NCBI GenBank assembly: GCA_031254035.1
Contig: JAIRVF010000026.1
Coordinates: forward strand, 1-55,754
Origin: Paenibacillus sp.
GTDB lineage: Bacteria; Bacillota; Bacilli; Paenibacillales; Paenibacillaceae
Length of the DNA stretch: 55,754 bases
Direction: 5' to 3'
A model generated the notes under the pieces. That model was not told the origin of the DNA. It ran no database searches and was given only the letters and a program-made list of their open reading frames with translations. Of this stretch, positions 1 through 55,754 are shown in pieces; the stretch's first letter is position 1, and every line of letters starts with the position of its first letter. Made by a program: the position numbers and the translations under genes.

Positions 1-1163
1 AACGTAAATAGAGGACATAACCACAAAAAAGTTGCATATGGTATAAATTCAACCACCGGTACCCCGAGGGTCGCCGCAAAAAAGGCGCCGCTCACTCCCC
101 ATGGAATCAAAGGATTCACGAGTGTGCCGCAATCTTCCAACGTCCGCGATAATGTTTTGGCAGGAATATTTCTGCGTGTATATTCATCCTTAAACATTTG
201 GCCGGGCAGGAGAATTGAAAGATATTGCTCGCCAGTCATGAGGTTTACCGCGATTGATGACGCACCTGTCATCAGAACGATGCTGCTGCTCCGCTTCAGT
301 GGCTCGACAACTTTGCGGAAAAAAGCTTCGATGACGCCACAATGCTGCAGCAAACCTCCCAGCGACAAAGCAATCAGGATCAGAGATACGGACCACATCA
401 TCGACTGCAACCCACCGCGATTGACGATGGATGCAACGGTTTCGTTTGCGATCGTACTTTTGTAGCCGCTTTGCATCACGCTGAACCAAACGTCAACGGC
501 CGTCTGATGCTGAACAAGTGCGGTCACGAGAAGTCCGGTCACGATACCGGTAATCAGCGTCGGCAGAATCGGAACCCGCTTGAAGGAACAAACAATAACC
601 GCAAGCGGGGACAACAAAGTCAGCCAGTGAATATGGAATCCACCTTGAAGCGCAAGCTTGATCTCCTCGATTGAAGCTAAATTAACGTTATTAATCTTAG
701 GTGCAAGCAAGAAAAAGACGGTTGTCACCACAAGTGCCGGAATCGTAGTATACATCATGTTGCGGATATGCGTGAAAATGGACACTCCGGCCACGGCAGG
801 CGCAAAATTCGTCGTATCGGATAACGATGACATTTTGTCGCCAAAGCAAGCCCCGCATGCAATCGCTCCGGCTGCTAGGGCCGGCGAAACGCCCGTCGTC
901 AAGGCAATTCCCATAAAAGCGACGCCAACGGTGCTAACAGTCGTAAACGAGCTGCCGGTAAACATCGAAACAGCGATGGTTACGTATAACGCGCTGACTG
1001 CAAAATAATGAGGTTGGATATAATCCAATCCGTAATATAAAATCGTCGGTACCGTCCCGCTCATCATCCATACGGCGATCAAAATCCCAATAAGCGACAG
1101 AATTAGAATCGGCATAATGGCCGTTTGGATGCCTTGAATAATCGCTGATTCAAGCCCACGGAG
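1..1163 (-). pseudogene. nhaC: NhaC-family Na+/H+ antiporter, 5'-truncated
   Basis: An open frame runs on the minus strand from about 1163 to the window edge and encodes a polytopic membrane protein with NhaC-like stretches such as GACFGDKMSSLSDTTNFAPA and TLEDCGTLVNPLIPWG. NhaC proteins exchange Na+ for H+ across the membrane and are usually about 450-480 residues. An in-frame TGA at 1164-1166 lies directly upstream and there is no start codon or ribosome binding site at the family's normal N-terminus; the first ATG in frame is at 1115, so roughly the first membrane segments are missing. The neighbouring hydrolase stop is only about 30 bp away, which suggests a deletion junction. The 3' end lies outside the window. 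Confidence 0.75.
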
Positions 1164-1194
1164 TCAATGTAATGAAAATACAAAGTAGGGTTTT

Positions 1195-2123
1195 CTAACC
1201 ATGCTTTTGATTCGATGTATGATCAGGTACAGCTGAATGTTTCGCCAAAAAATCAAGGACTAGTTCATTAATACGTTCTTTCTGTTCGATCGTTAAAAAA
1301 TGCCCCGCTTCAGGGACGGTCGCGGTTGTAACATCGGGAATCCGGCTTGCTTTTGCCAATACGTTCTGGATCGGTTCTCGGTAAATGACTTCATCTTCTC
1401 CAACAATGAACAAGGTTGGCACTCTGAGCTGTGATAGTTCTTCGTCTGAATAAACAGTCGGAAGCAGCGCAAGCTTTGGCTTACAATTTTTGTAACTGAC
1501 CGTAATCAAAGTTCTATAGGACTTCGGCAACAGGTCAGGTTATGACGTGGCGACATGCACCAAATGTACGCGCGATCGATCATATACTTGGTGGGGAACA
1601 TAACGGCCGGGATCATATGAAAATAAAACATCCGGGACAACGGCGCAAAAGAACTTGCAGGCGCAAGCAGCCCAAGCGAACGTACCCGCTCTGGATACGC
1701 TATCGTGAAATTCAAAGCCAAAAAACCGCCCATGGAATGTCCCAATAGATGAAATTCACTTAACTCTAATTCCGATGTCAACTCCTGAAGCCACTCTGCG
1801 GCAGCTTCCTTGCTGGTCAGCGGCTTTAAAAGCGTGCTTTTACCAAAATCCCCCGGCACATCAATACAGTGTACGTAATAATGGGCAGACCACTCAGCAA
1901 TATTGGAACTCCACATCAGTGAAGTGGCGGTCATGCCATGAATGAGCAGTAAAGGCGGATTCGATCGATTCCCGGATTTGATGACATGAGTCGTACCGAA
2001 CCCGGTTGTGACCAAACAGGATTCATATGCAACCGGCCATTCGGCAAGCGCCTCGTCATAAGCGGCTGTAAAGCGAGCTTTAGTCTCATCGTTTTTAAAT
2101 ATAGATAACGCCTTCGTATCCAT
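1195..2123 (-). pseudogene. alpha/beta hydrolase, frameshifted
   Basis: Two overlapping minus-strand frames together encode one alpha/beta-fold hydrolase. The 5' part (2123 to about 1540) has the oxyanion LLLIHGMTATS and nucleophile elbow LLGHSMGGFLA. The 3' part (about 1530 to 1195) has the acid-containing FIVGEDEVIYREP and the catalytic-histidine PEAGHFLTIEQ. The frame changes near 1530, so as written the protein would end before its Asp and His. Substrate is unknown. The ATG at 2123 has AAGGAG six bases upstream, inside the end of the tetR gene, so the two form one transcription unit. It could be a true pseudogene or a one-base sequencing error. Confidence 0.8.
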
Positions 2124-2126
2124 GTT

Positions 2127-2741
2127 TTACTCCTTTCTGAATCCGGAATCGGTGAACATTCTTAAAATCTGCGCGATTTGCGGAAACCCTTCCAAGGACG
2201 GATAAGTCAAACGGGTAAAAACGACACCGTTCAGCAGCGAAGTATACATCAGTGCTTGCCCCATCGGATCTTCCCGAACGAATTCGCCAAGCTCCTGGCC
2301 TTCCTGAAACAGCTCTTGAAGTAAATCAAAAGTTTTACCCGAATATTCTTTGGAAATTGCTAAAGCTTCCTCCGGCACCGTCTTGGATGTATTGGTCTGC
2401 AGTGCAATCAGAAAGAAATGACCGCTCTCCCTTGGGGTCGCAAAAATCCCTTCCGTCATAGCCTGTAAACGTTCAAATGGACTGCCGCTGCTCTGTACGG
2501 CCTGCTGAATAGCTTCATACGAAGTCATAAACGCAGTCTTCGCAAGCTCGATAAATATATCTTCTTTGGAAGAAAAATAATGATAAATCAAACCGTGACT
2601 GAGCTTAGCCTCCCCTACAATGTCGCTGATTTTCGTACCCGCATAACCCCGTTCCCCAAATACTTTCGCTCCGGCTGCGAGCAATTGCTGTTTACGTTTA
2701 TCTCGAATATGCTGATTCTGTTCTTCAACTCTGGGAGACAT
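2127..2741 (-). CDS. TetR/AcrR-family transcriptional regulator
   Basis: This cytoplasmic repressor has a typical N-terminal helix-turn-helix (residues about 15-60, with GAKVFGERGYAGTKISDI and GLIYHYFSSKEDIF) and a variable C-terminal ligand-binding half; about 204 residues is normal for the family. I place the start at ATG 2741 because AGGAGG lies nine bases upstream; the in-frame ATG at 2750 would touch that site. It is followed within a few bases by the hydrolase gene and probably controls that operon. The inducer is unknown. Confidence 0.88.
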   Translation of the reverse strand: MSPRVEEQNQHIRDKRKQQLLAAGAKVFGERGYAGTKISDIVGEAKLSHGLIYHYFSSKEDIFIELAKTAFMTSYEAIQQAVQSSGSPFERLQAMTEGIFATPRESGHFFLIALQTNTSKTVPEEALAISKEYSGKTFDLLQELFQEGQELGEFVREDPMGQALMYTSLLNGVVFTRLTYPSLEGFPQIAQILRMFTDSGFRKE

Positions 2742-2777
2742 GTCGTACATCCTCCTTGTGGCTAATGTGATGTTAAT

Positions 2778-2814
2778 ATAAGGTAGTCTTATTTATTTTT
2801 GATTAAAAAGTCAA
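2778..2814 (-). promoter_or_regulatory. tetR promoter with overlapping palindrome
   Basis: Reading the minus strand, TTGACT (2809-2814) is followed after 17 bases by TAAGAC (2786-2791). The inverted repeat ATAAG-N5-CTTAT (2778-2792) overlaps the -10 element. This is where a self-repressing TetR operator is expected, but the repeat is short and the assignment is an inference. Confidence 0.4.
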
Positions 2815-2906
2815 TCTAAAAACAGACTGTCTCTCTCCCCCTTCTTCAAGTGGTTTTAACAGTGTAATTCTATTGAGTCGCAGCTTCTACTTTTCCTATG
2901 ACAAAC

Positions 2907-2949
2907 AAAAAACGCTGACTCCCAAACTTTCGGGTGAACAGCGTTTTTT
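2907..2949 (-). terminator. terminator after cls
   Basis: AAAAACGCTG and CAGCGTTTTTT form a stem with an inner CCC/GGG, flanked by A and T runs on both sides. It can stop transcription in either direction and sits 12 bases past the cls stop codon. Confidence 0.8.
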
Positions 2950-2960
2950 CAGTCTATCCG

Positions 2961-4487
2961 TTAAAGTAGCGGTGAAATCAACCGCATGAGGGATTCCAAT
3001 ACCCGTTTTAGCATACTCCGTTTCTTGAAAGAGTCCCATGTGATGCGTATGGAGTCGTTGAAGTCTTGCTCAAAATCGCGTTTTATATCCAATACCGTTT
3101 CGGATTCATAGAGTACGGCGGTAAGTTCATAGTTTAGCTCAAAGCTGCGGATATCCATATTAGCTGTGCCGATTGTGGCGATTTCATCATCAACTAGCAC
3201 GATTTTGGCATGTATGAATCCATCCATATAATGATAGATTGAGGCTCCTGCCTTGAGAAGCGGCGTAAAATAGGATTGGGATGCCTGATCGCTGATCACG
3301 CTGTCGCTTTTCCCCGGATATAAAATACGAACATCAATCCCAGCCGTTGCAGATAACCGCAACAATGTTAATGTTTCTTGATCCGGTATAAAATATGGCG
3401 TAGCGATCCAGATCGACTTTTTCGCAGATCCCATGATGGCTAACAGAGCATTGCGGATGCTGGTATCATCCGAGCTCGGGCCGCTAGCCACCATCTGAAT
3501 GGCACCTTCGGTTTGTACCCCATGATCCGGAAAATAGAATTTGTTCATATAGGCATCCAAGAAGTATCTGTTTGTGCCGCTGGTCGCATATAGCCAATCT
3601 TCCAGAAAAATAGCCTGGAGTTTATATAATGCTTTTCCTTCGATTTTCAAATGACTATCGCGCCAAACAGGGAATTTTTTAGAACGACCGAGATATTCAT
3701 CACCTACGTTAAGTCCGCCCGTAAAACCAATGACCCCATCGACGATCACAATTTTGCGGTGATTGCGATAATTTACAGTTTCAAGCAGCCAGGGAGAAAG
3801 AATAGGATCAAACTCGACAACTTCGATACCAGCGTCTTTCATCGGCTGCAAGAAGCGTTTGCGCAGTTTATTGCTTCCTAGGCCATCAAATAGAAAACGC
3901 ACAATGACGCCTGACTCCGCTTTTTGGATCAATGCATCCCGAATGGCTGTACCGATTTGATCTGAGCGATAAATATAATATTGAATATGGATATGATGGG
4001 TGGCATTTTCAATGGCTTGCAAAATTTCCGAAAATGTCTTGTCGCCGTTGGTCAAGAGCTCGGTTTTTGTATCCGTTGCAACGGGACCGCCGCCGAATTT
4101 AAGGATGACCTTGGTTAAATAGTCCGACTTCTCGCTTAATAGCGATGATGGGGCCAAATTCAAACGCCTTCCCGCCAAAATCTCCCGGAACAACTTTCTT
4201 TGTTCTTCCGCCCGGTGCAGATGCTTTTTCCGTCTCCAGCGGCTTCTTCCAAACACCAGATACAGCAGAACCCCGATCGCCGGTAGAAACGCTAAAATTA
4301 AAAACCATGCCAATGTGCTTTGCGGCGAACGATTCTCCATAAAAATGATGAAGCCAATCCCTATGAGGGATAGCGGCCATAATATGCCTACGAGCGTTGA
4401 CAGGCGTATCACAGATCTGTTCATGACAAAAAGACCGAGTAGCACAAGGATAACCACGATTATGATTTGAAGGACACGATTTTTCAT
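2961..4487 (-). CDS. cls: cardiolipin synthase
   Basis: A membrane phospholipase-D-fold enzyme that joins two phosphatidylglycerol molecules into cardiolipin plus glycerol. Two or three hydrophobic helices occupy residues about 5-75 (IIIVVILVLLGLFV, LIGIGFIIF, WFLILAFLPAIGVLLYLVFG). The two catalytic HKD motifs are present: NHRKIVIVDG near residue 240 and HAKIVLVDDE near 420, each followed by the usual G-T/G-G-x-N element. About 508 residues is normal for the family. I chose ATG 4487, with AGGTG about 12 bases upstream; a GTG at 4502 is an alternative start adding five residues. It appears to be a single-gene unit. Confidence 0.93.
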   Translation of the reverse strand: MKNRVLQIIIVVILVLLGLFVMNRSVIRLSTLVGILWPLSLIGIGFIIFMENRSPQSTLAWFLILAFLPAIGVLLYLVFGRSRWRRKKHLHRAEEQRKLFREILAGRRLNLAPSSLLSEKSDYLTKVILKFGGGPVATDTKTELLTNGDKTFSEILQAIENATHHIHIQYYIYRSDQIGTAIRDALIQKAESGVIVRFLFDGLGSNKLRKRFLQPMKDAGIEVVEFDPILSPWLLETVNYRNHRKIVIVDGVIGFTGGLNVGDEYLGRSKKFPVWRDSHLKIEGKALYKLQAIFLEDWLYATSGTNRYFLDAYMNKFYFPDHGVQTEGAIQMVASGPSSDDTSIRNALLAIMGSAKKSIWIATPYFIPDQETLTLLRLSATAGIDVRILYPGKSDSVISDQASQSYFTPLLKAGASIYHYMDGFIHAKIVLVDDEIATIGTANMDIRSFELNYELTAVLYESETVLDIKRDFEQDFNDSIRITWDSFKKRSMLKRVLESLMRLISPLL

Positions 4488-4670
4488 ATGTAATAAATTC
4501 ACCTAGGTTCGTCATTAATTTTAAAATGATACTCTTTTATATGCTTCAACTGCCGATATTAAACTCTATTATGTACTGTTTGCAAATAATGCCTGCCACT
4601 TATATTAATCTAATTTTTATGAAATTAGTAGTCAGACTTAACATTCACTTCGTTTACATGGGGACAATAT

Positions 4671-4708
4671 AAAAAAACACATCCCCTCGGACTTTCCGAG
4701 AAGATGCA
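4671..4708 (-). terminator. terminator after the small secreted protein gene
   Basis: On the minus strand CATC-CTCGG pairs with CCGAG-GATG through a small internal loop, followed by a run of seven T. It lies 12 bases past the stop codon at 4721. Confidence 0.7.
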
Positions 4709-4720
4709 CCGTCACAAATT

Positions 4721-5023
4721 TTAGAGAAACTGTCTGGCTGAAATATTGGTCCCGTTAGACGGCGCTAATGTAAATGATTTTTCGTAGTTATTTTTGGAGG
4801 TAAATCGAAATGATGTGATGATCTGTACATCAGAAAAAGGGGTAGTAATGGATCCTGTAGTATCTTTTACAGTGATGGTCGAACCTTCAAAGACGTCATC
4901 TGTGGTGGCGCTTGTAATATTTGTGGTGGCATTATTGCCAGTGATCCCATCGGCATATGTCACACTCACGGCTAACAACGTAATAGATAATAATCCAATT
5001 CCAAGCAACTTTCTGTTTTTCAA
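4721..5023 (-). CDS. small secreted protein, unknown function
   Basis: A 100-residue product with a Sec-type signal peptide (KNRKLLGIGLLSITLLAVSV, probable cleavage after TYA) followed by a Thr/Asn/Ser-rich mature part of about 75 residues without cysteines. The start is TTG at 5023, with AGAGGGGG five bases upstream. It has its own terminator and no obvious operon partner; cls lies 220 bp downstream. I do not recognise a family. The mature part is short enough that it may be a fragment of a longer surface protein. Confidence 0.6.
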   Translation of the reverse strand: MKNRKLLGIGLLSITLLAVSVTYADGITGNNATTNITSATTDDVFEGSTITVKDTTGSITTPFSDVQIITSFRFTSKNNYEKSFTLAPSNGTNISARQFL

Positions 5024-5057
5024 GTAATCCCCCTCTAAGTAATAAAATAGTAACTAC

Positions 5058-5091
5058 AAAAAGACCGCAAATGAAAAACACTCATCTGCGG
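5058..5091 (-). terminator. terminator after asd
   Basis: CCGCAaATGA (5065-5074) pairs with TCATcTGCGG (5082-5091) with one mismatch. On the minus strand the stem is followed by TCTTTTT. It lies about 45 bases downstream of the asd stop. Confidence 0.75.
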
Positions 5092-5137
5092 CCGATAAAT
5101 CAAACGTATGCATTTTTGAAAATTGGTTTCCGTAGCC

Positions 5138-6223
5138 TTATTTGGCCACAATGTACCCTTCCGCTTTCAGCAATTCAGCGATCAGAACGGCACCTCCTGC
5201 TGCCCCACGCAATGTGTTATGCGACAGTCCCACGAATTTATAATCGTATATGGAATCCTCGCGCAATCTACCTACCGAAACACCCATGCCGCGTTCAATG
5301 TCACGGTCCAGATTCGTCTGCGGTCTGTTTTCTTCTTCAAAATACGTAATGAACTGCTTCGGCGCGCTTGGCAGACCCAGTTCCTGCGGACGTCCTTGGA
5401 ATTGACGCCAGCGCTCAATGATTTCTTCTTTCGAAGGTTTGTTCTCAAACGATGCGAATACGGTAGCCAAATGGCCATCTGTTACAGGTACGCGAATACA
5501 CTGTGTCGTAATCAACGGCGAGCTGGCTTTAATAATTTCACCGTTGGAAATACTGCCCCAAATGCGCAGCGGCTCCTGCTCGCTTTTTTCTTCTTCGCCA
5601 CCGATATACGGGATGACGTTATCCAGCATTTCAGGCCAATCGGTAAAGTTTTTGCCGGCTCCGGAGATCGCCTGATATGTGGATGCAACCACTTTTGTCG
5701 GTTTGTAATCGAGCAATGCATGAAGTGCAGGCACATAGCTCTGAATAGAGCAGTTCGGCTTCACAGCAATAAAACCAGTCTTAGTTCCCAGTCGTTTTCT
5801 CTGTGCCTCAATCACTTCAAAGTGCTCAGGATTAATTTCCGGAATAACCATTGGAACGTCAGGCGTCCAGCGGTGGGCCGAATTGTTGGAAATAACAGGC
5901 GTGCCCGTTTTTGCATACGCCTCTTCCAAGGCTTGAATTTCATTCTTTTTCATATCAACGGCGCAAAACACGAAATCAACGCCAGCCGCAACTTCCTCTA
6001 CCTTCGCTGCATCCTGAACGATGATATTTTTCACTTTATCAGGGATTGGGCCAGACATTTTCCATCTGTTTTGGACGGATTCTTCATATGTTCTACCTGC
6101 AGATCTGCCACTGGCCGCAATGCTTACTACTTCAAACCATGGATGTTCATCCAGCAGCTGCACAAAGCGCTGCCCAACCATGCCTGTTCCTCCAATAATA
6201 CCCACTTTAAGTTTTTCTGACAT
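5138..6223 (-). CDS. asd: aspartate-semialdehyde dehydrogenase
   Basis: This cytoplasmic enzyme reduces L-aspartyl-4-phosphate to L-aspartate-4-semialdehyde with NADPH, the branch point to lysine/diaminopimelate, threonine and methionine. The N-terminal Rossmann motif GIIGGTGMVGQRF is at residues 8-20, and the active-site cysteine lies in KPNCSIQ near residue 155. The catalytic-histidine segment is RVPVTDGHLATV. At 361 residues with PNCSIQ it resembles the archaeal/fungal-type Asd, more than the classical ~345-residue form. The start ATG at 6223 has GGAG five bases upstream. It is monocistronic, between a T-box leader and a terminator. Confidence 0.93.
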   Translation of the reverse strand: MSEKLKVGIIGGTGMVGQRFVQLLDEHPWFEVVSIAASGRSAGRTYEESVQNRWKMSGPIPDKVKNIIVQDAAKVEEVAAGVDFVFCAVDMKKNEIQALEEAYAKTGTPVISNNSAHRWTPDVPMVIPEINPEHFEVIEAQRKRLGTKTGFIAVKPNCSIQSYVPALHALLDYKPTKVVASTYQAISGAGKNFTDWPEMLDNVIPYIGGEEEKSEQEPLRIWGSISNGEIIKASSPLITTQCIRVPVTDGHLATVFASFENKPSKEEIIERWRQFQGRPQELGLPSAPKQFITYFEEENRPQTNLDRDIERGMGVSVGRLREDSIYDYKFVGLSHNTLRGAAGGAVLIAELLKAEGYIVAK

Positions 6224-6387
6224 GTTAACTCCAATCCTTTCGTAGATGGCATCTCATTTTGTTTGCAACGACCCTTATGAGCCGGACAGCCAAAATCTTC
6301 TCTGTAGATAATTATTCAAACCATTAGAAATGGGTGTACCTAACTTCAATTATAACGCATAATACACACATTTTTGATCATAAAAAA

Positions 6388-6690
6388 ATCCCACCCCCAA
6401 GACCGTAGTCTCAGGGACGAGATCTGGATTCTCGTGGTACCACCCCGGATTCGCCAGTATGTCGCCATACCAGCCTCTTCAAGTACAGCATTTCAGATGC
6501 ATATACTTTAGCTCTGTAACAGGAGCTCCTGGCACGTCATCCCCCTATTCGAAGGTTCCGATGTGCTGCTCAGAGTCTTTTTTCGATAAACGATTCTTTG
6601 CTCCTTTTCAGCGTAGGGGAGCTCTCTGGGAAAGAATGTTTTTACCTACTCTTCTCTTCATCGCATTTGATATTAATGATTATAATAATA
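6388..6690 (-). promoter_or_regulatory. T-box leader of asd, specifier reads as lysine
   Basis: The minus strand carries the conserved T-box sequence CCGGGGTGGTACCACG (6433-6448). It is followed by a 15-pair terminator stem (6388-6425, several G-U pairs) and seven T. Upstream is a Stem I with GAGAAGAGTA on the 5' side and GCTGAAAAGG near its tip. Pairing GGTAAA with TTTATC places the specifier loop at GAA-AAA-GAC (about 6576-6584). AAA is a lysine codon and AAG in the next register is too, which fits Asd's role in lysine synthesis. A tRNA-dependent antiterminator would raise asd transcription when uncharged tRNA-Lys accumulates. The T-box call is firm; the exact register is my hand folding. 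A TATAAT-like -10 lies just upstream (6679-6684). Confidence 0.85.
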
Positions 6691-6763
6691 AAAAATCACC
6701 TGGAGGTAAACATATTTTTTCATTTTTTTGCGTTAGGACACTCTTGAATTCAGTCATGGGTTG

Positions 6764-6792
6764 TTGACATTCTCCTCTAATCCTACTTTACT
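6764..6792 (+). promoter_or_regulatory. sigma-A promoter of the stalk-domain protein gene
   Basis: TTGACA (6764-6769), a 17-base spacer and TTTACT (6787-6792) sit 37 bases ahead of the plus-strand gene at 6829. It is divergent from the asd leader. Confidence 0.65.
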
Positions 6793-6828
6793 AGCTTTAT
6801 TACGTTATTAATAACAGGAGGTTCAGCG

Positions 6829-7749
6829 ATGAAAAAAAGCTCACAAGTCATATTATTTTGTTTATGTACCGTTATTTGGTTGTTCCCGGCGATCAACATC
6901 GCCTCGGCCGAGACCAGTCCGGAACCCAAAGTCGTCATCAATAACTTCCCATTAGCTGCATCGGATGTGATTTTCCAAAACAATCAAGTGTATTTCAGCC
7001 TCACCGAAACCAAAAAGCTCGATAACGTGACCATAACGTGGAATAATGCCGCCAAGCAATTATCCATCAAAGGTGTTCATACGGAGTTATTGCTGACCGT
7101 CAATCAAGTGACGGCTCACAAAAACGGTGAGACCATCAAACTGAGTGCTGCACCATTTATCCATAACGGGAAAACCATGGTTCCGCTGCGTTTTGTTTCG
7201 GAAGCGTTCGACAGCTCGGTATTTTGGAATTCTTCCACGCATACCGTCTTTATTACAAAGACAAGTCCTAAGCTCATTGCGGATGTTCAAAGCGACTCAC
7301 TTAGCATCGCCAGAAATGCGGCCATTAACATGCCCCGCGTATCTCAACTGACGAAAAGTCTTGAACCGAATTGGGAAACGGCAAGCATACAATATTATTT
7401 CCCCAAAGGAGCCTATGACCGTTTTATAGAGGTGAACAATAACTCCATCGGTTATTACCTGGTTTCGAATAACATCGCTTTCCTGAAATGGCAGGCCTTG
7501 ATCGGCGATCAGACAAACACCCAAAATAATCCGTACTTCATCAAAAGAAACCTTATCAACGAAACTGGAATTCTTCCTTCATTTGATAATACGGAACTCG
7601 CCTGCTTCCGCTATATGCCACATGTCGGCTCAACCGGGTACAGCCTGATTCAAAAGGACAATTGGGAAGACGTCATTTTCAAAGATGCATCCCTACCACA
7701 GGCAAGAGTGAATCAGAACTACATTATTGTTAACATTCCAGAAGAGTAA
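6829..7749 (+). CDS. secreted copper-amine-oxidase N-terminal (stalk) domain protein
   Basis: A 306-residue exported protein. Residues 1-28 form a signal peptide (hydrophobic ILFCLCTVIWLFPAINIASA). Residues about 34-135 form a copper amine oxidase N-terminal-like domain, recognised by GETIKLSAAPFIHNGKTMVP followed by LRFVSEAFDSSVFWN. The remaining 165 residues match no family I recognise. In Paenibacillus such stalk domains are common in cell-surface proteins and do not imply amine oxidase activity. The start ATG has AGGAGG seven bases upstream. The gene is monocistronic. Confidence 0.8.
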   Translation: MKKSSQVILFCLCTVIWLFPAINIASAETSPEPKVVINNFPLAASDVIFQNNQVYFSLTETKKLDNVTITWNNAAKQLSIKGVHTELLLTVNQVTAHKNGETIKLSAAPFIHNGKTMVPLRFVSEAFDSSVFWNSSTHTVFITKTSPKLIADVQSDSLSIARNAAINMPRVSQLTKSLEPNWETASIQYYFPKGAYDRFIEVNNNSIGYYLVSNNIAFLKWQALIGDQTNTQNNPYFIKRNLINETGILPSFDNTELACFRYMPHVGSTGYSLIQKDNWEDVIFKDASLPQARVNQNYIIVNIPEE

Positions 7750-7773
7750 AACAAGATATATAGCTATTGAACA

Positions 7774-7800
7774 AGCCGCATTGGATGATCCAACGCGGCT
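7774..7800 (+). terminator. hairpin after the stalk-domain protein gene
   Basis: AGCCGC-A-TTGGA and TCCAA-CGCGGCT form an 11-pair stem with a three-base loop, starting 24 bases after the stop codon. The following T tract is weak (GTTACTTATT). Confidence 0.55.
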
Positions 7801-7830
7801 GTTACTTATTGGTTCAAAGAAGTCGGATGA

Positions 7831-8211
7831 TACCAAAAGGACGCAGAAAAGAACATTACTTGCGGCACACTACTCAAATATCAAATGATTTTAGCTTTTA
7901 CGAGTGCAATTAGCGTGACAGGCGTTACCTTAATTTTGTCCGCTGTATGCAAAAATCAAATGGTGGCATTCGTTGCTTCTGCCACAGTTCATGTGCTGCC
8001 TATTATGCTGCCTGTTGCCGAAGTAAATACATTGTTTAGGTTTATTGTGCTTTTACCGCTGTATCATTCGCAATTTCTGTCTATCATGTCCGTTGAGCAA
8101 CTAAATGGCGGTATACTTTATGCGATATGGGCTATACCCGCAGCACTCGTTTTTTTAATGATTGGATTTATTGTTTCTCGTAAGATTTTTGTAAAACATC
8201 AAGTTTCATAA
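7831..8211 (+). pseudogene. ABC-2 type permease, C-terminal fragment
   Basis: An open frame begins straight after a TGA at 7828-7830 without an initiator and encodes GTLLKYQMILAFTSAISVTG followed by three hydrophobic segments ending in FLMIGFIVSRKIF. This looks like the last half of an ABC-2 transporter membrane subunit of the Na+/drug export type, normally about 350-400 residues. No Shine-Dalgarno precedes the first ATG at 7885 and no ATPase gene lies nearby. I read it as a decayed remnant. Confidence 0.6.
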
Positions 8212-8238
8212 TAATTTGCACAGAGCTATTTTACCCCA

Positions 8239-8311
8239 ATAACGATATGTAGTTTCGTTAGATTTGATTTGGCCTCGTTTTTGCGGTAATAGCGTGTCAC
8301 AGTTTCGTTAG
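8239..8311 (+). repeat. repeat family A, cluster 1 (two cores)
   Basis: Two copies of the 23-bp core ATAACG-N6-AGTTTCGTTAG (8239-8261 and a diverged one at 8288-8311) lie in the 342-bp gene-free stretch 8212-8553. The same stretch also has a perfect short hairpin, ACCACCT...AGGTGGT (about 8388-8408). Nothing else was recognised there. Confidence 0.75.
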
Positions 8312-8553
8312 CGGCAATTAGGTGCGCTGTTCAGTCTACGCTACCTTTGATGAGCTTATGTCCGCAGCAAAAATAATGAAACCACCTCATAAAAGGTGGT
8401 CAGAGTGTCCCCCATCTAAGTGATTTGAATAGGGCTTCAATTATGCCAAGTGGATGATGAACCCTGTCATACCACCTGGATGAAACCTTTTTTATCCGCG
8501 CGTCTTAATCTCTACAGTTAATTATCTATCTACCCCTGCCCAAGCGACGCTTA

Positions 8554-9990
8554 TTACTTACCAATAAGTTCAACGCTTTGCGTATCCATCAGCGGAATCC
8601 AGTACTGGTTGACCTTGATCGTAAGTGGCTGCGGGTAGTTAACTGCCTCTTTGCCAAAATTATAAGTTTTTTCGTCTTTGCTGTAATCATCTTTACTTGA
8701 GGTTACGTATCCGCCATGACCTAGGGATTCCGGATTCAACTGCTTATGTTTTTCACCTTTGGCGTCGGTGAAGCTGTCATCCAGCCACATTGATCTGCTG
8801 TCCGCAACCTGGGCGTGTTCTAGGGTACGTTCCAAATAGATCTCCCCGGCCCCCTGTTTTTCATCAGGCTCCGGCGGAACGATGCGCAAAAGATTATCCG
8901 GCGCTTCTAAAATTTCTTTTTTCTGCAAATCGATCACAAGTTTCAGCTTTTCCTTGTTGACAGCGCCAATGCCAAATATCTTTAACGAAGCCGTGTCCGG
9001 CCGCTCAAGCTTGCTGCACTTGTACACCAATGTTGTTTTAGATTCATCATTAAACATCTTGATCGGATAATACAATTTTTCGCTTTGATCTCCGCTTTTG
9101 CCGATGAGAACCGGATTGATCATATTAAATATCTGCTTCTCATTTGCTGAATCGTATTCCAAATCCACATAGGTTTGGAGCGGTGTATACAGTAATTGAC
9201 GCACTTTAATTTTTTGACTCGCGACCGTTAGTGTTTGGTCTGGATAAAAGACACGTTCATTATCTTTCAACATATTGGAATCGAGATCAAAAGCAACATC
9301 CAACCACTCTTGATACTTATTAGCCGAGGTGTCCCATACTTTAAAGCTGAGTTTCGCGTCTTTGTTGTACTTAGCAGTCGGCGATAGATTCGTCTTGTAT
9401 ACAAAGTAACCCGTTTCCCCCGGTGAGATTTCATTGCTATTAAAGTGATCGAGGGCATATATCGACTCTGCCCATCTAGACGGCGCCTCCACACCCCCGA
9501 ATTCAAGTGATTCTACAATAGGAATGGCGGCTTTTTTCGTATGATTTTGCACGCTATACAAAACATATGCGTTTCGTCCATCCGCAACGGCGCCCGCGAC
9601 GTCGATGCGTACACCGTTTTTCTCCACGCCAAGATTGACCGGTTTCACAAGACCTTGCTCCAGCGCGGCTGCAAACCCCTGATCCCTAGCAGCGGCCGGG
9701 CGGAACAATTCGATGTCAGTGACGTTTTTGGGACTGGCCGTTTGCACCAATATTTCATTCCCGCCCACATTCGGAAATCCTGTCAAAGAGAATACAATAA
9801 ACACCGCAGCTGCCGCAGCCGCTATTGCTCCTGCCCCATATGAATAAATACGCTTCATTTCGCGTTTCCTCCCTTTTGTAACTCCAGCCCGCACGGCATA
9901 TGCAAGCTTCATTTCCCGAATCTCCTCGGCCTGTTTTTTGACTGCTTCGGAATCTGTCATCAGAACGCGTTCTTCTTTTTCCAACATCAT
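8554..9990 (-). CDS. anti-sigma factor, DUF4179-like
   Basis: This gene follows an ECF sigma gene by 18 bases and is the expected membrane-bound inhibitor. Residues about 1-50 are charged and cytoplasmic (AEEIREMKLAYAVRAGV). One transmembrane segment lies near 53-72 (AGAIAAAAAAVFIVFSLTGF). About 400 extracytoplasmic residues follow, with the beta-rich pattern of DUF4179 anti-sigma factors (DGRNAYVLYSVQNHT). The start is one of two tandem ATGs (9990 chosen), with AGGAGG seven bases upstream; the GTG at 9996 is too close. The signal sensed by the outer domain cannot be told from sequence. Confidence 0.78.
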   Translation of the reverse strand: MMLEKEERVLMTDSEAVKKQAEEIREMKLAYAVRAGVTKGRKREMKRIYSYGAGAIAAAAAAVFIVFSLTGFPNVGGNEILVQTASPKNVTDIELFRPAAARDQGFAAALEQGLVKPVNLGVEKNGVRIDVAGAVADGRNAYVLYSVQNHTKKAAIPIVESLEFGGVEAPSRWAESIYALDHFNSNEISPGETGYFVYKTNLSPTAKYNKDAKLSFKVWDTSANKYQEWLDVAFDLDSNMLKDNERVFYPDQTLTVASQKIKVRQLLYTPLQTYVDLEYDSANEKQIFNMINPVLIGKSGDQSEKLYYPIKMFNDESKTTLVYKCSKLERPDTASLKIFGIGAVNKEKLKLVIDLQKKEILEAPDNLLRIVPPEPDEKQGAGEIYLERTLEHAQVADSRSMWLDDSFTDAKGEKHKQLNPESLGHGGYVTSSKDDYSKDEKTYNFGKEAVNYPQPLTIKVNQYWIPLMDTQSVELIGK

Positions 9991-10008
9991 TCGCACGCCT
10001 CCTTTAAC

Positions 10009-10515
10009 TCACATATATTTACGAAGCTGCTTCAGGCCCTCCCGCAGCCAAGTTTTAATCGTTCCTTCCGGTTTTTTCAGAATATTGGCGATTTCAGCAG
10101 TCGTCATATCCTGGTAATATTTCAACATGACAACATGCCTGTATTTCTTTTTCATCTTCTCCATCGCCCGTTCCAGATCGATCCGATCGCTGCTTTTCAT
10201 CTCTTGTACCGCTTCTTCTTTTATCTTTTCCGAAGGCTGTACGCGTTTTTTGCGCCGGAGCTCGTCCATGCAGCAGTTAATGGTAATCCGGATCAGCCAG
10301 GACGTAAACGCCTGCTCGTTTTTTAGTTTTTTGCGTTTCATCCAGGCTCTGCAGGACGCTTCCTGCACAGCTTCCAATGCGTCCGTTTCATTTCGCAGAT
10401 AACTGAAAGCAATCGAATACAATCTTCGCTGTTCAGCCGACAAGTATTTGAAAAAGGTCTCTTCGTCCATCTGACTTGTATGTGCAAAATGAACTTCCTT
10501 CATCGTCTGATCCAT
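10009..10515 (-). CDS. ECF-type RNA polymerase sigma factor
   Basis: A 168-residue sigma-70-family regulator with region 2 at residues about 20-90 (RRLYSIAFSYLRNETDALEA then VQEASCRAWMKRKKL) and a region-4 helix-turn-helix at about 115-165 (MTTAEIANILKKPEGTIKTW). It resembles the SigV/SigW-like ECF group and is co-transcribed with the downstream anti-sigma gene, so the two should form a membrane-stress response switch. The ATG at 10515 follows a G-rich Shine-Dalgarno. I could not assign a convincing autoregulated ECF promoter upstream. Confidence 0.88.
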   Translation of the reverse strand: MDQTMKEVHFAHTSQMDEETFFKYLSAEQRRLYSIAFSYLRNETDALEAVQEASCRAWMKRKKLKNEQAFTSWLIRITINCCMDELRRKKRVQPSEKIKEEAVQEMKSSDRIDLERAMEKMKKKYRHVVMLKYYQDMTTAEIANILKKPEGTIKTWLREGLKQLRKYM

Positions 10516-10674
10516 CCCCCCGCCCCCTTTCTTGCTGACAATTCAATCATGGATCCATGTTCTCAATAGCTATTTTCATAATGTAAGACGTGGCTCACCG
10601 TAAAATAGATTGAAATTTTTTTACTGTGATTTGTTTTCTCGAATAAAACCTGTCGGGTTAATGTTTTAGACAGC

Positions 10675-10718
10675 AAGAAAAAAAGCAATACGCCAGCACA
10701 TGACCAGCTTATTGCTTT
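10675..10718 (-). terminator. terminator after the small membrane protein gene
   Basis: AAAGCAATA (10682-10690) pairs with TATTGCTTT (10710-10718). On the minus strand the stem runs into a run of T. It sits about 48 bases past the stop at 10766, in the gap before the sigma gene. Confidence 0.7.
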
Positions 10719-10765
10719 CCTAATTTACCATGATCTCGGCCCAAACTAAAATCCCCGCACCTCAT

Positions 10766-11101
10766 TCATGACGGCTTTTTTTTTTTAGGCTTCATCTGCA
10801 CCGCAGAAACGATATAAACAATAAGAACTACACCAAATAGGTTCCAAATACTCGGTATTGACGCGACAGATAGATAAAGACCATAAGGCAAAGACCAGAC
10901 AAACACAATGCACATTAAAATTCGATTTTTCAAAAACGAAGCTACAATGCCAACCAAAGCTGGAAGAATCAACATTGTGTAAAAGACTTTAATCGTTCCA
11001 CTGTTTGGTGGTATACTTGAATACGGATTCCAATACAGAAAAACAGCACATAAAATAATGCATAAGGCGGAAGCAAATAAGCCTAAGTTAGAAATTTTCA
11101 T
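10766..11101 (-). CDS. small integral membrane protein, unknown function
   Basis: A product of 111 residues with about four hydrophobic helices (LGLFASALCIILCAVFLYW, VFYTMLILPALVGIVASFL, ILMCIVFVWSLPYGLYLSV, LFGVVLIVYIVSAV) and a basic tail KPKKKKPS. I chose ATG 11101 because GGGAGG lies six bases upstream; a TTG 21 bases earlier has no ribosome binding site. No family recognised. It has its own terminator. Confidence 0.6.
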   Translation of the reverse strand: MKISNLGLFASALCIILCAVFLYWNPYSSIPPNSGTIKVFYTMLILPALVGIVASFLKNRILMCIVFVWSLPYGLYLSVASIPSIWNLFGVVLIVYIVSAVQMKPKKKKPS

Positions 11102-11241
11102 TAATGACCTCCCATACTTCAAAATATTGCACTAGCTACCAGTTAGGTCAGAAAATAAAAGTCATTCTTCCGAATTTTATATATATGTATATGTAAAGAG
11201 TGGACTATTGTCTTGCGTCGTATTCTTTCAGATCAGTGTTT

Positions 11242-11541
11242 TTAAATCTTTTCGCCCGTAATAACGCAATCTTCAAGTACAAGCCAGAAATTATTTTCAT
11301 CATAATCCTTTACAGTTCCTTCGATACGATAATCCGGCTATAAGAAATTCCATGGCGTACGTTCTCTAAGCTTTTCGTCATCAGTAACTGCATACGTCTG
11401 GTCGTTGATACGGATGATGATTCCTTGTGGATAAAACATGGCAATCGCCCCTCTAATCCGGCTTCCTGGCGCATATTGCTGCTTGGTGATTGTCCATGTT
11501 GCTTGATCTTCCTCAATCCCGCGCGCTTGAATATATTTCAT
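11242..11541 (-). pseudogene. small conserved-looking protein with an in-frame amber codon
   Basis: The frame opens at ATG 11541 (AGGAGG three bases upstream), encodes 67 residues ending RERTPWNFL, meets TAG at 11338-11340, then stays open in the same frame for 31 more residues (PDYRIEGTVKDYDENNFWL onward) to a TAA at 11242. The second part reads as natural protein, so the ancestral product was probably about 99 residues and the TAG a point nonsense mutation. A diverged fragment of the same gene lies at 21437-21492. Function unknown. Confidence 0.6.
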
Positions 11542-11644
11542 GGACCTCCTCTTCTCCTCTATATATCTCGTGCTAAATACTACATAAGTCTTAACTTAAC
11601 TGACTTTATACATAGACTACATATAATTTAATAAATGTTGTGTA

Positions 11645-11968
11645 CTAACTAAAAAAGATATTAACCATTTCTAAATTATAGTTTAATCTGCAATTATCCA
11701 TATTATCAGACGACAGCACTTCTTCTTCACCAAAATAAATCCACTTATTAGATATGCTGTTTAGAAAATCTTCTCTATCATTACCACAAAATGGTCTATA
11801 TAGTTCTAATTTTATTTCTGACACTGTAACACCATCATACTTCCAATAAGGCTCTATATTTATATCTTTATACTTTATATTATCTTCATTGATATATGAT
11901 AGTAGTTTTCTAACAATCTCAATCACCTTGTCTTTATCAATAGTTTTTATGAATAATCTAATAAACAT
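11645..11968 (-). CDS. hypothetical protein, AT-rich gene
   Basis: A 107-residue cytoplasmic product without signal peptide or membrane segment (starts MFIRLFIKTIDKDKVIEIV, ends LNYNLEMVNIFFS), rich in Asp, Glu, Asn and Ile. The ATG has AGAGGG seven bases upstream. The gene is clearly AT-richer than its neighbours, which suggests recent acquisition. Size and composition would suit an immunity-type protein, but I see no motif that supports this. Confidence 0.5.
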   Translation of the reverse strand: MFIRLFIKTIDKDKVIEIVRKLLSYINEDNIKYKDINIEPYWKYDGVTVSEIKLELYRPFCGNDREDFLNSISNKWIYFGEEEVLSSDNMDNCRLNYNLEMVNIFFS

Positions 11969-12011
11969 CTTTCGTCCCTCTCAAAATCATAATATTATAC
12001 AATTTCGTACT

Positions 12012-12110
12012 TTATATCTTTTCATATAATTTTCCCCTAAGAACTTCTAATTGCTCCTTGAGTTTTTTATTTTCTTCTTCTAATTCTTTAATCTTTTTAT
12101 CTTTAGCCAT
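12012..12110 (-). CDS. 32-residue coiled-coil mini-protein
   Basis: A short frame encodes KIKELEEENKKLKEQLEVL followed by RGKLYEKI, a strongly heptad-patterned coiled coil. The ATG at 12110 lacks a clear Shine-Dalgarno. It could be a real small protein or the coiled-coil tail of a lost gene. It lies in the AT-rich stretch between the hypothetical gene at 11645 and the hydrolase at 12174. Confidence 0.3.
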   Translation of the reverse strand: MAKDKKIKELEEENKKLKEQLEVLRGKLYEKI

Positions 12111-12173
12111 TATGGGTTCAGTCAAATAAATACCATCTAATTATCTACACTATATTCCTTCCAAGCTTCAATA

Positions 12174-12979
12174 TCAGAATTGAACCGAAAACCCTTCAAA
12201 ACGATGTATGCCTGTCCCGAAACGAACCAAGTTTTTCTCCCGCAGTTCCTTTACCGCTTCTTTCACCACGCCCAGAAATTCCGGCTCCAGACCAAGGCGG
12301 TTATGTCCACCGTAAATTTTCTTCACCCCGGTAATTCCCGTGATTCTTTCCAGCGAGTTTACGAGATCCTCCGGACTGGTTGTCGGATAAAAAGCATATA
12401 CCGGCGTTTCGTCATATAGCAAATCACCAGTAAATAAGTACTCCCTGCTCGTATCATGCACTGCGATATGCCCGGGGGAATGGCCGGGAGTATGATAGAT
12501 GACTAATCTCCGCGAACCAAGTTCGATCTCATCCCCGTCCCGGAGCAGGCCAGTTGGCTGCCCTTGATACGGTGTATACGTTGAGGGATTAAAAGAAGCT
12601 GGCACAGGCTTGGTAATATCGCGCGATATATCCTTACGAATTGCTCGATCGACAACTTCTTGATCCCGCTTACGAGCCAATCCTCTTCGGCTTCATGCAC
12701 ATAAATTTCCTCATATTGTCCATGGCTGCCGATATGATCGGCATGGACATGCGTTGTCAGCACCATAATGGGCAAATCGGTCAACTGATCCGTCATGCGT
12801 CTCATATGATCAATGCCGAGTCCTGTGTCGATCAGAGCAGCACGCTCATCCCCTATAAGCAAATACGAATGCACCTTTTCCCAATGTCCAAATTCGCTGA
12901 TCGCAAACGTGCTCTCATCAAGCTTTGATACGGTAAACCAAGTGTCATCAATAACGATTGGATGTTCCGTGTTTTGCAT
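12174..12979 (-). pseudogene. metallo-beta-lactamase-fold hydrolase, frameshifted
   Basis: The 5' frame (ATG 12979 with GGAGGG seven bases upstream) carries the zinc-binding THVHADHIGSHG motif. The 3' frame carries TPGHSPGHIAVHD and FTGDLLYDETP plus a late YGGHN, the remaining metal ligands of the fold. The frame changes near 12620-12640, around SIEQFVRKDISRDI. Intact, it would be a cytoplasmic hydrolase of about 268 residues (thioesterase- or glyoxalase-II-like; substrate unknown). It sits 26 bases after the ArsR-like regulator and shares its transcript. Confidence 0.8.
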
Positions 12980-13005
12980 ATGTATTCCCTCCGAAATTTT
13001 TTAAA

Positions 13006-13617
13006 CTATTGAATAGTGATATTTTCGTTATCATCCCGAAACGCAATCAGGGACATATAATAATGCTTTTCTTCAAATAATTCTGGAGTTTCCGCGTTTT
13101 CGCCCGTCTGCATTGTGAAATGCTTGTTAATAAGCTGCCGGAATTCCTCCACAAAAGCATGAAAACTTTCCTCCGTTGCATGAAAGTGATAAGTTGAGGC
13201 GATATTTTTACGCCTTGTCTCATTTGTGCTGTCCAAGGCAAAAGATACGGCCGATGCGTTTTCGATTTTGGTCCGCGTTACCTCCACCGTCTCCATAAAT
13301 ACCTGCCTTGATGTTTCCACTAAATCCGCGCTTGGCAGCAAATGAGCTTCCGGAATGAACCTGCCGGCTACGGCGCGATAATACTTCTGAACGATTCCGT
13401 TTTTCTCTTCCTTTCGTACCACTTGAATGATGCCATGTTTCTCCAATTCTTTTAAATGAAAATAAATATTATTGCGCTGAATGCCCAGCATTTCGGCCAA
13501 TTGTTGTCCGGTATAGGCTTCTTTCACTAGATTCATCAATATTTTCGTGCGAAGGGGATCGGCTATTGCTTTGAGTTGCTCATGGGTTTGGATTTTGTAA
13601 ACACCTGTTAATTTCAT
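13006..13617 (-). CDS. ArsR-like winged-helix regulator
   Basis: A 203-residue cytoplasmic regulator with an N-terminal winged helix at residues about 10-80 (QLKAIADPLRTKILMNLV, GQQLAEMLGIQRNNIYFHLK) and an extended C-terminal domain, as in HTH_20-type proteins. I start it at ATG 13617, where GGAG lies eight bases upstream; the longer frame to 13671 has no ribosome binding site. It is the first gene of a two-gene unit with the broken hydrolase and probably controls it. Confidence 0.82.
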   Translation of the reverse strand: MKLTGVYKIQTHEQLKAIADPLRTKILMNLVKEAYTGQQLAEMLGIQRNNIYFHLKELEKHGIIQVVRKEEKNGIVQKYYRAVAGRFIPEAHLLPSADLVETSRQVFMETVEVTRTKIENASAVSFALDSTNETRRKNIASTYHFHATEESFHAFVEEFRQLINKHFTMQTGENAETPELFEEKHYYMSLIAFRDDNENITIQ

Positions 13618-13635
13618 TTTAACATCTCCATATTT

Positions 13636-13700
13636 TTTACCGGTAAATTTTAATTTACTGTAGCTTATCAAAGAGTATCATAACACTTCCTATTGGTCAA
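13636..13700 (-). promoter_or_regulatory. promoter and palindromic operator candidate of the ArsR-like gene
   Basis: TTGACC (13695-13700 on the minus strand), 17 bases and TACTCT (13672-13677) form a plausible promoter. Downstream lies the perfect 12-bp palindrome TTTACCGGTAAA (13636-13647), 18 bases ahead of the start codon. That is a likely binding site for the encoded dimeric regulator, inferred from position only. Confidence 0.5.
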
Positions 13701-13740
13701 TATTTCCACTCATTTGTGGATCTCGAGCAGCATGACGCCA

Positions 13741-13764
13741 AAAAAGCCGCGATTTATCGCGGCA
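13741..13764 (-). terminator. terminator after the 838-residue protein gene
   Basis: GCCGCGAT and ATCGCGGC form an eight-pair stem with a tiny loop (13747-13764), followed on the minus strand by six T. It is 16 bases past the stop codon. Confidence 0.9.
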
Positions 13765-13779
13765 TAAAAATGAACATCT

Positions 13780-16296
13780 TTATTTCGGATCATTGTCCTT
13801 TGTTTCCGTTTTAATATATTGGATCGGATAATACTCTGTGCCAAGCAGCATTCTCCGTCCCTGGAACTCATCGTACAGATTCACGCGAATGTTCCCGCCT
13901 GCAAGTTTTTTGTAAAGGCTGTTTTTTAGCGTTGTGTTATACGATTTATTATTCCCAATTGTCCAATCCGTACCAGGCGTCAAAGTGATCTCTTTCGATT
14001 GGTCAAGCGGATCGACGAATTCCAAAACAATCTTATGCTCATACGGGCCGGTTTCGAAATCTCCGTTTTTTGTCAATGTATACTGGATCAGCGTTTCTAC
14101 GACATCTGTACCTTCATTTAATGTTGATTCCACTTTGTTGATCGAGAGGCTATAAGGGAACAAGTCTACGTTTTTCAGATTGGAAGCCGGAGGTGCTCCA
14201 GAAGGGCTAAGCGCCATGCCAAAAGTATCTACATACTCGGTTATTGTTCCTTCTGCCTCCGCCAGTTTCCCTTCAGCCATGCCCGCACCTAAATAAAGCA
14301 CTAGCTTTGATGTATCTACGCTAAGTGGAAGTTTGCTCCAGACGGTAATCAAGTTTTTGCCTTGAGGATTCACGATATTGACCGATTGGCCTACGGTAGC
14401 CTCATAGTACTGGTTATCAGGGGTTTTGTAAAAAGCAACAAAGCGAGCCGGTTTGGATTGGCGTGCCTCTTCACTCGTCATTTCAAGCTCTGTATATATC
14501 AAATTCGAATTGTTTTCACTATAGACGGTTGACCGGCGTTCGCGGATTTCTGCTTTTTTACCCGCTGTCTGAATATGATAAATACTGCCGGCGGCGGCGT
14601 TATCTACCATATTGGTTAGGGAATGAGTATTGAAGGCAAGAAACTGCTTCACTTCATCCCCTGAGGTTTCTTGCAGGATGATTCTTAACTGATCGATACC
14701 CAATGAATAAGGTACATTCGCTATCACAAACATTTCCGCCGTTTCATTCGGCGCGAGAGAAACCGGCCCATTCTGTCCCATCATCTTTGCCGATCCGCTA
14801 AGATCATTCTTTTCCGTTTTGATTAGCGCTTTCAGTTGAGGCATTTGAACCGTACGGGACGTTGCATTGCGGATTGCGATTTTGGCTGCGATTTGATCTC
14901 CATCTGCCCAAGGCACACGCTGATAAGAGCTGAGCTTGACTGCGAATGTTCCATAACTGTTTTCAAACAAAGTTTCAATGCCGGGCACGCTGCTGTTTTC
15001 TAGGGAATAAGGAACCTGGTAACTGGCTGCCGGAAAGATGATTTTATCCTGCGCTGGAGGTTCGCTCATTTGCAGCTGTAGCGTCCCTTGGTTCAGCTTT
15101 AATGGTATGGCCACGCCGAGATCAATGATTTTCTCATCCAACGGTTTTAAAGATAGATTGGCAAGCGCTTTTGCATCCACTGGAATGCTGTATCCTTCAG
15201 CGGTTTTGACAGCAAACTCATAAGCAGGAAGCGTAACCGGTTTATTTCCGAGATTTTTAAAACGAAATTGCAAGCTCCATTGAGCGGAATCATTCTCCGC
15301 ATTCATGGTCGCACCCTTAAGCTGAGTTTCAACCGCATTCCTTGTAATCATCAATTTCTTGACACCGTAATTAGGCACCGCTGAATCCGGAGCGCTTATC
15401 GCTGGAAGACGTAAGGCTTTTACCGGCAGAATTACTTTCAAAACGTCATCTTCCAGCGCCCATTGCAGCTGCATATTTTCTGTTATCATATAAGAAGGTA
15501 TCTCCGCTAAATAGTAGACGATTTTCTTTTCTTGGGGCTGCACTTTAAAATTGCTACTCGCATCGTCTAACGCGAGAGAGAATACCGAACCGCCGGATGA
15601 CTTTAGGTATGCTTTATAGCCGGGATCACTAAGCACCTTAGTACCTTGATTGACTAGACTGATGCCAGCCTTGAGATAGGTTTTTCCATTCATTTGAATT
15701 TTTTGCAAACTCTCAGCTTGCGCGGTTACAGGCAGACCGTTCATCATCATTTTCTGGCTCCGCCCCATGGGAACGACCGTTGAATACGTGTCTGGAACCG
15801 TGAATATACCCAGTCTTTTCTGATAATCAGAGCTATTGAAATCCCATCCGAAGACGGATACTTGCACTCCATTTACGTTGGCGGCCTTGCCAATGTTCAC
15901 GTAGTATACGACGGACTGGCTGCTATGTGCGGGTATCCTTTTTATAGACGAGTCGCTTGTAATCGGTTTACCCTGTACGACTGTTCCCCCTGGCATGGTT
16001 ATACTGGAAAAATAATCGATAAGAGCCACACTGCTCCCACTGTCATTGCTATAGTGGAGCGTATAAATCAGAATATTGCCGCTTGGTTGTGCAAAAACAT
16101 CCATATCCGTCAGCTTTACGCTGACATTGCTTTTTAAAGCAACCGAGCCAAGACGATCGAGCGTAATATCAGCTGCCACAGCCGTTTTGGGGACGGACAC
16201 GCTCGCTGAGGCTGCATATGTTCCGTAAGTTACAGACTGACTGATTACTGCTGTGCCGAGCAATATTGCAGCATAGGTCTTTATAGGCTTGTGCAT
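13780..16296 (-). CDS. large secreted protein, unknown function
   Basis: An 838-residue exported protein. The signal peptide is at residues 1-28 (YAAILLGTAVISQSVTYGTYA); the rest is beta-rich with repeated spacing of hydrophobic and Asn/Gly turns. It lacks cysteines, obvious catalytic motifs and a sorting signal. Segments such as SGSSVALIDYFSSITMPGG and NATSRTVQMPQLKALIKTE look like repeated immunoglobulin-like or NEAT/DUF-style modules, which I cannot name. The ATG has AAGGAGGG eight bases upstream. It is the last gene after two permeases, an HlyD-like adaptor and a binding lipoprotein, so it may act outside the cell with that transporter. Confidence 0.75.
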   Translation of the reverse strand: MHKPIKTYAAILLGTAVISQSVTYGTYAASASVSVPKTAVAADITLDRLGSVALKSNVSVKLTDMDVFAQPSGNILIYTLHYSNDSGSSVALIDYFSSITMPGGTVVQGKPITSDSSIKRIPAHSSQSVVYYVNIGKAANVNGVQVSVFGWDFNSSDYQKRLGIFTVPDTYSTVVPMGRSQKMMMNGLPVTAQAESLQKIQMNGKTYLKAGISLVNQGTKVLSDPGYKAYLKSSGGSVFSLALDDASSNFKVQPQEKKIVYYLAEIPSYMITENMQLQWALEDDVLKVILPVKALRLPAISAPDSAVPNYGVKKLMITRNAVETQLKGATMNAENDSAQWSLQFRFKNLGNKPVTLPAYEFAVKTAEGYSIPVDAKALANLSLKPLDEKIIDLGVAIPLKLNQGTLQLQMSEPPAQDKIIFPAASYQVPYSLENSSVPGIETLFENSYGTFAVKLSSYQRVPWADGDQIAAKIAIRNATSRTVQMPQLKALIKTEKNDLSGSAKMMGQNGPVSLAPNETAEMFVIANVPYSLGIDQLRIILQETSGDEVKQFLAFNTHSLTNMVDNAAAGSIYHIQTAGKKAEIRERRSTVYSENNSNLIYTELEMTSEEARQSKPARFVAFYKTPDNQYYEATVGQSVNIVNPQGKNLITVWSKLPLSVDTSKLVLYLGAGMAEGKLAEAEGTITEYVDTFGMALSPSGAPPASNLKNVDLFPYSLSINKVESTLNEGTDVVETLIQYTLTKNGDFETGPYEHKIVLEFVDPLDQSKEITLTPGTDWTIGNNKSYNTTLKNSLYKKLAGGNIRVNLYDEFQGRRMLLGTEYYPIQYIKTETKDNDPK

Positions 16297-16323
16297 AATT
16301 TTCCCTCCTTGATAATTCTAAAG

Positions 16324-16415
16324 AAAAAACATACTTTCTCAGAAGGTAGACCGCATGTTGCGGAAGTTCTTCTTGCGAGATACGGATGCTAAGCCTTTGA
16401 ACTTCTATGTTTTCT
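16324..16415 (-). other. structured intergenic element between lipoprotein and 838-residue protein genes
   Basis: The minus strand can form nested stems: AAAACATA with TATGTTTT at the ends, GAAGTTC (16399-16405) with GAACTTC (16363-16369), and the small hairpin CCGCA-ACA-TGCGG (16351-16363). A T run follows on the minus strand. It lies in the 177-bp gap, close upstream of the 838-residue protein gene, and could attenuate its expression. Unassigned RNA family. Confidence 0.4.
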
Positions 16416-16425
16416 TATCTCTTAG

Positions 16426-16459
16426 GAAGAAGCAGCGCACGAAGGTGGGCTGCTTCTTT
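16426..16459 (-). terminator. weak terminator or processing hairpin after the lipoprotein gene
   Basis: AGAAGCAGC and GCTGCTTCT form a nine-pair stem 15 bases after the lipoprotein stop. The T tract on the minus strand is poor (TTCCT), so partial read-through into the next gene is likely. Confidence 0.45.
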
Positions 16460-16473
16460 TCATTTCCATGCTC

Positions 16474-17841
16474 CTATTCATTTAAATAGGTGGTCACCCG
16501 GTTCTGGATCAGCTTCGCCACATCCTCTGCAGACTTCTGTCCATTAAAGAAGGTTACAGACTCTCCGCTTACGATGGGAAGTACTTTACCATCTACGTCC
16601 ACGTATCGATCCGCGCTTTGAACGAATTGTTTGAACGTCGTAAATGCCTCGTCCGATACCTTGACTTTTTTGCCGTCCGGAATATTGTATGTTCCACTTT
16701 TTACTTTTTCCTGAAGTTCGCCTGTTTTTTTGTCGTTCACGGACTTAAGTAGAGAGAAACCTTCTCTATCTTGTAGCGATTGCGCCTCGTCAGATAATAG
16801 GAAAGAAATGACCTTCCACGCTTCGTCTTTCACCGGAGAATTGGCCCGGATCGCAAATTCGGATAAAGGAAAAATCCGCGTTCCTTCTGATTGCCCCGTA
16901 TGCGGCTTTTGCAGCAGTACCGGATTTTCAAAGTTTGAATATAGGCGAATAAGGTCATTCGGCGACATTAAAGAGGTGGAGGAAAACAACTGATTGCCCA
17001 TTTCCCCTTGCTCTGCAGTCATGACTTTTTCATCGTACATTTTTTTGATCTGCTGCATCAGTTCTACAAATTCGGGGGAGTCGAACTTTGCCTTTTTCGC
17101 CGCACGGTCGACGAACTGCGCGTAATTCTCCACGAGCATTTCCGTGAGAATCATATCCGGCGGGTAATTTGCCACGGCAAAAAGTTGTTTCTTGCCGCCC
17201 TTACCTGCTTGTTGAATGAGCTGCTTCGAGATTTCCTCAAAGGAACTCCAGTTCCAGCTCTTATCGTCGATCTTTACATTGGAGTTCTTAATCGCATTCC
17301 CGTCGCCTACGAATGCCGCTATTCCGAGCCCGGAAGGAATCTTATACAAACCACCATTTAATTTCAAAGATTCTAATACTTTCATTTGTAAATCGTTTTT
17401 ATTCAGCGTTTGATCCTGATCCAATAAATCATTCATGTTGAGAAGCAGCTGCTTGCTCACATATTCTTCGAAAGGCAATCCGCCTACTTCGATAATATCC
17501 GGGCCTTTCCCTGATAACACGGCTGTATTCGTCGTTTTTTTGTATTTTTCATATTCGCCTGGACCCCATGTTTCCCCCTTGTTTTTATAGGATTGGATTT
17601 GCAGGTCAATATCAGGATATTTTTCTTTGAACTTCCTCTCCAAACTCTGGTAGAACGAATTTGACTCCTGAATGGATAATGTAACGACGGTTTTTCCCAC
17701 TTTTTTGGACTGCTTTTCCTTGGCTTCCTCTTTGTTGGGCTGCTTGACCTTAGCTTCCTCTTGTCCACTGCTTCCCGATCCGCATGCCGTTGCGGTTGTC
17801 ATGATTGCCCCCATTAATATCATCAAAAGCCATTTTTTCAT
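16474..17841 (-). CDS. extracellular solute-binding lipoprotein, family 1-like
   Basis: A 455-residue lipoprotein. The signal peptide WLLMILMGAIMTTATAC ends in a lipobox cysteine near residue 19 (TATAC-GSGSSG), followed by a charged Lys/Glu/Gln linker to about 50. The binding-protein fold then shows SNSFYQSLERKFKEKYPDID and LSGKGPDIIEVGG, typical of CUT1 sugar-binding proteins. I start at ATG 17841 (GGGAGGA about nine bases upstream); the frame extends to 17895 but that part overlaps an intergenic repeat. It should deliver substrate to the permeases at 19402-21161. The ligand is unknown. Confidence 0.82.
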   Translation of the reverse strand: MKKWLLMILMGAIMTTATACGSGSSGQEEAKVKQPNKEEAKEKQSKKVGKTVVTLSIQESNSFYQSLERKFKEKYPDIDLQIQSYKNKGETWGPGEYEKYKKTTNTAVLSGKGPDIIEVGGLPFEEYVSKQLLLNMNDLLDQDQTLNKNDLQMKVLESLKLNGGLYKIPSGLGIAAFVGDGNAIKNSNVKIDDKSWNWSSFEEISKQLIQQAGKGGKKQLFAVANYPPDMILTEMLVENYAQFVDRAAKKAKFDSPEFVELMQQIKKMYDEKVMTAEQGEMGNQLFSSTSLMSPNDLIRLYSNFENPVLLQKPHTGQSEGTRIFPLSEFAIRANSPVKDEAWKVISFLLSDEAQSLQDREGFSLLKSVNDKKTGELQEKVKSGTYNIPDGKKVKVSDEAFTTFKQFVQSADRYVDVDGKVLPIVSGESVTFFNGQKSAEDVAKLIQNRVTTYLNE

Positions 17842-17875
17842 CGTATGATTTCCTCCCATGTTTTTTGACTCAATA

Positions 17876-18120
17876 ACGAAATTAGTTCTTGGCATTGTGC
17901 GAGGTGGCCGCTGCGGTTACGGATCGTTCTTCCGATCGCTGTTGTCTCCAAATTTCTTGAATTTTATTTTTTTTAAAGGTAGAAATTCGGAGACAGCGTA
18001 TGCTTCCGATGCCATCTTTTCTTCGAAAAGCTTTCAGGCGAACGCTGCCGCTTCTTCAGATCGATTCCGTCCCCTCCGCTACTTTCGCTTTTTGGCAAGC
18101 ATTAATTATGAAGTTGAGCC
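17876..18120 (+). repeat. repeat family B, copy 1 (long form)
   Basis: A 245-bp non-coding element with GGTTACGGATCGTTCTTCCG, then a stem TCTCCAAATTTCT / AGAAATTCGGAGA (12 of 13 paired). A 40-base module (TGCTTCCGATGCCATC to CTTTC) and a conserved tail GATCGATTCCGTCCCCTCCG follow. It fills the gap between the HlyD-like gene and the lipoprotein gene, beginning right after the former's stop, and is nearly identical to copy 5 at 50335. Confidence 0.85.
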
Positions 18121-18139
18121 AGAATTTCCTTATTACTAC

Positions 18140-19300
18140 CTATTGCAATCGAACGCGGTTTCCATCTTGCAAAGGTTCGCTGCTTTCCAAAATGATGACG
18201 TCATCGTCATAAATGCTGCCCTGTTTAATCATTGTTTCTTTATCGTTTTTATCGCCAGTCTCAACCTTGACTTTACGTGCGATAAACACGTTGCCGAGTG
18301 CGCCCCGCTGTTCCTCCACTTTAAACACATACTTGCCCTCGCGATCCTCATGGACCGCTTTGCCCGAAACGAGTAATCCTTCTTCAAGCGTTTTTTTATC
18401 GAATCTGACTGACGCCTGCTCACCGCCTTTCAGCCCAGGATTGGCCACCTTAATGCGAAGCGTTTTTTGCGGGGTCATATCAGATTTCCCTGTCTCTTCG
18501 CCGGATGAACTGTCATAACGTGCATCTGCGTTGATGATGTCATCAATGACGCCGCGGATGGTTTCCGATTGCTGACTCTGCGCCATATCAACATCAACAT
18601 CGATTTCCTCTCCAGCCTTTATTCCTAGGCTAAGCAATAACTTGGCATCGACGGATACAGCCAGTCTGTATCCCAGACTGTTGTTGGTGAGAACGACATC
18701 TGGGTCTTCCGCTTGGGCAAAGTCTTCCATGGCATTCACTTTCGTTACGATACCGTCGAATGGAGCGGTAAGCTGTTTTTTGCTGGCTAGACTGGCTTTC
18801 ATTTCGTTGATTTTCCGCTCCTGTGAAGTGATATCCAGCTTCCCTTTTTCGATTGCGCGTTTTGCGTTCCGGAGTTTGAGTTCGTCCTCATCCGACGCCG
18901 ATTGAATATATTGGTCTTGCGTGTTTTGCTGTTCGATTTTTTGCTTTTCCAAATTGGTGATCTCGGCATTCAGCTCTTGTTCCGCAGTTATGCTGTCATA
19001 CAAGATGAGCTTCTGCCCCTTCGTCACGTGGTCTCCTTCTTTCACAAAGACTTTTTTGACCTTACACCCCGATGTATTCGGCAGCTTAACTTCAGATAGA
19101 GGCGTAAGGACACCGCTGCCTTCAACCGTAACAGCAACGCTACCTTTCTCCGGTTTCTCCGTCCCGACTTTCGGTAGAGTCAACGATTGCAGTGTATTGC
19201 TGAAAAAAGTGAAAAACAGCAACACCCCGACAAAAAAAATGAACACGAGCTGAATAATTCGTTTGCGTTTTCGGTCTGCCTGTTCTTTTCCAAGCTCCAT
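18140..19300 (-). CDS. HlyD-like membrane fusion / periplasmic adaptor protein
   Basis: A 386-residue membrane-anchored adaptor. One N-terminal transmembrane helix (residues about 15-35, IIQLVFIFFVGVLLFFTFF) is followed by the biotinyl-lipoyl-like half VKKVFVKEGDHVTKGQKL, a coiled-coil hairpin (NLEKQKIEQQNTQDQY to ERKINEMKASLASKK) and the return half LTAPFDGIVTKVNAMEDF. Such proteins normally partner MacB-like exporters or RND pumps. Here the partners are importer-type permeases and a binding protein, which is unusual. ATG 19300 is chosen (GGAGGAG about 11 bases upstream); the longer frame has no signal. Confidence 0.85.
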   Translation of the reverse strand: MELGKEQADRKRKRIIQLVFIFFVGVLLFFTFFSNTLQSLTLPKVGTEKPEKGSVAVTVEGSGVLTPLSEVKLPNTSGCKVKKVFVKEGDHVTKGQKLILYDSITAEQELNAEITNLEKQKIEQQNTQDQYIQSASDEDELKLRNAKRAIEKGKLDITSQERKINEMKASLASKKQLTAPFDGIVTKVNAMEDFAQAEDPDVVLTNNSLGYRLAVSVDAKLLLSLGIKAGEEIDVDVDMAQSQQSETIRGVIDDIINADARYDSSSGEETGKSDMTPQKTLRIKVANPGLKGGEQASVRFDKKTLEEGLLVSGKAVHEDREGKYVFKVEEQRGALGNVFIARKVKVETGDKNDKETMIKQGSIYDDDVIILESSEPLQDGNRVRLQ

Positions 19301-19401
19301 ATCCCGTCTTTCTCCTCCTAAAACCTCACAATTAGGCGCGATCAAGAAAAAGATAATAACAGCCATTTTCTTGACACGCCCTATTATTTTTTGATCGCAC
19401 C

Positions 19402-20281
19402 TTAGCCCTTGATGCCAGACAATTGAATCCCTTCAATAAAATACGATTCCGCATACAGGAACAGCAGCACCATCGGGGTCATGTACAGCATGGAAGCCGC
19501 AAATGCGATTCCCCGCTCCCCATTGTTGATTGTGGACAAATAAACCGACAGCGGCTGCTTGAACGGGTCATCCAAAAAAATAAGCGGCTGCTCGACCATA
19601 TTCCAATAATCAACGAACAATAAAATAATGAGCGCAGCCAAACCCGGTTTGATCATCGGCAGAATAATTTTAAGAAAGATCCGCACATGTCCGGCCCCGT
19701 CTATTTTCGCGGCTTCAATATAGGTGTAGGGAATATCCAGCATGAACTGCCTGAGCATAAACACTCCGAATGCCGCAAAAATCCCCGGTAAAATAACCGC
19801 ATTGGCACTGTTTAGGATTCCGATTTTATCCGCCATAATGTAATTGGGCACAAGTGTCACTTGAAACGGCATTAGCATCGTTAACACATAGATCAGAAAA
19901 AGAGGTTCCCTGCCGCGGAACTTTAGTTTTGGCAAAAGCGTATGCGGCAAGCGCTCCGACCGCAGTCTGTCCGGCAATGATCGGCATCACGAGCAGTACG
20001 GAGTTCCAAAACATCGTAAGATATTTGGGATTGTTCACAAACACCTTGCCATATTGCTCTAAAGACACTTTGTCCGGCAGCAATTTCAAATTGACGAATG
20101 GGGTCGTTCTACCGACAGACGACTCGTTTATTTTCCCAATGGGCCCGTAATTGACTTCAATTTCATTTGCTGTCGTTAGCGAATTCGTGAACGTAATCAT
20201 AATAGGAAATAATAACAGGATCGCAATGATGCTCATCACGAGTGTTAATGCACTTTTTCGAAGCACATTGGCAACTGGCAT
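19402..20281 (-). pseudogene. CUT1 sugar ABC permease (MalG-like), frameshifted
   Basis: The 5' frame (ATG 20281 to about 19930) has the first membrane helices (SALTLVMSIIAILLLFPIMI) and ends in ALAAYAFAKTKV. The 3' frame resumes with LKFRGREPLFLIYVLTMLMP and contains the permease EAA loop EAAKIDGAGHVRIFLKIILP. The two join near 19915-19930, where one base appears gained or lost. Joined, the product of about 293 residues is a normal MalG-type subunit. It lies 13 bases after the partner permease. If the shift is real, the importer is dead. Confidence 0.85.
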
Positions 20282-20294
20282 TGGATCTTCCCCC

Positions 20295-21161
20295 CTATTC
20301 CATGTAGCGCCGATGCCGGCGTTCCAGTGCGAACAAGATGATCACGACCAGCAAAATGCAGCAACACATCAAATTCGCCGCTGCAGTCAGCTTCTGAATG
20401 TCGAGCGACATAAACATGTTGTTCATGTAATGCTGCATCATATAAATGCTGTCATGCGGATAATCGCCTGCGATCAAATACGTCTCACGGAACACTTTAA
20501 ACGAGTTGATGATCGACATAATGACGACAAAAAACATGGTGGAGGTTAAATAAACCAGCGTAATGCTCCTAAACTGGCGTAAACGTCCCGCTCCTTCAAT
20601 CTGAGCTGTTTCATAATAGTCTTTCGGGATTTGCTGCAACCCGGCCAAAAATAAAATGACGTTATAACCAAGGTTCTTCCACAAATACACGGCAATGACC
20701 ACAACTCTGGCGGCATCCGTTTTCATCCAATCCACGCGGGCAATCCCGTAATGGCTTAGCCAGGCATTCAAAGACCCGTTCCAATCGAACAGAATCTGCC
20801 AGATCATGATTATCGAAGCAACAGGTACGACGAGCGGCATCACATAAGCGGTTCGCAGCCATTTCCGAAGATATGTACTTTGGTTCAAAAGAAGTGCCAG
20901 GCCCAGTGACAACGCTAGCATCAGCGGAACGCTAACCGCACTGAAATAAAGCGTGTTGGACGCTGCTTTGCGGAAGGATGCGCTCGCCAGCAGCTCCCGG
21001 TAATTGTTAACCCCGACAAAATGCCCGTCTAATGTATTGTTCATAAAGGAGTAAAATCCGCCCATAACGAACGGGATCAGGTAAAACAGCGCGAATCCGA
21101 CGCCGCTGGGCAAGAGGAACATCATTGCTGCTGAAGCATCCTTACGGAGCCAGAATTTCAT
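20295..21161 (-). CDS. CUT1 sugar ABC permease (MalF-like)
   Basis: A 288-residue membrane subunit with about six helices (residues 10-30 MMFLLPSGVGFALFYLIPFV). The cytoplasmic EAA loop is ETAQIEGAGRLRQFRSITL at about 200-218. It forms the channel with the frameshifted permease downstream. No ATPase gene is present; CUT1 systems often share an MsmX-type ATPase. The ATG at 21161 has AAAGGATGG upstream. It is the first gene of the operon running to 13780. Confidence 0.88.
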   Translation of the reverse strand: MKFWLRKDASAAMMFLLPSGVGFALFYLIPFVMGGFYSFMNNTLDGHFVGVNNYRELLASASFRKAASNTLYFSAVSVPLMLALSLGLALLLNQSTYLRKWLRTAYVMPLVVPVASIIMIWQILFDWNGSLNAWLSHYGIARVDWMKTDAARVVVIAVYLWKNLGYNVILFLAGLQQIPKDYYETAQIEGAGRLRQFRSITLVYLTSTMFFVVIMSIINSFKVFRETYLIAGDYPHDSIYMMQHYMNNMFMSLDIQKLTAAANLMCCCILLVVIILFALERRHRRYME

Positions 21162-21370
21162 GGTTGTCCATCCTTTCACTACCTGGTGCAAAGGGGTGTA
21201 CATTTATAAAATTTCAATCTATCGAAACCTCCTTCTTAAATCTCTGCAACCTGTCTTCATGACTAAGAATAGAAAATACTTTTTAAATAGAAAGGGGGTA
21301 AATATTAAATAATCCTTAAATTCCAAACGGGGGAACGTATCTTTAAACCGAATCTCTTTTATGCCAATAG

Positions 21371-21413
21371 AAAAAAGAAACCCTATACCTTTTCACAAGG
21401 TTAGAGTTTCTTA
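21371..21413 (-). terminator. terminator after the acetyltransferase gene
   Basis: AGAAAC-CTATACCTT pairs with AAGGTTAGAGTTTCT with small internal mismatches. On the minus strand it is followed by six or more T. It separates the acetyltransferase from the permease operon. Confidence 0.7.
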
Positions 21414-21436
21414 GGGGAGATTTTCAAATCTTCTCG

Positions 21437-21492
21437 TGGATAAAACATCGTTAATCGCTCCGCTGATCCGGCTACCTAGCGCATATTGCTGC
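21437..21492 (-). pseudogene. fragment of the small amber-interrupted gene (second copy)
   Basis: The minus strand reads QYALGSRISGAIND, matching QYAPGSRIRGAIAM of the gene at 11242-11541, and the DNA is alike over about 55 bp. It overlaps the last codons of the acetyltransferase at 21476, so a partial copy seems to be fused to that gene's end. Confidence 0.5.
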
Positions 21493-21910
21493 TATCATAT
21501 TGCAGAACCCAATATTCTTCTCCCGGTTGACCCTCTTCAACGACTTTCTTCAAACCCATCTTCTCATAAAATTTTAGCGCTTTCCGATTTTCGGATACGC
21601 ACTTCAATCTGATTGGTTTATCCATTTTCTCTATGGAAGCCTTAAGCAACAAACTGCCAATGCCCTTACCCGGGAAATCCGGATGAACAAATAAATTATG
21701 GATAAAGTTGTCCGGCAAGTATAAAGAAGCAAATCCAAGGATACGCCGATCTTCTTCCGCTAAAATTACAAATTCTCCTTCCGTTTGCTTATCAAAATCT
21801 TCCAACGTCATTTCTGCCGGATCCGCCCAATGAAAATTCACGCGGCGCGATTCCAAATAAATTTTTCTTAGTTCCGGGTAATCTGATTCATTTGCCTCTC
21901 TTATGATCAT
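21476..21910 (-). CDS. GNAT-family N-acetyltransferase
   Basis: A 144-residue cytoplasmic acetyl-CoA-dependent transferase. The acetyl-CoA loop is FVHPDFPGKGIGSLLLKASI near residues 75-95 and the C-terminal beta-bulge element is ENRKALKFYEKMGLKKV. The acceptor is unknown. The ATG is preceded by AGAGGTG. The last residues DSSNMR probably come from the fused fragment of another gene. It has its own terminator. Confidence 0.85.
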   Translation of the reverse strand: MIIREANESDYPELRKIYLESRRVNFHWADPAEMTLEDFDKQTEGEFVILAEEDRRILGFASLYLPDNFIHNLFVHPDFPGKGIGSLLLKASIEKMDKPIRLKCVSENRKALKFYEKMGLKKVVEEGQPGEEYWVLQYDSSNMR

Positions 21911-22107
21911 TCCATATCACCTCTCCACTCTATAATACCAAACGCTCCGGGATTTCTTCCGCATTCGGACCCATGAAGACGGCAAAATTTTCAGCTTTTC
22001 AGGTGATTCGGTTTATGTGCAAGCAATTCGCCCGATTTAGGAGTGAGTAGGTTTGATCACGTGAGCCATTTTTTAATTCTAATTCTCTTGATAAATAAGA
22101 GTTTCAC

Positions 22108-22256
22108 GGAGGCCGCTGCGCGGTCAGCCGTTACTCCCATCGCTGTTGTCACCTGATTTTTTTGAATATATATAAGCGGTAAAAATATGGCAACAGCTTA
22201 TGCTTCCGATGTTAGCTCTTCTTCGAAAAGCTCTTGGGCGAACGCTAACGCTTGTC
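22108..22256 (+). repeat. repeat family B, copy 2 (diverged)
   Basis: The element starts GGAGGCCGCTGCG and keeps the central hairpin with different bases: GCTGTTG pairs with CAACAGC. It then shares the module TATGCTTCCGATG with copy 1. It lies in the 770-bp gene-free stretch 21911-22683, which otherwise holds only family A repeats and a terminator. Confidence 0.7.
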
Positions 22257-22420
22257 CGTAATCATCTGCCCTCTCCGCAGCAGAGATGTCTTTCCTTTTG
22301 GAATTAGAATGTTCGGCATTCTTCCTAATTGTTACACGAAACCCACTCCTCAGAGTGGCCTTTTCCATAGTAGATCTAACTCAATACGCCCTGAAAGATT
22401 TTTCGAATCTAAAATGCGGG

Positions 22421-22602
22421 ACGAAACTGGGTATCGTTATATCCACAAAAACGGTACCGTTTTAAATCTAACGAAACTACAGTATGTTATTTAGGCGAAA
22501 TACAGCCGTATAAGCCTCTGTTGAACTGAATAACGTTTCCTAGTTTCGCAAGACATTTTAGAAGCTCATTTTTACCCGAATAACGATTGTGTGTTTCGTT
22601 AG
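22421..22602. repeat. repeat family A, cluster 2 (four cores, both orientations)
   Basis: Cores lie at 22421-22440 and 22468-22490 (inverted: CTAACGAAACT-N6-GTTAT type) and at 22530-22552 and 22580-22602 (direct: ATAACG-N6-AGTTTCG). The cluster is arranged as two inverted then two direct copies. Confidence 0.75.
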
Positions 22603-22635
22603 CCGATAATTGGTTGATGAGATGGAAAATAAATA

Positions 22636-22670
22636 AACAAAAGCGACAGTCATTTGCACTGTCGCCTTTG
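22636..22670 (-). terminator. terminator after the secreted coiled-coil protein gene
   Basis: GCGACAGT (22643-22650) pairs perfectly with ACTGTCGC (22658-22665). The minus strand continues TTTTGTTTATTT. Confidence 0.85.
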
Positions 22671-22683
22671 TTTATATTCGGAA

Positions 22684-23229
22684 TTAAAAATGTTCGCTTC
22701 TATATCTTGTTATGGAGTCCAAGATGTTGGAAAATTCGTTGTCTATATCGTTAAGACGTTTTTTCACATACTCGTCAATTTCAGCTTTACTTCGATTGTC
22801 TTTACCTTCCAGGTTGCCCTTAATTTCCTTCACCAATGATGTTTTTTCAAGATTGATTTTCTTAAGGTTTTCATTTATCGATTGTTTTATATCTCTTACG
22901 GACTTTGAGCAGGAGGACTTCGCAGCATTTAGTACTTTTTTATCTGCATCTATAGCTGCTTTTGCATTCGCAATTTCCTCTTTACTGGCTTTATTCTTAA
23001 CAGCCATTTTATATCTATCAACTGTAGCCTTAGATTTTTCAGCCAGTAAAATAACATTCTTACACTGTGTGGGTTTAAGGCTATTCAGTGCTGTTTTCAC
23101 TTCTTTCAAACTACCCTTATAACCTTCAAAGTATAATTTTTCAACATAAGAAGTGGTCACGCTTGCAGCAAATGCCTGCGAAGGCAATAAGACTACCAGC
23201 ATGAGTAATAGTACTAAAGTCTTTTTCAA
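22684..23229 (-). CDS. secreted alpha-helical (coiled-coil) protein, unknown function
   Basis: Starting at TTG 23229 (AGGAGG nine bases upstream) the product has 181 residues. The signal peptide is KKTLVLLLMLVVLLPSQAFA, followed by a Lys/Glu/Ala-rich helical region (ASKEEIANAKAAIDADKKVL, INENLKKINLEKTSLVKEIK). Two cysteines (TQCKN and SSCSK) could form a disulphide. The frame extends upstream to 23304 but that part has no ribosome binding site. No family recognised. Monocistronic. Confidence 0.65.
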   Translation of the reverse strand: MKKTLVLLLMLVVLLPSQAFAASVTTSYVEKLYFEGYKGSLKEVKTALNSLKPTQCKNVILLAEKSKATVDRYKMAVKNKASKEEIANAKAAIDADKKVLNAAKSSCSKSVRDIKQSINENLKKINLEKTSLVKEIKGNLEGKDNRSKAEIDEYVKKRLNDIDNEFSNILDSITRYRSEHF

Positions 23230-23356
23230 AATCTGATTCCTCCTGTATAGTAGTACTATTACTATAAGGTAGATTATGGAACATAGCAACGTTTTTACGT
23301 TCATCCACCTTATGGGGCGATGATAGGTATGACTCCCCCATGTTTCCCCATTTCAA

Positions 23357-25645
23357 TTATGTCTTCAAAGTATATTTCTCCCGCGAAATTCGCGTCGCTG
23401 CAACCATGTTGCGCAAGGACTCCAACGACTCATCCATTCCGCGCGTTTTTAATCCGCAATCCGGATTAATCCAGAAAAGCTTTGGATCCAGCACACGCAA
23501 AGCGCGGTCGATCATGCCGGTCATTTCATCCACTCGCGGAACGCGTGGGCTGTGGATGTCATATACCCCTAAACCGATCCCGAGCTTATAAGTGTTCAGC
23601 TCGAAGCTGTGAATCAGTTCGCCGTGACTACGCGATGTCTCGATTGAAATGACATCCGCATCCATTGCTTCAATCGAATTGATCATGTCATGGAATTCAC
23701 AGTAGCACATATGCGTATGAATCTGGGTCGTATTTTGCACGGTGCATGTGGTCATGCGGAACGCTTTGACAGCCCAATTCAGATACTCCGACTGCTCTTC
23801 TTCCTTCAGCGGCAACCCTTCGCGAACCGCAGGCTCATCGACTTGAATCATGCCAATACCTGCTTGCTCAAGTGCCTCTACTTCCTGACGAAGCGCATAT
23901 GCCAACTGGTAAGCGATTTGCTCGCGCGGGATGTCGTCACGAACGAAGGACCAATTCATAATCGTAATAGGCCCCGTCAGCATACCCTTAACAGGCTGCC
24001 TTGTTTTCGATTGAGCGTACTTTGTTTCCCGGGCGGTCATCGCTTTCTCAAACGCTACATCTCCGAAGATAATCGGAGGTTTCACACATCGAGAACCGTA
24101 TGACTGAACCCAACCAAACTGTGTAAATGCAAAACCCGCAAGTTTCTCGCCGAAAAACTCGACCATGTCCGTTCTTTCAAATTCGCCGTGCACAAGCACA
24201 TCCAGACCGATATCCTCCTGCAGTTGGATCCAAAGATCGATTTGCTCGTGGATGAAGCTCTCGTACTGCTCTTCGGTCCATTCTCCCTTGCGCCAACGTT
24301 GACGGGCCTTACGTACCTCTGTAGACTGCGGAAAGCTTCCAATCGTTGTTGTCGGCAAAATTGGCAGCTGCCATTTCTGCTGTTGAAGGGTATGGCGCTC
24401 GGAAAATGGCAGCTGCCGCTCAGGATTCCGGCTGCTCATTGCAGTCACCGCCTGCTGGATATCCTTGCGGTTACGCACAGCGGATTGCTTCAAGGCCTGC
24501 AAATCGTGCTCGCATGCTGCCAGTTCGTCCACGACCGTATTTTTGCCTGAAGAAATGGCTTTCGTCACAAGGACAATTTCGTCTAGCTTTTCATCTGCAA
24601 ATGCGAGAGCATTCTTAAGTTCGGTTGAAAGCTTCACTTCATTTTTAATCGTAACTGGAACATGCAGCAAACTACAGGATGATTGCACAATGATCCGGTC
24701 TTCGGTTACGAATGGAGACAACCCTTCCAGCAATGCCAGTTTCTCACCAAGCGAAGCCTTCCAGATGCCGCGACCATCAATGACTCCCGCACCCAAAACT
24801 TTGTCTGTGGGGAAACCATGCTCATTTACCGATTGCAAATTCCCGGAGAATCCATGTACAAAATCTAGCCCAATCCCTTTGACGGGCAGCCCAATGATTT
24901 CACAGTAATTTTCCACCGACTCAAAATAGGTCTGCAGCATGATGTTCAGCCCTGGTACCGCGGTGGAAAACGTCTCATAGATGGTATTCAGCCGCTTCCT
25001 GTCCGCGTCGTTTAATTTCGTGACGAGTATCGGTTCATCCATTTGTACCCATTGTACACCTTCCTGTGCAAGCTCCTTAAGAATCTGTACGTATAACGGC
25101 AGCAGGCGGTTCAGCCAACCATCCGTTTCCTCCGGAGCATATCCTTTTGATAGTTTCAGAAAAGTGAGAGGTCCTACAATCACCGGTTTCCCTTCAATAC
25201 CGAGCATTTCTTTGGCTTCGCGGTAAGCTGCAAGCGGTTTGTTTTCGGTAATCGCAGGCGCTACTCCATCCAATTCCGGAACGATGTAATGGTAGTTGGT
25301 GTTAAACCATTTGGTCATTTCACTTGCTGCTCCATCCTTTGTCCCGCGGGCCATGCCGTAATATACGGATAATGGCACAACGCCTCCTCCATAAGAAAAA
25401 CGATTGGGTACAATTCCAAACATCACCGCTGTATCCAGAACATGATCATAATAGCTGAAATCATTGACCGGAATGAAATCGATTCCCTTTTCCTGCTGTT
25501 TGCGCAAATGATTTAAGCGGATTTCCTGCAGCTCCGCGTGAAACTCTGCTTCTTCAAGTTTCCCGGACCAAAACGCTTCTAGAGCTTTTTTCCATTCACG
25601 ATCTGCACCAATACGCGGATATCCCAGCACACTACTTTTCACCAT
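23357..25645 (-). CDS. metE: cobalamin-independent methionine synthase
   Basis: A 762-residue cytoplasmic zinc enzyme that transfers a methyl group from 5-methyltetrahydropteroyl-triglutamate to homocysteine, the last step of methionine synthesis. The N-terminal half starts LGYPRIGADREWKKALE. The C-terminal catalytic half has LPTTTIGSFPQS, HGEFERTDMVEFFGE and the zinc ligands in HMCYCEFHD and WINPDCGLKTR. Full length for the family. The ATG at 25645 has AGGAG nine bases upstream. No S-box or T-box is visible; a long perfect palindrome lies about 75 bases upstream. Confidence 0.96.
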   Translation of the reverse strand: MVKSSVLGYPRIGADREWKKALEAFWSGKLEEAEFHAELQEIRLNHLRKQQEKGIDFIPVNDFSYYDHVLDTAVMFGIVPNRFSYGGGVVPLSVYYGMARGTKDGAASEMTKWFNTNYHYIVPELDGVAPAITENKPLAAYREAKEMLGIEGKPVIVGPLTFLKLSKGYAPEETDGWLNRLLPLYVQILKELAQEGVQWVQMDEPILVTKLNDADRKRLNTIYETFSTAVPGLNIMLQTYFESVENYCEIIGLPVKGIGLDFVHGFSGNLQSVNEHGFPTDKVLGAGVIDGRGIWKASLGEKLALLEGLSPFVTEDRIIVQSSCSLLHVPVTIKNEVKLSTELKNALAFADEKLDEIVLVTKAISSGKNTVVDELAACEHDLQALKQSAVRNRKDIQQAVTAMSSRNPERQLPFSERHTLQQQKWQLPILPTTTIGSFPQSTEVRKARQRWRKGEWTEEQYESFIHEQIDLWIQLQEDIGLDVLVHGEFERTDMVEFFGEKLAGFAFTQFGWVQSYGSRCVKPPIIFGDVAFEKAMTARETKYAQSKTRQPVKGMLTGPITIMNWSFVRDDIPREQIAYQLAYALRQEVEALEQAGIGMIQVDEPAVREGLPLKEEEQSEYLNWAVKAFRMTTCTVQNTTQIHTHMCYCEFHDMINSIEAMDADVISIETSRSHGELIHSFELNTYKLGIGLGVYDIHSPRVPRVDEMTGMIDRALRVLDPKLFWINPDCGLKTRGMDESLESLRNMVAATRISREKYTLKT

Positions 25646-25718
25646 CTCGTAACACTCCTAAGACAATTTTGTTACAAGAAAGATAACATGTTTTCTGAGA
25701 TATAGTGTAACTGTAATA

Positions 25719-25761
25719 AACTATACCCAGCTATAGCCTGAGGCTATAGCTGGGTATAGTT
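25719..25761. promoter_or_regulatory. perfect 20-bp-arm palindrome between GH35 gene and metE
   Basis: Arms AACTATACCC... (25719-25738) and ...GGGTATAGTT (25742-25761) are exact inverted repeats around TGA. On the minus strand TTTATTAC follows, so it may terminate the GH35 transcript. It could also be an operator for metE. The sequence alone does not decide. Confidence 0.6.
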
Positions 25762-25813
25762 GAAGTTCGCTATTGCATCTTTGTCATATCAATGAATGGC
25801 TTAAGTAGCCAGG

Positions 25814-27622
25814 TTAATCGGATCCTTCTTCCGTTACGAAATTCAGATGCCGTTCATCCAGCAAAGCTGTGCTGCCAAGATCCGGCTGATCTACTAGTGT
25901 AATTACTGCTTGTTCCGGCGCATCATGTAGTTCGAACAGTATAATTTCATTGCGTCCTTTATGGAGCAATGGCCCAGGCACATATAAAGCTTGCTGTGGT
26001 CCAGCTTCCCAATAACGACCCAGGTTAAATCCATTCACCCATACGACGCCTTTTTTCCAGCCATCAACTCTCAGGAATGTGTCACCGACCTGCTCCACGT
26101 CGACATATCCACGATAAAACGCCGGACCTTGCACCTTTTCTTCCCCTTTAGTAAAATTCAGCTCGGACAGGGAAGCAGGCTCCAGTGGAAGTGTTCTGAT
26201 CGTCCAGCCATATTGGAACTGGTTATCGATACGCACGCCTTCCGTAATTCCTTTCGGATCCCGGAGAAACGGTCCATAGTTTACGCGGCCCATGTTTTCA
26301 ACGAGAATGTCCAGTCTTGCACCCTCTTTTGGCACTGAAATATCCAGTGGCTGCGGGTTCCAGCGTTCGACCACCCCCAGCAACTTCCCATCCAAGAACA
26401 CCTGCGCACGATCATGAACATCCTGAATATAAAGCTTTTGCCCCTTACGAGGCCCTTTAACCCAAGTTGAATACATGATAAACCCGTAAGATTGTCCGAA
26501 TTTCTCCATCGGTTGGATAAAAGCCTTTTCCACCGGTGTAGACAATGTGTCCAGCTCATCAAACAACGGACTGCATTGAGCCAAGGTTACCTGTCCGTAA
26601 GCACATTTGGAAATCGGTTCAGGCAGGGAACATCCCGGTTTAATGCCATGTTTCTCGAATACTTCCCTTACGGCTTCATATTTGCTTGTTAGATCTCCCC
26701 ATTCGGTCAACATCGCATCATAATCATAGCTTGTCACTGTCGGTTGGTACTCTTCCGGATGATTCGCCCCGTTGTAGAACCCGAAGTTGGTGCCGCCATG
26801 GAACATGTACATGTTGATTGAAGACCCTGCCTCTAGCATTTCATCCAACACCTGGCCAACATCAGAAGCCTCACGGACATGATGAGGTTCCATCCAATGA
26901 TCGAACCAGCCATTCCAGTATTCCATCACCATTAGCGGATCATGCTCTCTATGCTCCCGGAACTTGGCAAAGGACTCAGCAACACGGGATCCGAAATTCA
27001 CGGTCGCATGCACGCCGTCCATCGTACCGCCAATCAGCATTTCATCCGTTGGACCGTCAGAGGTAAATAGCAGCACATCCACACCTCTTGCAACCAGGCC
27101 ATCGCGAAGATATTCAAGGTAAGAGGTGTCGTTGCCGAAGCTTCCGTATTCATTTTCGACTTGAACAGCCAAAATCGGTCCGCCGTTGCTCGATAGCAAA
27201 GGAACCAGCTTAGGAATTAGCACATCATAATAACGGTCCACCTTGGCCAAATATGCAGGATCATAACAACGCAGACCCATGTCGCTATCCTTCAGAAGCC
27301 AGGCTGGAAGCCCGCCGAACTCCCATTCCGCACAAATGTATGGGCTTGGTCTTACGATTACATAAAGCCCCATTTCCTGCGCCAGCTTAATAAACGAAGC
27401 GACGTCGGCTATGCCATCAAACACAAATTCGCCTTCTTTAGGCTCATGAAAGTTCCAAGGAATATAAGTCTCAACCGTATTAAAACCACAAGCTTTCAGC
27501 TTTTGCAGACGATCTTTCCAATACTCCGGCACGACACGGAAATAATGAATCGCTCCTGACAGAATCCGAAAAGGTTGATCATCCAATACATATTGTCCAT
27601 TTTTGATTTCCAGCAAAGTCAT
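25814..27622 (-). CDS. glycoside hydrolase family 35 beta-galactosidase
   Basis: A 602-residue retaining glycosidase without signal peptide, hence cytoplasmic. GH35 landmarks are SGAIHYFRVVPEYWKDRL near the N-terminus and the acid/base segment LAVQVENEYGSFG around residue 155. The nucleophile segment is VMEYWNGWFDHWMEP near 235, followed by MYMFHGGTNFGFYNGA. C-terminal jelly-roll domains follow. It should release terminal beta-linked galactose from imported oligosaccharides. The ATG has AGGAGTG upstream. It is the last gene after the ABC importer, separated from the binding protein by a terminator, which suggests lower or separate expression. Confidence 0.93.
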   Translation of the reverse strand: MTLLEIKNGQYVLDDQPFRILSGAIHYFRVVPEYWKDRLQKLKACGFNTVETYIPWNFHEPKEGEFVFDGIADVASFIKLAQEMGLYVIVRPSPYICAEWEFGGLPAWLLKDSDMGLRCYDPAYLAKVDRYYDVLIPKLVPLLSSNGGPILAVQVENEYGSFGNDTSYLEYLRDGLVARGVDVLLFTSDGPTDEMLIGGTMDGVHATVNFGSRVAESFAKFREHREHDPLMVMEYWNGWFDHWMEPHHVREASDVGQVLDEMLEAGSSINMYMFHGGTNFGFYNGANHPEEYQPTVTSYDYDAMLTEWGDLTSKYEAVREVFEKHGIKPGCSLPEPISKCAYGQVTLAQCSPLFDELDTLSTPVEKAFIQPMEKFGQSYGFIMYSTWVKGPRKGQKLYIQDVHDRAQVFLDGKLLGVVERWNPQPLDISVPKEGARLDILVENMGRVNYGPFLRDPKGITEGVRIDNQFQYGWTIRTLPLEPASLSELNFTKGEEKVQGPAFYRGYVDVEQVGDTFLRVDGWKKGVVWVNGFNLGRYWEAGPQQALYVPGPLLHKGRNEIILFELHDAPEQAVITLVDQPDLGSTALLDERHLNFVTEEGSD

Positions 27623-27651
27623 GTTAGTTCACTCCTAAGTATGTTGTGCGA

Positions 27652-27691
27652 AAAAAAAGCTTTGAAGAGCCAGGGTGGACTCTTCAAAGCT
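27652..27691 (-). terminator. terminator after the binding-protein gene
   Basis: AGCTTTGAAGAG (27659-27670) pairs with CTCTTCAAAGCT (27680-27691), 12 perfect pairs. Eight T follow on the minus strand. It lies 33 bases past the stop, before the GH35 gene. Confidence 0.9.
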
Positions 27692-27724
27692 CAACAATTT
27701 CATATTACTTCGTCGTTTCTAATC

Positions 27725-29107
27725 TTACTTGGATTCTTTTTCGTTGATAATTTTCGTTGCTTCATCAACCATCCACTTTTGCACTTTATCGATCGGTTCA
27801 TTGCTCAGCATAAACTTACTGAAACCGTCATCAATAACTTTGGTAAGGTCCGAACCGCTAGTTGTAACCACGTTGGAAGCATCCAAATATTTGATATCTG
27901 AGCCAAACAGAGTTTCTTTCAAAGATTCTACATCATATTTGTCCGCGTTTTTACCAATCATACGGTCAACCAATTTAGTTTGGTCAGCTTTTTTCCAACC
28001 GGAGAACTCTTGTCTTGCTTCCGAATCGGAAGTTGTCATAAAGCGCATCAATTTATATGATTCTTCTTTATGCTTGGATGTTGCGCCCATTGCAAGCTGT
28101 CCGCCACCCACAAAATATTTGCCGCCTTCATAATCTTTAGGCAAAGCGCTTTGCGGTGGAAGTGGTACAGGAGCAAATGCTGTTTTGAAATCATGCGGAT
28201 ATTGTTCAACATTGCCTGGATCAGGAATCATAAAGCTTCCGGACATAAGCATTGCCGCACTGCCGCTGAAGAATTCGCTTCGATAATTCAGTTTTGCTGC
28301 CAGTGTATCGCTATAAGCTTTAGCCGATTTGTCCACGCTCTCCATATCCTTGCGGAGTTGGAAGAAGTATTTGTATGTTGGGTCGGCCAAAATTGTTGAG
28401 CCGTCATCATAACGATATGGATCTTTCATGACAGTTTGCGCTGGAGCATTCACGTAAAGCTCCCAAGTGTGGAAGTAAGTTCCGTAACGCTTATCAACGC
28501 CTTCGCCTTTGGTCAGCTTCTTCGCGTAGTCGCGATAGTCATCCCATGTCCATCCAAACTTCGGTACAGGAAGTCCAACCTCGTCCAAAGCATCTTTGTT
28601 CAGCAAGACGAATGTATAACCGGCTGTCATTTCCATGCCGTAATATTTATCTCCGACTTTCGGATTGACATAATATTCATCTTCAGGCTTAATGTTATCT
28701 TTTTCGTAAAATTCGTTTAATGGAGCAAATGCGCCTCTAGCTCCTCTTTCGACAACGCCACCAGCACTTGGCAGATTCACAACGTCGATCGCTTCGCCCG
28801 AAGAAACCAAGAAGTCCAACTTTTTCAGCATTTCGACAGAGTTACCTGGAACAAGCACGACATGCTCAACTTTGATGTCCGGATTTTGCGCTTCGAATTC
28901 TTTCAGCATTTTATCCGTGTTTCCTTCTTGATCAGCATTATCCCAGTTGTAATACTTCAGGGTAACTTGTTCTCCTGATTTTCCTGCTGCATCATCACTA
29001 GATTTGCTTGCAGAATCGGAGTTGCCGCCGCACCCGCTCAGTACTGTGAACAGAGATAACAGCAAACATGTCGAAGCCAAGAGATTACGTTTACTTTTCT
29101 TTCTCAT
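27725..29107 (-). CDS. extracellular sugar-binding lipoprotein (CUT1)
   Basis: A 460-residue lipoprotein. The signal peptide (LLASTCLLLSLFTVLSGC) has its lipobox cysteine at about residue 26, followed by a Ser/Asp/Gly linker. The family-1 binding fold shows MLKEFEAQNPDIKVEHVVL and KLDFLVSSGEAIDVVNLPS. It captures an oligosaccharide for the permeases just upstream (29224-31015). The ATG is preceded by a G-rich site. A consensus cre element lies 24 bases upstream of the start. Ligand not known; the surrounding glycosidases suggest a fucose/uronic-acid/galactose glycan. Confidence 0.92.
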   Translation of the reverse strand: MRKKSKRNLLASTCLLLSLFTVLSGCGGNSDSASKSSDDAAGKSGEQVTLKYYNWDNADQEGNTDKMLKEFEAQNPDIKVEHVVLVPGNSVEMLKKLDFLVSSGEAIDVVNLPSAGGVVERGARGAFAPLNEFYEKDNIKPEDEYYVNPKVGDKYYGMEMTAGYTFVLLNKDALDEVGLPVPKFGWTWDDYRDYAKKLTKGEGVDKRYGTYFHTWELYVNAPAQTVMKDPYRYDDGSTILADPTYKYFFQLRKDMESVDKSAKAYSDTLAAKLNYRSEFFSGSAAMLMSGSFMIPDPGNVEQYPHDFKTAFAPVPLPPQSALPKDYEGGKYFVGGGQLAMGATSKHKEESYKLMRFMTTSDSEARQEFSGWKKADQTKLVDRMIGKNADKYDVESLKETLFGSDIKYLDASNVVTTSGSDLTKVIDDGFSKFMLSNEPIDKVQKWMVDEATKIINEKESK

Positions 29108-29130
29108 TTTTCTGCCCCCTACTTAGATGT

Positions 29131-29144
29131 TGTCATCGCTTACA
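29131..29144. promoter_or_regulatory. cre (CcpA) site upstream of the binding-protein gene
   Basis: TGTCATCGCTTACA matches the CcpA consensus TGWNANCGNTNWCA at every position. It lies between a TATACT-like -10 (minus strand, near 29150-29155) and the start at 29107, where bound CcpA would block transcription. This predicts glucose repression of the importer. Confidence 0.65.
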
Positions 29145-29223
29145 AACTCAGTATAATTACCGAGCCCCACTTGGACGTGAATAATTTTGAGGTAAAAAGA
29201 TGACTATTTTGACCTTTTACACC

Positions 29224-30060
29224 TTAACCTTTTACGCCACCAAGCGCAATACCGTTGATCACCTGTTTCTGCAGGACAATGAAGACAATCAGCAGCGGAA
29301 TAATGGCGGAAAGCGAAGCCATCATCATAATCGCATCGTTGGTCGTATAGTCATCCCGGAACAGCGTCATGCCGAGCGGAATGGTATACGAAGTTTTGGT
29401 TTGCAAGAAGATGAGCGGATTCTGGTAGTCGTTCCAGGACCAAATAAATTTGATAATGGCCACAGTTGCCAGTACAGGCCGGCAGAGCGGAATGATAACC
29501 GAGAAAAATGTTCTTAAATGACCGGCGCCGTCGATTTTTGCCGCCTCAATAAATTCGTCGCTGATCCCAGTCATGAATTGGCGCAGCAAGAAAGTGAAGT
29601 AGATCGAGAACATACTCATCAGAATCAAAGCGAAATGAGTATCATATAAACCCAACCAGCGAATCAACATAAAGCGCGGAATGAGCGTAGCCTGATCTGG
29701 AATGATCATGAAAGCAAGCAGTGCTGTAAAGACAATGTTTCTTCCGCGGAATTTCAGCTTCGTGAACGAATATGCCGCCATCGTCGACACAAGCAAGGTT
29801 ACTAAGGTTACGATTACAGCAACTTTGATGGAGTTCATATAGATATGTGCAAATGGTACATTCCCCATCCAAACCGCTTTGAAGTTGTATGTCACATTGA
29901 TGGATTTAGGAATCCACTCAATCGGGAACCGCATGACGTCCTTTTCAAATTTGAACGCTGATGACAGCATCCAAACAAACGGAATCAAGAAGAGAACGGA
30001 CAATGCAGCCATTAAAATCGTTGATATTATTTTCGAGAAGTTTTTACGAATAAACAACAT
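29224..30060 (-). CDS. CUT1 sugar ABC permease (MalG-like)
   Basis: A 278-residue membrane subunit with six helices (first at residues 10-32, ISTILMAALSVLFLIPFVWM). The EAA loop is FIEAAKIDGAGHLRTFFSVI around residues 172-191, and it ends with the subfamily's typical VINGIALGGVKG. It pairs with the permease at 30077, with a gap of 16 bases, and the lipoprotein at 27725. No ATPase is encoded nearby. Confidence 0.95.
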   Translation of the reverse strand: MLFIRKNFSKIISTILMAALSVLFLIPFVWMLSSAFKFEKDVMRFPIEWIPKSINVTYNFKAVWMGNVPFAHIYMNSIKVAVIVTLVTLLVSTMAAYSFTKLKFRGRNIVFTALLAFMIIPDQATLIPRFMLIRWLGLYDTHFALILMSMFSIYFTFLLRQFMTGISDEFIEAAKIDGAGHLRTFFSVIIPLCRPVLATVAIIKFIWSWNDYQNPLIFLQTKTSYTIPLGMTLFRDDYTTNDAIMMMASLSAIIPLLIVFIVLQKQVINGIALGGVKG

Positions 30061-30076
30061 GATGTCATCTCCTCCT

Positions 30077-31015
30077 TTATACAGAATCCTCTTTTCTCAT
30101 TTTCCACGTTGCAGCCGTGATGATACCGATAATGGCAAACAACAACCAGGATATAGCGGACGCATAACCCATGTTATAGTTCACGAATCCTTCTTCGTAA
30201 ATCCGGAACACGATTACCGTCGAGGAATTATCCGGTCCGCCTTCTGTCAGGTAGGAGATAATATCGAACACTTTAAAGGAACCGATCAGCATCGTTATCA
30301 GCAAGAAAAAGGTCGTAGAGCGAAGCAAAGGAACCGTAATTTTGAAAAACTTGGTCATTCCAGTCGCGCCGTCGATCTCTGCAGCTTCATAAAGCTCAGC
30401 TGAAATGTTCGTCAGGCCCGCCAGATAAATGATAATCGTATATCCGAGTCCTGCCCATGAGCTGATGATCGCGATCGCGATAAGGGATGTTTTCGGATCC
30501 ACCAACCATTTCGGCGGATTGGAAATTCCGAGGTCCATCAAGAACTGGTTAATAGGTCCAAGCGATGGGTGGAACAATGCGCTCCATACGGCCGCAATCG
30601 CAATGATGGATGAAATATACGGGATGAAAAACACAACTTTGAAATAATCTTTAAAAAATACTTTGTTGTGAATAATGACCGCCAGTATCAGCGCGATTAT
30701 TATCGGCAAAGGTACGGTCAACACCGTATAGATCAGATTGTTTTTCAGAGCCTTCATAATCGTCGGGTCCTGGAACATATGAATGTAGTTATTCAGTCCC
30801 GCGAATTTAATCCCTGACAATCCCGAAAGCAGATTCCAGTCAGTAAAACTTAAATACAGGGAGAAGCCGAGCGCAAATACATTTAGCAGTAGCATCCCGA
30901 TAATTTCCGGGGTTAGAAACAACCAGCCAACTAATGCTTCCTTACGTTTCGGAGTCCAAAATTTTCGAGGATTTTGAAGCTTCTCCGTCGGGTAACTTGG
31001 TTTAGCAGCTTCCAC
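30077..31015 (-). CDS. CUT1 sugar ABC permease (MalF-like)
   Basis: A 312-residue inner-membrane subunit. A basic cytoplasmic N-terminus precedes VGWLFLTPEIIGMLLLNVFA (first helix). The EAA loop is YEAAEIDGATGMTKFFKITV near residues 215-235. The start is GTG at 31015 with GAGGTG eight bases upstream. It is the first gene of the importer operon, after a terminator that closes the two-component genes. Confidence 0.95.
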   Translation of the reverse strand: MEAAKPSYPTEKLQNPRKFWTPKRKEALVGWLFLTPEIIGMLLLNVFALGFSLYLSFTDWNLLSGLSGIKFAGLNNYIHMFQDPTIMKALKNNLIYTVLTVPLPIIIALILAVIIHNKVFFKDYFKVVFFIPYISSIIAIAAVWSALFHPSLGPINQFLMDLGISNPPKWLVDPKTSLIAIAIISSWAGLGYTIIIYLAGLTNISAELYEAAEIDGATGMTKFFKITVPLLRSTTFFLLITMLIGSFKVFDIISYLTEGGPDNSSTVIVFRIYEEGFVNYNMGYASAISWLLFAIIGIITAATWKMRKEDSV

Positions 31016-31127
31016 TTCGCATCACCTCAACATGAATTATTTGATTTAATCATAATGTAAATGAGGTTTTCACAAAGGACGGATTCTGACTTGATAGGGG
31101 TAAAATTTTGACTTTTACTCTCACCCC

Positions 31128-31186
31128 CAAAAAAACGGGACCGTTTCCCGCGATCCCCTTTTCGGATCGGAAGAAACGGCCCCGTA
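31128..31186 (-). terminator. terminator after the response regulator gene
   Basis: ACGGG-ACCGTTTC pairs with GAAACGG-CCCCGT, with an inner GATCC/GGATC. On the minus strand seven T follow. It isolates the regulator genes from the importer operon. Confidence 0.88.
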
Positions 31187-31217
31187 TCGAATTATTGCCA
31201 ATGTTAAAGACACCTGA

Positions 31218-32816
31218 TTATCTGGCGTATTTGTTGACGGCATACTTGGTTTTATATTCACTTGGCGTCATGCCGATGTATTTCTTAAATACTTTGGAAA
31301 AATAAGTCCGGTCCGAATATCCCAGCCCCATCGCAAGCGATTCGAGCGTCTGACCAGAGGTTTTCATCATTTTCGTGGCAATGGTCATTTTGTATTGATG
31401 GACGTAATCCGTAAAATTAACACCTGTCAAGCGCTTAAAATAACGCGAAAAATAGCTTGGATTCAGGTATAAATACCGTGCCATGTCAATCGACGTGACA
31501 TTATCAGCCAAGTGCTGATCGATAAACTGCTGGATCTGCTGCAATTTAGGCTCTTGTGCGGCTGAGACCGTACTCCCCTGTTTATTTTGGGCAATAAAAA
31601 CCAGCTGCCTTTCGGCAAGTTCCATCACATCTTCCAAGGTCCTAGCGTAGGAGAGATAGGTATACCTTGTTTCATCCCATTTCCTTCCGGAAAACATCAT
31701 AGCAACGCTGCGCAATAAAAGAATGACCTCTTGAACGATTTCGTCCGGCTCAAACCGCTTCTCTTTTACCTTATCTCCGATGGAAACAACCATATCGTGG
31801 ATGCTGTGTGCATCGTTTTTCAATATGGCCCGTTCCATGTCCGTTTTATATGTATCCAACGAACCTTGTGGGAAAGGCAGGAAGACTTGCTGCATATAGA
31901 GCTGCATGTCCTTAACCGTCAGTTCGTTGCCCTCGTAAAACCCGTTTTTATGGTGAATGATTTGATGATAGCAGCCTCCAACGTCCGCTAGTCCCATTTT
32001 ATCGGTCACGGTCACGATGTTTAATTGCAGCTTCAAAAATTGCGCGGCCCTGCTTCGCAACTCCTCCATATACCTTTGAAAATTAGGGCATACATTATCC
32101 GCTAGATTCAGCCTGTAGTTGTATAACACGATCAGGTTGTCCTGATCCAGGAATGGAGTGATTCCTTCATACGCTTCTGAAAGCTCCACCGCGATATTGT
32201 AAATAGCATACATTATGAGCGATAAATTGTTTTGAACGTAAAACCTTTCGTACGAAGAATAATGGAGATTGACCACTCCCAGCATAAACCAAGGGTATCC
32301 CCAGGAAATGCCGATCCCTGCGGCATAATCCACCGTTGACTCGGGGTGCCCCCCGTCAATGACCCGCTGGATCAACCCCTGCTTGAATAGCTCTTTATTA
32401 TAATGCGATGCTTTCTGCCCCATAGGAGCGGATTTCTTCTGCAAAAAGCGAATTGTTTTATTTAAGCTTTGTTCCAGTTGGTCCGGCGTCAGCTGATCTT
32501 TAAGCAAGTAGTCATCCGCATTTAGCTTAACCGCCTGCTGGGCATAATGGAAATCTTCATGGCAAGTTAAAAAGATGACGCGAATATCGGGTTTCATGCT
32601 GCGAAAATCCGCTGCCAGCTCGATTCCATTTTTCTGCGGCAATCCGATGTCCGTAATAACGATATCCGGCCATGTTTCTTTAAAGAGATGCAGCGCTTTG
32701 GCGCTGGAATAAGTCGTTCCCACAATGTTCAGCTGAAGAGCTTCCCACTCAATCATTTGCTGCAGTACTTTAAGCATCGGAACATCATCATCAATAAGCA
32801 TTACTTTATGCATCAC
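31218..32816 (-). CDS. AraC-type response regulator (YesN-like)
   Basis: A 532-residue cytoplasmic transcription factor. The receiver domain (residues 1-120) has the acidic cluster IDDDV, the phospho-acceptor Asp in DIVITDIGLPQKNG and the lysine in DDYLLKDQ. A long middle region follows, then an AraC double helix-turn-helix at about 430-530 (MARYLYLNPSYFSRYFKRLT and LGYSDRTYFSKVFKKYIGMT). It should activate the importer and glycosidase genes around it on phosphorylation by the kinase at 32914. A GTG at 32816 has AAGGAGG eight bases upstream; ATG 32813 is nearly as likely. Confidence 0.93.
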   Translation of the reverse strand: MMHKVMLIDDDVPMLKVLQQMIEWEALQLNIVGTTYSSAKALHLFKETWPDIVITDIGLPQKNGIELAADFRSMKPDIRVIFLTCHEDFHYAQQAVKLNADDYLLKDQLTPDQLEQSLNKTIRFLQKKSAPMGQKASHYNKELFKQGLIQRVIDGGHPESTVDYAAGIGISWGYPWFMLGVVNLHYSSYERFYVQNNLSLIMYAIYNIAVELSEAYEGITPFLDQDNLIVLYNYRLNLADNVCPNFQRYMEELRSRAAQFLKLQLNIVTVTDKMGLADVGGCYHQIIHHKNGFYEGNELTVKDMQLYMQQVFLPFPQGSLDTYKTDMERAILKNDAHSIHDMVVSIGDKVKEKRFEPDEIVQEVILLLRSVAMMFSGRKWDETRYTYLSYARTLEDVMELAERQLVFIAQNKQGSTVSAAQEPKLQQIQQFIDQHLADNVTSIDMARYLYLNPSYFSRYFKRLTGVNFTDYVHQYKMTIATKMMKTSGQTLESLAMGLGYSDRTYFSKVFKKYIGMTPSEYKTKYAVNKYAR

Positions 32817-32913
32817 ATTGCATTCCTCCTTGCAAAATCACCCCACAAAGTGACATGTGGCCTCGAAGCTTATTCCGATTACTTTGCGGGGACCCCGGAA
32901 ATATTTAAATTCT

Positions 32914-34623
32914 TTATTGCAAAGAAAGCCTAGTTGTATGAACAGGAATTTGAATCCGGGCCGTGATTCCGTTATGCACATTAATATCCAGCGAAAGCGT
33001 GGCCTCAGGGCCAAATGAAAGCTTGAGCCGCCGGGCAATATTGATCAATCCGACCCTTTGGTATGAAGGATCCGGTTCGCGATCACAGTTCAGCAGAAGA
33101 TCATTCAACCGGCACAGTTGCTCTTCCTCCATCCCTTCACCATTATTTTCAATTTCGATCAGAATAAAATCATCTTTCTTATGGGCGGAAATCCAAACTC
33201 TCGCATCCGGGTGGTCCACGAATCCATGGACGATGGCATTTTCAATGATTGGTTGGAGCATCAGTTTGGGAAGCTTCCAGGACTTCAAATCCGGTTCCAA
33301 ATCGATCGTCAGTTGAACTGGGATTTCACTTCGGATCTTCATAATATCGATATAATGCCTCATCAATTCGCATTCTTCCTGCAATGTTGCTGTTTCATTA
33401 AACTTCATGTAAGCACGGAGCAAACTCATCAAGGAGTCGATAATGCCGCTGTGAACATAATCCTTTTGTAAAATCAAACTACATTTAATTGAATTCAGCG
33501 TATTGATTAGAAAATGGGGGCGGATCTGCATAAATAACGCTTCAAGTTCCATAACCCTTTTCTGTTCCTGCTCCTGCTCGATATCATGAATCAAGCCTTG
33601 AAGCTGATCCAACATCGTATTTAATGTACGGCTTAGTTCAGCGATATCATCCCGACCCTTGACCTCAAGTCTTGCATTGAGATTGCCCATACCAAATTGG
33701 CGGACGACCCGCTGTAGTTTTTGGATAGGTCTATGTAATCTTTTCGCAATAAACATCGAGGAAATAGAAAAAATAATAAAAAACAGGACAACCCCGCCGA
33801 TACCCATATAAAACGTTCTCGATATTTTACCCGTAAAAGCCTCCTTGCTCGCTTCATATACCAAAGTCCAATCGGTTTTCTCCAGCGTCATTTCCGAGCG
33901 AAGGGTGGAGCGGGAAGAATCATTGTTTGGCGGAGTAAGATCTGTGTTTCCCGCAATTCTGCTTCCCTTAGCGTCAAAAAGAGCAACCTTGCCAAATTCG
34001 ACCGGCTTCAGCAGTTTTTCAAAATAAGACTCCGAGATGCCGATCAAAAGAACTGACAAATATTCTTTTTCACGGTCATCGTAAATGATCCTGGCCATAT
34101 AATAAGTTCCTTCTTTTCCAGGTTCATTCCGCATCATTCCGAGCCACTGTATCGTCTCCGGCTGATTGAAATTAATTTTTTGATATAAAGCGTCCAGGTT
34201 TTTGCTCATGGCTGGCAGATCATCTTCACCTGCTGGAATAATGAAGCGCTTTCTGTTTACCAAATACATACGTGTATTATTATTTAAGGGCTTGGACGTG
34301 ATCAGGGAAAACACGCCTTTAACCTGCGTGAAATTCGTATAATCATCGTACGTGCGCAGCTTGTCCGTATTCGCAAAGTTTTTCAAATAGGTTCTGAAAC
34401 TTGTATCGTTCACGATAAAATGGGAAGCAAACGTAACATCATCAATTGTTTTTCCGATTTCATCAATCATGACATTTAAAAAGTTCTCGTTCGTTAATTG
34501 AAGCTTTTCTACCATTGTTTGTTTAATTAATACAAAAGAGATCACCGATACAGTTATGATAGGAACAATAATGAACAAAAGGAATGACAGCTGTATTCTC
34601 TTGTAGTAAGTCAATTTGAACAC
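32914..34623 (-). CDS. sensor histidine kinase (YesM-like)
   Basis: A 569-residue membrane sensor. The first helix is SFLLFIIVPIITVSVISFVL (residues about 12-32), followed by an extracellular sensing region to about 285, a second helix GIGGVVLFFIIFSISSMFIA, then HAMP (about 300-350). The His_kinase domain has the acceptor histidine in MQIRPHFLINTLNSIK near 375, and the ATPase N-box is QPIIENAIVHGF. GTG 34623 is the start, with a weak AGAGAGG upstream. It lies 97 bp before its response regulator. The stimulus is probably an oligosaccharide or its loaded binding protein. Confidence 0.93.
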   Translation of the reverse strand: MFKLTYYKRIQLSFLLFIIVPIITVSVISFVLIKQTMVEKLQLTNENFLNVMIDEIGKTIDDVTFASHFIVNDTSFRTYLKNFANTDKLRTYDDYTNFTQVKGVFSLITSKPLNNNTRMYLVNRKRFIIPAGEDDLPAMSKNLDALYQKINFNQPETIQWLGMMRNEPGKEGTYYMARIIYDDREKEYLSVLLIGISESYFEKLLKPVEFGKVALFDAKGSRIAGNTDLTPPNNDSSRSTLRSEMTLEKTDWTLVYEASKEAFTGKISRTFYMGIGGVVLFFIIFSISSMFIAKRLHRPIQKLQRVVRQFGMGNLNARLEVKGRDDIAELSRTLNTMLDQLQGLIHDIEQEQEQKRVMELEALFMQIRPHFLINTLNSIKCSLILQKDYVHSGIIDSLMSLLRAYMKFNETATLQEECELMRHYIDIMKIRSEIPVQLTIDLEPDLKSWKLPKLMLQPIIENAIVHGFVDHPDARVWISAHKKDDFILIEIENNGEGMEEEQLCRLNDLLLNCDREPDPSYQRVGLINIARRLKLSFGPEATLSLDINVHNGITARIQIPVHTTRLSLQ

Positions 34624-34732
34624 GCTAAACTCAGCCTCTCTCTTGCTGCTATAATATTATGTTACCTTATCGTATATCGGCAGATCCTCTTTTGTCATTA
34701 ACTTTATTCAAAAAAACTATATTGGCTCGATA

Positions 34733-34800
34733 CTGAAATTAGTTCCTGACATTGTGCGAGATGGCCGCTGCGGTTACGGATCGTTCTTCCGATTGCTGTT
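34733..34800 (+). repeat. repeat family B, copy 3 (left half only)
   Basis: Only the first 68 bp of the element are present (CTGAAATTAGTTCCTGACAT through GATTGCTGTT). It breaks off exactly at the stop codon of the GH88 gene at 34802. Confidence 0.8.
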
Positions 34801-34801
34801 G

Positions 34802-35932
34802 TTATTTACGCTCGTACCAGTATCCATGAATATCTTTTTCCATCCGCATCAAAGCCTCCAGATAGAAATAATCACCCCAAATCATATAGTCGTCTGGCGA
34901 TAAACCACCATGGACATAATATGATCCGTGCTTAAGCAGTCCTTCCGCGTCATCTTCACCAATTGTGGAATAACGTTCAACCAGGCTCTCCATGGACTTC
35001 ATGAGCATCTCTTCGAAATAACTGCGGTCTGGGTCGCTGTCATCCAAATGGGATATCAACTCGACCAAACCTGCTGCCACAATGGCAGAAGCCGAGCTGT
35101 CACGATAAGTGTCAGGTCCGACTGGAGCGTTGAAATCCCAATATGCCACATGATCTTCCGGCAGATGTTCAAGGAAATAACGGGCAACCCGTTTCGATGT
35201 ATTCAGGAATAACGGATTTTTCGTATAGCGGTATGAAAGGGCAAAGCCGTACACACCCCATGCCTGTCCTCTCGTCCATGTCGAACCGTTGGAATAACCT
35301 TGATGCGTTGCTCCGCCAATTGGTGCTCCCGTTTCAGGGTTAAAGAAGAACGTATGGTATGAGCTATCATCTCCTCTTACCAGATAACGCCGAGATTTCT
35401 CCGCTTGCTTGATCGCTGCCTCTCGGTAAGACGGATCTCCTGTTTGCTCGCTTGCCCAGTATAGCAATGGAAGATTCAGCAAACAGTCGATAATGATTCT
35501 TCCAGCTTCCTTAGGATCATCTTTCGTGCCCCAAGCTTGAATGTACTCTCCAGGTTCGCGCCAGCGTCTCAACAGCACATCCGCTGCTTCCAATGTAAGC
35601 TTCCGCGCCTCTTCGTCCTTCGTGACAATCCACTGCGCTTTCGAGGATAAAGAGTATAAAAATCCGATATCATGATGATCCAGCACCACATGGTTGTCTA
35701 GGCGTTTCCGGAAGTTTGCGACCGTAGATTCAGCCGCATGGCGGTACCGTTCATCCTGCGTATATTCGTAACATAACCAGAGCATGCCCGACCAAAAACC
35801 ATTGGTCCAGTCCGTATTGTCGTTCAGTTCGTATGTTCCGTTTTGACTCACATGAGGGAATTTTTCACCGAACCTGTCAATATTTTTTAACGTTTTTGAT
35901 AAAGCGTCTTCTATCGCCTTTGTAAAGTGCAT
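34802..35932 (-). CDS. GH88 unsaturated glucuronyl hydrolase
   Basis: A 376-residue cytoplasmic enzyme that hydrates and removes the 4,5-unsaturated uronic acid left by polysaccharide lyases. It closely resembles the known Bacillus sp. GL1 UGL along its length: NDNTDWTNGFWSGMLWLCYE near residue 40, the aspartates in LDHHDIGFLYSLS and RIIIDCLLNLPLLYWA (equivalents of UGL Asp88 and Asp149), GSTWTRGQAWGVYG, and the end YMIWGDYFYLEALMRME. No signal peptide. The product of a lyase must be imported, but no lyase gene is in this window. A truncated family B repeat abuts the stop codon. Confidence 0.94.
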   Translation of the reverse strand: MHFTKAIEDALSKTLKNIDRFGEKFPHVSQNGTYELNDNTDWTNGFWSGMLWLCYEYTQDERYRHAAESTVANFRKRLDNHVVLDHHDIGFLYSLSSKAQWIVTKDEEARKLTLEAADVLLRRWREPGEYIQAWGTKDDPKEAGRIIIDCLLNLPLLYWASEQTGDPSYREAAIKQAEKSRRYLVRGDDSSYHTFFFNPETGAPIGGATHQGYSNGSTWTRGQAWGVYGFALSYRYTKNPLFLNTSKRVARYFLEHLPEDHVAYWDFNAPVGPDTYRDSSASAIVAAGLVELISHLDDSDPDRSYFEEMLMKSMESLVERYSTIGEDDAEGLLKHGSYYVHGGLSPDDYMIWGDYFYLEALMRMEKDIHGYWYERK

Positions 35933-36069
35933 TCTAATTCCTCCTCATTTTTCACCTTAGCGAACCTAAATTAACTTCATCATATCGAAAAAAGGCGCTT
36001 ATAATGGGTTTGAATTTTTGTAGTGATGTGCAATATTTTGACTTTTTCCAATTCGGAACAGCACTTATT

Positions 36070-38358
36070 TTAATTTAATGCGATCCGGGTAACACCGCCA
36101 GCCGGAATGTCAAAACGATAGGTATAGTTATCAGAATTAGCTTGGATCTCTGCACCACGGGAATCGCGGATATCAAGCGGTATTTCACTGTAAATCACGC
36201 ATTCCTTTCCAGGCTCGGAAGTGATCTTAGCCTCACACAGCCGCCCACCCGACCACTCTATATTAACCGTGAAACCTCCCCTTGCACGCAGTCCGGTCAC
36301 CCGGCCGGTAGGCCATTCTTTCGGTAATGCGGGTAGAAGACGAATTTCCCCGGCATGCGACTGCAGCAGCATCTCCTGGATGGCCGCGGCTCCGCCAAAA
36401 TTGGCATCAATCTGAAATGGTGGATGATCGCCGAAAAGGTTAGGATGCACGGCTTTGCGCAAAAGATTTTGTATGCTACTGTACGCCTGACTACCATCGC
36501 CCAGCCTTGCCCAAAAATTCGCGATCCAAGCCTGACTCCATCCCGTATGTCCACCGCCATGCGCCAATCTCCGCTCTAGCGTATATTTTGCCGCAGCTCC
36601 GAGCTCCGGCATGCGATGAGGAATGATTTGTTCACCGGGGTGCAGCGCAAACAGCTGCGAAATATGGCGGTGCCCCAGCTCCACTTCTTCGTAGTCAACG
36701 GACCATTCCATGATCTGGCCGTACCGTCCAATTTGCGGATGGGGAAGTCTTCTTCGTGCTTGTATCCATTCCGTTTGAAGCGGTTGATCAAGACCCAAAT
36801 GTTCTGCAGCTTCGATACATGCACTAAATAGCGCATACACGATTTGGGAGTCCATCGAGGGGCCATAACATAATGAACCGGTTTCTCCTTGCTCCGTTAT
36901 ATACCGATTTTCTGGAGACAAAGAAGGTGATGTGACAAGTTGTCCGGATGCGTCTTCCACTAAAAAGTCCAGGAAAAATAAAGCTGCTTCCTTGAGTACA
37001 GGATAAGCCCGCTCGCGCAAAAATGCACCGGAACCGTTATAGCGATAATGCTCCCACAAATGAAGCGCGATCCATGCACCGCCCGTCGGCCAAATGTTGG
37101 CAGTTGTGAATGCCCCAAACACCCCGGTTTCAGCCCAAATATTACTCATCGTATGGGCTGTAAATCCTCTCGCGCCATATAAATCCCGGGCGGTTTTGCG
37201 TCCGTTGACGACCAGTTTGTCAATGAAATCAAAGAGTGGTTCATGGCATTCCGCCAAATTCCCTGTCTCTGCAATCCAATAATTCATCTGCAAATTAATG
37301 TTCAAATGAAAATCGGATTCCCAAGGCGGCGTAAAACTTTCATTCCATATGCCCTGCAAATTGGCGGGAAGGCTCCCAGGTCTGGAACTTGCGATCAACA
37401 GATAACGCCCATAATGATAAAACAATTCTTCGAGCCCTCTGTCCGCCCCACCTTGCCGGTATTTCGTCAGACGTTCGGAAGTTGGCAGGTCGCACTGCCC
37501 CATACTCTCCTCATCTTCTAATTCCAATTGAACCCTATCGAATAATTGTCTGTGATCATGAACATGTCTTTGCTTAAGTTCAGCATAAGGAATTGAGGCA
37601 GCTTGTTCAGCCTGTTCCAAAGCTTCACGGAAAGGGTCGTTATGCCGGAACGAAGTTTGGGCAGCAACAATTAACGTAACCGAGTCTGCTTGACGAATAT
37701 CCAAATAGTTGCCGACCGTCATCGCTTCCCCGCCTTCTGTAACGGCATGAACTACCGTGGCATAATGCACGCCGTCTGGCCCCGACTGTCCTTTCATGGC
37801 GATGCCACTTGTACTTCTTATGACTTCGCCGTCATATGGTCTCCGGCTTAACCTTGCGGTCAGAGTAAGCGCACGCGGTTTAGAAGCAGTGAGACGAATA
37901 ATCAGCACCTCGTCGGCTGCAGTCGCGAATACTTCCCTTTCATATTGCGTCGTTCCGATTTTATAGCTGATTTTTGCAACACCTGCTTGAAGGTTAAGCT
38001 CGCGCCGATAGTCCACAGCTTGTTCCTGACCCTCCAGGTGGATCAACAAATCGCCCAAAGGCTGATATGGGCCAAAATAATGTGGAGCGTTTGTCATATG
38101 TAAAAGAGCCAGCTTTTCAGCTTCCTGCGGTTTTCCTTCCAGCAGCAGCTTTCTGATTTCTGGCAGCTTCCATAGTGCGGCGGGATTGTCGTTTCCTTTT
38201 GGACCTCCGTACCATAAGGAATCTTCATTCAATTGGATTCGTTCCGCTTGGATTCCCCCGAAGATCATGCCGCCTAAGCGGCCGTTACCGATTGGAAATG
38301 CCTCTGTCCATGTTTTTGCAGGCTCTACTTCGATGAATTTGCATGGTTTACTACTCAT
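36070..38358 (-). CDS. GH95 alpha-L-fucosidase / alpha-L-galactosidase
   Basis: A 762-residue inverting glycosidase, cytoplasmic by lack of a signal peptide. The N-terminal beta domain starts WTEAFPIGNGRLGGMIFGG and LNEDSLWYGGP. The catalytic (alpha/alpha)6 barrel has GIWNESFTPPWESDFHLNIN, LQMNYWIAETGN and the late GGHTGWSQAWIANFWARLGD. A C-terminal beta domain ends at the stop. GH95 removes alpha-1,2-linked L-fucose or L-galactose. ATG 38358 is chosen (GGGGG seven bases upstream); ATG 38364 is too close. It heads the GH95-GH88-kinase-regulator gene series. Confidence 0.93.
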   Translation of the reverse strand: MSSKPCKFIEVEPAKTWTEAFPIGNGRLGGMIFGGIQAERIQLNEDSLWYGGPKGNDNPAALWKLPEIRKLLLEGKPQEAEKLALLHMTNAPHYFGPYQPLGDLLIHLEGQEQAVDYRRELNLQAGVAKISYKIGTTQYEREVFATAADEVLIIRLTASKPRALTLTARLSRRPYDGEVIRSTSGIAMKGQSGPDGVHYATVVHAVTEGGEAMTVGNYLDIRQADSVTLIVAAQTSFRHNDPFREALEQAEQAASIPYAELKQRHVHDHRQLFDRVQLELEDEESMGQCDLPTSERLTKYRQGGADRGLEELFYHYGRYLLIASSRPGSLPANLQGIWNESFTPPWESDFHLNINLQMNYWIAETGNLAECHEPLFDFIDKLVVNGRKTARDLYGARGFTAHTMSNIWAETGVFGAFTTANIWPTGGAWIALHLWEHYRYNGSGAFLRERAYPVLKEAALFFLDFLVEDASGQLVTSPSLSPENRYITEQGETGSLCYGPSMDSQIVYALFSACIEAAEHLGLDQPLQTEWIQARRRLPHPQIGRYGQIMEWSVDYEEVELGHRHISQLFALHPGEQIIPHRMPELGAAAKYTLERRLAHGGGHTGWSQAWIANFWARLGDGSQAYSSIQNLLRKAVHPNLFGDHPPFQIDANFGGAAAIQEMLLQSHAGEIRLLPALPKEWPTGRVTGLRARGGFTVNIEWSGGRLCEAKITSEPGKECVIYSEIPLDIRDSRGAEIQANSDNYTYRFDIPAGGVTRIALN

Positions 38359-38545
38359 CTTCATTCCCCCATCTTTTGGTTAAAGGCCAATTATCTTCGA
38401 CATTCAAATTTACCCAATTCTAATACGATATGATTGTAATGGATGATATTCATTATAGTAGCATTACTTTTACCAAAGATAGTGGATTGTTATGGTCACA
38501 TGGGGGAGTATTTTGACGGGGAATGGGTGTGATTTTGACTATAAA

Positions 38546-38588
38546 CAAAAAATCCTCTTCATCCGAGTTCCTTCGGAATAAAGAGGAT
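38546..38588 (-). terminator. terminator after the chitinase gene
   Basis: ATCCTCTT (38551-38558) pairs with AAGAGGAT (38581-38588), with an inner CCGA/TCGG. On the minus strand six T follow. It lies about 22 bases after the CBM-frame stop at 38610, which fits the longer ancestral gene. Confidence 0.85.
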
Positions 38589-38609
38589 GCATCATATCCG
38601 TGTTTAGAT

Positions 38610-39958
38610 CTATATTACCTGCCAAATTGCTGGAACATTAGGCGGCTCCCATCCTAGCAGCGATGTATGTGGCTGGTGGCAAATATAGGTTTTTCCACCA
38701 TATGTGACTTCATCATTTACTTTGTAGCTAACATTTAGAGCCCAAGCTTGTGTGTCAACGCCTGTGCCGCCCGCATCGGTTGTCACGCTGATGGTGGGAC
38801 CAGATGAGATTCCGGCCCCGGAGGGTTTAGATTTGAATCTAACCCATCCAAATAGGCGCGGTGGCTGTTCGAGAATTCAAAATGGTTAAACTTATCCCAG
38901 TTGATGGACCATGTCATCAAGCCACGGAAATTCGAATATCCACTTGCATTGCTTCGCATTTGGTAGCTGGTCAGTTGCTTGCCTTTCATCAAGGCGTCAA
39001 GCGCTTTTTGCACTTCGACTACGGAAGTGAATCCTCCTCCCGCATTGGGACTAGCCGGCAAACCGAGCAGCACTTGATCTGGACGGAGAGCCGGGAAGAA
39101 ACTGCTCGGATTTTTGGCGACTGGGAAGCCCGTTAGCAACATATCGGCCATCGCAACATGGAAATCAGCTGAGCCCATATTGTGGTATTGATCGTCAAGC
39201 CCCGTAATCGGACCAGAGTTATAGTTCTGCACCTGCAGCCAATCGAGGATATCACGCGTCGCATAAATGACAGGTAAATAGGCGCCTGCACGGTTGTCGC
39301 AGCTGATGCAGCTCCCGCCATAAAAGGAATATCCTAACTGCACAAAAAAGGTCTCCGGCGCCATGGTCAGATAAAATTTATCCGTCCCAAAGTGATCATT
39401 CATCGTCCGCAAAGCCGAAATCAGATTGACGATCACCGGCGTGGTCGGATTTTTAAAGTCACTATCCCCCGCATCCAAATAAAGCGAATGCCCTTCAAAA
39501 TCGACATCCAGTCCGTCGAAACCGTATTTCTCAATGATGGCTGTTACGGAGGAAACGAAATTGTCACGGGCTGCTGTACCGACAAGCTGGACTTGACCAT
39601 TTGCCCCCCCGATGGAGATGATGACTTTTTTCCCTTGGCCTTGCAGGTAAGCAACGTCCGCCTTAAACTCGTCATCGGTATAATTGTATGGAATAAACCC
39701 AATCGTTCCGTTGGTAACGCCGGATGTTGGCTCGGCAAAAGATACATTGATAACATCAAACTTAGGCGAAACATCCCGCAGCTTGATGAATCCTGAACCA
39801 TTATCAAAATTGTGCCAGTAGCCTACAATCGTTTTATTGGCCACGGCAGCATACGCTTGCGGCATGTTAAACGCCCCGAATGAAAGAAACGACAGAACCA
39901 GAACTGCAATCAAGGAGATAAGCGGTAGATTGCTGAGTGTATAACGTTTGAGGAACAT
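38610..39958 (-). pseudogene. secreted GH18 chitinase, frameshift separates its CBM5/12
   Basis: From ATG 39958 (GGAGGGGG six bases upstream) the product has a long signal peptide (LPLISLIAVLVLSFLSFGAF to QAYA), then a GH18 barrel with the catalytic FDGLDVDFEGHS (the DxxDxDxE motif; final Glu is the acid), MAPETFF and LMTWSINWDKF. This frame stops at 38783 after PPGPESHLVPPSA. The next frame, entered at the GGGGCC run near 38815, continues GISSGPTISVTTDAGG and a full CBM5/12 (QAWALNVSYKVNDEVTYGG, HTSLLGWEPPNVPAIW) to 38610. The catalytic domain alone may still be active but would lose chitin anchoring. Confidence 0.88.
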
Positions 39959-39986
39959 TTTTAAATCCCCCTCCATGCGAACAAGA

Positions 39987-40000
39987 TGATAACGCTTGCA
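39987..40000. promoter_or_regulatory. cre-like site upstream of the chitinase gene
   Basis: TGATAACGCTTGCA fits the CcpA consensus TGWNANCGNTNWCA at 13 of 14 positions. It lies 29 bases ahead of the chitinase start, suggesting catabolite repression. Confidence 0.5.
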
Positions 40001-40266
40001 ATGTGCTTTGAATTCAACTAAACAGCAGACCCTCCCCCCTTCTTGCATAAATGTCTGGAGTGTTAAGCAGATATGTATGGATGGAATAATCATGTGCACT
40101 GATGCGATTGGAGTACCCTTTCATTATCAGGAAATCATGACTCGCACATAAGGGGAAAAATACAGTTATCTCGGGGGAAATACCTCTAGAAGAGTTAGAG
40201 GATGAAGTCCGTTATGGGTCTTACGGTTATTCGGCGCTATAGGATGTCAATTCAAAATGTTCCAAG

Positions 40267-40295
40267 TTGAAAAAGAAATAAGGTTGTGGTAACAT
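40267..40295 (+). promoter_or_regulatory. promoter of the cfr-like gene leader
   Basis: TTGAAA (40267-40272), a 17-base spacer and TAACAT (40290-40295) point to transcription starting near 40302, about 480 bases before the methyltransferase start. The long leader is filled with regulatory structure. Confidence 0.55.
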
Positions 40296-40330
40296 ACGAA
40301 TAACTTTATTGAGAGGAGTTGAGGAGAATA

Positions 40331-40336
40331 ATGTAA
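40331..40336 (+). CDS. start-stop mini-ORF (ATG TAA) in the cfr leader
   Basis: GAGGAG precedes ATG by four bases, and the next codon is TAA, so a ribosome could initiate and meet a stop in its A site at once. The 5' arm of an anti-antiterminator stem starts four bases after the stop (40341). A ribosome held here would cover it. Short uORFs control some ribosome-protecting resistance genes (for example vga, vmlR). Assignment of this start-stop ORF is inference from position and Shine-Dalgarno. Confidence 0.5.
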   Translation: M

Positions 40337-40340
40337 ATAT

Positions 40341-40526
40341 TTCTTGCTTATGCCAGAGAAAATAAAACAACTGCTGTTTTATTTCTTTTAAGCAAGAAAG
40401 TTACTTATTCTTCCCACTCAATACGTATTTACATAACCAACCCATTTTAAATTATGTTCTATTGGAAGGTTTGTATCTGTTTGGGCTACAAGAAAGGTAA
40501 CTTTCTTGTAGCCCTTATTTATTTTT
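40341..40526 (+). promoter_or_regulatory. transcription attenuator of the cfr-like gene
   Basis: Three mutually exclusive stems are visible. (1) TTCTTGCTTA (40341-40350) pairs with TAAGCAAGAA (40389-40398), enclosing AAATAAAACA/TGTTTTATTT (40360-40369 with 40375-40384). (2) CAAGAAAGTTAC (40393-40404) pairs with GTAACTTTCTTG (40497-40508), an antiterminator. (3) GGGCTACAAGAAAG (40483-40496) pairs with CTTTCTTGTAGCCC (40501-40514), 14 perfect pairs with TTATTTATTTTT: the terminator. If stem 1 is blocked, stem 2 can form and prevents stem 3. All arms are exact complements. Confidence 0.85.
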
Positions 40527-40558
40527 ATCACTTACTTTATCTTAGGAGGTTTAAATAA

Positions 40559-40669
40559 ATGTTTGAAGTTGTAAATGTTCATGTGAATCGTTCATTGTCC
40601 GTTAGCACGGTTCACGATCAAACTAAACGGATGCCGGGGCATTATCCATCTATCGATAGATGCACGTAG
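40559..40669 (+). CDS. 36-residue leader peptide upstream of the cfr-like gene
   Basis: AGGAGG (40544-40549) lies nine bases before ATG. The product begins MFEVVNVHVNRSLSVSTVHD and ends in RCT. The stretch STVHDQTK recalls STVHYQPN of the ErmC leader peptide, and the DNA AGCACGGTTCA is similar too. The ORF contains the hairpin GTGAATCG / CGGTTCAC (40583-40590 with 40608-40615) and the palindrome CATCTATCGATAGATG (40648-40663). It lies after the terminator, so it is made only on read-through, and it likely acts in translational attenuation. Confidence 0.7.
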   Translation: MFEVVNVHVNRSLSVSTVHDQTKRMPGHYPSIDRCT

Positions 40670-40752
40670 CGACTCTAGCTACAAGCTTCGTGAGTTTACT
40701 CTAAGTTGGTTAATGCAAATGTTAGAGCACCAAAAAGGGTGCTTATGGCATT

Positions 40753-40771
40753 TCCTCTGGCTTAAGAGGAG
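40753..40771 (+). promoter_or_regulatory. hairpin sequestering the cfr Shine-Dalgarno
   Basis: TCCTCT (40753-40758) pairs with AGAGGA (40765-40770) over a six-base loop. The right arm is the Shine-Dalgarno AGAGGAG used by the ATG at 40779. This is the expected layout for erm-type translational attenuation, in which a stalled leader ribosome refolds the mRNA and frees the site. Confidence 0.65.
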
Positions 40772-40778
40772 AAAAAAC

Positions 40779-41813
40779 ATGAAATCAACTTCGAAATTCG
40801 AAATAATTCAACACTTATTGTCGGATTTAAAACAACCATCATATCGGTTCCAACAAATCGCAGACGCGATCTTCAAGCAAAGAATAGGTGAATATGACCG
40901 AATGACCATACTCCCCAAAGCTTTAAGAAGAGAATTGATAAAACAACTAGGCGAACACGTTTTGAACTTAACCCCTGTCATGCAAAAAACATCTAATCAA
41001 GTAAATAAAGTGCTTTTTGCCATTGAGGGCGGTGAGCATGTAGAAGCAGTCCAACTAAGCTATGAGCGCGGATGGAAATCATACTGCATTTCAAGCCAAT
41101 GCGGATGTGGATACGGTTGTCGTTTCTGTGCTACAGGAACAATCGGACTAAAACGAAATCTAACAGCAGATGAAATTACCGATCAACTGTTATACTTTCA
41201 TTTAAATGGTCAGGCTTTAGACAGTGTTTCATTTATGGGCATGGGAGAGGCGTTAGCCAATCCTTATATCTTCGATACGCTTAAGATTCTAACAGATCCA
41301 CGGACCTTTGGATTGGAGCATCGAAGAATTACAGTTTCCACCATTGGAATTTTGCCGGGAATCGATCGTTTAAGACAGGAATTTCCACAAATCAACCTTA
41401 CCTATTCACTTCACTCTCCTTTTGACGAACAGCGAAGTGAACTAATGCCGATTAATAATCGATTTCCGATTAATGATGTGTTGAACAAGTTAGACCAGCA
41501 TATTCATGGTACAGGTAGGAAAGTTTACATTGCGTATATATTACTTCGAGGGGAAAACGATTCAAATGAGCACGCTGAAGCCATTTCTACTTTACTAAAG
41601 AACCGAGGTCCTTGGGAGCATCTATATCATGTCAATTTGATTCCTTACAACTCAACCGACGTGACACGTGATAGCTTTCGTCAATCTGACAAAGAACGTG
41701 TTCAAAGGTTTACCAATATATTAAAGTCAAAGGGGATCAATGTCACTGTGAGAACTCAATTCGGAACGGACATTGATGCAGCATGCGGTCAACTCTACGG
41801 GTACAATAAATAA
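40779..41813 (+). CDS. cfr: Cfr-like 23S rRNA (adenine-C8) methyltransferase
   Basis: A 344-residue radical-SAM enzyme (Cfr has 349). The [4Fe-4S] cysteines are C110, C114 and C117 in CGCGYGCRFC; the methyl-carrying and resolving cysteines are C336 (DAACGQLYG) and C103 (SYCISSQC). Cfr-type rather than RlmN-type residues are SSQC, FMGMGEALAN and RTQFGTDIDAACG. Cfr methylates C8 of A2503 and gives resistance to phenicols, lincosamides, oxazolidinones, pleuromutilins and streptogramin A; some Bacillales homologues do and some do not. ATG 40779 is chosen for AGAGGAG seven bases upstream, although the frame opens at 40713. Activity is untested here. Confidence 0.9.
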   Translation: MKSTSKFEIIQHLLSDLKQPSYRFQQIADAIFKQRIGEYDRMTILPKALRRELIKQLGEHVLNLTPVMQKTSNQVNKVLFAIEGGEHVEAVQLSYERGWKSYCISSQCGCGYGCRFCATGTIGLKRNLTADEITDQLLYFHLNGQALDSVSFMGMGEALANPYIFDTLKILTDPRTFGLEHRRITVSTIGILPGIDRLRQEFPQINLTYSLHSPFDEQRSELMPINNRFPINDVLNKLDQHIHGTGRKVYIAYILLRGENDSNEHAEAISTLLKNRGPWEHLYHVNLIPYNSTDVTRDSFRQSDKERVQRFTNILKSKGINVTVRTQFGTDIDAACGQLYGYNK

Positions 41814-41840
41814 TTGCAGACCAAAATGGGGGAATGATTT

Positions 41841-41888
41841 ATGTGTAAGTTATTCCCCTATTATTCAAAATTAAAGAGGAGAACGTAA
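41841..41888 (+). CDS. 15-residue leader peptide, first of a tandem pair
   Basis: GGGGGAA lies six bases ahead of ATG; the product is MCKLFPYYSKLKRRT. Its stop TAA (41886-41888) is one base before the ATG of the next leader, so translation may be coupled. The Shine-Dalgarno lies in the stem GGGGAAT / ATTCCCC (41829-41835 with 41852-41858), which could also act as a weak terminator for cfr. Could be chance. Confidence 0.4.
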   Translation: MCKLFPYYSKLKRRT

Positions 41889-41889
41889 T

Positions 41890-41952
41890 ATGTCTAATCA
41901 GAATTTTACAGTAACTCATGTTCAATTCCATGCAAAGACAGATCTTTGGTGA
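41890..41952 (+). CDS. 20-residue leader peptide upstream of the small HTH gene
   Basis: AGAGGAG lies eight bases before ATG. The product is MSNQNFTVTHVQFHAKTDLW, of the size and style of macrolide/lincosamide-inducible leader peptides. Downstream pairing arms overlap its second half (see the next entry). No homologue is claimed. Confidence 0.6.
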   Translation: MSNQNFTVTHVQFHAKTDLW

Positions 41953-41996
41953 TACTTGCATGGAATAACATCATCACCAGTCATGCTGGCTTTGCA
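41926..41996 (+). promoter_or_regulatory. attenuator-like alternative stems after the 20-residue leader
   Basis: TTCCATGCAA (41926-41935) pairs exactly with TTGCATGGAA (41956-41965). The competing pair is TGCAAAG (41931-41937) with CTTTGCA (41990-41996). A ribosome stalled near HVQFHAK would cover the first arm. CCAG/CTGG (41977-41989) makes a further small hairpin. Inferred role: control of the gene at 42036. Confidence 0.5.
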
Positions 41997-42035
41997 ACTT
42001 GAGAAAATACTACATTTATTCAAGGAGTGAGCTAC

Positions 42036-42299
42036 ATGAGATATATCAACGCTAATGAAATTCTTCCAAAAGAATTGGTTGATAAATTACAAAATTTCGT
42101 ACAAGGTGAATACATTTATATTCCCGCAATAAAAGATCATCATAAAAACTGGGGAGAACTATCTGGCTTTCGAAAAGAGATTGATAGGAGAAATAATGAA
42201 ATAATAAAAGCTTATTCATCTGGCTCTTCAATACAAGAACTAGCAGAATCTTACTACCTTTCTGTTTATGCTATAAGAAAAATAATATACAGCAAATAA
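42036..42299 (+). CDS. small helix-turn-helix protein, CD3324-family-like
   Basis: An 87-residue cytoplasmic protein starting MRYINANEILPKELVDKLQN and ending in a helix-turn-helix-like segment, IQELAESYYLSVYAIRKIIY. It matches the CD3324-type (Mor-activator-like) small proteins of Firmicutes as I recall them; their target is not known to me. ATG 42036 has AAGGAG eight bases upstream; the GTG at 42027 overlaps that site. It lies between the cfr-like gene and the L4 paralogue and could regulate the island. Confidence 0.7.
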   Translation: MRYINANEILPKELVDKLQNFVQGEYIYIPAIKDHHKNWGELSGFRKEIDRRNNEIIKAYSSGSSIQELAESYYLSVYAIRKIIYSK

Positions 42300-42356
42300 A
42301 ACAGAGTCTCGATAACTATACTGGTCTGCCTCAGCAGCATTAATCAAAATCTAACA

Positions 42357-42409
42357 CCTTCAAAATGTCTCAACTGAAAAATCAGGGGGATTGATTTGAA
42401 GGTTTTTTT
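42357..42409 (+). terminator. terminator or attenuator before the L4 paralogue
   Basis: CCTTCAAA (42357-42364) pairs with TTTGAAGG (42395-42402), followed by seven T. It lies 57 bases after the small HTH gene and 170 bases before the next leader ORF. It may simply end the upstream transcript. Confidence 0.7.
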
Positions 42410-42487
42410 CATTTGCAGAAAAAAGTTGCCCAGCCATAAGTCGAAGCGCTGTAGAATATTGGATTGATTATACAAAATGATACAGAA

Positions 42488-42497
42488 CCATATGGTG
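42488..42497. promoter_or_regulatory. palindrome in the presumed L4-paralogue promoter region
   Basis: ACCATATGGT is a perfect 10-bp palindrome flanked by ATAC and GTAT. Weak promoter-like boxes occur around it (TTGATT near 42465, TATAGT near 42498) but none with good spacing. It could be an operator. Confidence 0.3.
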
Positions 42498-42579
42498 TAT
42501 AGTTAAAGCGATTCCTATCTGTTACCCTTATTTTACCTTCTACTTTTAGAAGAAATCCATACTTACGGAGGTTTCCATT

Positions 42580-42606
42580 TTGGATATTACTGTAGATATC
42601 CTATGA
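42580..42606 (+). CDS. 8-residue leader peptide upstream of the L4 paralogue
   Basis: GGAGG (42567-42571) lies eight bases before TTG; the product is MDITVDIL. It sits 128 bases before the L4 paralogue start. The Shine-Dalgarno and spacing are good, but a TTG start and such short length leave chance possible. Confidence 0.4.
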   Translation: MDITVDIL

Positions 42607-42733
42607 TTTGATTAACAATTTCTCTAATAATACAACGAGATCTTACTTTAAATCTTAATTAAAACAGGTAATGCACCCTGAAATCGATGATATTTTATAG
42701 CATCGTATAGGCTTTGAATTTGGAGGAAAAGTA

Positions 42734-43381
42734 ATGTTGAATGTAACTATTTTTAATATGGAAGGTACTCATGTTGGCGAAATGGAACTTGATAAATCCA
42801 TTTTTGGTATTGTTCCCAATGAATCAGTTATGCATGATGCAGTTGTAAATTATCGGGCAAATAAACGTAGTGGAACGCAATCAGCATTAACACGTGGTGA
42901 AGTTAGAGGTGGTGGCAGAAAACCGTATAAGCAAAATAAAATCGATAGATCTAGAGCCGGTTCGATCCGTATGCCTCATTGGCGTGGTGGAGGAGTTGTC
43001 TTTGCTCCTAAGCCTCGTGACTACAGCTACAAACTTAATAAAAAGGTTAAGCGGCTTGCTATACAATCTGCATTATCAAGCAAAGTTCAGAACAAAGAAT
43101 TTATCGTCGTTGACGAGATTAAGTTAGAAACTTACAGGACAAAGTCTATAGTGGCTATGCTTAAAGCTCTTGGTGCAGAAAAAAAAGTACTGATTGTTAT
43201 CCCTTCGATAGATAACTTTGTTTTTAAAAGTGCTAATAATATACCTGGTGTAGAAACTGCCGTAGCCAACTCTCTTAATATATACAATATTCTGAATTGT
43301 GATAAATTAATAATTGCTAAAGAAGCTATCGCAATAATTACAGAAATTCATTCCTATTGGGCTCGGCTGGTACGATTGTGA
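42734..43381 (+). CDS. rplD: ribosomal protein L4 (uL4) paralogue with altered tunnel loop
   Basis: A 215-residue protein collinear with bacterial L4: TRGEVRGGGRKP (53-64), HWRGGGVVFAPKPRDYSYKL (82-101), KVKRLAIQSALSSKV (104-118), NIPGVETAVANSLNIYNIL. It is not in the S10 operon; no ribosomal gene is near. The exit-tunnel loop, canonically QKGTGRARQGS, reads QNKIDRSRAGS (67-77): E. coli positions K63, G64, T65, G66 and A68 become N, K, I, D and S. Mutations at these sites give macrolide or oxazolidinone resistance. The last residues EIHSYWARLVRL depart from the usual end. ATG has GGAGG seven bases upstream. It likely replaces L4 in a fraction of ribosomes. Confidence 0.9.
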   Translation: MLNVTIFNMEGTHVGEMELDKSIFGIVPNESVMHDAVVNYRANKRSGTQSALTRGEVRGGGRKPYKQNKIDRSRAGSIRMPHWRGGGVVFAPKPRDYSYKLNKKVKRLAIQSALSSKVQNKEFIVVDEIKLETYRTKSIVAMLKALGAEKKVLIVIPSIDNFVFKSANNIPGVETAVANSLNIYNILNCDKLIIAKEAIAIITEIHSYWARLVRL

Positions 43382-43396
43382 CACACAAGCGCAGCT

Positions 43397-43628
43397 CTAA
43401 CGAAACTACCAATCGTTATTTGAGCAAAATAGCACCTTTCAAAATTCTAACGAAACTAGAGATCGCTATTTGGCCTAATCGAATGACAAAACGCAGGATT
43501 TCACCCTGATAACGATATGGAGTTTCGTTAGATTTGTATGTGCCTCATTTTTGCCACTATAACGCTTCCCAGTTTCGTAAGATTTGCAGCCTCATTTTTG
43601 CCACTATAACGCTTCCCAGTTTCGTTAG
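43397..43628. repeat. repeat family A, cluster 3 (five cores)
   Basis: Inverted cores lie at 43397-43419 and 43447-43469, direct cores at 43509-43531, 43559-43581 and 43606-43628. The last two are separated by a conserved ATTTGNNNNCCTCATTTTTGCC spacer, so the unit is about 47 bp long. The cluster fills the gap between the L4 paralogue and the next gene. Confidence 0.85.
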
Positions 43629-43698
43629 CGATACTTCGCACCTGAAATCCATATAAAAGGGAGCCAATGACCCCCTCAATTTCCGCTTAAATTTTGAC

Positions 43699-44270
43699 TC
43701 ATTTTCTAAGCTTGTACGCGTGATATTCCCTATTTTCAATTTCGATATCGTATTGCGGCTCAAAACCACATTTTTGCAGCACTTTATTTGACGGCAGGTT
43801 ACGAGTTTGGGCGATTGCAATCAATTCCTGGACATTGGTATTCTCAAACAAATATTTAATTAGTCCTTTGGCCGCTTGAGTCGTATAGCCCTTGTTTCTA
43901 TGTTCATTTGAGATTCCGTAATAAATCTCCCTGTTTGGCGGTGACACTTTATCCAGTATTCCCGTACCGCAAACACCGATAAATTCCCCGCTATCTTTGG
44001 ATATGATACCAAGCCGCAAACGCTCTTCACCAATATTCCCATCTTTCGCAGCAGCATCCAAGAAGCGCGATTTTGAGGTATTTCATATTCTAAGATCCAT
44101 TCTTCACGCTGCTCTCTCGATACGTTCCAATCCAACAAAAATTCATGAAAGTGCGGCTGCCACGTAAGGTGGAACAGATCGTCTAGATCTTCAAAGCGAT
44201 ACTCCCGCAAAATAATATCTTCACACTCGATCATAAACAGGTTTGAATTTTTATTTTGTAATTGACTCAT
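43699..44270 (-). pseudogene. GNAT acetyltransferase (RimJ/RimL-type), frameshifted
   Basis: The 5' frame starts at ATG 44270 (AGGAGG seven bases upstream) with MIECEDIILREYRFEDLDDL and fails near 44058 after YEIPQNRA. The other frame continues LDAAAKDGNIGEERLRLGII and holds the acetyl-CoA motif NEHRNKGYTTQAAKGLIKYL. One T appears lost in GCTTCTTGG. Joined, the product is about 190 residues, the usual size. Substrate unknown. Confidence 0.82.
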
Positions 44271-44567
44271 TGATATCCTCCTAATGTTATAGAAGGAATA
44301 CAAAGCTAGTGACATCAAATACCTACTAAAACGCAGCAAACCCCAAGGATTCGCCGCATCATGCGCTCCAGACACACTATGCATTGCATCCTTGTAATAG
44401 TAAAAGCATATTCAGATCAAACCATTACAAAGTTGCAGGCATAGGTAAGCCTCCCTCCAAATATATCCTATGGATTATAGCATAATTTTTACCGTTCTTT
44501 CAAAAACGAACTAGACACCGTTTAAGGTGAACAGCACGTTGGATATTTTGGAAGTAAGCAATTTAAG

Positions 44568-45872
44568 TCAGTACGTACCTGCTGATGTGAAGCTGCCCTT
44601 TCCTTTCAAATAGCTATCGAAAAATTCCAATATGATCCGGTTCATCGTTTCAAGACATTTGTATTTATCAATCTCTGCTTTTTCGCCCAGCAGCATATTT
44701 GCAAGCATCGGTGAAAATAGAGACAGATCCGTAAGACTCAGGTGTTTTGCTCCTCGAAAATAAACGGTATGGACTTCACCGCCACTTTCTTCTACCGTTT
44801 TGTTACCTGCATAATATGAGCTGCTGTCAAGCTGCTGCCAAACACTATCCGAGTAGATATTCAGAAGCGGGAGCTTGTAAGCTTGGTGAGTCGACTCAAA
44901 ATTATTCTTCTCCTTGTTATAAACAATGTCACTGAACAGTGGACCATCAATATTGACAACCGCCGTAACATCATGACGTTCTCTGCCAAGCCACGCACTC
45001 GCCGCACCACCCATAGAATGACCGAATACACCTATTTTCTCAGGGTTCACAAGTTGATAGACCTTGTCACTATTGCTTTTCGCTTTTTCAAGGATCGTAT
45101 CGATTACAAAATTCATGTCATCCGTACGCAGTTTCATCCATTTTTGCATTAACTTGTAATATTCTTCTACTGTATGAGCCCCATCCTTTCTGCCATTGCC
45201 GAATTCCTGCAAATACTTTTGACTTGCCATCGTGATTTTTCCACCTTCCGATACCGTATAAAAGGAATGATAGGGATGATCTATCGAACACACGACATAC
45301 CCATGACTTGCAAGCTCCATATAGGTAGAGGCGTTGCTTTCTTTAATACCGTATGCTCCATGCGAAAATACCAATAGCGGATGGGTTCCGGTTGCATGTT
45401 CAGGATACCAGAACTCCACATTCACAAATCTGTTTGCTCCTGTATCTGTAAATTCTTCTATTCGGTTTTTGTCTATGTAGGTATATGTCTTTGTTGCGAC
45501 GCCGTACTCCCCCGTAACTTGAGGCAATCTATACTGTGGAAATACGATCGCGGGGACTGCTGCGATGATGACCAAGATAAACATGATAACGGCACGTCCA
45601 ACGACTCGACCCCACTTATAAACTTTGTGTTTCTCCTTGCGTCGTAACAGCGTCCACAAACCTAGTAACGCCCAGATAAACAGCAGTAGCGCAAGCGCCA
45701 TCCAGCGAAAACTCCACTCAATGACCGAAACTAGCGTAAAAATCAAAAATACTGCAAGCGCGCCTATTCTCACCATACCCCTGATTTTTTGCTGATTCGA
45801 ATGTGTGCGTACGCAGAAAACTGCAAATGCTACTTCAAAAATGGCTGCGATCATCACAATTAGTATTCCCAT
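44568..45872 (-). CDS. membrane-anchored alpha/beta hydrolase (PAF-acetylhydrolase-like)
   Basis: A 434-residue protein. Four N-terminal hydrophobic helices (residues about 1-115, such as MALALLLFIWALLGLWTLL and AVIMFILVIIAAVPAIVF) precede an alpha/beta-hydrolase domain. Motifs are FSHGAYGIKESNAST (oxyanion), IGVFGHSMGGAAS (nucleophile Ser) and RGAKHLSLTDLS (catalytic His), typical of PAF-acetylhydrolase-like lipases. It probably cleaves a lipid or ester at the outer face. The promoter carries three 21-bp-spaced repeats, and the LytTR/DUF3021 genes lie immediately upstream. GGAGG precedes ATG. Confidence 0.85.
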   Translation of the reverse strand: MGILIVMIAAIFEVAFAVFCVRTHSNQQKIRGMVRIGALAVFLIFTLVSVIEWSFRWMALALLLFIWALLGLWTLLRRKEKHKVYKWGRVVGRAVIMFILVIIAAVPAIVFPQYRLPQVTGEYGVATKTYTYIDKNRIEEFTDTGANRFVNVEFWYPEHATGTHPLLVFSHGAYGIKESNASTYMELASHGYVVCSIDHPYHSFYTVSEGGKITMASQKYLQEFGNGRKDGAHTVEEYYKLMQKWMKLRTDDMNFVIDTILEKAKSNSDKVYQLVNPEKIGVFGHSMGGAASAWLGRERHDVTAVVNIDGPLFSDIVYNKEKNNFESTHQAYKLPLLNIYSDSVWQQLDSSSYYAGNKTVEESGGEVHTVYFRGAKHLSLTDLSLFSPMLANMLLGEKAEIDKYKCLETMNRIILEFFDSYLKGKGSFTSAGTY

Positions 45873-45910
45873 TTCCCATCCTGCCTCCTCTGTTTTTACC
45901 TTGCAGCATC

Positions 45911-45939
45911 AGCATAACGAATCCTTTTTGCAGCGTAAA
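45911..45939 (-). promoter_or_regulatory. promoter of the membrane hydrolase gene
   Basis: On the minus strand TTTACG (45934-45939), 17 bases and TATGCT (45911-45916) form a promoter with a weak -35, as expected when an activator is needed. The nearest direct repeat ends seven bases upstream of the -35. Confidence 0.6.
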
Positions 45940-45946
45940 TATGGTT

Positions 45947-46001
45947 CAGGGTATGTTGCGGTATGGGCATGGTAAGTTGTAAAAAAGACAGGGTAAGTTG
46001 C
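45947..46001 (-). promoter_or_regulatory. three 13-bp direct repeats, probable LytTR binding sites
   Basis: In plus-strand terms: CAGGGTATGTTGC (45947-45959), CATGGTAAGTTGT (45968-45980) and CAGGGTAAGTTGC (45989-46001). The repeat is exactly 21 bp both times, two helical turns. The core TAAGTTG resembles the GTT-centred LytTR motif, and LytTR proteins such as AgrA bind direct repeats with about this spacing. They lie between the DUF3021 stop and the hydrolase promoter. Confidence 0.72.
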
Positions 46002-46008
46002 CCCCGCC

Positions 46009-46464
46009 TTAGTGAACATGTTCTTTTAACTTTTTTAATTTTTCATTAATTTCATTGGCGTCTTTGCGGTCACTCTTCCAAACAAGCAGATGGACAATGC
46101 CATATATAATGGCAATTTCCAAGGCGAGGATCACATTCGCAGATATTCCTCCTGTAACCCAACCCATAATGTTCGCGAAAACAATAACCACCGCTTCGAC
46201 AATGATAAAATGAATCAGTATCCGTATCCGCATGCCCTTTTCGCTTGGGTTTGCAAAAAAATCAAAGATATAGCCTGGTAAAACCCCCACCAATGCACAA
46301 ATCATGATTGCATAAATTTCACGGAAGCCGAGAGAAAATTGGGATGCATCCAGTCCATATATGAGAATATAGATCTGATTTACCAAAACAATGCATATGA
46401 CAATACAAGCAAATACAAGCAAATAATCTCTAACAAATCTTTTTAACATTTCTGATAATTTCAT
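46009..46464 (-). CDS. DUF3021 membrane protein, probable LytTR inhibitor
   Basis: A 151-residue protein with four transmembrane helices (LLVFACIVICIVLVNQIYIL, IMICALVGVLPGYIFDFF, ILIHFIIVEAVVIVFANIMG, VILALEIAIIYGIVHLLVW) and a charged cytoplasmic tail. DUF3021 genes commonly follow a LytTR gene, and in such LytTR regulatory systems the membrane partner holds the regulator inactive. It follows the LytTR gene by 13 bases. Confidence 0.88.
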   Translation of the reverse strand: MKLSEMLKRFVRDYLLVFACIVICIVLVNQIYILIYGLDASQFSLGFREIYAIMICALVGVLPGYIFDFFANPSEKGMRIRILIHFIIVEAVVIVFANIMGWVTGGISANVILALEIAIIYGIVHLLVWKSDRKDANEINEKLKKLKEHVH

Positions 46465-46477
46465 CTCACACCCCCCT

Positions 46478-46915
46478 TTATATTCCTAGCATGGTTTTGA
46501 GAACAGGTACATATTGACGCGATACCATCACACTTTCACCATTGTCCATTCTTGCTTCGAACCTGCCGCTTATGGATGGCTTGATGTACGATATTTTAGC
46601 GATATTGATAATGCTGGATTTCGATGCGCGGAAAAACTTACTTCCCTCACATAACTCTTCGAGTTCATATAACTTCTGTTTCGATTCATACACTTGGGTC
46701 TTGCAGTATATAAATACCTTGTTGTCGACCGATTCAAAATAGTACACATCGCTGAACTTGATTTGATGGATGGAATCCTCATGAAAGCCGATGAGCATCT
46801 TGTCTTTCACTTTGATCCGGCGCAAAAGTCTTAAAATCTCTTCATTAACTTCGTGACATCGTATGATGATTTCTTCTTCCTGCTGATTTTCGATTTCTTC
46901 TATGGATATCTTCAT
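46478..46915 (-). CDS. LytTR-family DNA-binding regulator
   Basis: A 145-residue cytoplasmic protein without a receiver domain. The LytTR domain spans residues about 45-145, with IHQIKFSDVYYFESVDNKVF, the conserved FFRASKSSIINIAKISYIKP and GESVMVSRQYVPVLKTML. It forms an operon with DUF3021. ATG 46915 has only a weak, distant AAGGCGG. Repeats with 21-bp spacing precede its own promoter and that of the hydrolase, so both are likely targets. Confidence 0.92.
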   Translation of the reverse strand: MKISIEEIENQQEEEIIIRCHEVNEEILRLLRRIKVKDKMLIGFHEDSIHQIKFSDVYYFESVDNKVFIYCKTQVYESKQKLYELEELCEGSKFFRASKSSIINIAKISYIKPSISGRFEARMDNGESVMVSRQYVPVLKTMLGI

Positions 46916-46933
46916 GGCTTAAGTTCTACCGCC

Positions 46934-46989
46934 TTTATGTATCTGATTACGTCTAAAGTCAAGTTGAACCAATATTTTGCACGGTTGAA
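46934..46989 (-). promoter_or_regulatory. lytTR promoter with paired GTTGAA sites
   Basis: On the minus strand TTGACT (46957-46962), 17 bases and CATAAA (46934-46939) form a promoter. Two GTTGAA elements (plus strand, 46963-46968 and 46984-46989) lie directly upstream, again spaced exactly 21 bp. This suggests autoregulation by the LytTR protein. Confidence 0.5.
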
Positions 46990-47004
46990 GGCAGCCGGGT
47001 GAAA

Positions 47005-47100
47005 TGTTCTTTCGATCGCTGTTGCTCCCAGATTTCTATGATTTTAAACTCATTCGTAGTTGAAATCTGCTCACAAAGGCGAACGCTTCGCTTCTCTAGA
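47005..47100 (+). repeat. repeat family B, copy 4 (short, compensatory changes)
   Basis: The element reads TTCTTTCGATCGCTGTTG, then CAGATTTC pairing with GAAATCTG, then CAAAGGCGAACGCTTCGCTT. The inner stem sequence differs from copies 1 and 5 yet stays perfectly paired. It lies between the phosphatase stop and the LytTR promoter. Confidence 0.7.
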
Positions 47101-47118
47101 ATCATTTCTCCCTCTTGC

Positions 47119-47691
47119 CTATTCCTTCCACAATCTTTCTACTTTCGTCAATCTATCTTCATCAAATCCCATTCGATAGATATCCGGTTTGGATGTCGTG
47201 AGCAAAAATTCAATATCGTATTGACGATCAAAATAGCCCATCATTAATGTCATCACTGCGCCGTGGGTTCCTATTACAACTTTCTGCCCTTGGTAATCTT
47301 TCAGAATGGTTTTCAATAAGGCTACTGTCCGGTCCCGACCAATCGTAATGGATTCCCCGCCAGGCAGCGAAAAATCGGGTTCAGCGAACATTCTTTTTAC
47401 TAATGGATACACCTCTTGATCCTGCAATATTCTATCTTCACCTGCAAAAACAATTTCTTTAAGATCTTCGAAAACCAATACTTCTTTACCTGCAGACCGG
47501 GCTGATTCTTCAATCGTCAAAATGGCCCTTTGATATGGACTCGAAATGAACACATCGATTCCTTCATCTTTCAACAGCTCAGCGATGATTTTGGCATCTT
47601 GCATCCCTTTATCAGTTAGAGCGCGCGTTCTCTCATTCCCTTCTGTTTTTGGTGATTCTCCGTGTCTGACCATGTAAATAAATGTTTTCAT
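47119..47691 (-). CDS. histidine phosphatase family protein
   Basis: A 190-residue cytoplasmic enzyme of the phosphoglycerate-mutase-like superfamily. The phospho-acceptor motif is MVRHGESPKTEG at residues 7-18, the second arginine is in FISSPYQRAILTIEE and the second histidine is in VVIGTHGAVMTLMMGY. The substrate is unknown; such proteins dephosphorylate sugar phosphates or act on nucleotides. ATG 47691 is chosen for GGAGG five bases upstream; the longer frame to 47727 lacks a site. A broken small gene ends 14 bases upstream. Confidence 0.88.
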   Translation of the reverse strand: MKTFIYMVRHGESPKTEGNERTRALTDKGMQDAKIIAELLKDEGIDVFISSPYQRAILTIEESARSAGKEVLVFEDLKEIVFAGEDRILQDQEVYPLVKRMFAEPDFSLPGGESITIGRDRTVALLKTILKDYQGQKVVIGTHGAVMTLMMGYFDRQYDIEFLLTTSKPDIYRMGFDEDRLTKVERLWKE

Positions 47692-47704
47692 AATACCTCC
47701 GTTG

Positions 47705-47850
47705 TCATGTTCCTGGAATGCTCTCAAGAATATTTTTCATATCTAACAGCTCTTTAATTGAGACATATTCTCTTGAAGGGCTGTCAAAATAGCTATCTTC
47801 TATTTCTTTTACAATACCCCGTTTCCCGACTTTTTTCTACGTTCCTCCAT
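47705..47850 (-). pseudogene. small protein gene with homopolymer frameshift
   Basis: ATG 47850 opens MEERRKK and runs into AGAAAAAAG. One frame over, GKRGIVKEIEDSYFDSPSRE then YVSIKELLDMKNILESIPGT reads through to a TGA at 47705. The total length is not a multiple of three, so a single base in the A run breaks it. The intact product would be about 48 residues, perhaps co-transcribed with the phosphatase. Function unknown. Confidence 0.45.
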
Positions 47851-47871
47851 TACTCCATCCCATCATAGACG

Positions 47872-47893
47872 AAAAAAACAGCCGCTGGCTGTT
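47872..47893 (-). terminator. terminator after pepA
   Basis: AACAGCC and GGCTGTT form a seven-pair stem with a three-base loop, followed on the minus strand by seven T. It lies about 75 bases past the pepA stop. Confidence 0.85.
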
Positions 47894-47968
47894 AGACATC
47901 ATGGATGCCCGCCCCGACTGTTGGAAACTATTTGGTCAATGATTTCTTTGTTTTTAGTGTAATCTCAT

Positions 47969-49462
47969 CTATTGATTATTTAGCGCTATGCGTGATAGCG
48001 TCCGCACCATCACACCCGTAGCTCCCACAGGGTTGAGATCGGATCCCTTTTCTTGCCAAGCCGTTCCAGCGATATCAAGATGAACCCAAGGCGTGTCCTC
48101 CGCAAATTCACCTAGGAACATACCTGCAGTAATTGTTCCAGCATAGCGACCGCCCGTATTCTTGAGGTCTGCGATGCGGCTTTTATTTTGCTCACGATAC
48201 ACGTCGAATGTAGGAAGCTCCCACATTAATTCTCCTGATTCATCCGCAGCTTGAAGTACTTGATTGACCCAATCCTTATTATTCGTCATTGCACCAGTCG
48301 TTTGCGTTCCTAATGCAATCAATACCGCTCCTGTTAATGTGGCTAGATCTACAATGCAGCTCACACCAAGCTTTTTAGCATACGTAATCGCATCCGCTAA
48401 AATTAAACGCCCTTCAGCATCGGTAGAAATAACTTCAATCGTGCGTCCGCTCATCGATGTCAATACATCACCAGGGCGATACGCAGCGCCGTCAGGCATA
48501 TTCTCCACCATCGGTACTACTGCAAGAATATTCACCTTTGGCTTAATACGGCCAATCGTATCCATTGCCCCGATGACAGCTGCCGCTCCACCCATGTCCA
48601 TAACCATCGATTCCATGCCTGCAGCTGGCTTAAGCGAAATACCGCCTGTATCAAATGTGATTCCCTTACCAACAAAGCTGATCACATTCTCCCATTTTTC
48701 ACAGCCCTGATACTTGATGATAACCATCTTCGGAGGATTCGCACTACCTTGAGCCACACCAAGCAACGCCCCCATACCGAGCTTTTCCATATCTGCACGC
48801 TCGAGCACTTCAACCTCCATCCCGTAACGCTCTGCTATTTCCACTGCAGCCTTCGCGAATACAGTAGGTGTCAGATAGTTAGCAGGCATATTGACAAAAT
48901 CACGTGCTAAGTTTGTACCTTTTGCAAATGCAGTTCCTGTCTTCAAACCTTCTGCAAGTTCATCTCTGTTGACTTTTGTACCCGCTAACAATGCATAATC
49001 GAGTACTTTATGCTCTTCTCTTTCCAAATGATAGCCCTCAAATTTATACGAAGCGAGTGTTAAACCTTCAGCAAAAGCATGTCCAGTTTGGAATGGAGAC
49101 AGAATAGTTTCTAATGCATGTGGGAATGAAACAACGATATCCTTACAGTTCCCTTTTACCGCCTCATTCGCTATACCTGCAGATAACTCTCGAACAAAAG
49201 CGAAATCAACCTTCTCATGTCTACCCAAGCCAACAAGCATCACGCACTTAGCTGCAAGCTTACCCAATGTATGTATGATCGCAACTTCTTTTTTCTTGGC
49301 AGAAAACTGTCCGTTTGCAATTCCTGCAGATAAATATCCATCTAATGATTGGTCAAGTTGAGAGAAGAGATCCCCCTGTTCTGCACGATCTTCTGTTAAT
49401 CCAACAACGAGACAATCTGTTTGTTTTTCTAATAATCCTTCTGTAAATACTTCTAATCTCAT
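47969..49462 (-). CDS. pepA: leucyl aminopeptidase (M17)
   Basis: A 497-residue cytoplasmic di-metal peptidase that removes N-terminal residues from peptides. The C-terminal catalytic domain has VGKGITFDTGGISLKPAAG (metal-binding Lys and Asp), MDMGGAAAVIGAMD and the signature STDAEGRLILADAITYAKKL; the bicarbonate/arginine site lies in the same motif. Family-typical length. The ATG has AAGGAG upstream. Monocistronic with its own terminator. Confidence 0.95.
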   Translation of the reverse strand: MRLEVFTEGLLEKQTDCLVVGLTEDRAEQGDLFSQLDQSLDGYLSAGIANGQFSAKKKEVAIIHTLGKLAAKCVMLVGLGRHEKVDFAFVRELSAGIANEAVKGNCKDIVVSFPHALETILSPFQTGHAFAEGLTLASYKFEGYHLEREEHKVLDYALLAGTKVNRDELAEGLKTGTAFAKGTNLARDFVNMPANYLTPTVFAKAAVEIAERYGMEVEVLERADMEKLGMGALLGVAQGSANPPKMVIIKYQGCEKWENVISFVGKGITFDTGGISLKPAAGMESMVMDMGGAAAVIGAMDTIGRIKPKVNILAVVPMVENMPDGAAYRPGDVLTSMSGRTIEVISTDAEGRLILADAITYAKKLGVSCIVDLATLTGAVLIALGTQTTGAMTNNKDWVNQVLQAADESGELMWELPTFDVYREQNKSRIADLKNTGGRYAGTITAGMFLGEFAEDTPWVHLDIAGTAWQEKGSDLNPVGATGVMVRTLSRIALNNQ

Positions 49463-49573
49463 AGTACATCTCCTTGTATGTTGTTCAAATCCGAAATGCC
49501 ATATCGTAATTATTACGGTTATCTAAACATGATAGCCTTCTTTCATAGATAACCTTCCTTTCCCTATTCATTG

Positions 49574-49696
49574 TTAGTTCAAAAAACTTTGCAACAGCGA
49601 CTTGACGCTTCTGCAAAGTTCGATATGGCGATTGATTGCGAACCACTGTACGAATTTCTCCGGAATGTCATCCAAATGGTTGACCAGCTCCTTCAT
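49574..49696 (-). CDS. possible 40-residue protein
   Basis: The frame reads MKELVNHLDDIPEKFVQWFA then INRHIELCRSVKSLLQSFLN and ends at TAA 49574. The composition is protein-like, but there is no Shine-Dalgarno, and in-frame stops lie just upstream. A TATAAT hexamer lies upstream on the minus strand. It may be a fragment. The rest of the 49463-49830 gap shows only the terminator below. Confidence 0.3.
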   Translation of the reverse strand: MKELVNHLDDIPEKFVQWFAINRHIELCRSVKSLLQSFLN

Positions 49697-49786
49697 TCTA
49701 ATTCAAAGTTATTATATACTAGAGAAAATATTTTGTATATATGCAATCATTTTTACCTAGGTAAACTTTTTTGTTGAAGCCATGAA

Positions 49787-49824
49787 GTAAAAAGCCTTCA
49801 AGGAATTTCAATCCAAGAAAGCTT
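49787..49824 (-). terminator. terminator after the acetyltransferase gene at 49831
   Basis: On the minus strand AAGCTTTCTTGG pairs with CCTTGAAGGCTT with a few mismatches, followed by five T. It starts seven bases past the stop. Confidence 0.65.
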
Positions 49825-49830
49825 CACTGT

Positions 49831-50283
49831 TTATAAATATGGTACTTTCTTCTTTAAAGTGTAATAGTATAGATTATCTCTTAATTCTTCTTCCCTTGAA
49901 AAACCCATTTTGTTTAATAGTCTTTGTGAACGAATGTTTTCCTGTTCTACTGTTGCTTCAATAAAATCTATTTCCATGACATCAAAACCAACTCTAACGA
50001 TTTCGATTAAGGCTTCATGCATCAGACCAAGTCCCCAATATTTTCGGGACAAATCAAAACCAATTTCTGCTCTAGAGTGTGCCCCTTTCACCCAGCAGTG
50101 AAACCCACTTGTTCCAACCAATTCGCCATCCGTTTTATTAAACAAACCATACCTGCAGCCTGAATCATCCATGTGGAATTGTATGATTTCCTCTGCTTCT
50201 TTCAAGTCTTTACAAGGCTCAATATCCATAAATCGGGTTACTTCCGGATCAGAAATCTCTAAGAAATAATCTATTCGTTTCAA
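49831..50283 (-). CDS. GNAT acetyltransferase, 5' end doubtful
   Basis: A 150-residue RimJ/RimL-type acetyltransferase. SDPEVTRFMDIEPCKDLKEA is near the N-terminus, SRAEIGFDLSRKYWGLGLMH includes the acetyl-CoA loop, and NIRSQRLLNKMGFSREEELR is C-terminal. The family normally has about 25 more N-terminal residues. Upstream, another frame reads ETNRLFLRDF, the usual family beginning, so an internal deletion or shift is likely. The only start in frame is TTG 50283 with no Shine-Dalgarno. The gene may be inactive. Confidence 0.65.
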   Translation of the reverse strand: MKRIDYFLEISDPEVTRFMDIEPCKDLKEAEEIIQFHMDDSGCRYGLFNKTDGELVGTSGFHCWVKGAHSRAEIGFDLSRKYWGLGLMHEALIEIVRVGFDVMEIDFIEATVEQENIRSQRLLNKMGFSREEELRDNLYYYTLKKKVPYL

Positions 50284-50334
50284 TCTCAGGAAAATGGTTC
50301 ATAAGTAATTCATCCTTTTTTATCGATTTCAGTA

Positions 50335-50539
50335 CCGAAATTAGTTCTTGACATTGAGCGAGGTGACCACTGCGGTTACGGATCGTTCTTCCGATCGCTG
50401 TTGTCTCCAAATTTCTTGATTTTATTCTTCAAAAGGTAGAAATTCGGAGACAAAGGCGAACGCTGCCGCTTCTTCAGATCGATTCCGTCCCCTCCGCTAC
50501 TTTCGCTTTTCTGTCAAGCACTTATTATAATGTTGAGCC
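50335..50539 (+). repeat. repeat family B, copy 5
   Basis: Nearly identical to copy 1 over both ends (GGTTACGGATCGTTCTTCCG, TCTCCAAATTTCT stem, GATCGATTCCGTCCCCTCCG) but without its 40-base middle module. It fills the gap between two acetyltransferase genes and begins right after the stop of the gene upstream on the minus strand. Confidence 0.88.
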
Positions 50540-50543
50540 CGAA

Positions 50544-50990
50544 TTAATTGAACTTTTTGATAAAGTTCTTTTGATCCTTGGTAAAAATAAATCCACGCCG
50601 TTCGTAAAACCTGTGTGCATTAATTCTACTTGGGTGGGATAGTAATTTAATGCCGGAGTATCCGTTATCCTCTGCCCATTGCACAAGGCTTTCCATCAGC
50701 ATACTGCCTATGCCATGATTTCGATGTTCTTCCTTAACGACAAAACCCAGGACGTTCACTAAAGGGTCCGATGTAAGCAACTCGTATGGACTCCCATGAA
50801 TGTACCCGATAACTTTGTTGTTTTGTTCATAAACATAAATAATATCTTTCGTTTTGCTGGTAATGATCTCGATTTTCCCTCTTACCTTTTCTTCCGAAAA
50901 TGTATGTAGATTGGGGTTGAAGTCCAGATTCAGCAAATATATATCATGATAATCCGTGACCCGGATTTCCCTGATATTGGGTTGGCTCAT
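50544..50990 (-). CDS. GNAT-family N-acetyltransferase
   Basis: A 148-residue cytoplasmic acetyltransferase. The acetyl-CoA loop is FVVKEEHRNHGIGSMLMESL around residues 88-107, and RINAHRFYERRGFIFTKDQ is the C-terminal element. Starts at ATG 50990 with AGGTG seven bases upstream. Acceptor unknown. Followed on the minus strand by repeat B copy 5. Confidence 0.87.
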   Translation of the reverse strand: MSQPNIREIRVTDYHDIYLLNLDFNPNLHTFSEEKVRGKIEIITSKTKDIIYVYEQNNKVIGYIHGSPYELLTSDPLVNVLGFVVKEEHRNHGIGSMLMESLVQWAEDNGYSGIKLLSHPSRINAHRFYERRGFIFTKDQKNFIKKFN

Positions 50991-51204
50991 GATCTAACAC
51001 CTCACAGTCGCGAATATATAGAACCACATCAAAACAATCTTAGACACCTTTAATTATTTCGACACCATATTTTCATCACCTTGCATTCGCCATAATTTCC
51101 GATTTCGACCTATCAAACTTCAGACACAAAAATACTTAGGTTCAAGTACCCTTCTGTCATGCCTCTATTTACTTCAATTGGAGTCTTTCATTTTTTATCG
51201 CAAT

Positions 51205-51240
51205 GAAAAAGGCTGCCCGCTCGTGTTATGCAAGGCAACC
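51205..51240 (-). terminator. terminator after the serine-hydrolase remnant
   Basis: On the minus strand GGTTGCC pairs with GGCAGCC (one G-U), followed by five T. It is the only recognisable element in the 370-bp gene-free stretch 50991-51358. Confidence 0.6.
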
Positions 51241-51358
51241 CCTCTCATTCAAAACTTGCTGCGATCTGCATTATCTTCTGCCAATTGACTTCATTCATCA
51301 ACTGTTAAGTTTCTCAAATACGCACTTATTGCATGATCGAATATCTCACTTTCACAGT

Positions 51359-51556
51359 TTATTTCTTTTTTAGTCCTAATCCAGTCATGTAAACTCCGCT
51401 AAAATCTCCTTCGCCTTCGCCGGTTTCATTATACACATTCATGTTCACCACGACGACACGCTGTCCGTCCCGAGAAGCCCTAACGCCATTGGAAGATCCG
51501 AAAATACCGCCGCTATGACCCCATACCAGCTCGCCGTATGTGGTGAAGGTTAGCAA
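51359..51556 (-). pseudogene. serine beta-lactamase-like hydrolase, C-terminal remnant
   Basis: The frame encodes YGELVWGHSGGIFGSSNG then ASRDGQRVVVVNMNV. This is the HSGG-containing end of class-C-beta-lactamase/D-Ala-D-Ala-carboxypeptidase-like proteins, which are 350 residues or more. The Ser-x-x-Lys part is absent and the upstream DNA is rearranged. The terminator at 51205 still fits it. Confidence 0.65.
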
Positions 51557-51673
51557 GCGGATCAGCCTTTGTTTGCATCGCTGCCTTCAAGAATGTTTGT
51601 GCGAAATTGACGGAGCGTAGTCATCAGGGTAAACTCTCATCTTCTTCATCGTTTCCGTGTCGCCCTGATATGA

Positions 51674-52420
51674 AACAATCCGCGCACCATATATGGATAT
51701 GGATTGATGATTGCAATCGGAATTTTAGCTGCATATCAGGTTTTGGTCACGCGGGCGGCAAACAGGAAATTGGAACGTTCCCATATATCCTCGATCACAA
51801 TTTGGGCGGTATTGGGTGGATTTATAAGCGCAAAGCTCTTATATTGGATCACTCAAGGCAAAAATATTTTGAAGCATCCTGAAATCATATGGAATTTGTC
51901 CTCAGGCTTTGTGGTTTACGGCGGCATTCTGGGTGGGATTTTCACAGGTTATATCTATTGCAAAAAGAAAGGCTTAAATTTCCTGCAGCAACTTGATCTA
52001 TTTGTCCCTTCTATTGCCCTAGCACAGGGATTTGGTAGAATCGGATGCCTTTTGGCAGGGTGCTGTTATGGAGAAGAAACCCATGGCTGGTTTGGTATTA
52101 TCTTTCATGAATCTGAGCTCGCCCCAAACGGTATCAAGCTAATTCCAACTCAAATACTTGAAAGCGTGTTTAGCTTCGCCCTCTTTTTTGTACTAATTAT
52201 TTTGGCCAAAAAACAGAGATCGAACGGGTTCATAGCAAGTCTGTACCTGCTGCTTTATAGTCTTGGTAGATTTATTATCGAGTTCTATCGGGGAGATATT
52301 ATACGCGGCAGTATCGGGATCCTGTCTACTTCGCAATTTATTTCACTCCTAGTATTTGTGGCTACATGTCTGATCATGCTGGTGAAGTCCTATCAAGCCA
52401 TGAGACATCGAAATGCTTAA
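51674..52420 (+). CDS. lgt: prolipoprotein diacylglyceryl transferase-like protein (Lgt), N-terminus uncertain
   Basis: A plus-strand membrane protein of about 238-248 residues. Before the annotatable TTG (51704) or ATG (51707), the frame already encodes RTIYGYG, the usual Lgt beginning, but it opens just after a TGA (51671-51673) with no Shine-Dalgarno. Motifs include SSGFVVYGGILGGIFTGYIY and the Lgt signature ALAQGFGRIGCLLAGCCYG, with several transmembrane helices. Lgt transfers diacylglycerol to lipobox cysteines. This GC-GCCYG form is seen in Lgt-like paralogues. It is probably 5'-truncated and may be inactive. Confidence 0.7.
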   Translation, partial: NNPRTIYGYGLMIAIGILAAYQVLVTRAANRKLERSHISSITIWAVLGGFISAKLLYWITQGKNILKHPEIIWNLSSGFVVYGGILGGIFTGYIYCKKKGLNFLQQLDLFVPSIALAQGFGRIGCLLAGCCYGEETHGWFGIIFHESELAPNGIKLIPTQILESVFSFALFFVLIILAKKQRSNGFIASLYLLLYSLGRFIIEFYRGDIIRGSIGILSTSQFISLLVFVATCLIMLVKSYQAMRHRNA

Positions 52421-52435
52421 TCCCTATTACCCCGC

Positions 52436-52470
52436 ATCCCTCCGTTACTTAGCTGGAGGGATTTGCTTTT
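52436..52470 (+). terminator. terminator after the Lgt-like gene
   Basis: ATCCCTCC (52436-52443) pairs with GGAGGGAT (52455-52462), followed by TTGCTTTT. It is 16 bases past the stop. Confidence 0.75.
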
Positions 52471-52617
52471 CGAACATGAGGTATAGACCTTAGACCCTAT
52501 TTCCTTGTTTTGGGATGATTGGGCGCGCGCCTATTTATGTTGCGGGCCTTCTTCAAATAAATCTTTTTAATTCTCTTATATCCATGATCTCTGCAATCGG
52601 GTAAACCCCCATCTTCT

Positions 52618-52764
52618 TCATCGTTCCAGCATATCAAAATCAGCAGGAAGTATTCCTAGAGAAGTTAAATATCTAAAAATCTCATTTTTCATGGACCCAA
52701 AATCAATTCTTGATCGCAATATTGTATTATCCATGTCGAATATGATCCCTCTAATCTTCTTCAT
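52618..52764 (-). pseudogene. HAD-superfamily hydrolase, N-terminal fragment
   Basis: Forty-eight residues (MKKIRGIIFDMDNTILRSRI onward) contain the HAD motif I FDMDNT with its nucleophile aspartate and then stop at TGA 52618. HAD hydrolases need at least 180 residues. The ATG at 52764 has GAGG six bases upstream, so the start is genuine. Next to the stop, another frame reads TMKKMGVYPIAEIMDIREL, perhaps the tail of a different lost gene, with a similar DNA stretch at about 51625-51655. Confidence 0.6.
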
Positions 52765-52846
52765 ATGAATCCTCACACTTTCCCCTTAAAAGCTCGGATT
52801 TTCCATGCCCCCAGTATGTCGGTATCATTTCAACACTCTTTTATCC

Positions 52847-53164
52847 TCAATAATCAAACAGTTGCTTCAACGTTCCAAAGGCCTTAATTTTAATCTCTGT
52901 TCCGTCCTCCATATTTTTGTAGTCTTCCTCAAATACTGAATATATTAGAGCATTTTGAAAATGCCCGGATTGTCTTTCAATTTTCATTTTTTTGTTTGCT
53001 TTGATCTGATTACAACTTACTCCCATACCTGTATTCACGCAAGTGATTCCATGTTTTTTTTCAAGCCAGCTAACATAATCAGATTTATTAGGGTTCGTAA
53101 ACATTAAGATAAGTAATATGGCCACCAGAGTAACACAAATTATTGAGCGCTTGCGCCTTTTCAT
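52847..53164 (-). CDS. small exported or anchored protein, DUF4359-like
   Basis: A 105-residue product with an N-terminal hydrophobic segment (IICVTLVAILLILMFTNP, residues about 8-25), then NKSDYVSWLEKKHGITCVNT and a mature part ending FGTLKQLFDY. The TNPxxxDYxxW start recalls DUF4359 proteins. ATG has AGGGGG upstream. It lies ten bases after the DMP19-like gene, so they may be co-transcribed. Function unknown. Confidence 0.65.
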   Translation of the reverse strand: MKRRKRSIICVTLVAILLILMFTNPNKSDYVSWLEKKHGITCVNTGMGVSCNQIKANKKMKIERQSGHFQNALIYSVFEEDYKNMEDGTEIKIKAFGTLKQLFDY

Positions 53165-53174
53165 TGGGATCCCC

Positions 53175-53714
53175 CTATTCCTCCATTTCCCTAATGAATA
53201 AAGTACGATTCATTTCTACATATTCAAATAAGTTGTCAAAAATACTTCTTTCTTGGTTCAGATATAAATCTTCCGCTTCATCCAAAACCTCATCAAAATC
53301 CAGTCCATGCATCATCTGACTGCTGGAGATTTTATACTCACTTTGGTTATTCATATTTACTCTGAGTATTCGTGGATCAATACCGTTGCTGATCAGAATG
53401 AGTTTAATATTAGTCAGCACTACATAATCTTGAATGGCACCAATTCGTCTTAGGCTGTCTATCGTTTCATCAAGATATGAACCCGTAGAGTTCTCGAGAA
53501 AACCGATTATTCCATTCATATTTAATTCCGTATCAAAATCAATGATCAATATGATATCTTGAAGCCACATCGGAAGCTCCTCAAAATTGGCCCTTGCTTG
53601 AAGCCCTCTGTCTGAATAAAGATTCGTGCATATTTCGCTAACGATATCTTCAGCGGAGCCCTGATTTAACGTTTCCATTGATACAAGTTCGTTTAAGATT
53701 TTATGAAGTTCCAT
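53175..53714 (-). CDS. DMP19/DUF4375-like protein
   Basis: A 179-residue cytoplasmic protein. ELPMWLQDIILIIDFDTELN then MNGIIGFLENSTGSYLDETI and DSLRRIGAIQDYVVLTNI follow the DMP19 pattern (NGG-x-x-Q-x-x-x-N is here NGIIGFLEN). These proteins of unknown function often occur near toxin-immunity genes. No clear start signal beyond the ATG at 53714. It belongs to an AT-rich group of small genes (52.8-54.1 kb). Confidence 0.62.
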   Translation of the reverse strand: MELHKILNELVSMETLNQGSAEDIVSEICTNLYSDRGLQARANFEELPMWLQDIILIIDFDTELNMNGIIGFLENSTGSYLDETIDSLRRIGAIQDYVVLTNIKLILISNGIDPRILRVNMNNQSEYKISSSQMMHGLDFDEVLDEAEDLYLNQERSIFDNLFEYVEMNRTLFIREMEE

Positions 53715-53745
53715 TTATGCACCCTCAATTTTCTATTTTTCTAAT

Positions 53746-54075
53746 TCACAACCAAAAGATTCCCATTTCATCCTTGTCTACTACCAACAATTGTGTTTCA
53801 AAGCTTTCATCAGGTTCAATATCGTTTATGAAATGCCAGCGATTTTTGCTGTCCTTCCAGTAAATTTTCCATTGGTTCCCTTCTAATCTAAACTGCGCTA
53901 TTGGTAACTCGACTCGAGTTCCGGGGATATACCCAGGCGTTTCTTGAGTTAAGGTCAAAGTATCCGCCCTAAATTTATATTTGATTTGGATTTCTTCTCT
54001 AAGATGTCTTGGTATTTTTTTCTCGATGTAGTTCTCCAGGATTTTTTCAATCCTCTTTTTTGTAAATGCGTCCAT
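53746..54075 (-). CDS. DUF3024-domain protein
   Basis: A 109-residue cytoplasmic protein: MDAFTKKRIEKILENYIEKK, IAQFRLEGNQWKIYWKDSKN and RWHFINDIEPDESFETQLLV are DUF3024 hallmarks, and the length is the family's. Its function is not known to me. The ATG has AAGGGG ten bases upstream. It lies 31 bases before the DMP19-like gene in the same direction. Confidence 0.8.
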   Translation of the reverse strand: MDAFTKKRIEKILENYIEKKIPRHLREEIQIKYKFRADTLTLTQETPGYIPGTRVELPIAQFRLEGNQWKIYWKDSKNRWHFINDIEPDESFETQLLVVDKDEMGIFWL

Positions 54076-54249
54076 CGCTTTTATCCCCTTACGTTTGTTA
54101 TATGTTATTTTCAGTTTAACTTCTATAATTTTAGGTACACAATAGCGTTTTGTAAAATATCTTGTTTATCCAATAATATTTGATCTAGTGAGAACATGAT
54201 TCTGTAAATTGATTTGTTCGTTTTTTTCGTTCAACTGATTTGTTCAACC

Positions 54250-54284
54250 AAAAATAGACCGCCCACGGAAAGGAATCGGTCTAT
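54250..54284 (-). terminator. terminator after the isochorismatase-like gene
   Basis: ATAGACCG pairs with CGGTCTAT (54254-54261 with 54277-54284), followed by TTTTT on the minus strand. It is about 22 bases past the stop. Confidence 0.8.
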
Positions 54285-54306
54285 CTCCTGATCGACTTGC
54301 AGCAAA

Positions 54307-54805
54307 TCACTTTTTTACTAAATATTCAATGACTGGATAAGAGATCAAATTTCTATCTCTGTAGGTTGAAGTTATCACATCACTAAATTCACTTAAAATT
54401 CCCTTTTGTAATATGACAGGTTTGAACCCTCTTTCAACAGCTCCATTATAGGTAAATAAGATACATTGCTCTGCAGCAAATCCTGAAATAATTAACAACT
54501 CTATGCCATGATTCAATAATATTTGCTCTAAATCTGTCTTCCAAAATGCACTCGAGTTAACTTTCGTCAGTATCAAGTCTATATCATTAATTTGAATTTC
54601 AGGAATCGTATTAAATAGTTCTCTATTGGATTCTTGAAGACCTTCAATGTCTTGCACATGGATGACCATGGATGACAACATGATCATTAGAGCGAAGTAA
54701 ATCTGATACATAATTGATATACTCGCAAGCTTTTTCCACCTTTTTCTTTTCCAGATTCTCCAGACAGATTGTTTGCATATCAATAATTAGAAATCCTATT
54801 TTCAT
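54307..54805 (-). pseudogene. isochorismatase-family cysteine hydrolase, broken by a 10-bp duplication
   Basis: ATG 54805 (GAGGGAG eight bases upstream) opens MKIGFLIIDMQTICLENLEK with the triad aspartate. After DHVVIH the frame is lost because CATGGATGAC occurs twice in tandem (54657-54666 and 54667-54676). Removing one copy restores HVVIHVQDIEG and the rest: TKVNSSAFWKTDLEQILL (Lys) and ISGFAAEQCILFTYNGAVER (catalytic Cys). Intact length is about 163 residues. The clean duplication argues for real mutation by replication slippage. Confidence 0.85.
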
Positions 54806-54837
54806 CGAATGCACTCCCTCAAAATGATTTAATAAAA

Positions 54838-55045
54838 TCAACTCACTTCAATGGCATTGGTTTGAGAAACATTTGCTTGTAGATCTGATCGATAGAAATC
54901 AACTGAACGTGGAACAGCAAAGTCTGTGTCTAAATTACGCATATATTCACAATCTTCACTCCATCGAGCAAATACTTCCGCATCTTCTGGTGCCAGGTGC
55001 AACTAATCTAGTTCTAGAGCTTTTGAATAATTTAGATTGGTACAT
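54838..55045 (-). pseudogene. GNAT acetyltransferase N-terminal fragment, frameshifted
   Basis: ATG 55045 (AGAGGTA upstream) opens MYQSKLFKSSRTRLVAP, then the next frame reads PEDAEVFARWSEDCEYMRNL and DTDFAVPRSVDFYRSD to a TGA at 54838. This is the beginning of a RimJ-type acetyltransferase with a one-base shift near 54990. The rest, including the acetyl-CoA site, is missing. Confidence 0.6.
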
Positions 55046-55201
55046 ATTATCTACCTCTTTTACGAAACCACATCGGACTTCTGACTACTCCTAACAAACC
55101 ATGAGCCGAATGCTATGTTTCGATAATATGTTGTTATTTGAAGTTTAAGACTTCATCGTGGCATGTGAAACTCCGGAGCGTCCATTTCAATCTCCTTACG
55201 A

Positions 55202-55687
55202 TTACCTTATATATCCTACAATATCATTTATCCTCTCCACATCGCTTGGTCGTATTTTTAAAGTTGTCTGTGGTAAACCAGTTCCGCCATAAACATATTG
55301 AAATCGATTCAACTGATGATCAAAAATGGTTGGTAATTCAGTGTTGATTAATGATACACTTCCAACCTTGCTTCCAGTTACTCTCTCTACCTCTTTCGGC
55401 AAAGCTAGCTTAACCTGTTCTACGGATAACTTCTCCCTTAATGTATCAAAATCAACCCGTCCATGGTCACCTGATAAGATTAAACTAAAAAATCCTTTTT
55501 CTGTCTTTAAAATAAGTGTCGGCGCTGTTTGTCCAATCTCTATTCCAAAATATTCAGCACCTTCCTGAGCAGAGTTAAGATGTTTGGTGTGATTAATAAT
55601 TTCATATTCCGCATGAAAATCATCTAAAATTGAAACTATAAATGAGCAAAAACAGTTACAAAAAATCCCATAACAATCAAGCAACAT
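55202..55687 (-). CDS. YbaK/EbsC-type aminoacyl-tRNA deacylase, start uncertain
   Basis: The YbaK fold covers nearly the whole product: HLNSAQEGAEYFGIEIGQTA, LILKTEKGFFSLILSGDHGR, KEVERVTGSKVGSVSLINTE and FQYVYGGTGLPQTTLKIRPS. These proteins hydrolyse mischarged tRNA such as Cys-tRNA-Pro. The domain should begin shortly before ILDDFHAEYEIIN, but no ATG or Shine-Dalgarno lies there; ATG 55687 is simply the nearest in frame and adds an unlikely Cys/Phe-rich stretch. The 5' end may be damaged. Confidence 0.75.
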   Translation of the reverse strand: MLLDCYGIFCNCFCSFIVSILDDFHAEYEIINHTKHLNSAQEGAEYFGIEIGQTAPTLILKTEKGFFSLILSGDHGRVDFDTLREKLSVEQVKLALPKEVERVTGSKVGSVSLINTELPTIFDHQLNRFQYVYGGTGLPQTTLKIRPSDVERINDIVGYIR

Positions 55688-55754
55688 GGAGCTGCTCACA
55701 GATTTCATGAAACGGAATGCCCTTTTGGGCACATTCGTAGACGTAATGAAGTCG
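55677..55754 (-). CDS. 3' end of a coding region running out of the window
   Basis: The last 25 codons (RLHYVYECAQKGIPFHEICE then QLHVA, stop 55677-55679) read as protein in a frame different from that of the YbaK-like gene. The rest lies outside the window. No family assigned. Confidence 0.45.
   Translation of the reverse strand, partial: RLHYVYECAQKGIPFHEICEQLHVA

What the first reader, a model, noticed from the sequence alone, without database searches (positions are those of the whole stretch)
40267..43381. Candidate antibiotic-inducible ribosome-remodelling island: Cfr-like methylase + leaders + L4 paralogue
Within 3.1 kb a Cfr-like methylase (acting at A2503 in the peptidyl-transferase centre) and a stand-alone L4 with a rewritten tunnel loop lie together. 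Each is preceded by short leader ORFs and RNA switches, and a small HTH protein sits between. All genes are on the plus strand, against the minus-strand trend on both sides, and the DNA is AT-richer. The two proteins would change the same drug-binding region by different means: RNA methylation and protein replacement. I know of no described system that pairs them. The joint function is inference; the parts are seen in sequence.
Basis: partly seen in the sequence, partly recalled or inferred. Interest (0 to 1): 0.95.

Follow-up and report, generated by a model that had tools for sequence, protein, structure and literature searches.

The report
Resistance cassette with spare ribosomal protein
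A 3.1-kb gene cassette shared by Paenibacillus and related bacteria couples a predicted Cfr-type ribosome methylase to a second ribosomal protein L4 whose tip is rewritten in all 22 genome copies checked, at the spot where drug-resistance mutations have been reported, so it would likely replace the normal L4 and help shield ribosomes from antibiotics.

Summary
At 40267-43381 (+) lie a Cfr over NCBI's Cfr cut-offs, a CD3324/Mor-type HTH gene and a second L4 (L4B); the genome also has a normal L4. L4B occurs in 16 of 100 same-genus genomes, always beside Cfr. All 25 L4B genomes found by whole-genome search hold a Cfr gene (one frameshifted; two hold it elsewhere). None of 24 loci compared shares long flanking DNA with the window: a compact cassette. 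L4B forms one clade, closer to clostridial than to Paenibacillus L4. All 8 fixed differences from the housekeeping L4 sampled fall in residues 65-82, the tunnel-loop tip, including K68N, G69K and T70I; a review says L4 K68 helps form the pocket around A2503, Cfr's target, and lists K68Q, G69A and T70P for linezolid-resistant S. aureus. Leader peptides and hairpins precede Cfr and, in most loci, the HTH gene; control of L4B is less clear. An Lsa-type ABC-F fills the attenuator-cfr gap in 20 of 80 named Cfr loci, so the window is one version of a modular cassette. Expression, ribosome incorporation and resistance are untested.

The parts
40267..40295 (+). sigma-A-like promoter TTGAAA-17-TAACAT with TG before the second hexamer; left edge of DNA homology to the nearer relatives
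   Evidence: the pattern TTGAAA-N-TAnnnT was found in 7 of 10 loci looked at; promoter-like sites in this region are not commoner than in shuffles (9 against mean 11.7), so conservation is the argument
40331..40336 (+). start-stop uORF ATGTAA just before attenuator segment 1
   Evidence: sequence
40340..40514 (+). predicted transcription attenuator: segment 1 (40340-40350), segment 2 (40389-40404), terminator hairpin 3:4 (40483-40514) followed by a U-rich tract; 2:4 is an alternative antiterminator pairing
   Evidence: 14-bp terminator kept in 14 of 14 aligned sequences; 2:4 duplex -6.2 to -16.3 kcal/mol in 14 of 14; 1:2 in the 12 of 14 that include segment 1
40559..40669 (+). cfr leader peptide ORF MFEVVNVHVNRSLSVSTVHDQTKRMPGHYPSIDRCT
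   Evidence: an ORF of this type in 28 of 28 loci and 24 of 24 (overlapping sets; the other named Cfr loci were not examined); gaps inside it are multiples of three
40751..40774 (+). hairpin that sequesters the cfr Shine-Dalgarno sequence
   Evidence: SD pairing probability 0.5 or more in 24 of 24
40779..41813 (+). Cfr-family 23S rRNA A2503-C8 methyltransferase, 344 aa
   Evidence: purifying selection, median dN/dS 0.079
41890..41952 (+). leader peptide ORF before the HTH gene, MSNQNFTVTHVQFHAKTDLW
   Evidence: 19 of 19 aligned loci; L101, L151 and L154 of the 23 loci have only 14-58 bases between cfr and HTH and lack it
41926..42032 (+). leader hairpin (arms 41926-41936 and 41955-41965) and SD-sequestering hairpin (41988-42032) of the HTH gene
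42036..42299 (+). CD3324-family (Mor-like) small HTH protein, predicted regulator
   Evidence: median dN/dS 0.18
42355..42409 (+). hairpin plus T-run after the HTH gene, terminator-like; conservation not tested; not listed by the terminator scan
   Evidence: sequence
42469..42531 (+). conserved promoter-like or operator-like block upstream of L4B; dyad weak (4 to 8 of 9 arm positions in the loci scored)
42580..42606 (+). short L4B leader ORF MDITVDIL (TTG start); relatives read MDAIVNI...
   Evidence: found in 11 of 12 by the script pattern (L083, the twelfth, begins ATG-AATGCTATTGTAAATATA in the alignment); by eye absent in L037 and L101
42734..43381 (+). L4B, second uL4 of clostridial type, 215 aa (about 8 residues longer at its C-terminus than relatives)
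   Evidence: median dN/dS 0.123
42926..42979 (+). rewritten tunnel-loop tip, residues 65-82: W65Y K68N G69K T70I G71D A73S Q75A Q82H

Best explanation
This is a 3.1-kb promoter-to-stop cassette whose conserved leader ORFs and RNA hairpins are predicted to switch on, when a drug stalls ribosomes, a Cfr-type methylase that would methylate A2503, a small HTH protein that likely activates the last gene, and a clostridial-type L4 (L4B) that likely replaces housekeeping L4 in new 50S subunits and would reshape the A2503 pocket and tunnel wall. Shown by sequence: family membership of the three genes, the leaders and hairpins, the cassette edges, association with Cfr, purifying selection, the foreign affinity of L4B, and concentration of its fixed changes at the loop tip. 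Taken from papers: L4 K68 helps form the pocket around A2503, and changes at 68-70 are listed or discussed for linezolid or macrolide resistance. Inferred: drug induction, activation by the HTH protein, incorporation of L4B, and that methylation plus the new tip gives wider or stronger protection against peptidyl-transferase-centre and tunnel drugs than either alone.
For: Association: L4B in 16 of 100 same-genus genomes, all 16 beside Cfr; Cfr over cut-off in 27 of 100 plus one frameshifted; 16 of 28 Cfr genomes against 0 of 72 others, Fisher p 2e-11, genomes not independent. Nine further L4B genomes all have Cfr over cut-off, two of them not adjacent; those two keep cfr-leader or attenuator remnants upstream of HTH-L4B. 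Tip: 8 fixed differences between 54 L4B and two housekeeping sets (117 and 14), all 8 in residues 65-82, p 6e-10. The 54 were picked by a tip motif, but with the loop columns removed exactly these rows form one clade, and 22 of 22 L4B genes picked by locus, not by motif, have the tip. Link to A2503: PMC11700844 (passages). Regulation. Selection. Cassette: the window shares long flanks with 0 of 24 loci and 13 of 231 genome pairs share 300 bp or more of flank. B. reuszeri carries L4B (85%) with a Cfr of another lineage (76%), which suggests that the pair was formed again by recombination.
Against: No expression, ribosome or MIC data. Of the 80 named Cfr loci 62 have no L4B (some cut by contig ends), so Cfr does not need it. 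L4B is broken or partial in 4 of 25 genomes, G012's lacks homology to the first 17 residues, and 4 of 80 named loci have a remnant, so it is often lost. SD sequestration for L4B is seen in only 7 of 12, and the proposed operator dyad is weak. G69A and T70P are listed together with a G2576 rRNA change, and in the erythromycin-selected S. aureus the tested cause is an L22 insertion, L4 being named only as a possible contributor. The AlphaFold model gives no confidence for most of the loop (pLDDT under 50 at 48-64, 68-71 and 75-88).
Confidence: 0.55

Rival explanations
1. L4B is a compensator: its tip lets ribosomes whose A2503 carries Cfr's methyl group assemble or translate well, and it gives no resistance of its own.
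For: L4 K68 lines the A2503 pocket (PMC11700844) and is changed in 54 of 54 L4B; all 25 L4B genomes have a Cfr gene.
Against: 62 of 80 named Cfr loci have no L4B; the changed residues include the listed positions 68-70.
Confidence: 0.22
2. L4B is an independent macrolide, ketolide or oxazolidinone resistance gene that merely travels with Cfr through co-selection; there is no mechanistic interplay.
For: Changes at 69-70 appear in an erythromycin-selected S. aureus as possible contributors (PMC5995244); other Cfr loci carry an Lsa-type ABC-F (20 of 80), which looks like a resistance-gene array.
Against: L4B was never found without Cfr in 25 genomes; where adjacency is lost Cfr is still present elsewhere.
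Confidence: 0.15
3. L4B is not a working ribosomal protein: a decaying transfer or an RNA-binding regulator.
For: Broken or partial in 4 of 25 genomes.
Against: Median dN/dS 0.123 over 131 of 231 pairs; loop residues flanking the tip, K63, P64, R74, G76, S77, R79 and W83, unchanged in 54 of 54; L4 fold.
Confidence: 0.06
4. Self-resistance gene of a nearby antibiotic biosynthesis cluster, like tclQ.
For: A ribosomal-protein paralogue serves as presumed immunity in micrococcin clusters (PMC12724294).
Against: The window shares no long flank with any of 24 loci, so there is no constant neighbour; I recognised no biosynthetic core gene in the ORF list read by eye, but no search for such genes was run.
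Confidence: 0.02

Closest known systems
Cfr family (Cfr, Cfr(B), ClbA, Paenibacillus ClPa)
   Same: Same enzyme family over curated cut-offs; a Paenibacillus Cfr 95% identical to the characterised ClPa is reported for strain LC231 (PMC5155152, passages)
   Different: Here it is paired with a second L4 and an HTH gene; the main texts of PMC5155152 and PMC11047308 have 0 hits for 'ribosomal protein'
TclQ/TclT, L11 paralogues in thiopeptide clusters
   Same: A second copy of a ribosomal protein presumed to replace the native one and lower drug binding (PMC12724294, passages)
   Different: L11 and thiopeptides inside a biosynthesis cluster, one conserved substitution; here L4, a foreign clade, eight fixed tip changes, beside Cfr and with no constant neighbour outside the cassette
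Chromosomal L4 tip mutations (S. aureus K68Q, G69A, T70P; S. pneumoniae 6-bp deletion)
   Same: Same residues, or the same protein, of the tunnel loop
   Different: Mutations of the only rplD, not a separate conserved gene; L4B has none of the exact substitutions listed
Alternative ribosomal proteins under zinc limitation (L31/L36 paralogues)
   Same: A regulated paralogue (search listing and starts of abstracts only)
   Different: Other protein, other signal, no drug-site change
ErmC/Cat-type translation attenuation and Lsa-type ABC-F
   Same: Leader peptide plus SD-sequestering hairpin; Lsa-type ABC-F beside some Cfr copies. The ErmC comparison is recalled
   Different: Two stacked attenuators before cfr, and a separate leader for each gene

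Membership tests
Cfr 23S rRNA (adenine2503-C8)-methyltransferase | Score above the curated cut-offs of Cfr models and below that of RlmN | tested here: met
   TIGR04432 610.8 (550), NF000424 583.1 (530); RlmN TIGR00048 264.9 (290)
Cfr 23S rRNA (adenine2503-C8)-methyltransferase | Radical-SAM CxxxCxxC motif | tested here: met
   CGYGCRFC in the translation; Pfam Radical_SAM 57.3 bits; the role of the motif is recalled
Cfr 23S rRNA (adenine2503-C8)-methyltransferase | C8 methylation of A2503 and resistance to five drug classes | not testable with these tools
   needs mass spectrometry and MIC
Ribosomal protein uL4 family | Family score and fold of L4 | tested here: met
   Foldseek best hits are uL4 chains of 50S structures, TM 0.77 for the first; the loop itself is low-confidence
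Ribosomal protein uL4 family | Incorporated in 50S subunits | not testable with these tools
   needs ribosome mass spectrometry
Housekeeping rplD (considered, not filed) | GTG tip of the tunnel loop | tested here: not met
   0 of 54 L4B have it; 117 of 117 and 14 of 14 housekeeping rows do
Resistance by ribosomal-protein paralogue (TclQ kind) | Second copy beside a normal gene, changed at reported drug-site residues | tested here: met
   sites
Resistance by ribosomal-protein paralogue (TclQ kind) | Lies in the biosynthesis cluster of the drug | not tested
   no search for biosynthesis genes was run; no constant flank in 24 loci
Leader-peptide attenuation of resistance genes | Conserved leader ORF and SD-sequestering hairpin before cfr and HTH | tested here: met
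   ORF in 24 of 24 and 19 of 19 aligned loci; SD paired in 24 of 24 and 18 of 19; the HTH leader is missing in L101, L151 and L154
Leader-peptide attenuation of resistance genes | The same before L4B | tested here: inconclusive
   SD paired in 7 of 12
Leader-peptide attenuation of resistance genes | Drug-dependent induction | not testable with these tools
   needs RT-qPCR or reporter fusions

The most novel reading that the evidence does not exclude
A horizontally spread, drug-triggered cassette builds a second class of ribosome on demand: rRNA is methylated at A2503 while the protein wall that holds A2503 is exchanged for a foreign L4 whose tip has co-evolved with the methylated base, so that RNA modification and protein replacement act as one two-part lock on the drug site.
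Probability: 0.38. Interest if true: 0.94.

Novelty: new variant of a known kind. Interest (0 to 1): 0.85.

Why it matters
If true, Cfr has a natural partner that works on the same small part of the ribosome by a different means. It would be the first conserved, inducible L4-replacement determinant that I know of (recall; searches listed nothing like it), would turn ribosome heterogeneity into a testable resistance mechanism, and would show what evolution does to the A2503 pocket when Cfr is a long-term resident. It also offers a ready test of whether a ribosomal protein can offset a fitness cost of Cfr.

Tried and rejected
Known-RNA explanation: Rfam finds no family at gathering score in the island and only chance-level hits of eukaryotic families at E up to 1. 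Ordinary rplD duplication: rejected, the tree with L4B held to Paenibacillaceae/Brevibacillus housekeeping L4 is worse by 27.3 log units, p-AU 0.009, loop columns removed. Plasmid spread: on held plasmids L4B has 62 hits, all under 60%, and Cfr 180 at E 1e-80, all under 60% (57% for the best shown). Operator for the HTH protein: only a weak dyad upstream of L4B, not claimed. Deep relatives P0051-P0053: 0 of 291 genomes in the class of Ruminiclostridium at E 1e-78; there was no positive control in that sample, so their host stays unknown. Literature: ten searches, (listings), and passages of PMC11047308, PMC5155152, PMC5995244, PMC3212830, PMC11700844, PMC12724294, PMC12186496; the held library is open-licence only. 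Structure: the AlphaFold loop is not interpretable. Rows dropped: P0060, P0121 (internal repeat) and P0075 (fusion). In one search a filter for short or interrupted Cfr removed none (83 rows).


Full report
What is in the sequence. The three genes are real. ORF 40779-41813 passes the curated cut-offs of two Cfr models and stays under that of RlmN; the genome also has two RlmN-like relatives at 37% and 34%. ORF 42036-42299 is a CD3324-family, Mor-like HTH protein. ORF 42734-43381 is a full L4. The genome has just one other L4, 51% identical, with the normal loop KPWKQKGTGRARQG. The three genes are on the plus strand, with minus-strand genes on both sides, and the stretch is AT-richer than its flanks.

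Is the pair more than chance? In 100 same-genus genomes an L4B-like protein (best match 70-100% identical to the window's; housekeeping copies are 50-52%) occurs in 16, of which 4 are partial or broken; in G012 homology to the first 17 residues is missing. The 15 fetched neighbourhoods and the window all have Cfr just upstream on the same strand, one of them frameshifted. The Cfr model rings over its cut-off in 27 of 100 genomes. Family-wide, 19 of 394 genomes hold L4B at E 1e-66, in 6 genera (13 of these are the genus genomes, and fragments would be missed at this E-value), and an order-wide sample of 344 added three more. Of these nine genomes outside the genus, seven have Cfr adjacent; G147 and G510 do not, but both have a Cfr elsewhere, and both keep pieces of the cfr attenuator or leader before the HTH leader, so Cfr was probably deleted from an older cassette. 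Thus all 25 L4B genomes have a Cfr gene, 23 of them adjacent. A scan for named Cfr genes gave 80 loci (108 matched; the best 80 are kept): L4B full-length in 14, remnant in 4, absent in 62; a few of the 62 are cut by contig ends, for example L082 63 bases after cfr.

A cassette. DNA homology between the window and 24 loci was mapped. In 19 of 24 it begins at 40260-40315, at or just inside the promoter; in the five P. lautus/P. rhizosphaerae-type loci, which are more diverged, it begins at 40708-40854. In the 19 loci that have L4B it ends at 43327-43356, the end of L4B; in the other five it ends after cfr or HTH. Only three short hits lie outside the island, in two loci. Comparing flanks among 22 genomes, one cassette each, 13 of 231 pairs share 300 bp or more of flank and none of these pairs includes the window, so the cassette sits in many different surroundings, with some shared sites among close relatives. 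In 20 of 80 named loci an Lsa-type ABC-F (762 and 754 bits for the two copies scanned, cut-off 750) sits upstream of cfr, with fragments in 6 more. Locus L084 has all four genes. Window 40264-40525 and 40530-41813 match L084 on either side of its ABC-F, so the window's version lacks that gene at this point. The fullest form is attenuator, Lsa-type ABC-F, leader, Cfr, leader, HTH, leader, L4B.

Where L4B comes from. Its nearest non-L4B proteins in the list are housekeeping-type L4, those with names being from Oscillospirales and other Clostridia, at about 62%, against 51% for its own genome's L4. With loop columns left out, L4B is one clade (100/99), it joins the clostridial rows (99/92), and holding it with Paenibacillaceae and Brevibacillus L4 is rejected (p-AU 0.009). 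In a larger loop-free tree the 54 tip-bearing rows are one clade (100). The clostridial rows were picked as best hits, so the exact donor is not established. Selection on L4B is purifying: median dN/dS 0.123 over 131 of 231 pairs; Cfr 0.079 over 66 of 171; HTH 0.18 over 115 of 210 (only pairs with dS between 0.05 and 1.5 are counted; L042 and L148 are one genome).

The tip. The window's L4B aligns without gaps to B. subtilis L4 in the PDB, so numbering is shared. Comparing 54 L4B with 117 clostridial-type and 14 other housekeeping rows (13 Paenibacillaceae or Brevibacillus, one Ruminiclostridium), 8 sites are fixed differently (90% or more in each set) and all 8 lie in residues 65-82: W65Y, K68N, G69K, T70I, G71D, A73S, Q75A, Q82H (p 6e-10 by hypergeometric). 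The 54 were selected by a tip motif, so the count needs two controls: the loop-free tree returns exactly these rows as a clade, and 22 of 22 L4B genes chosen by locus carry the motif. Neighbours K63, P64, R74, G76, S77, R79 and W83 are unchanged in 54 of 54. Of 173 proteins retrieved by two searches that list only the best 120 each, 53 have the rewritten tip and 120 the normal one, none between. In a review of S. aureus linezolid resistance, K68 is said to contact A2059 and G2061 and to form with them a pocket around A2503; K68Q (selected in vitro) and G69A and T70P (clinical, together with G2576) are listed (PMC11700844, passages). G69A and T70P also occur in an erythromycin-selected S. aureus, where an L22 insertion is the tested cause and L4 a possible contributor (PMC5995244, passages). 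A 6-bp L4 deletion in chloramphenicol-resistant S. pneumoniae goes with linezolid non-susceptibility (PMC3212830, passages). A2503 is the base that Cfr methylates (PMC4689488, start of abstract in the listing). This is the physical link between the two genes.

Regulation. Before cfr there is first a promoter with TG before its second hexamer, then an ATGTAA start-stop uORF, then four complementary segments: 1:2 hairpin, 3:4 terminator (14 bp, kept in 14 of 14, two pairs with double-sided changes) and a 2:4 antiterminator. A ribosome parked on the uORF would cover segment 1 and free segment 2. Second, a leader peptide ORF present in 24 of 24 aligned loci and an SD-sequestering hairpin (24 of 24); RNAalifold on the whole leader did not pick this local hairpin. 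Before HTH there is a leader ORF in 19 of 19 aligned loci, an 11-bp leader hairpin and an SD hairpin (18 of 19; in L036 the SD pattern was not found); three loci of the 23 first looked at, L101, L151 and L154, lack this leader. Before L4B there is a short leader, usually beginning MD(A/I/T/E)(I/T)V(N/D)I, and a conserved promoter-like block, but SD pairing in only 7 of 12. Expression of L4B through the HTH protein is my inference; the dyad that might be its site is weak. That drugs stall ribosomes on these leaders is inferred from the known ermC and cat type (recalled).

Recombination and loss. The Cfr tree needs 10 changes of the label 'L4B or its remnant next door'; L4B sits with three Cfr lineages, including B. 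reuszeri, where Cfr belongs to another lineage (76%) while L4B is 85% identical to the window's. Broken copies suggest that it is dispensable under some conditions.

How it most likely works. Drug-stalled ribosomes open the attenuators; Cfr methylates A2503 in new 23S rRNA; the HTH protein likely raises L4B; L4B enters assembling 50S subunits and puts N-K-I-D in place of K-G-T-G where L4 touches the A2503 pocket and narrows the tunnel. The result would be ribosomes altered on both the RNA and the protein side of the drug site. All of this is inferred. The main rival is that L4B compensates for the methyl group rather than blocking drugs; only deletion mutants can decide.

Comparison and novelty. 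Cfr, Lsa-type ABC-F and leader attenuation are known kinds. A ribosomal-protein paralogue as presumed protection is known for L11 (TclQ; PMC12724294, passages). A conserved, foreign-born L4 with a fixed new tip that is tied to Cfr was not in any paper that my searches listed, and two papers on Paenibacillus resistance and Cfr homologues have no hit for 'ribosomal protein' in their main text. I file it as a new variant of a known kind.

Noticed in passing
L084:4260-5735 and 19 other named Cfr loci of 80: Lsa-type ABC-F ribosome-protection gene lies upstream of cfr, in L084 between the transcription attenuator and the cfr leader; fragments in 6 more loci.
   Followed up: partly
window 6410-6670 (-): T-box leader, 101.8 bits (gathering 93), just upstream of the minus-strand ORF 5138-6223 that reads like aspartate-semialdehyde dehydrogenase (name recalled).
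   Followed up: no
window 43699-44384 (-): A GNAT acetyltransferase spread over two overlapping reading frames, apparently frameshifted.
   Followed up: no
window 43396-43628: Cluster of direct and inverted repeats around TAACGAAACT just right of the cassette.
   Followed up: no
window 43352-43381: The window's L4B runs about 8 residues past the point where relatives end (215 against about 207 aa).
   Followed up: no
L037, cfr to L4B: P. forsythiae-type copy lacks the HTH gene, so the HTH leader runs directly into L4B.
   Followed up: no
proteins P0051-P0053: Deepest L4B branch (66-67% to the window) from metagenomes and an unnamed 1.75-Mb contig; host and gene context unknown.
   Followed up: partly
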